Part shown: positions 1-20,295 of the stretch, in pieces | How the letters are laid out: each line of letters begins with the position of its first letter | How positions within the stretch are numbered: position 1 is the first letter of the stretch | IMG/VR virus record: IMGVR_UViG_3300042433_000099 | Location: 1-20,295 of that record | Strand: one strand, 5' to 3' | Length of the DNA: 20,295 nt | Origin: a virus | Made by a program: the position numbers and the translations under genes | The notes under the pieces: generated by a model | Databases searched by the model: none | Told to the model about the DNA's origin: nothing | The model's input: only the letters and a program-made list of their open reading frames with translations

Positions 1-71
1 TGTATTGCGGCAGAGTTCTCCATTGAAAAACCCGCCTCCCGAGCCATTGCGATTACTTGCTCTTTGGTCAT
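1..71 (-). CDS. Small phage protein, C-terminus cut by window edge
   Basis: Only the first 23 residues are visible (begins MTKEQVIAMAREAGFSMENS); the frame stays open to the window edge. The ATG at 69-71 overlaps the TGA stop of the upstream gene in an ATGA junction, so it is probably translationally coupled and the last visible member of the leftward early operon. The start resembles a widespread family of short phage proteins that open with an amphipathic helix of this kind, but I cannot assign a function. The start is supported by the overlap pattern shared with its neighbours. Confidence 0.6.
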   Translation of the reverse strand, partial: MTKEQVIAMAREAGFSMENSAAI

Positions 72-220
72 CTAATATCCTTTCCAATTTCGATCACGAG
101 TGGCGCAAACAGCACAATGAACTGGCGCCCGTACTTTCCACCGTAGAAACCAATGCCAAGTGCAGGCCAGCGGGATTCCCACTTGATGCGCAGATATTTG
201 GTGTTGAGTACCTTGCTCAT
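68..220 (-). CDS. Hypothetical small protein (50 aa)
   Basis: A 50-residue protein beginning MSKVLNTKYLRIKWESRW. The frame is open further upstream, but this internal ATG is the likely start: an AAGGA ribosome-binding site lies six bases upstream and the start overlaps the upstream gene's stop as ATGA. The C-terminal half is moderately hydrophobic (YGRQFIVLFAPLVIEIG) and could be a beta-rich core or a weak membrane segment. The many aromatic residues and the strand-like alternation of the N-terminal half suggest a small beta protein. No family recognised. Its stop overlaps the next gene's ATG. Confidence 0.6.
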   Translation of the reverse strand: MSKVLNTKYLRIKWESRWPALGIGFYGGKYGRQFIVLFAPLVIEIGKDIR

Positions 221-408
221 ATCGTTTCCTTCATGGCTCTGATGGCTTGGGCGTTGTACTTCGGGTCTTGCGTGTCTTGGCATTCCATCAACTGTGCCGC
301 TTCCTCCAGCGCATCCCTCACGGCTTGATTGATCTGGTCGGCGGTGTAGAGATTTTCCCGAACACCGTCATGCTCGATGTATGTCACTGGCTCTGGCATC
401 TTGGTCAT
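217..408 (-). CDS. Hypothetical small protein (63 aa)
   Basis: A 63-residue protein beginning MTKMPEPVTYIEHDGVRENL. A longer frame starts at 429, but the ATG at 406-408 is preferred: GGAG lies seven bases upstream and the start overlaps the upstream stop as ATGA. The middle and end (residues about 23-60, with YTADQINQAVRDALEEAAQL) read as an alpha-helical, charged segment. This arrangement of a short extended N-terminus followed by a helix rich in Ala, Glu and Gln is common in phage early proteins of unknown function. No catalytic motif is seen. Confidence 0.65.
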   Translation of the reverse strand: MTKMPEPVTYIEHDGVRENLYTADQINQAVRDALEEAAQLMECQDTQDPKYNAQAIRAMKETI

Positions 409-752
409 TTCAATCTCCGACCAGTGCATAGAAAATTACGACCATCAATCTCCATGCCAGTGAGTGATGCACCATCGTGGCCACACTCGTTACCGTCCCC
501 GTCAACATCACCGCCGCCGCCATGTGATTCAACATGGAAATAGATATGCCTTGGTTCACCATCATCGCTATCACCGTAGGGGCCTTCTTCACCCTCATAC
601 CACTCTGGATTAGGAACACTCAACACAATCGGCTCGTCAGGGTTAATCATGTTCATGCGCTCACGCTCGTCGGCGGGCGTTTCGTCCCACCACTTGATGG
701 TGCGGTTCACAAATTCTTGGATGCTGCGTAGGGTTTGTGGTTGGAATTTCAT
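405..752 (-). CDS. Hypothetical acidic protein with Gly/Asp-rich segment
   Basis: A 115-residue acidic protein. Residues 1-45 look helical (SIQEFVNRTIKWWDETPADE). The middle is strongly acidic, and near residues 74-92 a stretch combines HVESHGGGGDVDGDGNECGH, which resembles a loop-rich metal- or calcium-binding segment. That is only a compositional observation. The start overlaps the upstream stop as ATGA and the end overlaps the next start the same way. No family recognised. The Gly/Asp segment is encoded by a repetitive stretch (about 485-525), so length variation between related phages would be expected. Confidence 0.65.
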   Translation of the reverse strand: MKFQPQTLRSIQEFVNRTIKWWDETPADERERMNMINPDEPIVLSVPNPEWYEGEEGPYGDSDDGEPRHIYFHVESHGGGGDVDGDGNECGHDGASLTGMEIDGRNFLCTGRRLK

Positions 753-949
753 TTCAGTGCTTTCTCAATTTTGGTGACGGTAATTCGCTTGGGGTGTTCG
801 GCATCTACTGGGACGCCATCATGGTAAAAATGGGTTAATGCTTCTCTCAGCAGAGATTGGTAGTCGGTCTTGCCGCACAGCACATCGCACAGGCTCTGGC
901 ATGGCTCGTTTCCAATAGGGCAGTAGTCGGGCCTCACGTAACTATCCAT
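749..949 (-). CDS. Hypothetical Cys-containing small protein, start uncertain
   Basis: About 66 residues from the ATG at 947-949 (MDSYVRPDYCPIGNEPCQSL). Four cysteines (C10, C17, C21, C25) lie in the first 25 residues, suggesting a small metal-bound or disulfide knuckle, followed by a helical tail. Three starts are possible: an upstream ATG at 1004-1006 with a distant GGAGG, this ATG with GAGAGG directly adjacent, or a GTG at 935-937 that would give the four-base GTGA overlap typical of this operon. I chose the middle one as a compromise. The gene is real because the frame and its ATGA junction with the downstream gene are maintained. Function unknown. Confidence 0.55.
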   Translation of the reverse strand: MDSYVRPDYCPIGNEPCQSLCDVLCGKTDYQSLLREALTHFYHDGVPVDAEHPKRITVTKIEKALK

Positions 950-1164
950 CCTCTCGTTGGGTCTGGCTTTGGCTCTGTTAGCACGATGGTTGCTGGTGGT
1001 GTCCATGGTCGATGTTGCTCCTCCGCATCCATGCAAAACAGTTCGATGATTTCCTCAAGGTCGCAGCATCGGTTGTGGTAGTAGCAAGCCAGTTCAAGCG
1101 CCTTTGTGTTGTCACGTTGGCATACACGCCCACAGAAGCCGCCGCATGATGAGCATTGAGTCAT
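934..1164 (-). CDS. Hypothetical Cys-rich, zinc-finger-like protein (76 aa)
   Basis: A 76-residue protein starting MTQCSSCGGFCGRVCQR. The N-terminal Cys pattern (CxxCxxxCxxxC) followed by a further CC pair and single Cys residues suggests zinc binding. The middle is a helix (LEEIIELFCMDAEEQHR) and the C-terminus is Pro-rich. The start at 1162-1164 overlaps the upstream stop as ATGA; an ATG 24 bases further out lacks that fit. Its 3' end overlaps the next gene by about 16 bases or more, depending on which start is used there. It is one of at least five Cys-rich small proteins in the window. No function can be assigned. Confidence 0.6.
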   Translation of the reverse strand: MTQCSSCGGFCGRVCQRDNTKALELACYYHNRCCDLEEIIELFCMDAEEQHRPWTPPATIVLTEPKPDPTRGWIVT

Positions 1165-1385
1165 TCTTGCCCCCCGTTCTGCGCCCACTGCGCGGCTTTA
1201 CTTGCAAGAAAGAATGCCTCTGCACAGTTCATCTTTGATGACCGGATGTACAGCACTCCGTCTTCGGTGTATCCGCAGATCAGTACGTCCTTGAGGTAGT
1301 CGCTCTCGGTATCGGCCAGTGCTGAGTCAAGCGCCATTTGTGCTGTCATGTTTGTGCTGGCTGGTAGTCGGATTAAATTGGTCAT
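1161..1385 (-). CDS. Hypothetical phage protein (74 aa)
   Basis: A 74-residue protein (MTNLIRLPASTNMTAQMALD) with a C-terminal region containing VLICGYTEDGVLYIRSSKMN followed by a helix. The pattern of a disordered N-terminus, a two-strand segment ending in a GxxEDGxxYxRSS motif, then an amphipathic helix matches a common family of short phage early proteins I know only as hypothetical. It may be a small alpha/beta dimer, which is inference. Both ends are ATGA overlaps with its neighbours, so expression is coupled. Confidence 0.65.
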   Translation of the reverse strand: MTNLIRLPASTNMTAQMALDSALADTESDYLKDVLICGYTEDGVLYIRSSKMNCAEAFFLASKAAQWAQNGGQE

Positions 1386-1954
1386 CCCTGTGCCTCCCCT
1401 GTAATCCCGTGGGCTTTCTCAACTGCGCGAACTACCCGAGTGAAGTCATCCAGCTTGGACATGCAGCAATCTTCTAGGCCGTTTTCGCTTGCCCACCATT
1501 TACGCACCTGCTCATCCGTCAGCGGTTGTGCCACCTTGGGTGCTGCGTTGTAAACAATCGGGGCGTAAGTAACCTGCGCATTGGCCTCGTGAACTTGGTT
1601 TATGTCCGAGTCATCTGGTTGCGCCTTGGGTGCTGTGTAGAGCTTTGCGTCCTGCGGAATTGCGACAGGGCCAAACACTGTTGTGACGTGTACGCCGTTC
1701 TCATTGACGTAAGCCGACCCAAAATACGCCACCGGCTCCATCGCGGCGAGCTTGGCTTGCAGGGCGTCACGCTGGTCTTCTGCTTTGATAGCTCTGGCGA
1801 GTTGCGCGCCCATGCCGCCTGCCCACCACTTAACGCCATCAAGCTGGCTGCTGCATTTGTTGCATTCAATGCCGCCAGATTTGAGCAAGGCAAAGTTCAC
1901 GCCACCGCATTTGCATGTGTAAGCCATGTGGTTTTCAATGTTCTCGGTGGTCAT
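1382..1954 (-). CDS. Zinc-ribbon and coiled-coil modular phage protein
   Basis: A 190-residue mosaic protein. Residues 13-34 form a Cys4 zinc ribbon (YTCKCGG then IECNKC), followed by a helical segment with the motif DALQAKLAAMEPVAYF near residues 63-78. Then come beta-like sequence, a linker (KLYTAPKAQP) and a C-terminal helical domain (PLTDEQVRKWWASENG). The linker and C-terminal motif are familiar as interchangeable modules of phage early proteins of the Ea22-like kind, whose function is not established. The DNA encoding the LQAKLAAME module is duplicated at 2384-2422. Start and stop are both ATGA overlaps. Confidence 0.65.
   Translation of the reverse strand: MTTENIENHMAYTCKCGGVNFALLKSGGIECNKCSSQLDGVKWWAGGMGAQLARAIKAEDQRDALQAKLAAMEPVAYFGSAYVNENGVHVTTVFGPVAIPQDAKLYTAPKAQPDDSDINQVHEANAQVTYAPIVYNAAPKVAQPLTDEQVRKWWASENGLEDCCMSKLDDFTRVVRAVEKAHGITGEAQG
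1731..1769 (-). repeat. Copy 1 of a 39-base duplicated coiled-coil module
   Basis: This stretch matches 2384-2422 at 36 of 39 bases by eye. Both copies encode the DALQAKLAAME peptide segment in frame inside two different genes. It looks like an exchange module shared by otherwise unrelated early proteins. Confidence 0.75.
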
Positions 1955-2109
1955 TTGTAAACCTCGTGCTTCTGCGTTGGGTCAAACTTTGCAAGAAGCT
2001 CATGGAGCTGATAGCTGTTGATGATTTGCTTTTCGTAGGCTCGGCATAGGATTCGAGAGATTTCGCGGTTCCACATGCGGTGGGTTATTTTCAGAATCAG
2101 TTGTTTCAT
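1951..2109 (-). CDS. Hypothetical basic small protein (52 aa)
   Basis: A 52-residue basic, largely helical protein (MKQLILKITHRMWNREISRI then more helix to HEVYK). A longer in-frame extension to 2223 exists, but it is the out-of-frame reading of a 30-residue membrane peptide gene. The ATG at 2107-2109 fits the ATGA overlap with that peptide's stop and is therefore chosen. The ribosome-binding site is weak (GGGA), consistent with dependence on coupling. Several Arg and Lys residues suggest possible nucleic-acid or membrane-surface contact, but no family is recognised. Confidence 0.55.
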   Translation of the reverse strand: MKQLILKITHRMWNREISRILCRAYEKQIINSYQLHELLAKFDPTQKHEVYK

Positions 2110-2198
2110 ATAAGGTCCCAAAAGCTCCAAACAAAAGACACCACAAAAATAAAAATAGCCGCAGCAATGCACCCAATAAAAATAAAAATATCTTTCAT
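2106..2198 (-). CDS. Small single-pass membrane peptide (30 aa)
   Basis: A 30-residue reading frame, MKDIFIFIGCIAAAIFIFVV and a short C-terminal tail rich in Trp and Phe. One transmembrane helix covers residues about 4-25. The start overlaps the upstream gene's stop (GAATGA) and its own TGA overlaps the downstream ATG, so both junctions follow the operon's ATGA pattern. That is the main reason to treat it as a gene. Comparable micro-membrane proteins are common in phage early regions; functions are mostly unknown. No dedicated strong ribosome-binding site is seen. Confidence 0.6.
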   Translation of the reverse strand: MKDIFIFIGCIAAAIFIFVVSFVWSFWDLI

Positions 2199-2374
2199 TC
2201 CCAATATCCCCATTCAACGGCATCAGCCTTGCCTGTTAAAACCTTCCAAGCTGCTTTAATGCGCTCAGTCAGAAAGGTGTTTTCTGCTGATTTTGCGCGG
2301 CACGGGTGGTACGTCTTTCCGTCTGTGCTTGCTTGATTGGCAGCGCACTGGCGCAATAGGTCTTGGATTTTCAT
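2195..2374 (-). CDS. Hypothetical small protein (59 aa)
   Basis: A 59-residue protein starting MKIQDLLRQCAANQASTDGK, with a central segment containing YHPCRAKS and a C-terminal helix ending AWKVLTGKADAVEWGYWE. The C-terminal pattern, a Trp-rich amphipathic helix followed by GKADAxxW, is familiar from short phage and prophage proteins of unknown function. Both ends are ATGA overlaps. It fills what would otherwise be an unexplained 147-base gap. It might act at the membrane surface given the aromatic C-terminus and the adjacent membrane peptide, but that is inference. Confidence 0.65.
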   Translation of the reverse strand: MKIQDLLRQCAANQASTDGKTYHPCRAKSAENTFLTERIKAAWKVLTGKADAVEWGYWE

Positions 2375-2625
2375 GGCTGATCCACCGCTTCCATCGCGGC
2401 GAGCTTGGCTTGAAGGGCGTCAGTGTCAGACTTGAGCGCAGCGAATGAACGCTGGTGCGTCTGAATGTCAGCCTTCAACCGCTCAATCTCTGCTAAGGCT
2501 GCGTCACGCTCGGCCCGTAGCTGCTCACACGCAATGGCAAGGTCTTGCTGCTTTGAAAGCGCCATCATCACTTCGATGCCTTTGCGCTCAATCTCTGCGG
2601 CTTGCTGCTTAATGGTTACTTGCAT
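2371..2625 (-). CDS. Coiled-coil protein (84 aa)
   Basis: An 84-residue protein that is almost entirely predicted coiled coil: heptad-like charged and Leu/Ala residues from about residue 5 to 78 (QQAAEIERKG, AERDAALAEIERLKADI, LQAKLAAMEAV). It is preceded by a very strong ribosome-binding site, AGGAGG five bases before the ATG. It is therefore probably translated independently rather than by coupling. The C-terminal LQAKLAAME segment is encoded by DNA duplicated from the gene at 1382-1954. Coiled-coil early proteins often assemble with partners, but no function can be named. Confidence 0.65.
   Translation of the reverse strand: MQVTIKQQAAEIERKGIEVMMALSKQQDLAIACEQLRAERDAALAEIERLKADIQTHQRSFAALKSDTDALQAKLAAMEAVDQP
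2384..2422 (-). repeat. Copy 2 of the 39-base duplicated coiled-coil module
   Basis: Partner of 1731-1769 (36 of 39 bases identical by eye). Here the module forms the last residues of the coiled-coil protein, whereas in copy 1 it is internal. Confidence 0.75.
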
Positions 2626-2707
2626 TTATTCCTCCTAAGATTTTTCCGATTAGCCTAGACAGTCCAATTACCGTTAGGAAGATTCCGATTATTGTTAGTT
2701 TTGTTAT
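2609..2707 (-). other. Open hydrophobic frame with no canonical start codon
   Basis: Reading from ATA at 2705-2707, this frame gives ITKLTIIGIFLTVIGLSRLI and continues with GKILGG to a TAA at 2609-2611. It is a textbook single transmembrane helix with a basic C-terminal side. No ATG, GTG or TTG occurs in frame after the upstream TAA. It lies in the +1 frame relative to the gene 2655-2849, directly after a repeated element (2709-2730), and runs over the strong ribosome-binding site of the next gene. It could be a membrane peptide whose start was lost, an ATA-initiated peptide, a +1 frameshift extension of the upstream gene, or chance. Confidence 0.3.
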
Positions 2708-2849
2708 GTTGGGTATTAGGGAAAACCCTTAGTAACTCGTTTTCGCTCAGGTCTCCGGTCAGGAATAGCGCTTGATTGACCACATGCGCGGGTAGGTCTG
2801 CGCCTGCTTTGCGTTGGTCTAGTAGGTTATGGGCTTCTGGGTGGTTCAT
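2655..2849 (-). CDS. Hypothetical small protein with odd Asn-rich tail (64 aa)
   Basis: A 64-residue protein beginning MNHPEAHNLLDQRKAGADLP and containing VNQALFLTGDLSENE. The LLDQRKAG and ALFLTGDL motifs are familiar from short phage proteins of unknown function. After residue about 44 the sequence turns into an Asn/Thr-rich tail (PNTQHNKTNNNRNLPNGNW) that does not look like folded protein. The same DNA in the +1 frame encodes a membrane helix. This switch happens at the repeated element 2709-2730, so the original gene may end near there or be frameshifted. The start overlaps the upstream stop as ATGA. Confidence 0.55.
   Translation of the reverse strand: MNHPEAHNLLDQRKAGADLPAHVVNQALFLTGDLSENELLRVFPNTQHNKTNNNRNLPNGNWTV
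2709..2730 (-). repeat. Repeated boundary element, minus copy A
   Basis: On the minus strand it reads AGGGTTTTCCCTAATACCCA with one extra A on each side. It matches the copy at 3133-3154 in 18 of 22 positions by eye. The core AGGGTTTTCCCT is palindromic at its ends. It lies inside the 3' part of the small gene 2655-2849 and two bases before the start-less hydrophobic frame. Confidence 0.6.
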
Positions 2850-3091
2850 GGCAAAGAACCAAAAAACAACTCGGGAGCTATGTCAATTAGCTTTGTTCCG
2901 TCAAACAAATTTGAAGGCTCAAGACTCGCCCATTGTTTTGATGTGTTTTGCAAAGTCGCCTCGCGCATTGTTTCAGACTCAAAAACTTCAGTTCCATAAC
3001 TATCAATTTCTTGACGAATCTCTAGCGCATCTTCGTAATTTTGCGCTGCGATTACAAATGTTTCCCTTCGTTCAACTACAAATAATTTCAT
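2846..3091 (-). CDS. Hypothetical small protein (81 aa)
   Basis: An 81-residue protein starting MKLFVVERRETFVIAAQNYE. The opening strand-loop-helix pattern (KLFVVERRETFVIAAQNYEDALEI, residues 1-24) resembles the small alpha/beta fold of many phage early proteins; the rest is acidic. The start is well supported by AGGAG seven bases upstream. It follows a 55-base spacer that holds a copy of the repeated element (3133-3154), so it may be the first gene of a sub-operon. Its stop overlaps the next ATG as ATGA. Function unknown. Confidence 0.65.
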   Translation of the reverse strand: MKLFVVERRETFVIAAQNYEDALEIRQEIDSYGTEVFESETMREATLQNTSKQWASLEPSNLFDGTKLIDIAPELFFGSLP

Positions 3092-3132
3092 CTCTCACTC
3101 CTAAAACTTCACTGTACTTTTAACGGACTGCT

Positions 3133-3154
3133 TTGGGTATTGGGGTTTACCCTT
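3133..3154 (-). repeat. Repeated boundary element, minus copy B
   Basis: On the minus strand it reads AGGGTAAACCCCAATACCCA plus one flanking A on each side. It includes the TAA stop of the lambda P-like gene and begins the spacer before the gene at 2846-3091. It matches the plus-strand copy at 8053-8075 in 16 of 20 aligned positions. Confidence 0.6.
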
Positions 3155-3533
3155 GTCCAAACGATCTACGCAACGCTTGCAGCTTTTGCATGGCCTCGGC
3201 CTTGTCTCGCGCTACCTTTTGTTTTTCAGCCTCTGTAAGCTGTTTTTCAATCATGATGACCGGTGCGCGTTTCATGGGAGGCCCACTAATGCACAAATCA
3301 CGAAAGGCAATGCTAGAGGGCGGAAAATTGGCGTTCATGCGCTTGAGGGCGTAATCCATGCTTTCCTTGCTTGTCAGATAAACGCCGATGTCATCCTTCC
3401 ACACATCCCGGACAAGCTCAGGCGCTATGCCATCCCAATGCCGCATAAATGCCGCGCCATAAGTAGCCCCCATGCGTCCAAAAATGTAGTCCAAGCCTTC
3501 ATCCATCGTGCAATCAGCCAAGAAGTTTGACAT
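3147..3533 (-). CDS. Putative lambda P-like replication protein (helicase loader)
   Basis: A 128-residue protein starting MSNFLADCTMDEGLDYIFGR. The motif series FGRMGATYGAAF, then VRDVWKDDIGVYL, YALKRM and NFPPSSIAFRDLC resembles the N-terminal part of phage lambda P-type proteins, where a helical segment precedes a PPSxxxFxxLC motif. In lambda P recruits the host DnaB helicase. The C-terminal third is basic and helical. The ATG at 3531-3533 has GGAGG five bases upstream and is preferred over one four codons earlier. It follows the DUF1376 gene with a 20-base overlap, the usual O-then-P order. The assignment is by pattern only and remains moderate. Confidence 0.5.
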   Translation of the reverse strand: MSNFLADCTMDEGLDYIFGRMGATYGAAFMRHWDGIAPELVRDVWKDDIGVYLTSKESMDYALKRMNANFPPSSIAFRDLCISGPPMKRAPVIMIEKQLTEAEKQKVARDKAEAMQKLQALRRSFGQG

Positions 3534-4209
3534 TTGAGCCTCCAATCAATCCGCGGGTTAAGCCAGACAACACATTCTCATTGCGGCTTGGCTGGATAAC
3601 GGACTTGTCTGCCACCCATTCAGCCTTAAACCCTCGCCATCCTCTAGCGCAGCACTCCCTCAGTGCGTCCTCTAGCAGCCAGCCAGCTTTGTCAGCTTCG
3701 CGCTTTATGCCATCAATGGCTGATTGCGTTATTGCTGCTCGCATGGTTTTTCGGCTTTTTTTGAAGTCTTGCCAAACTTGAATAGAGACGCCTTCAGGCG
3801 CTTGGACTTCTTGTGTCTTGGGTAATGTGTTCTGTGTCTTGTGTCTTGTGTTATGTGTAGCATTGCCTTCGCTATGCGTTCGCATTGCGTTTGCATCCTT
3901 TTCCCATCGTTTCTTCGCACTCTCTGACGCTTTGGCAGACTTTTCGCCTGTTTTGGCTATCTCCTTGTCAGCGCGGCCATGTGTCCATCCGTTTTCAGTG
4001 CGAATGAAATACTCTTGCAATACGGTTGCAATGCAATCGGTATGCGAACGCATGCGTATTTGCCGCGCAGTCTCTGCAATGTCTAACGGGATAGGGGTTT
4101 CGTGAAGGTAGTACCAATCGAGCAAACGTCGATAGGCTAAGTCTTCCATTTCGGAAAGATGCTCTGTGTGACTTTTATAGTCACCAATATTGAATTGGTA
4201 ATAGTGCAT
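3514..4209 (-). CDS. DUF1376 phage replication-region protein
   Basis: A 231-residue protein. The N-terminus (MHYYQFNIGDYKSHTEHLSE, then MEDLAYRRLLDWYYLHETPI) is a clear match to the DUF1376 (YdaU-like) domain, covering residues about 1-95. The central part is basic and probably flexible. The C-terminal 90 residues form a helical domain (VWQDFKKSRKTMRAAIT, ALRECCARGWRGFKAEW) of the type found at the end of phage replication initiators and thought to contact partners. DUF1376 proteins usually occupy the lambda O position before a helicase loader, which is the case here. A direct role in origin recognition is inference. The start has only a modest GGG ribosome site. Confidence 0.8.
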   Translation of the reverse strand: MHYYQFNIGDYKSHTEHLSEMEDLAYRRLLDWYYLHETPIPLDIAETARQIRMRSHTDCIATVLQEYFIRTENGWTHGRADKEIAKTGEKSAKASESAKKRWEKDANAMRTHSEGNATHNTRHKTQNTLPKTQEVQAPEGVSIQVWQDFKKSRKTMRAAITQSAIDGIKREADKAGWLLEDALRECCARGWRGFKAEWVADKSVIQPSRNENVLSGLTRGLIGGSNVKLLG

Positions 4210-4258
4210 AACTAACCCATGCGCCCAAGGAAAGAAGCACCGCCTGATGTGGGTTCAT
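4181..4258 (-). CDS. Possible 25-aa micro-ORF overlapping the DUF1376 start
   Basis: A 25-codon frame (MNPHQAVLLSLGAWVSYALL then five more residues) overlaps the first 29 bases of the DUF1376 gene in another frame. Its ATG overlaps the stop of a six-codon frame (4255-4275, MSLAKR) as ATGA, and that frame has AGGA four bases upstream. The chain could regulate DUF1376 translation or simply be chance, since the stretch is short. The peptide is hydrophobic. Confidence 0.25.
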   Translation of the reverse strand: MNPHQAVLLSLGAWVSYALLPIQYW

Positions 4259-4280
4259 CTTTTCGCTAGGCTCATGACTT

Positions 4281-4290
4281 CCTAGCTAGG
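4281..4290. promoter_or_regulatory. Ten-base palindrome, candidate operator
   Basis: CCTAGCTAGG is a perfect palindrome. It lies about 17 bases downstream of the predicted -10 box at 4307-4312, close to the expected transcription start, where a bound protein would block initiation. GCTAGG recurs at 4265-4270. Confidence 0.35.
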
Positions 4291-4306
4291 CGGGTTCTGT
4301 GCCTAC

Positions 4307-4335
4307 ATTTTAACCGTTTGCCCTACTTGCCGCAA
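4307..4335 (-). promoter_or_regulatory. Candidate sigma70-type promoter for the replication genes
   Basis: On the minus strand TTGCGG (4330-4335) and TAAAAT (4307-4312) are separated by exactly 17 bases. The -10 box matches the consensus at five of six bases; the -35 box matches at only three. It overlaps the 3' end of the HTH gene and would drive the DUF1376 and lambda P-like genes from a leader of about 90 bases. Confidence 0.4.
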
Positions 4336-4517
4336 GGCGGAATTCCCCAATAACGCTTTAGCTTGCCATCCTGCTTTTTCAGGATAGTCCAGCCTTCGGC
4401 GCGTATGTCTGAGATGCGGCGATGCGGTGAAACGCTTGGCAGAATAGACGCAATGTCTACGGATGTGCAGCCGTTTTTGCGCTTGAGTAGGCGCTTGAGC
4501 TTTTGGGCTTGGGTCAT
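4323..4517 (-). CDS. Helix-turn-helix protein (64 aa)
   Basis: A 64-residue winged-helix-like protein. Residues 1-25 form the first helices (MTQAQKLKRLLKRKNGCTSV), then DIASILPSVSPHRRISDIRAEGW reads as turn and recognition helix, and a wing follows (ILKKQDGKLKRYWG). It matches the small HTH family found in phage early regions. It probably binds DNA and may control nearby promoters; its own 3' end overlaps the candidate promoter at 4307-4335. The start overlaps the stop of the MazG-like gene as ATGA. A longer overlapping frame beginning at 4524 is a shadow. Confidence 0.7.
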   Translation of the reverse strand: MTQAQKLKRLLKRKNGCTSVDIASILPSVSPHRRISDIRAEGWTILKKQDGKLKRYWGIPPCGK

Positions 4518-4822
4518 GCTTCATCCTTCACAAATACACCGTTAGGCATCATCGTGCCTTTGCGATCTTTGATGGTGTTGTAAGCAGACTTGAGGCATTC
4601 GGTTAGGTCTAAGTCCTCTTTTGTGGCGACAATAATCAGCGTCACCAGCACGTCACCTAGACCGTCAATCACTCCGGCGCGGTCTCCCTTGATTAGCGCG
4701 TCTGCCAATTCGCCTAGCTCTGACATGGTTTTCAGTAGCTGGGTCTGGCTTGTGGCGTTAGGCAGAATCTTCCGCGCTTCGGCCCATTGGATTACGTTCA
4801 TCTCTGTTTGTGCGTAGCTCAT
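4514..4822 (-). CDS. MazG-like nucleotide pyrophosphohydrolase
   Basis: A 102-residue protein with the MazG-like all-alpha NTP-pyrophosphohydrolase pattern. KTMSELGELADALIKGD carries the first metal-binding acidic pair (E35, E38), and DGLGDVLVTL carries the second (D53, D57), followed by AYNTIKDRKG. Enzymes of this family hydrolyse (d)NTPs to monophosphate and pyrophosphate, and phage versions may adjust nucleotide or alarmone pools; the substrate here is unknown. Start at 4820-4822 has GGAG six bases upstream. It overlaps the upstream zinc-ribbon gene by 65 bases, unusually long for this operon. Confidence 0.8.
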   Translation of the reverse strand: MSYAQTEMNVIQWAEARKILPNATSQTQLLKTMSELGELADALIKGDRAGVIDGLGDVLVTLIIVATKEDLDLTECLKSAYNTIKDRKGTMMPNGVFVKDEA

Positions 4823-4982
4823 TTTCTTCTCCAAATAAATCAGGCTGTTCGTTCTTTACGACTTTCATATGCACGGCCAGCCGTTTACCGTCCATTTTTT
4901 CTAAGCACTTAGGCCCGATAGGGTAAGCGCCTACCCATGCTGCGGCTTTGTCCATTTCCTTACCGCATCGAACACACTTCAT
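4758..4982 (-). CDS. Small zinc-ribbon protein (74 aa)
   Basis: A 74-residue protein with MKCVRCGKEMDKAAAWVG at the N-terminus and a later GPKCLEKM, giving Cys at residues 3, 6 and 25. This is an incomplete or His/Glu-completed zinc knuckle. A short motif QPDLFGE (residues 46-52) looks like a DnaN-clamp-binding peptide (QxxLF pattern), which is suggestive only. The C-terminal 22 residues overlap the MazG-like gene. The start overlaps the upstream stop as ATGA. Possible roles include DNA binding or interaction with the sliding clamp. Confidence 0.6.
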   Translation of the reverse strand: MKCVRCGKEMDKAAAWVGAYPIGPKCLEKMDGKRLAVHMKVVKNEQPDLFGEENELRTNRDERNPMGRSAEDSA

Positions 4983-5248
4983 ACAACGTGGCTTCCAGTT
5001 TCATACGCTAGGCACTTTTCAATTGTCCGAACATGTACCCCGTATTGCTTCGCTAAGGCTTCATTGCTCAGGTTGTCTCGGATGTGCTTTCGTAGGTTCT
5101 CACGCTGTTTTGCTGCGCTGCGGATTGAAACAATGTCTAGGTCTAGCAGCTTGGTTTGCGGTAGGTCTTGGCCACGAGGGGCCATAGAGCGAGCGCGGGA
5201 AAGGTATTCCCCACGCTCTAACCGCTTTTCAGGGCGGTGGGCTTTCAT
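4979..5248 (-). CDS. Helix-turn-helix protein between methylase and zinc-ribbon genes
   Basis: An 89-residue basic protein. The N-terminus is rich in Arg and Lys (MKAHRPEKRLERGEYLSRAR), the middle contains LPQTKLLDLDIVSIRSAAKQ, and the C-terminus has LSNEALAKQYGVHVRTIEKC (residues about 60-79), a clear helix-turn-helix of the resolvase/sigma-like type. A similar protein appears in phages of related hosts, though no function is established. It probably binds DNA. It is coupled by ATGA overlaps to the methyltransferase upstream and the zinc-ribbon gene downstream. Confidence 0.7.
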   Translation of the reverse strand: MKAHRPEKRLERGEYLSRARSMAPRGQDLPQTKLLDLDIVSIRSAAKQRENLRKHIRDNLSNEALAKQYGVHVRTIEKCLAYETGSHVV

Positions 5249-6285
5249 TCCATGTCTTCCAGTTCGATCAAGGATTCTTGCTTGAACACTTGGCCGGTTT
5301 CGAACCGCTTAGACGCCAGTTCAAGATTGATCTTGGCTTGTTTGAAGTAGCTGTCTTTCAGTTCGATGCCGATAGCCTTGCGACCCATAGAAACGGGGCT
5401 ATAAACCTCGGAGCCTACGCCCATAAATGGAGTCAGAACAACCTCGCCTTCATTGCTGTAAAGTTCCACAATGCGGTCAATTACGTCTAGTTGCAGCGGG
5501 TGGACGTGCTTTTCGTCGTCTTCCTCGCGTGAATCGCGGAAGGGCAACACGTTGTCAATGCGAATGTCATCCCAAACACTGGAGGCGTATCGCTGCCAGA
5601 TGTAGTGCGACAATTTGTTGCTCTTGGGGTCTTTGTGGTCAGCAAAATTGCTTTGCAGGTATGCCCACAATTCTTCCTCAGTGAACTTGGTTTCGTTTGC
5701 ATTGTTAAAAGCTCGGAGAATGTTCGGGAGAATCGGAGTCTCGCCAAAGTAACGGCTCAAACCATGCGGGTGAGTGACTGGCACCTCACTGTCGCCCTTC
5801 TTGGTCAGGATAAGCATGTAATCAGGCATTGCCGTGAAGCATTGGGTAGAGTCCTCGACAATCAGCTTGTGCATCAGGCTCTTGACCATTGTTCGCATAC
5901 GCACCTTCAATGGCTCCTTCCAAATAGTGATGCGGTTGCGGTACTGAAAACCGTACTTCTCGTGCAGTCGGATAATTTCATGGGGAAAGTCCCACAACCT
6001 GCAGGCATTGTCAAAAACATCGGTGCAATGCACAGCGGTAATGCGACCGGGCTTTGTCACTCGGGCGATGTGCGCAATCAGGAATTCGTACTGCTCTAAA
6101 AATTGCTCTTTGCTCTCGCAGTTGGAAAAATCGCGTTCGCTTGAGCTGTAGTTATACAAACCCGCAAACGGGGGGGAGTACACCGACAGGTCAACAGAGT
6201 TATCCGGCAGTGTTGGCAATACCTCCATGCAATCGGAGTTGTAAATGGCGTATTGGGGGGTGATGATCTGGTCTTTGGTTTTCAT
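5245..6285 (-). CDS. DNA methyltransferase (N6-adenine or N4-cytosine, beta-type order)
   Basis: A 346-residue amino-methyltransferase. Catalytic motif IV appears first as SPPF (residues 37-40), the S-adenosylmethionine-binding motif I last as FMGVGS (287-292), preceded by HPLQ (262-265) and followed by GIEL (306-309). This order is that of the beta class. SPPF differs from the usual DPPY or SPPY, so the modified base (m6A or m4C) is uncertain. Its target is not predictable. It overlaps the helicase gene as ATGA, which suggests joint expression. Possible roles are protection from host restriction or marking phage DNA. No restriction endonuclease is seen nearby. Confidence 0.85.
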   Translation of the reverse strand: MKTKDQIITPQYAIYNSDCMEVLPTLPDNSVDLSVYSPPFAGLYNYSSSERDFSNCESKEQFLEQYEFLIAHIARVTKPGRITAVHCTDVFDNACRLWDFPHEIIRLHEKYGFQYRNRITIWKEPLKVRMRTMVKSLMHKLIVEDSTQCFTAMPDYMLILTKKGDSEVPVTHPHGLSRYFGETPILPNILRAFNNANETKFTEEELWAYLQSNFADHKDPKSNKLSHYIWQRYASSVWDDIRIDNVLPFRDSREEDDEKHVHPLQLDVIDRIVELYSNEGEVVLTPFMGVGSEVYSPVSMGRKAIGIELKDSYFKQAKINLELASKRFETGQVFKQESLIELEDME

Positions 6286-7652
6286 TTGAGGAACTCGGGA
6301 AGTTGAACAGTTTGTGTAAATTGCTTGGTAGAGAAACTAAAGTCGCGGTTAGCGGCTTGTACTAGGTTGCCATATAGCTCGATGGCTTTCTGTGTCTTTT
6401 GCTCTAGAGCTTCTAGGACACGCTCTTGGCCTTCGCTGATAACCATGTCACAAGTGACTTCGGACTTTTGTCCAAAGCGCCAGAACCGGCGAATTGCTTG
6501 GTAATACTGCTCATAGCTCCATGTTGGGAAAAATACCGTATGGTTGCAGTGTTGCCAGTTCAAGCCCATGCTGGTCATCTTGGCCTTGGTAATCAGTCGT
6601 TTGATCTCGCCTTGAGCGAATGCGACCAATATTTCTTCCTTCTTGTCGATAGACATCCCTCCAATGATTTCCACGGCGTCATGGTCTAGCGTTGCAAGTA
6701 GTGCGCTTTCCTCGTTCAAGTTGCACCAGTAAACCGAAGTCTTACCGCTGGCCAACTGTGCAGCACGTTCGCAACGTTCCTTCACCGTGAGCTTTTGCTC
6801 TTCGCGCACTTCGGTCATCGTCTTCGCTGGCATAGAGAACAAAGAATCTTGACCATCAATGCACCACGTAGCCTCATTCTGTACCATGTGCTTTTGGACG
6901 TGCAATTGGGGTAAACGATAATTGTCATCGCTGAAACCTAGGTCAGATGGCTTTTTGACCATGACCGACCATTGATTGACCCATGCAAAAAAATCACGCT
7001 CGGCATGTGGCTTTAGGTAGAACTTTTCGCCTATGTTGCGATTGTTGCTGTCCACGCTGTTCTGATTCGATTTAAAGAATTTGGTCAGCATGTCCATGTA
7101 ACCCATATACCCCAATGCCTCGGAGCTGTTGCCAAGCTCAATGAAGTCGTTAGGGCTAGGGGTAGCGGTTGACAGGAACCTATAAGGCACCCGCTTGATA
7201 AACGCCACGATCTGGTCGCGTGTCTTGCCTGCAAAGTTTTTCAGGATAGACGATTCGTCCAGCATCACGCACACGAAGTCATCAGGGTTTAACAGGTGCA
7301 AGCGTTCATAGTTGCAGACTGTGATTTTCTTGGTGATGGTACCGTCTTTGCTGTGGGCAATGTCAGACACGCCAATGCGCTCGGCTTCGTTGATAAACTG
7401 AAACGCCACAGCCAAAGGGGTTAGGATAAGAACCCGCTTATTGGTATGTCGCACAATGTTTTCAGCGATTACAACCTGCATCAAGGTCTTGCCAAGACCG
7501 GTGTCCGCAAACATGCCAATACGACCCTTACGCACGGCCTTTGTGATTACATGCTCTTGAAAGTCAAAAGCACTGTCTGGCATCCATACGGGGTCAAACC
7601 CGTAATTTCCCGTGCTGTGCGTCTTGCTTCGTAAAAAATCCTCGTAGTTCAT
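6282..7652 (-). CDS. SNF2-like superfamily 2 helicase/ATPase
   Basis: A 456-residue helicase. Walker A is ADTGLGKT (residues 49-56), motif II is LDES (131-134) in place of DEAH, motif III is STATP (161-165), and motif VI is QAIRRFWRFGQ (385-395); NWQHCN (365-370) lies in the second RecA-like domain. These are the SNF2/SSO1653-type signatures common in phage genomes. It is an ATP-driven DNA translocase, perhaps in replication or recombination. Adjacent genes for a methyltransferase and an HTH protein resemble modification-linked helicase sets, although no nuclease is present. The start overlaps the upstream stop as TAATG. Confidence 0.9.
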   Translation of the reverse strand: MNYEDFLRSKTHSTGNYGFDPVWMPDSAFDFQEHVITKAVRKGRIGMFADTGLGKTLMQVVIAENIVRHTNKRVLILTPLAVAFQFINEAERIGVSDIAHSKDGTITKKITVCNYERLHLLNPDDFVCVMLDESSILKNFAGKTRDQIVAFIKRVPYRFLSTATPSPNDFIELGNSSEALGYMGYMDMLTKFFKSNQNSVDSNNRNIGEKFYLKPHAERDFFAWVNQWSVMVKKPSDLGFSDDNYRLPQLHVQKHMVQNEATWCIDGQDSLFSMPAKTMTEVREEQKLTVKERCERAAQLASGKTSVYWCNLNEESALLATLDHDAVEIIGGMSIDKKEEILVAFAQGEIKRLITKAKMTSMGLNWQHCNHTVFFPTWSYEQYYQAIRRFWRFGQKSEVTCDMVISEGQERVLEALEQKTQKAIELYGNLVQAANRDFSFSTKQFTQTVQLPEFLK

Positions 7653-7996
7653 TAGCAGCTCACTCCCTTAGATTTAATATGCGAATGGTCAGACCCCGGA
7701 CGATAGAACGGCGGCTGATGCTCACCGTCTCCGGTGCGATACGTTCCGCGCCCTACGACGTATTGACGCGCCCCTGCAAGGTCTTTCTGGTCTAGCACGT
7801 TGCGGCCCATCATTGTGATGTGGTAAGCCTGCTCTGCCTCGAAACAGTAGCCAGCCTCTACCAACTGAGCAAGCCAGCCGTTAAGAACGTCAGGGTGCAG
7901 TGGTGTGCGGCGGTCACCGTGGGTGAAGTAGTGCGCTTTGCGGGGGGATTGCGCGATTGCTGTGAGCATTGTGCGCAGACGTTCGTTCAGTTTCAT
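7652..7996 (-). CDS. Hypothetical winged-helix-like early protein (114 aa)
   Basis: A 114-residue protein starting MKLNERLRTMLTAIAQSPRK. The first 70 residues (VLNGWLAQLVEAGYCFEAEQ, then AYHITMMGRNVLDQ) fit a winged-helix pattern of the type seen in MarR-like and related small regulators. The C-terminus is polar (GDGEHQPPFYRPGSDHSHIK). Family not identified. The ATG at 7994-7996 has GGAG five bases upstream, so I prefer it to the GTG at 8063-8065. It is the first gene of the leftward operon and sits next to the divergent control region, where a regulator would be expected. Confidence 0.6.
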   Translation of the reverse strand: MKLNERLRTMLTAIAQSPRKAHYFTHGDRRTPLHPDVLNGWLAQLVEAGYCFEAEQAYHITMMGRNVLDQKDLAGARQYVVGRGTYRTGDGEHQPPFYRPGSDHSHIKSKGVSC

Positions 7997-8052
7997 GGTC
8001 GCTCCGTTGTTAAAGAGGCTTGAATCATTGCATAGATTTTTGTGAATTGGCA

Positions 8053-8075
8053 CTAGGGTAAACACCTATATGCAA
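8053..8075 (+). repeat. Repeated boundary element, plus copy A
   Basis: The core AGGGTAAACACCTATATGCA begins two bases into this interval, after CT. The first 17 bases, beginning CTAGGGTAAACACC, are identical to the copy at 10346. It runs directly into the ATG of the leader frame at 8070. Confidence 0.65.
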
Positions 8076-8129
8076 GCATTTATTTATGCTAGACAATTCA
8101 TCCATCAACAAACCGGAGCGACTAAATGA
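8070..8129 (+). CDS. Possible 19-aa leader peptide
   Basis: A 19-codon frame MQAFIYARQFIHQQTGATK whose TGA overlaps the ATG of the next gene as ATGA. It starts immediately after a repeated element. AGGG lies eleven bases before its ATG. It could be a translated leader that couples ribosomes to the first rightward gene, or the element could be a promoter, in which case the frame would not be transcribed. Only the overlap geometry supports it. Confidence 0.3.
   Translation: MQAFIYARQFIHQQTGATK
8075..8090. promoter_or_regulatory. Inverted repeat in the control region
   Basis: AGCAT at 8075-8079 and ATGCT at 8086-8090 form a perfect five-base inverted repeat around TTATTT. The size and position fit an operator half-site pair, with no direct proof. 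Confidence 0.3.
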
Positions 8130-8419
8130 GCCACCACCTAGACACCATCAACCAAGCATTCGCAGCGATTGGCAAAGTACCTTTTGAGTCTTTGAGCCTG
8201 CCGCACATCAGCTACCGCAACAACATCGGCGGCAAGCTGTCCCGATACCCCATGCGTGAAGTGTTTGAGGACTACGCTCAAGAAACTGCGGCTATGAATG
8301 CGTTTATTGCCATGCTGGAAAAAAGCACATGCCCATTAGTGCAGGCTTACAAGGAAACTGTGCAGGCTTGCTTTGTTGCGCAGAATTTGGAAGAACTGGA
8401 AATGCGGGAGGGAGCATGA
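8126..8419 (+). CDS. Hypothetical protein, first gene of rightward block
   Basis: A 97-residue protein starting MSHHLDTINQAFAAIGKVPF. The N-terminal helix is followed by SLSLPHISYRNNIGGKLSRY, then a long helical segment to the acidic C-terminus. GGAG lies seven bases before the ATG. It ends at an ATGA overlap with the next gene. No family recognised; as the leading gene of a block dedicated to recombination it may be an early regulator or host-modifying factor, which is inference only. Confidence 0.65.
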   Translation: MSHHLDTINQAFAAIGKVPFESLSLPHISYRNNIGGKLSRYPMREVFEDYAQETAAMNAFIAMLEKSTCPLVQAYKETVQACFVAQNLEELEMREGA

Positions 8420-8628
8420 AAGATCAAAAATTAACAGATTGGTTTCCGGCAGAAGTAAAGCCTGTGCGGAAAGGCGTCTATCAAACAATGGTGCCAGATG
8501 GAACATTTTTCTTCAATGAGTTTGACGGAGAAGACTGGATGTATGGGAACTTTGATTGTGTAAAAGCTAAATGTCGTAAAGTTTTGCCAATGCGTCTTTT
8601 GAAACAATGGCGAGGGCTTAAGAAATGA
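8416..8628 (+). CDS. Hypothetical small protein (70 aa)
   Basis: A 70-residue protein starting MKDQKLTDWFPAEVKPVRKG. It contains VYQTMVPDGTFFFNEFDGED and a basic tail (LKQWRGLKK). The combination WFP...VKPVRKGVY...FFNEFDG matches a known small phage protein pattern of beta strands with exposed aromatic residues; I know no function for it. The start overlaps the upstream TGA and the end overlaps the next ATG, both as ATGA, and a GGGAGG stretch lies just before the start. Confidence 0.65.
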   Translation: MKDQKLTDWFPAEVKPVRKGVYQTMVPDGTFFFNEFDGEDWMYGNFDCVKAKCRKVLPMRLLKQWRGLKK

Positions 8629-8714
8629 AATACATCCGTCAATATTTGATTTACCGCCGCGCCGGATTTACGGTGCTTAACTCTCTGAAACGTGCTTACA
8701 AGGTGTGGAAATGA
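8625..8714 (+). CDS. Basic micro-protein (29 aa)
   Basis: A 29-residue frame MKYIRQYLIYRRAGFTVLNS followed by LKRAYKVWK. It is rich in Arg, Lys and aromatic residues and should form one amphipathic helix or a helix-turn-helix of two. ATGA overlaps at both ends place it in the coupled chain, and its end carries the ribosome-binding site of the ERF gene. Short proteins of this YRRAG type are, from memory, recurrent beside phage recombination genes, but I cannot give a function. Confidence 0.55.
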   Translation: MKYIRQYLIYRRAGFTVLNSLKRAYKVWK

Positions 8715-9268
8715 ACGTCTATCAAAAACTGAATGCAGCGCGGTCTGCATTTCACTCCAAACCCCTGAAAAAGTCAGGGCACAACAATTTTGCAGGCTAT
8801 GATTATTTCGAGCTTGGCGACTTCGTTATCCCTGCGCTGTCGGTGTTTGCAGAGCACGGTTTGACATCTGTTATCAGCTTTGGCGATGTGGCTTCTATGA
8901 CCATCGTAAACAATGACAAGCCAGAAGAAACCATTGTTATCACTTCGCCCATGTCTGAGGCCAATTTAAAGGGGTGCCACGCTGTCCAAAACCTCGGGGC
9001 AGTACAAACATACCTTCGCCGCTATTTGTGGGTTGCAGCGCTTGAGATCATCGAGCATGATGGTCTGAACATGACGCAATCAGAAGGAAAGCAAAGCGGG
9101 TTTGATGTGCTGGAGGCTTTGGACTTGGTAGAGGCTTCGCTTACCTTGGAAGGATTGGAGAAGGTATGGAAAGAACAAAGCACAAAGGCTCGAAAGGCTC
9201 AGAATCGCGGGGGATATGACGCACTTATGGCCGCAGTGAATGATAAGAAAGCGGTGTTGTCAAAATGA
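8711..9268 (+). CDS. erf: ERF-family single-strand annealing protein
   Basis: A 185-residue protein starting MNVYQKLNAARSAFHSKPLK. The ERF-family signature is clear: KKSGHNNFAGYDYFELGDFV (residues about 20-39) and NLGAVQTYLRRYLWVAALEI (residues about 95-114), followed by EHDGLN. ERF proteins anneal complementary single-stranded DNA and form rings in phage recombination. The C-terminal part is helical and probably binds partners such as SSB. The ATG at 8711-8713 fits the ATGA overlap and has AAGG seven bases upstream; a GTG two codons earlier is not needed. It is paired with the nuclease downstream. Confidence 0.9.
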   Translation: MNVYQKLNAARSAFHSKPLKKSGHNNFAGYDYFELGDFVIPALSVFAEHGLTSVISFGDVASMTIVNNDKPEETIVITSPMSEANLKGCHAVQNLGAVQTYLRRYLWVAALEIIEHDGLNMTQSEGKQSGFDVLEALDLVEASLTLEGLEKVWKEQSTKARKAQNRGGYDALMAAVNDKKAVLSK

Positions 9269-9897
9269 AGATTTTTCGAGCCTCTAGCATTGGAAAGCTG
9301 ATGACGGAGCCTAAATCCAAAGCGGAAGGCCCGTTATCAACTGGTGCCAAAACCTACATTCGAGAACTAGCTGCTCAGGAAATTCTAGGAATTGACTTTC
9401 ATGTGTCAAGCAAGCCTATGCAAAAAGGCATTGAATGCGAGGAAACGGCCATTCAGCTATTGAATAACGTGCGTGGCATCTGGCTAGTAAAAAACACAGA
9501 GCGCCGAATGCTTAACGGCATCACAGGGGAATGCGATTTGTTTGATGAAGTGAACAAGCGCGGACACGACATCAAATGTTCATGGTCTGCGGCCACGTTT
9601 CCCATCCTACCTATGGACTGCGAGGACAAGCTCTACGAATGGCAAATGAGGGCCTATATGATGCTTTGGGATGCTCAGGAATGGAGCGTTGACTATTGCC
9701 TAGTCGATACGCCCGAGCACCTGATTGGCTACGAACCCGCAGAAATGCACGTTTTTTGGCACATTCCCGAAAAACACAGGGTGACAAGCTGGAAAGTAAT
9801 GCGCGATGAGGAAAAAGAAAAGCGCATGATTGAGAAGGTCGGACAAGCTCGGGAATATTACGCGCAAGTCATCGAGGAATTTAACGCAACTCACTAA
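9265..9897 (+). CDS. YqaJ-like PD-(D/E)XK exonuclease
   Basis: A 210-residue nuclease starting MKIFRASSIGKLMTEP. Catalytic pattern: KGIECEE (residues 54-60), GECDLFD (88-94, D91), HDIKCSW (101-107, D102 and K104) and YEWQMRAYMM (124-133, Q127). This is the lambda-exonuclease/YqaJ arrangement. It should resect double-stranded ends to expose single strands for the annealing protein encoded just upstream, with which it overlaps as ATGA. Together with the SSB it forms a complete single-strand-annealing set. All key residues appear intact. Confidence 0.9.
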   Translation: MKIFRASSIGKLMTEPKSKAEGPLSTGAKTYIRELAAQEILGIDFHVSSKPMQKGIECEETAIQLLNNVRGIWLVKNTERRMLNGITGECDLFDEVNKRGHDIKCSWSAATFPILPMDCEDKLYEWQMRAYMMLWDAQEWSVDYCLVDTPEHLIGYEPAEMHVFWHIPEKHRVTSWKVMRDEEKEKRMIEKVGQAREYYAQVIEEFNATH

Positions 9898-9906
9898 GGA
9901 AAGAAA

Positions 9907-10344
9907 ATGAATAACATCACAGTAGCCGGTCAACTTGGACGCGATGCAGAATTGCGCTACATGCCAAACGGTGACGCCGTTGCTAACTTTAGCGTGGCAG
10001 ATTCTCAGGGCAAAGACAAGCCTACTATCTGGTGGAATTGCCAGCTATTTGGAAAACGCGCCGAATCGTTGTCACAGTACCTGACCAAAGGCATGTCCGT
10101 AACGGTGACAGGAAACATCACGCAGCGCACCTATACCGACAAGCAAGGCGCTGAAAAGGTTAGCACCGAAGTTCGTGTCGCTGACGTAGCGTTGCAAGGT
10201 GGCCGCAAAGATGACCAATCAGAACAACGTCAAGCACCACAGCAACGCGCACCGGCTCCGAGACAAGCTCCAGCACCGCGCCAAGCGCCACGAGGCTCAC
10301 AGGGTAGCGGGTTCGATGACATGGACTCAGAAATACCTTTCTGA
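9907..10344 (+). CDS. ssb: Single-stranded DNA-binding protein
   Basis: A 145-residue SSB. Residues 1-103 are the OB fold (MNNITVAGQLGRDAELRYMP; WWNCQLFGKRAESLSQYLTK; VTGNITQRTYTDKQG), residues 104-135 are a Gln/Pro/Ala/Arg linker with APAPRQ repeats, and the tail ends DMDSEIPF, the acidic tip that recruits other proteins. It protects single-stranded DNA during replication and annealing. AAGGA lies six bases upstream of the ATG. Unlike most neighbours it does not overlap the upstream gene, which suggests independent, higher expression. Confidence 0.95.
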   Translation: MNNITVAGQLGRDAELRYMPNGDAVANFSVADSQGKDKPTIWWNCQLFGKRAESLSQYLTKGMSVTVTGNITQRTYTDKQGAEKVSTEVRVADVALQGGRKDDQSEQRQAPQQRAPAPRQAPAPRQAPRGSQGSGFDDMDSEIPF

Positions 10345-10345
10345 T

Positions 10346-10366
10346 CTAGGGTAAACACCTATGCAA
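10346..10366 (+). repeat. Repeated boundary element, plus copy B
   Basis: CTAGGGTAAACACCTAT, followed by GCAA, lies one base after the ssb stop. The first 17 bases match 8053-8069 exactly; two bases (AT) before GCAA are missing here. The ATG of the following small gene lies inside it. Confidence 0.65.
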
Positions 10367-10525
10367 ATCATGACGCAACGGTTATATGATTTCCTTGAGG
10401 ATGTGAAAGCAAACATCACTCATACGGAAACAATCGCGGCATTGAGGGCAATTGCCCTTGATGCTCTATTACTCGCACAGGAGCTAGAAAATGCACAAAC
10501 ACGATCTGATAGTGATGAAAGCTAG
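10361..10525 (+). CDS. Hypothetical small helical protein (54 aa)
   Basis: A 54-residue protein starting MQIMTQRLYDFLEDVKANIT, then an Ala/Leu-rich helical region (TIAALRAIALDALLLAQELE) and a short polar tail. It is probably a small helical bundle. Its first ATG lies within the repeated element, where AGGG could act as a ribosome site nine bases upstream; a second in-frame ATG three codons later is possible. The following membrane peptide starts inside its 3' end and uses its GGAG as a ribosome site. No function known. Confidence 0.55.
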   Translation: MQIMTQRLYDFLEDVKANITHTETIAALRAIALDALLLAQELENAQTRSDSDES

Positions 10526-10571
10526 TTTTATCGCTGGATTTGCTTTGGCGGTTATTTTGGTATGGTGCTGA
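10491..10571 (+). CDS. Small membrane peptide (26 aa)
   Basis: A 26-residue frame MHKHDLIVMKASFIAGFALA and then VILVWC. One transmembrane helix covers residues about 11-26. A strong AGGAG lies seven bases before the ATG, good support for such a short gene. It overlaps the previous gene by 35 bases and the next by 10. It is one of several micro-membrane peptides in the early regions; a role in membrane modification or superinfection control is possible but unproven. Confidence 0.5.
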   Translation: MHKHDLIVMKASFIAGFALAVILVWC

Positions 10572-10705
10572 AATGGTGTGCGGTGTGCGGCAAGAAAACC
10601 GAAGGGCCGCACATTCTCAAATTTGTTTTAGGCGGTAGGGCTTTGGTTTGCAAGTCTCACGGCTTGGCTAGGTCAGCGCAGAATCTATTGAGGGGTAAGA
10701 AATGA
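10562..10705 (+). CDS. Cys-rich zinc-binding-like protein (47 aa)
   Basis: A 47-residue protein with MVLKWCAVCGKKTEG at the N-terminus and VCKSHGLAR near the end, giving CxxC (residues 6, 9) and CxxH (30, 33), a plausible treble-clef zinc site. The tail is basic (NLLRGKK). Start is set by the first ATG, which overlaps the membrane peptide gene; the ribosome site is weak and coupling is likely. The stop overlaps the next ATG as ATGA. DNA or RNA binding is possible. Confidence 0.55.
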   Translation: MVLKWCAVCGKKTEGPHILKFVLGGRALVCKSHGLARSAQNLLRGKK

Positions 10706-11028
10706 CAAAGCGCGTTACAAAGCAAGAGGCTGAGGACTTCATTCGTTCTTATCACGGTCGCACACTTATTGCAATAATGAATGGAAACGCAAAAGAGGCG
10801 CGTCAGTTAGGAATAACTTATAAAAAAATGAACAAAATCTATGATGAGATTGTTCAAAAAGAATTAGAAAAACCGTTCACAGATGAAGTGTCTAAGTTTA
10901 TGAAAGAAAACCCAGATGCCGAAAGCGTTAGAGATGAAATGGCTAATCTGTTAGAGAATGGTTCGGCAAACACTCTACATGACGCTTTTCTTAAGGCAAT
11001 GATTGGGAAAGCATTGGACAGCGCTTAA
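10702..11028 (+). CDS. Hypothetical protein, end of rightward block
   Basis: A 108-residue, highly charged, helical protein starting MTKRVTKQEAEDFIRSYHGR. Segments YKKMNKIYDEIVQKELEKPF and VRDEMANLLENGSANTLHDA are typical of a helical bundle. AEDFIRSYHGRTLIAIMNGN, ARQLGITYKKM could suggest a helix-turn-helix (residues 30-45), which is a weak resemblance. The TAA stop shares its bases with the stop of the convergent holin gene. It has more A/T-rich codons than its neighbours. No function assigned. Confidence 0.6.
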   Translation: MTKRVTKQEAEDFIRSYHGRTLIAIMNGNAKEARQLGITYKKMNKIYDEIVQKELEKPFTDEVSKFMKENPDAESVRDEMANLLENGSANTLHDAFLKAMIGKALDSA

Positions 11029-11432
11029 GCACGGGCCTGCCCGTTCAGCTTCTCGATTGTTCGCAAACCTCCAAGTCCAAGCATCCCCATTAAAACAGGA
11101 AGCATCTCGGTAAGGTCTGCGGGGCGTAGGTCTAGCGTGTGTCCAGCGATTAGCAAGCCAGCTTTTACAGCGGGTAAGCCAATCCAATTCCAAGCGCATG
11201 CCATGCCGCAAACCCATCCAATGAATGGGCGCCAGCCTGAAACAAAGACGGATGCGCTTTTAGCTTCCTCTTTGTTCACTTCCATTTGTCCGGTGATAAT
11301 GGCTAGATCGCCGGATTGCTGCATTTTGAGTAGTTCCAGCTTTGCTGCATCGCGTTGGGCTGGGTCAGGCCATAGACGGTCAATCAGTTTGCCGCCAATG
11401 TCTAAAACTGCGCTTAGTGGGTCGAGTGCCAT
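11025..11432 (-). CDS. Three-TM holin (GTA_holin_3TM type)
   Basis: A 135-residue membrane protein. Residues 1-55 form a charged cytoplasmic segment (MALDPLSAVLDIGGKLIDRL, DPAQRDAAKLELLKMQQ), then SGWRPFIGWVCGMACAWNWI (residues 65-84) and PAVKAGLLIAG (87-97) form one or two helices, and LPVLMGMLGLGGL (111-123) another. The SGWRPFIGW motif is diagnostic of the three-TM holin family. It should make the inner-membrane hole that releases the endolysin. It is coupled to the endolysin gene upstream by a TAATG overlap. Its 3' end overlaps the convergent gene by four bases. Confidence 0.85.
   Translation of the reverse strand: MALDPLSAVLDIGGKLIDRLWPDPAQRDAAKLELLKMQQSGDLAIITGQMEVNKEEAKSASVFVSGWRPFIGWVCGMACAWNWIGLPAVKAGLLIAGHTLDLRPADLTEMLPVLMGMLGLGGLRTIEKLNGQARA
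11031..11044 (+). terminator. Weak hairpin just after the convergent stop
   Basis: ACGGG and CCCGT flank CCTG, a five-base GC-rich stem within the holin 3' end, followed by a partly T-rich stretch without a true T-run. It might pause rightward transcripts but does not look like a strong terminator. Confidence 0.25.
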
Positions 11433-11902
11433 TAGATGCCTTTCAGTTGGTCAGCAATACGACGCGCCCAGCCTTTGCCAAACGTGTCCCATGTGGTTAG
11501 CTTGGTCATGAATTCCAGACGCTGCCCTAAAAAACGGGCGCTAATGGCCTCTGCGTCTACCCGACCAACGGCTGCAAGGGTCATAGGGCCTATTACACCG
11601 TCATCAGCGAGATTGACAGCACGTTGTAGGAATCGGATGGCTTGGCCGATTCCACTGTTTACAGCAGCGTCAAACAGCAGATAGGCAAGTTGCGGGGGGA
11701 GCTTGTCGCATTGCGCTCTATCCCAATAGTCCCGCTTGTAAATGGCTTTGGCTGCGTCTAGCGTCAGGTTCTTGATGTCCACCTGCGGGTAAGCGCGTTT
11801 GGATATCCCATATTTGGTTTCGCCTCCGGGGTCTCGTGGGTCGTTGACATATCCACCCTCATGCGAAATCAGCTTGTCAAAACACTGGTCAAACCAAGTC
11901 AT
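11432..11902 (-). CDS. GH108-type endolysin (N-acetylmuramidase)
   Basis: A 156-residue lysozyme of the glycoside hydrolase 108 family. The catalytic Glu is in SHEGGYVNDPRDPGGETKYG (E15), followed by KYGIS and a helical core. The C-terminal half (VNLADDGVIGPMTLAAVGRV, residues about 92-111) is the family's putative peptidoglycan-binding part. It should cleave the glycan backbone of murein at the end of infection, with access provided by the holin encoded downstream. No signal peptide is seen, so a canonical holin route fits. Both junctions are overlapping. Confidence 0.92.
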   Translation of the reverse strand: MTWFDQCFDKLISHEGGYVNDPRDPGGETKYGISKRAYPQVDIKNLTLDAAKAIYKRDYWDRAQCDKLPPQLAYLLFDAAVNSGIGQAIRFLQRAVNLADDGVIGPMTLAAVGRVDAEAISARFLGQRLEFMTKLTTWDTFGKGWARRIADQLKGI

Positions 11903-12279
11903 TTGTCGGCCTTTCGTGCTAGTCCTTCATGGATGGCTCCAAGCATCTCAACGTGTCGATCTTCGGAGCGTCTAGCGTGTTCTTCTAGCTTGTCGAATAT
12001 CTTAGCTATGTGCCCCCGCTGGGTTTCCATCTCATTCATGATGCGGCTATCTTCTTCACGGGCGAACTTGATAGCCTCGCTTACACGATATTCAATGTGT
12101 TCCATGAACTTGTCATTCAGTTTGCTATTGCCCTGAGAGGCTTGGTCGCGGAGCTTTTCTTGTGCGTCCCTGATTGATTTATGTTCGGCTTCGTTGTGAT
12201 TCCAAGCCCATGCCGCTAGACCGGCTGCGGGAACAAGTATCCAATCCTTGATTAGTTCAAACAGTCCGGCCTCGCTCAT
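11899..12279 (-). CDS. Membrane-anchored coiled-coil protein, spanin-like candidate
   Basis: A 126-residue protein with an N-terminal transmembrane helix (residues about 9-26, LIKDWILVPAAGLAAWAW) and then about 95 residues of charged coiled coil (HKSIRDAQEKLRDQAS, MNEMETQRGHIAKIFDKLEE). Such architecture fits an i-spanin or an XhlA-like lysis accessory protein. I found no embedded lipoprotein frame that would be the o-spanin partner, so this is a candidate only. AAGG lies seven bases before the ATG. It overlaps the endolysin gene as ATGA, so it belongs to the lysis cassette. Confidence 0.6.
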   Translation of the reverse strand: MSEAGLFELIKDWILVPAAGLAAWAWNHNEAEHKSIRDAQEKLRDQASQGNSKLNDKFMEHIEYRVSEAIKFAREEDSRIMNEMETQRGHIAKIFDKLEEHARRSEDRHVEMLGAIHEGLARKADK

Positions 12280-12283
12280 GGGT

Positions 12284-12562
12284 TTACCTTATGTGGTTTT
12301 TGTAGAAAAAGTTGCAATAAGCCTTCACAGCGCGAGCGAAAGAACCGCGCCAGCCTGCGTAGTATTGGAGACGTTGCGCCCTAGTGGAGAACGTCCATTC
12401 ATTTTTAGCAGGGAAGTCCCATGTAATCAAGGCTAGTTCAGTGTAATTTGCGATTACGTCAATCAGGAAGGCTGCAAACGTTATCGGAGTGACTAAAAGC
12501 CACCAGCCGCCACGCTCTGCTTGTACTGCGATGGGATACAAGATAGCTAACAAAATTGTCAT
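12284..12562 (-). CDS. Membrane protein in the lysis/tail junction (92 aa)
   Basis: A 92-residue protein with two hydrophobic segments (residues 2-15 and 20-42), then a conserved-looking polar region with WDFPAKNEWTFSTRAQRLQY and GWRGSFARAVKAYC. The WTFSxRxxRL...GWRGxFA pattern recurs, from memory, in small phage proteins found near lysis genes; the exact role is not known. Start overlaps the upstream stop as ATGA. Only four bases separate it from the spanin-like gene. It may be an accessory lysis or membrane protein. Confidence 0.6.
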   Translation of the reverse strand: MTILLAILYPIAVQAERGGWWLLVTPITFAAFLIDVIANYTELALITWDFPAKNEWTFSTRAQRLQYYAGWRGSFARAVKAYCNFFYKNHIR

Positions 12563-12870
12563 AGCTGTGAACGCAAGGCCGCTATTTGGTTATCGAACGC
12601 TTTAACGGCTTGATAGCCGGGATTCAGCACCAGCACTTCGGGGGTGAAATTTGTCTCCATAAAAAGGAGCATAAATTCACGGGTAGCGCGTGGCATTAAC
12701 TGCTCAGACTCCAGCGCCCTGATTTGCGCACGAATTATGTTTTTCGTGTCAGGCTTATGTCGCAGTTCTTCGGCTTCCTCGTCTGTAATTGGAACGGAGC
12801 CAAGGGGCAGCATGTGAGCGAATTCAGGCTCAATTACGTGCAGCGAGTTGTCTGGTGCTTTGTAGTTCAT
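12559..12870 (-). CDS. Tail-fibre-associated small protein
   Basis: A 103-residue protein starting MNYKAPDNSLHVIEPEFAHM. This N-terminus, with LPLGSVPITDEEAEELR next, is widely seen in small proteins encoded directly after phage tail fibres, often labelled tail-fibre assembly or similar. The C-terminal half is helical (RAQIRALESEQLMPRATREF). AAGGA lies five bases before the ATG at 12868-12870, so an ATG nine codons earlier is unlikely. Its role as an assembly helper or chaperone is inferred from position and pattern. Confidence 0.6.
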   Translation of the reverse strand: MNYKAPDNSLHVIEPEFAHMLPLGSVPITDEEAEELRHKPDTKNIIRAQIRALESEQLMPRATREFMLLFMETNFTPEVLVLNPGYQAVKAFDNQIAALRSQL

Positions 12871-12878
12871 ATTTTTCC

Positions 12879-14471
12879 TTAACGTAGTTCTGTCCACTGG
12901 ACTATTGATGCACTTCCGCTGCCGCTAAATGAGTAGCTTGCTGAATTGGGAATTATTCTAAAAATTCCAATTTGAACGGAAGAAGCGCCGCCGCCTGCTT
13001 CCGCACCAAATGACACTCCGTTAATGGTTCCTGTAACAGAAGAACCAGCCGTTGTATTTACTACTAGGTTCAAGGCTATTGGTTTTCCTGTTGTGTTGTA
13101 GTAAGTAGTACTTAAAGCACGACTTCCTGTAACGTTCTGCCAAGTCTGCCCATAACCAATGGATTGAAGGGCATCCAAGGCATTGCCACCTGCGCCCTGC
13201 ACAAGACTTGGAGCGGTTGCCCATGTTCCCGCTGTTGCTTGGGTTGAATCCACACATCCGACAATTCGATAAGGTACGTTTGTTCTTGCAGTGGTTGAAT
13301 AAAACACACTTGCACTAGTAGCTGCGCCGCTGATTGCCGTGGTGCTAATCAGGCCGGTTTCGTCTAGGTTGTTGCCGCCCGCAATGTTAATGACTGCTAG
13401 CTCTACAGTTCCAGCATTATCAATGGCGACAATCATGATTCGCGAAGCCACTGCACTCACTGTGCCGAGTGTTGCAGTGTTGGGCACTACCAAGCTAATC
13501 GCTGTTGGTACGGTGCGTTTGTTGGGTACGCCCGTTGTCAGAGTAGTAGAGCGAAACTCTAATGTTGTCGGGTTCAGTCCAACGGTAAGAGCGTTACCCG
13601 CTACAGACGCAGTAACCGGCTGAATCTGGTTAACTACTGGAGGCAGTTCCTCAACTAGCGCCTGAGTTGCGCTCAATAGAGTTACTCGGCTTCTGTGGTT
13701 AGTTGGAATGTCTCCAGATTGGATATTGACGTATGCGCCTGTTACGTCTTGTTTTACCAAGTTTGGGGGAGTTGCGACACCGCTAATCTGAAGTGTTGGA
13801 GTAGCCCCAGATGCAGTGTGGAATGTCACCCAAAAAGACTGATTAGCCGCATAAGCCGTAATCGCGGGTGAAGGCGTTAAAGTGTAGGCAGTGCTAGTGC
13901 CCGAGGTTGTAGCAGCGATAAGAGGCGCAGACAATGCAGAGCCATCTGCCTTTTGGTATGCGACTACCTGCCAGCCACCAGAGATAGGAATGGCTATAAG
14001 AGAGTCGCCCGCCGCCGTGGTGATGTTTGCGCCGGTAGGGAGTACCAGAGTAGCGGAATGCGTCAAAAGCACAGCACCAGCAAATATTAGGAACCGTGGG
14101 CCGTTGTAATTTGTCCCGAATGAAGTAATGCCGGTTGTGCCGGTCACTCGTAGGAAGTTGGTCAACTGTGCGCCAATGTCCGCCGTAGCGGCAGATGCAA
14201 TATCCGTCAGAGTGCCTTGGGAGAATAGCTGCTCATACCGGAGAGATTGACCAGTACCAGAACCCGCAGCAAGGCCGGTTAGCTTGTTGCCGCCCATCTG
14301 CAAATTGCCAGTAATGGGGGTTTGTCCGTCTGCGCTTATGGATTGCTGGATTGCCGTGGCAACGTCATTGATTAGCGCTTGCCAGTCTGCGGCTGTGGCT
14401 GTTACGCCATTAACTGCGGGGTTCCAAGTGTTTGTTAAGAGGCTGTACCCTCCTGATCCGTTGCGCGCCAT
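12879..14471 (-). CDS. Tail fibre / receptor-binding protein
   Basis: A 530-residue protein starting MARNGSGGYSLLTNTWNPAV. The N-terminal region with ADWQALINDVATAIQQSISA and DGQTPITGNLQMGGNKLTGL is the standard phage tail-fibre N-terminal repeat pattern that attaches to the tail. The middle is beta-rich and Thr/Ala/Ser-rich with few charges, and the C-terminal ~100 residues (ITGTINGVSFGAEAGGGASS onward) look like a distal tip domain that could bind the host receptor. No collagen-like or endosialidase motif seen. AAGGA lies eight bases before the ATG. It is the largest host-range determinant in the window. Confidence 0.8.
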   Translation of the reverse strand: MARNGSGGYSLLTNTWNPAVNGVTATAADWQALINDVATAIQQSISADGQTPITGNLQMGGNKLTGLAAGSGTGQSLRYEQLFSQGTLTDIASAATADIGAQLTNFLRVTGTTGITSFGTNYNGPRFLIFAGAVLLTHSATLVLPTGANITTAAGDSLIAIPISGGWQVVAYQKADGSALSAPLIAATTSGTSTAYTLTPSPAITAYAANQSFWVTFHTASGATPTLQISGVATPPNLVKQDVTGAYVNIQSGDIPTNHRSRVTLLSATQALVEELPPVVNQIQPVTASVAGNALTVGLNPTTLEFRSTTLTTGVPNKRTVPTAISLVVPNTATLGTVSAVASRIMIVAIDNAGTVELAVINIAGGNNLDETGLISTTAISGAATSASVFYSTTARTNVPYRIVGCVDSTQATAGTWATAPSLVQGAGGNALDALQSIGYGQTWQNVTGSRALSTTYYNTTGKPIALNLVVNTTAGSSVTGTINGVSFGAEAGGGASSVQIGIFRIIPNSASYSFSGSGSASIVQWTELR

Positions 14472-14547
14472 AGTTGCGTTCCTTTTACTTTGGACTATAC
14501 TGAATGAATGGAATCACTTTTACTTGCCCTATTCATTTACATGATTG
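14472..14547 (-). other. Intergenic spacer before the tail fibre gene
   Basis: This 76-base spacer is the longest gap in the late block. It contains TATAGT on the minus strand (14494-14499), which would be an acceptable -10 box, but no matching -35 box at 16-18 bases. A 13-codon frame is present and probably meaningless. It also contains the ribosome-binding site for the tail fibre gene. It may hold a weak internal promoter. Confidence 0.3.
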
Positions 14548-16200
14548 TTACTGGCCTTCTTGAATCGATGCGATAGGCGCAGCTCTATAGCCTGCTTTTC
14601 GTAATGCTTCAATTATGGCGGGGTTTACTGCTCCTGCCGCTTTTCCTGCTCCGTAAAATGCCTCCCCCATCAATCGAGGGGATGACATAGCAGCAAGTCC
14701 AGCCGCTGCGGGAATGTTGCCAGTCATTGCTAATCCAGCGCCACCAGTTCCAACCCCTGCACGCTGAATGCCACGCGGCATAAAGTCGTTTAGAGCGTGA
14801 CCAGCCAATGCAGGCATAAAGTCTTGTCCGCCAGCCGCGATCATTTCATTGGCGAGTTTTGCGCGTTGCCCATAATTTGTATTTACGTTGTTTCGCATCA
14901 GGCTTTGCAGTTTTCTCGCCGCCGTATCAGCCATTGCCTTGTCATTTTGCGACAAAGCCCGTTCTATCTCTCTGATAGTCTCTGATGCTTCGCTGTAGCC
15001 CTTCATTACCTTTGCGTATTCTGGGGCTTGTTTGCTTATCTCACCGCGCAAAGAGTCGTAAACCTTGCCAGCCGCCGTACGTGCGGTTTTTTGCTCGAAA
15101 GGTATATCCTCAAGAATGCCGCCAATCTTCTGTTTAAGCGCGTCCAATCCTTCGGGTGTGTGAAACTGTGCAGGGTCTAGGGCTTTCCAGTTGTCAATTT
15201 CGCCTTTGATCTGAGATAACGCTTGCGCTGCTTTTTCGTTCTTAATCTGGCCTTTGAACGTAGCCATTCCGATGGCATCGTTTACAGCTTGGTCAACGTT
15301 TGAAAGGTTCAATACTGTTTTGTCAGACTTGATGCCTGCCATGCCTTGACGATATGCGGCCTGTTTTTGTTGGCCCATTGCTTCTAGGTTTTGCTTTGCC
15401 ATGCCTAGAACATCATCCATGCTTGACTCTCCGCGCATGGCCTTGGTGAAGTCGTCAGCAAGTTTGCCGCCTTCTTTGCCTGCGCGTAGTGCTTGGGTAA
15501 GCGCTTCCTCTCCTACGCCAGTAGATCCACCAATGGCAGTCTTTGCCAGCTTTCCAGCGCCTTGAATGACTTTTCCAGCCAAAGGCAAAGCACCGCCAAC
15601 CATTGCGCCAGTTCCTGCGCCTTCCATATCACCAGAAGCCAAAGCACCAGCAACGCCACCAGTAGCAGCACCGCCAGCCATGCGAGTTGCCAAAGCCTTT
15701 GCACCAGTCTGACCCGCTGCACTCATTCCACCAGTGCGCAGCGCTTCAACTAATGGAGCTGCGTACTTTGCAGCGCCCACGCTTTTAGCTGCTGCGCCTG
15801 CTCCTTTAGCCAATACTCCACCGACTGGCAAAGTTGCAACAACTTCACCAGCCAAGCGACCACCTCCTACGGTCATCGGGTATTGGTCTTGGTATGGTTG
15901 AATCTCGCTTTGCAGCTTTGCCTTGCCTTGTGTGGCGTCCTTTTGTAGCCATTGGCCTACCTGATCCGCGCCTAGCTTCTCAAGTCCTTTGCCGACTAGG
16001 TTCTGAGCACCTAGAGCCACATTACCAACGCCTTGACCAATAGCACCACCTAAAGCGCCTAGCATTGATTTTTCTTCTACAGGCTTCGCGGGTGCGCTTT
16101 TCAGCTTTCGGATTTCTCCGGCAAGCATTCGAGCGCCTTCTGTATCGCCAGCCGCATCAGCCTTGACCAATGCAGCGCTTAGTTGGTCAATAGTTGCCAT
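14548..16200 (-). CDS. Large Ala/Gly-rich internal virion (DNA-ejection) protein
   Basis: A 550-residue protein starting MATIDQLSAALVKADAAGDT. It begins with a short helical domain familiar from podoviral DNA-transfer proteins, then a long Ala/Gly-rich region with possible membrane-active segments (GALGGAIGQGVGNVALGAQN, GGAATGGVAGALASGD), then a charged helical region (residues 230-440) and a second Gly-rich tail. Such proteins are packaged and ejected to form a conduit through the cell envelope. No lysozyme motif seen. The start overlaps the upstream stop as TAATG. Confidence 0.7.
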   Translation of the reverse strand: MATIDQLSAALVKADAAGDTEGARMLAGEIRKLKSAPAKPVEEKSMLGALGGAIGQGVGNVALGAQNLVGKGLEKLGADQVGQWLQKDATQGKAKLQSEIQPYQDQYPMTVGGGRLAGEVVATLPVGGVLAKGAGAAAKSVGAAKYAAPLVEALRTGGMSAAGQTGAKALATRMAGGAATGGVAGALASGDMEGAGTGAMVGGALPLAGKVIQGAGKLAKTAIGGSTGVGEEALTQALRAGKEGGKLADDFTKAMRGESSMDDVLGMAKQNLEAMGQQKQAAYRQGMAGIKSDKTVLNLSNVDQAVNDAIGMATFKGQIKNEKAAQALSQIKGEIDNWKALDPAQFHTPEGLDALKQKIGGILEDIPFEQKTARTAAGKVYDSLRGEISKQAPEYAKVMKGYSEASETIREIERALSQNDKAMADTAARKLQSLMRNNVNTNYGQRAKLANEMIAAGGQDFMPALAGHALNDFMPRGIQRAGVGTGGAGLAMTGNIPAAAGLAAMSSPRLMGEAFYGAGKAAGAVNPAIIEALRKAGYRAAPIASIQEGQ

Positions 16201-17525
16201 TATTTGTATTTCTCCAAAAGAGCATCAATGCTATTGTTTTGGGCTGCTGTAGGCGGTGCAGTTACCCTACCAGCAGCACGATCAGCAGCAATGCGAGCCG
16301 CTTGGATGACGTTGTTCAAGCGGTCTTGTTTGTCTTTGATTGTGCTCGGCTTATCGCCAATCTGAGGGAAGTACGATTTCCGGTAACCCTCTAGCTGTTC
16401 TTTTGTATAGGCCGCACCAGTGCCAAGGGTCAATGCAGCGTCAAGAATATCCAATTGCGCCGCCTCTACTTTTTGGCGATTCTCTGGCGTGATTGTGTTT
16501 GCCAGTGTTTCAGCACCTACGCCACGCAATGCAGCGGAAGCGAGTCCGGGCGTTGCTGCGGTTTTGTCCAGCTTTAACGCCGCCTCTAGTTGCGCCTCAG
16601 AGTTTTGCATGCGCTGCAAAAGTGTTGCGGCCTTGCGCTCTCCCTCTGTAGGCATTCCTGCGCTTGCGCCGGTAGCGGGTTTTGTTTTGTCAAAAGCCAA
16701 TCGCTCACCAGCCTGCCGTACGCCAGCCCATCCACGCGCAGAGGCGTCTTTTTCCGATGGAGACATGGTTAGGGGAATGGCTTTTCCTGCCGTTGGCTTA
16801 ACAAACTGCACCGCTCCTCCGGAATTTACTTGTACTGGCGCGGTATATGCGGGAGTTGGCGTTCCCATTGGTTGACCAAATTTATCAATGTTTTGAATCA
16901 GCTTCTCGCCGTTGGGGCCTTCAATCTCAATTTGTTTTGAGACTTCATCGCGCCCAATGTTTTTAGCGTTAGCAAACTCTGTTGCAATGTTGCTTGGCAC
17001 TAATCCCATACGCACTGCTTCGGCTGGGCCGTATTGATTGAGTGCCGCAATGTAGCCTTGGCGCGTTTGATCTTCTTGAGTCTTTTGTGCTTGTTGCTGT
17101 GCAGAGCTAATCGCTCCCTGCATTCCCATTTTTTGGTATTCCGGGAATTGCGAAGCCGCCGCAGTTTCATAGAATTTATCCATGTTTCCTGCTTGTGCTG
17201 GCATGGTGAACTGACCTGCGCCCTGTGTGTCAAACGGAGATGGTGCGCTAATTGTCTTTTCAGGTGTACCGCGTAAAGCTGACAGCATGGCGCTCATATC
17301 GCCTTGCATGGCTTGCTGTTTCTTGCCTTGCAAGTCTTGGACTTCCTGCTCTGCCATTTCAGCATCACGCGCACCGCTTACACCACGCAAGCCAGCCGCA
17401 ATGTATTGGAGTGCGTTAGGAGCGACAAACCTGCCGCTTACCATTTGGCCTTGTGGCGTATCAAAGCCAGTTTGCGCTGATTTCTTGCGAAGTAGCGCCG
17501 CTTGAATTTGCTGGTCGTAGTCCAT
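16200..17525 (-). CDS. Internal virion / DNA-transfer protein (441 aa)
   Basis: A 441-residue protein from the ATG at 17523-17525 (MDYDQQIQAALLRKKSAQTG), preferred over one three codons earlier because it gives a TAATG overlap and GGTGG five bases upstream. The middle is Gln/Ala-rich (SSAQQQAQKTQEDQTRQGYI). The C-terminal third has a distinctive block, GTGAAYTKEQLEGYRKSYFP then GDKPSTIKDKQDRLNNVIQA, which I recognise from podoviral structural proteins. It likely co-assembles with its two neighbours as an ejection complex. No enzyme motif is apparent. Confidence 0.7.
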   Translation of the reverse strand: MDYDQQIQAALLRKKSAQTGFDTPQGQMVSGRFVAPNALQYIAAGLRGVSGARDAEMAEQEVQDLQGKKQQAMQGDMSAMLSALRGTPEKTISAPSPFDTQGAGQFTMPAQAGNMDKFYETAAASQFPEYQKMGMQGAISSAQQQAQKTQEDQTRQGYIAALNQYGPAEAVRMGLVPSNIATEFANAKNIGRDEVSKQIEIEGPNGEKLIQNIDKFGQPMGTPTPAYTAPVQVNSGGAVQFVKPTAGKAIPLTMSPSEKDASARGWAGVRQAGERLAFDKTKPATGASAGMPTEGERKAATLLQRMQNSEAQLEAALKLDKTAATPGLASAALRGVGAETLANTITPENRQKVEAAQLDILDAALTLGTGAAYTKEQLEGYRKSYFPQIGDKPSTIKDKQDRLNNVIQAARIAADRAAGRVTAPPTAAQNNSIDALLEKYK

Positions 17526-18379
17526 TAAATCCACCCCGCCTTCTTAAACAGCCCGCTTCCAACGGTTGCACCACCACCAGTGCCTAAACCGAGAATGCCT
17601 GATCCGATACCGAATAGGCCGCCAGTCATTCCACTCATGCCAGCATTTGCCGCGTTGGTTGCGCCTAGGTCAGCTTGATACTGTGCATTTGCTGCGTTCA
17701 TGTAATCCGGCCCTGCGGTCTGGCCTTGTTGTGCATAGCTCTGGAATTGTGGCGATTGAACCTGAGCGCCAGAGCGTAGGGCGTTTACTAGGTTAAGAGG
17801 GCGATCTTGGATGTATGCTTGCTCCTGCAAAGCACTTGCGCGGTTTGCTTGGTCTAGGTTAATACCCTGCAATGCTGCTTGTAGTTGTAGGTCGTTAGCA
17901 CGTTGCCCTTGCGCGGTCATTTCCTTGCCGTAAGCGTCTGACCCTAGCGTTATGCCTTGGTTTGCCATGCGCGTGCGGAGGGCTTCCTCTTGTTGGGCAA
18001 GTTGAGGCTGTAAGCGCGACATCATCGCATCTTGCGCGGTCTGGCCTACGTTCATCGCCCTAGCGGGTAGCTGCGACATATCCAATTCAGGATTGGACAA
18101 CAGCCCCTGAACCTTATCAAAACCAGTGCTAGCTGTATCGGCGTACTTGTCCGATAGGGCCATTTGTTTGTCAAGTGTGGCCTGCGCTTGCGGGGTTAGC
18201 GTCTGGGTTTGCTCCCAAGTACCGTCGCCTAACTCTTTATAGGTCAGGTTTCCGTAGGGAGTGTATTGATTGACGCGGTTGGCTTTAGTAGCGTACTTTG
18301 CCGCTTCTAGGTTTCCCGCTGCGGTCTTTTCTGCTGCTGCCCCATAATCAGGGGTTTGAGGAGCGGATTGCTTGCCCAT
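17525..18379 (-). CDS. Internal virion / DNA-transfer protein (284 aa)
   Basis: A 284-residue protein starting MGKQSAPQTPDYGAAAEKTA. The motif series PDYGAAAEKTAAGNLEAA, NQYTPYGNLTY, WEQTQTLTPQAQATLDKQMA is characteristic of podoviral small ejection or tail proteins. The middle is Gln/Ala-rich helical, and the end is Gly-rich (GLFGIGSGILGLGTGGGATV), which could insert in membranes. GAGG lies nine bases before the start. Together with the next two genes it makes a set of three ejection-like proteins, as in P22-like phages. Confidence 0.75.
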   Translation of the reverse strand: MGKQSAPQTPDYGAAAEKTAAGNLEAAKYATKANRVNQYTPYGNLTYKELGDGTWEQTQTLTPQAQATLDKQMALSDKYADTASTGFDKVQGLLSNPELDMSQLPARAMNVGQTAQDAMMSRLQPQLAQQEEALRTRMANQGITLGSDAYGKEMTAQGQRANDLQLQAALQGINLDQANRASALQEQAYIQDRPLNLVNALRSGAQVQSPQFQSYAQQGQTAGPDYMNAANAQYQADLGATNAANAGMSGMTGGLFGIGSGILGLGTGGGATVGSGLFKKAGWI

Positions 18380-18803
18380 TGTATTTATCCTCTAAAAATC
18401 TACATTCGGACTTGAACATCCGGTATAAAAGTAAATCGCCTTGAGGGATAGCCTTGGCAAGCGTTGCCTCAAGTGTAAAGCCTAATCTATTCATTAACAA
18501 CCTGCTTTTAACGTTGTCGCTGTGTACAGGAGCTGTGATTCTTTCCACGCCTAACTGGTTGTAGGGATAATCAAATATCAGCCCCAAAAACCCCCTAGTA
18601 GCCCATCCCTCATCACCAGCGATATGGCAGACAATATTAGCCTTGGTGTAGTCCTCATACAGAACACCCGCCACCAGTTCGCCGTCTTTTAGTCTTCCTA
18701 TCGCAGTTCCCCTACCTTTGCACCAATGCCCCCCGGTTTTTGAAGATACCCAAGGGCCGACAATATCAGCATCAAAGGTAACTTCATTTCCGAAGATTTT
18801 CAC
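18348..18803 (-). CDS. GNAT-type acetyltransferase
   Basis: A 151-residue protein with a GTG start (18801-18803) that overlaps the upstream stop as GTGA. The sequence fits the GNAT fold: GRGTAIGRLKDGELVAGVLY (strands), IAGDEGWATRGFLGLIFDYP (the beta-4 and acetyl-CoA region, although the classical Q/RxxGxG/A is not clearly seen), and VERITAPVHSDNVKSRLLMN with LGFTLEA at the C-terminus. It may modify a virion or host protein. Its placement inside the structural cluster is a recurring podoviral arrangement. It overlaps the downstream gene by 32 bases. Confidence 0.75.
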   Translation of the reverse strand: MKIFGNEVTFDADIVGPWVSSKTGGHWCKGRGTAIGRLKDGELVAGVLYEDYTKANIVCHIAGDEGWATRGFLGLIFDYPYNQLGVERITAPVHSDNVKSRLLMNRLGFTLEATLAKAIPQGDLLLYRMFKSECRFLEDKYNGQAIRSSNP

Positions 18804-20295
18804 AATACGCTTTGCCCTTGCTGGTAGAGGTAGTCCATATTAGTGAATCGCACATCTGATCCGTTATTCTGGATTTTAAGACGCACAGCCGCTGAGTTAC
18901 AAACAGCTCCTACAGTCTGCCAAGCGGTAATCGGAGTGAGGCCACCGCCCCAAACCATAGAACCCCAAACCATCGAACCCCATACCATACCGGTAGGGGG
19001 TGTGTAGCTCAAAGCGCCTTGAGGGTCTGAGGCGTTGAAGTCAGTATTCAGCCCGTAAAGCACTGAGGGGGTTCCGGTGCTTTGAAGATAAGGGCGAACC
19101 ATTGTGAAATATTTGTTCCGCGCTTTGTTGCCAAAGTAGCTAAAAGCAGGAAGCACGTCAGCCTGAATAGGCACAGTCCCGTCTAGATTACCCGTCCACG
19201 CCTTTTGAATCGAGTTTCCATCCCCGTAATACAGTCCTGTAGCGGCATTCAGCCACACGGTGGCATTCCAGCCGGTCAGCTTAGTCCAAGCGCCTGTAAT
19301 CGTGTTTTGTGCGTACTGAAAATTCATCCCGTTACCAGAAGGCACGTTCAGAATCAGCATGTTGTTATCGGGGTATTGGCACAATTGCCAGCCGTAGTTA
19401 TTCTGATACGAGTTAGCCGCTTGGCTGACTGAGTTCTGAATCTTATCTGTCAAGGCCACCCGCCGATCAACAGAGGATGACAAAAGCCCTTTACCCAGAG
19501 GGAATACACCCTCCATGCAATTGATAGCAAGATCGCCGCCAAACTTAACCGCACAGCGACGCCCAATAGGTCTGCCGAGTGCGAATACTCCAACTAGCCC
19601 CCATGCAGATGCGCTAGAAGGGTCTGTGCCAGAGTAAACAGCCACTTCGCCGTTTGTACTAATAATAACAAAATGGTCATCCGAGCCGGAACCTGCGTCA
19701 ATAGTCCACGTATAGCAAGCCTGAATTGACCCGCCCAAACGAAAGATAGAACCCAGATCAAGGGAGGATGCCGCACCGCCTATGGAGTTCACCGGCAGAT
19801 ACCATACCCGCATCGAATTCTTCTCAACGAAGAAAAGCCGATTTTTGAATAGCTGAGCATGAGCTAGTAGGGTAGTGGTAACGCCGGTTATCGCGGGGGT
19901 AGATGCGCCATCAATAGAAGTCCACGCTGTACCATTCCACAAACGGGGTTTATCTACTCCATTGACAAGGTAGAGGAAAGAACCGCCCGGAGTTGTAATC
20001 TGCGCGTGTTCCCATCGTGCATTCGATAGGCCCGTTTGAACCGCCGCACCCACTGCGCCTGCCGTGGTGACGTTGTAAAACGAAGTGCCAGCCGCTGCAA
20101 ACAGTGTTGATGCGCCGGAGGTAGGCAGATACTCAACCAATGTCTCTACAGTCGCCGGAATGCCTGTAACGTGGTTTGCAGAGCCTTTGCGGATGGCGAG
20201 ATAGGATGGATATGGCCACCAGTTCTCTAGGACTACCGCATCACTCGGAGGCATATCTGCGATGCCGTCCCTGTCGTTAAGGCCAGATACGGGCG
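18800..20295 (-). CDS. Virion structural (head-tail or tail hub) protein, N-terminus cut by window edge
   Basis: At least 496 residues are visible; the frame continues past the right edge, with residues PVSGLNDRDGIADMPPSDAV upstream of the first internal ATG. The region is beta-rich, with aromatic and Gly/Ser residues. The opening DMPPSDAVVLENWWPYPSYL pattern and the repeated beta blades resemble podoviral tail-hub or packaged-DNA-stabilisation proteins (P22 gp10-like in size), which is a hypothesis. A 15-base tandem repeat encodes MVWGSMVWGSMVWGGG near residues 430-445. It probably lies at the tail or portal vertex. Confidence 0.7.
   Translation of the reverse strand, partial: PVSGLNDRDGIADMPPSDAVVLENWWPYPSYLAIRKGSANHVTGIPATVETLVEYLPTSGASTLFAAAGTSFYNVTTAGAVGAAVQTGLSNARWEHAQITTPGGSFLYLVNGVDKPRLWNGTAWTSIDGASTPAITGVTTTLLAHAQLFKNRLFFVEKNSMRVWYLPVNSIGGAASSLDLGSIFRLGGSIQACYTWTIDAGSGSDDHFVIISTNGEVAVYSGTDPSSASAWGLVGVFALGRPIGRRCAVKFGGDLAINCMEGVFPLGKGLLSSSVDRRVALTDKIQNSVSQAANSYQNNYGWQLCQYPDNNMLILNVPSGNGMNFQYAQNTITGAWTKLTGWNATVWLNAATGLYYGDGNSIQKAWTGNLDGTVPIQADVLPAFSYFGNKARNKYFTMVRPYLQSTGTPSVLYGLNTDFNASDPQGALSYTPPTGMVWGSMVWGSMVWGGGLTPITAWQTVGAVCNSAAVRLKIQNNGSDVRFTNMDYLYQQGQSVL
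18948..18988 (-). repeat. Fifteen-base tandem repeat encoding MVWGS units
   Basis: Two full units and a partial third of a 15-base period (18948-18962, 18963-18977, 18978-18988) encode MVWGS, MVWGS and MVWGG in the structural protein. The repeats are in frame and almost identical. Confidence 0.85.

Follow-up and report, generated by a model that had tools for sequence, protein, structure and literature searches.

Three consecutive ORFs on the minus strand of the viral window (the whole stretch of DNA analysed here, 20,295 nucleotides) encode a motor of the SNF2 type, a DNA methyltransferase (MTase) and an HTH-like protein, which raises the question of which of these proteins form a unit and what this unit does for the phage. 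The original prediction described the three ORFs as a coupled cassette joined by ATGA overlaps. The overlaps are indeed present (Table 1). However, since 4-base ORF overlaps are common in the window (there are others at 1382-1385, 2371-2374, 9265-9268, 11899-11902, 12559-12562 and 18800-18803), the ATGA overlaps alone are no evidence of special coupling.

Table 1. Features of the motor-MTase locus and its borders.
Feature	Position	Strand	Basis
SF2 motor of the SNF2 type, 456 aa, without nuclease domain	6282-7652	-	Pfam and phrog matches, motifs, fold of a fused relative
Beta-order N4/N6 DNA MTase, 346 aa, motif IV SPPF, motif I TPFMGVGS	5245-6285	-	Pfam, motifs, fold
HTH-like protein, 89 aa; adjoins the exchange site, outside the dyad	4979-5248	-	Weak matches to HTH models, neighbourhood survey
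ATGA overlap, motor stop/MTase start	6282-6285	-	Sequence (TCAT on the + strand)
ATGA overlap, MTase stop/HTH start; the right-hand border of dyad exchange in relatives	5245-5248	-	Sequence (TCAT on the + strand), border identities
ATGA overlap, HTH/next 74-aa ORF	4979-4982	-	Sequence (TCAT on the + strand)
orf137, adjoins the exchange site on the left; conserved in relatives whether their dyad is split or fused	7652-8065	-	Loci of relatives

The real unit at this locus is the dyad formed by the first two genes, the motor and the MTase. At least one of them was found in 303 of the 307 loci scanned, and 300 of these hold both, either fused in one ORF (197 loci, a share that depends on the queries used) or as neighbours (103 loci); frequent separation in relatives was thus not seen, with just three loci containing one part only. 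The motor is directly upstream in 78 of 80 MTase loci, and the order motor-then-MTase is found in 299 of the 300 pairs, as well as in the window. Among 121 representatives, the distances between motors and between MTases are closely correlated (r = 0.955), with none of the 7260 pairs discordant. Both proteins are under strong purifying selection (dN/dS of 0.045-0.047 for the motor and 0.013-0.026 for the MTase), and their catalytic motifs are near-universal across relatives and intact in both window genes. The fused query matched 347 of 50,697 annotated phage records, with at least 80% of the natural fusion covered in 304 of them, and 10 related records, 37-42 kb in length, contain exactly one N6_N4 MTase each. 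Changes between the fused and split forms on the tree number at least 4, a minimum with few well-supported branches behind it (2 forced). The original prediction described this as a frequent phage pairing, and it has been named and discussed in print (PMC5512222, PMC9957025, PMC11855218). The further claim that the combined function is not established stands only with respect to the biochemistry of the dyad, on which no report was found in the literature searched.

The HTH-like protein was rejected as a third component of the dyad, so that of the predicted cassette only the motor-MTase pairing stands. It directly follows the dyad in 16 of the 300 loci, where the dyads are of three different types, and some loci have it but no dyad. 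Its profile found 26 ORFs: the 16 directly downstream of the dyad, four distant relatives upstream, four in loci without a dyad match (one of which, L088, comes from the same contig as L095, at its other end), one far away and one in a rearranged locus (L031). Family and profile searches placed it in no family at E 0.001, and at a looser threshold it had only sub-cut-off matches to HTH models, the best with E 0.01; no phage record matched it.

The motor scores 39 bits against Helicase_C (PF00271, cut-off 23.5) and 19.8 bits, below the cut-off of 24.9, against the Pfam SNF2-rel_dom model, for which the fused relative L093 reaches 24.6 against the same cut-off. It matches phrog_62 (E 2.5e-48) and, in phrog_16, the helicase half (positions 269-590 of 986, E 4e-27), and carries the motifs GLGKT, DESS, STATP and RFWRFGQ. 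In a structure model of L093, the best PDB matches of the motor half are chromatin remodellers, including INO80 (Z 32.6, rmsd 3.0 Å over 373 residues) and ISW1 (Z 31.3). The same fold is found in SNF2h and DDM1, although the L093 motor is just 16-18% identical to such remodellers; phages have no chromatin, and the motor would act on phage DNA instead. A separate DnaB is encoded in two of the four closest relatives checked (L085 and L095, not L086 and L093), and a main role as replicative helicase was rejected. Judging from the modelled fold and these DnaB genes, the motor is probably a double-stranded DNA translocase akin to SNF2 remodellers rather than a helicase for unwinding or replication; thus, of the predicted 'SNF2-like helicase' we retain only the first half. 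DnaB was found in only three of 12 records and, therefore, most may use the host DnaB, or the records may be incomplete.

The MTase scores 74.9 bits against N6_N4_Mtase (PF01555, cut-off 26.7) and matches positions 670-924 of the 986 of phrog_16 (E 6.2e-27). It begins ∼36 residues ahead of motif IV, and because SPPF (residues 37-40) stands before TPFMGVGS (residues 285-292), it has the beta order, as had been predicted. Its structure model, which is only moderate (mean pLDDT 70.2) and poor over the long stretch of residues 230-262, shares its fold with TTHA0409 (Z 22.0), M.MboIIA (Z 22.1), M.BceJIV (Z 20.9) and the rotifer N4C MTase (Z 20.9), all of which, unlike the window MTase, have structures solved without a motor. 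These matches include m6A as well as m4C enzymes. SPPF is the form of motif IV typical of N4-cytosine enzymes, and we therefore lean, if only slightly, towards m4C over m6A as the modified base. The middle of the protein (residues 96-228), which is expected to contain the target-recognition region, is the most diverged and most length-variable part between families, with 23-46% identity and 8-51 gapped of 133 positions in the 12 SPPF relatives compared; this variability would fit different specificities and proves none. In a branch of 110 fused proteins, SPPF is replaced by S[IV]PF, and methylation by these proteins appears less certain.

By its sequence, the dyad belongs with the phage 'DNA helicase/methylase' proteins of the phrog_16 type, which have an SF2 motor and a downstream N6_N4 MTase, fused or adjacent. 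Mycobacteriophage Girr gp64, Arthrobacter phage Gorpy gp73 and Synechococcus phage S-CBS3 gp40 share both domains and their order with the window, and whole fused proteins match phrog_16 end to end, whereas the window pair consists of two overlapping genes in the SPPF branch. The Girr and Gorpy proteins, unlike the window pair, are in the all-fused branch, and the Girr motif reads SIPF. The DarB-type dyad of phage P1, described among polyvalent proteins, also combines an SNF2-type ATPase with a DNA MTase and has a proposed antirestriction role; its MTase, with an LPD36 domain at the N-terminus, precedes the helicase and is of the gamma class with NPP(Y/F), and the dyad is packaged in virions and protects DNA in cis (PMC5512222). 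In the window, the motor comes first, the MTase has the beta order with SPPF and the proteins are small; gene order and MTase class both differ from those of the DarB type.

The combination of a beta-class MTase with an SF2 motor also recalls Mod and Res, and the dyad might thus be the remnant of a type III or DISARM-like restriction-modification system minus its nuclease. The Mod chains of EcoP15I (Z 16.8) and Mbo45V (Z 16.0) match the window MTase model, and the motor has weak, partial PADLOC matches to DISARM DrmD and others (among defence-system helicases, DpdE is best with E 2.2e-8 over 96 residues, and DrmD has E 3.2e-7 over 91). However, these partial matches are far below the NCBIfam cut-offs, and DISARM or BREX membership was rejected. 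The original prediction had noted that a restriction nuclease is missing, and family and profile searches found no nuclease domain in the motor, the MTase or the HTH-like protein, nor was one found in two fused relatives; since the 456-aa motor showed no nuclease domain of the Res kind in these searches, type III membership was rejected as well. Elsewhere in the window, the nuclease-like ORF nearest to these genes encodes an exonuclease (9265-9897, phrog_5715), next to Erf and SSB. Motif IV of type III Mod is DPPY, whereas that of the window MTase is SPPF, and the motor resembles SNF2 remodellers. Strong purifying selection on both genes in hundreds of phages is unlike decay, and we consider a remnant highly improbable.

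The dyad is exchanged as a whole in three phage groups, at or within ∼20 bases of the start and stop codons, between flanks that are ∼88-97% identical, and in two of these groups the two-gene form replaces the one-gene fusion. Girr (fused) and Ramsey or Emma (split) are examples of related phages in which the dyad allele differs at one place, and such natural pairs allow a direct test of what the dyad does. In Pacc40, a divergent helicase-methylase has been reported in matching genomic surroundings (PMC11855218), so that the swap pattern has in part been published before; the available excerpts of PMC5512222, PMC3173496, PMC9957025, PMC11855218, PMC11075535 and PMC7824862 contain no report of two-gene/one-gene exchange. 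With the pairing itself known, what is usefully added here is the clean exchange of one block between related phages, together with the S[IV]PF variant of the active site.

The dyad could persist and move mainly through gene conversion driven by homing elements (HNH, inteins) beside or inside it, as a selfish or hitch-hiking cassette of little benefit to the phage. An HNH ORF is found between the dyad genes in L018 and L033 (from Pfam), L026 (by eye) and L021 (from the gap size), hattifnatt carries another HNH type there, the dyads of Ramsey, Emma and Girr have an HNH-annotated gene immediately upstream, Doug has an intein-like insert, and homing elements have been described in this helicase-methylase family (PMC9957025, PMC11855218). 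Nevertheless, just seven of 78 motor-MTase gaps contain an extra gene and most dyads have no such element between the genes, and the purifying selection and near-universal catalytic motifs noted above also make this explanation quite unlikely; homing may account for the mechanism of exchange without excluding a function for the phage.

Alternatively, the dyad could assist replication or recombination, the motor remodelling forks or stripping proteins and the MTase marking new DNA or regulating replication or packaging, with no evasion of restriction. The window dyad is located near replication and recombination genes (Erf, exonuclease, SSB and DUF1376/O-like), and a sliding-clamp homologue was found in 57 of the 300 dyad loci versus none of 89 random viral loci (833 kb, not matched for gene neighbourhood); it lies between MTase and motor in XX1924 and immediately follows the MTase in L057, L059 and L063. 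However, 42 of the 57 cases represent one arrangement ∼3 kb away on the opposite strand and, given also the unmatched background, we keep the clamp partnership as a lead only. The dyad is absent between the same flanks in L090, the methylase is absent from close relatives of one carrier (PMC11855218), S-CBS3 encodes a RepA and some relatives a DnaB of their own, and wholesale exchange of alleles would be unexpected in a core replication part. A helper role of this kind is, in our estimate, unlikely.

We favour, as moderately probable, the view that motor and MTase are the two subunits of a DNA-modification enzyme driven by ATP, which methylates phage DNA during infection and lets it escape host restriction. 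The motor would track along double-stranded DNA, either carrying the N4/N6 MTase or clearing its way, and the phage DNA thus methylated would be spared by restriction enzymes of the host. The two parts would be made together, as one fused protein or from overlapping genes whose products form a complex. They are passed on and swapped as a single block, in keeping with an arms race with wholesale replacement of target specificity. Countering host restriction had been among the original suggestions; it is the best reading here, and such a role has been published for the related DarB dyad (PMC5512222). This view also draws on the cytotoxicity of the fused dyad Girr gp64 when overexpressed (PMC11075535). 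Should the motor prove essential for methylation, the dyad, which hundreds of phages carry, would qualify as a minimal machine that marks DNA at the expense of ATP and has a motor of the remodeller type.

A bolder proposal, to which we give somewhat less than an even chance, is that the locus is a single 'modification slot', a fixed site for one SNF2-motor/MTase module. Two-gene and one-gene versions that are only distantly related would replace each other there, from start codon to stop codon, and what is selected would be the specificity of a matched motor-MTase machine; a further, all-fused branch has a fixed S[IV]PF active site. The motor would serve the MTase as an indispensable processivity or clearing factor of the remodeller kind, and such a motor would be a phage parallel to the eukaryotic SNF2 partners of DNA methylation.

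The strongest new evidence is that the motor and methyltransferase genes are exchanged as one block. The left and right neighbours of the window's pair are kept, where contigs reach, in L084, L087, L093 and L095 (orf137 in L084, L093 and L095; the HTH gene in each of them, though truncated where the L095 contig ends). Between these neighbours lies a single fused protein with ∼ 37% identity to the window's pair, incomplete in L087, whose contig stops within it. The split locus L085 and the fused L095 are 90.6% identical over 413 bases up to the dyad start and 96.6% identical over 119 bases from the HTH start codon to the end of L095; in 30-base steps, identity drops from 0.97 through 0.67 to 0.37 across the dyad start codon and, on reaching the HTH start codon, rises from 0.23 to 1.0. 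Downstream, L085 and L087 share 92.1% identity over 771 bases. At the same place in Cheoctovirus mycobacteriophages, the pair is split in Ramsey and Emma and fused in Girr, with flanks 88–94% identical and identity ending ∼ 20 bases or less from the start and stop codons. In Flavobacterium phages FCV-16 and FCOV-F14 the fused proteins are of two different types, and the flanks around them are 97.0% and 93.7% identical; the stop border there rests on a separate comparison, a simple scan being uninformative with stops offset by 19 bases. That whole blocks are exchanged, with no mixed pairs, suggests a need for motor and methylase to fit each other. In L090 the same flanks enclose no dyad but a pair of small ORFs, perhaps homing elements occupying a site that was empty or had been emptied; one of them matches AP2 below the cut-off. 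All 10 related records of 36.9–42.1 kb that were searched contain exactly one N6_N4 methyltransferase, and the two short ones (4.0 and 15.4 kb) of the 12 contain none.

Features of the window and of compared loci
Source	Feature	Positions	Strand	Remarks
Window	MazG-like gene	4514-4834		two ORFs downstream of dyad region
Window	HTH-like protein	4979-5248	-	89 aa
Window	N4/N6 methyltransferase	5245-6285	-	346 aa
Window	SF2/SNF2-type motor	6282-7652	-	456 aa
Window	ATGA overlaps	4979-4982; 5245-5248; 6282-6285		first one additional to the original prediction
Window	orf137	7652-8065	-	left-hand neighbour of exchange site
Window	Erf annealing protein, exonuclease, SSB	8705-10344	+	recombination cluster divergent from dyad
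Window	small GNAT-like protein (phrog_4470)	18348-18803		4-base overlap with large structural-region ORF
L090	two small ORFs	3127-3785		in place of dyad
L097 (Gordonia phage Squiddly)	split-form motor	4001-5857		long low-complexity Ser/Thr-rich insertion; no equivalent in Ramsey
L189 (mycobacteriophage Doug)	fused motor-methylase	1489-5001		intein-like insert at conserved HVC-PLQF site of methyltransferase

The original prediction had described a helicase, a methyltransferase and an HTH protein joined by ATGA overlaps into a coupled cassette. In the window, a virus record of 20,295 bases, the three ORFs lie exactly where it placed them and both overlaps are present, although four-base overlaps are frequent elsewhere in the window and are therefore, on their own, no special mark of these three genes. 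GLGKT, DESS, STATP and RFWRFGQ motifs are present in the motor, which matches Pfam Helicase_C above and SNF2-rel_dom below the cut-off; the methyltransferase is a strong N6_N4_Mtase match, and its SPPF precedes TPFMGVGS, as expected of the beta order that had been assigned to it. Family searches with the HTH protein gave no significant match, HTH models appearing only below the cut-off.

Of the proposed coupling, the motor–methyltransferase pair stands, whereas the HTH gene is a bystander. In a viral-contig scan with the methyltransferase as query, the motor was directly upstream on the same strand in 78 of the best 80 loci (from at least 599 matching stretches), the exceptions being L067, which starts just before the methyltransferase, and the rearranged contig L031. 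In the latter, part of the dyad is duplicated in inverted orientation and the HTH gene is truncated, through either rearrangement or an assembly artefact. Among these best 80 loci, the aligned ends of motor and methyltransferase are at most 21 bases apart in 71 of the 78 pairs and 265–775 bases apart in seven. Four gaps measure 767–775 bases (with an HNH ORF identified by Pfam in L018 and L033, by visual likeness in L026 and by gap size only in L021) and three 265 bases (a MazG-like ORF by eye in L049 and L062, by gap size only in L060). A natural fusion, the 754-aa gp40 of Synechococcus phage S-CBS3, matched 347 of 50,697 annotated phage records, 304 of which cover at least 80% of it in one place, as do eight of the 29 matching plasmid records.

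Profiles for both domains were run on 307 loci (window included, L001 left out; L003/L082, L088/L095 and L096/L103 share a contig or genome). Both domains were found in 300, one in L067, L235 and L240, and neither in L088, L090, L091 and L092. The 300 comprise 197 motor–methyltransferase fusions, a count that depends on the queries used, 102 pairs split in the same order and a single methyltransferase-first split pair, by annotation, in Alteromonas phage XX1924 (L194). Filtering by length left 291 loci, which were thinned to 121; among these representatives, the protein distances of motor and methyltransferase correlate at 0.955, and none of the 7260 pairs of loci is close in one domain and distant in the other. 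The combined tree has a mixed main branch (35 split, six fused) and an all-fused one (80), with at least four fused/split changes, two of them forced by well-supported branches. Values of dN/dS, which are rough because some synonymous distances are near saturation, were 0.045–0.047 for the motor and 0.013–0.026 for the methyltransferase (window versus L085, L086, L003 and L002), 0.019 for the methyltransferase versus L005, and 0.070–0.082 for the HTH gene (versus L085, L086 and L003; identical in L002); for L004, saturation of synonymous sites left two comparisons without a ratio.

Motif IV reads SPPF in 187 of the 300 loci, SIPF in 102 and SVPF in eight (three unread), and S[IV]PF is fixed across the whole all-fused branch (e.g. 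L187, L094, L188, L190), whether from phages or from bacterial genomes. A comparable N-[IL]-P-[YF] occurs in the KsgA/Erm type of N6-dimethyladenosine RNA methyltransferases, so enzymes with S[IV]PF are not necessarily inactive. A model of the fused relative L093 (731 aa), built from 60 sequences (mean pLDDT 83.0, pTM 0.68), has a motor closest to INO80 (Z 32.6, 3.0 Å, 373 residues), then to ISW1 and other remodellers, with DEAD-box proteins at ∼ Z 27; its predicted methyltransferase half resembles TTHA0409 (Z 26.6, 2.5 Å, 223 residues). The weaker model of the window's methyltransferase (mean pLDDT 70.2) is nearest to MboIIA (Z 22.1, 4.8 Å, 227 residues) and TTHA0409 (Z 22.0, 4.2 Å, 222 residues), with m6A and m4C enzymes both close behind.

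Intact motifs, shared inheritance, fusion, block exchange and fold class are what the analysis has shown. The window's pair is real, conserved and biologically coherent, but of a kind already known. Most likely it is a tracking motor with a methyltransferase that marks phage DNA against restriction. We infer that the motor would translocate along double-stranded DNA in complex with the methyltransferase, towing it or clearing bound proteins for it, so that phage DNA would be methylated fast enough to escape restriction and be protected. Judging from sequence, exchange may alter target specificity, because the middle of the methyltransferase has diverged. The methylase–helicase dyad DarB of phage P1 has a published antirestriction role (PMC5512222); the window's dyad may, by analogy, work like it, but is not a DarB-type member because domain order and methyltransferase class differ. 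Overexpressed Girr gp64 is described as cytotoxic (PMC11075535), which shows activity in the host without telling which. Pacc40 gp60 has been described as a helicase plus methylase that occupies the same genomic context as a divergent allele (PMC11855218), and frequent transfer and inteins have been reported in an actinophage methylase family that appears to be the same as Doug's (PMC9957025). No report of two-gene and one-gene forms being exchanged precisely at their borders, or of the S[IV]PF branch, was found in the literature searched; these two are the additions to what was known, and natural pairs of alleles offer a direct way to test an enzyme that is widespread.

A homologue of the DNA polymerase III beta sliding clamp lies between or adjoins the dyad genes in L194, L057, L059, L063 and L186 (phage Gorpy). 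A clamp gene is nearby in 57 of the 300 dyad loci versus none of 89 random viral loci, and 42 of these 57 cases represent one opposite-strand arrangement.
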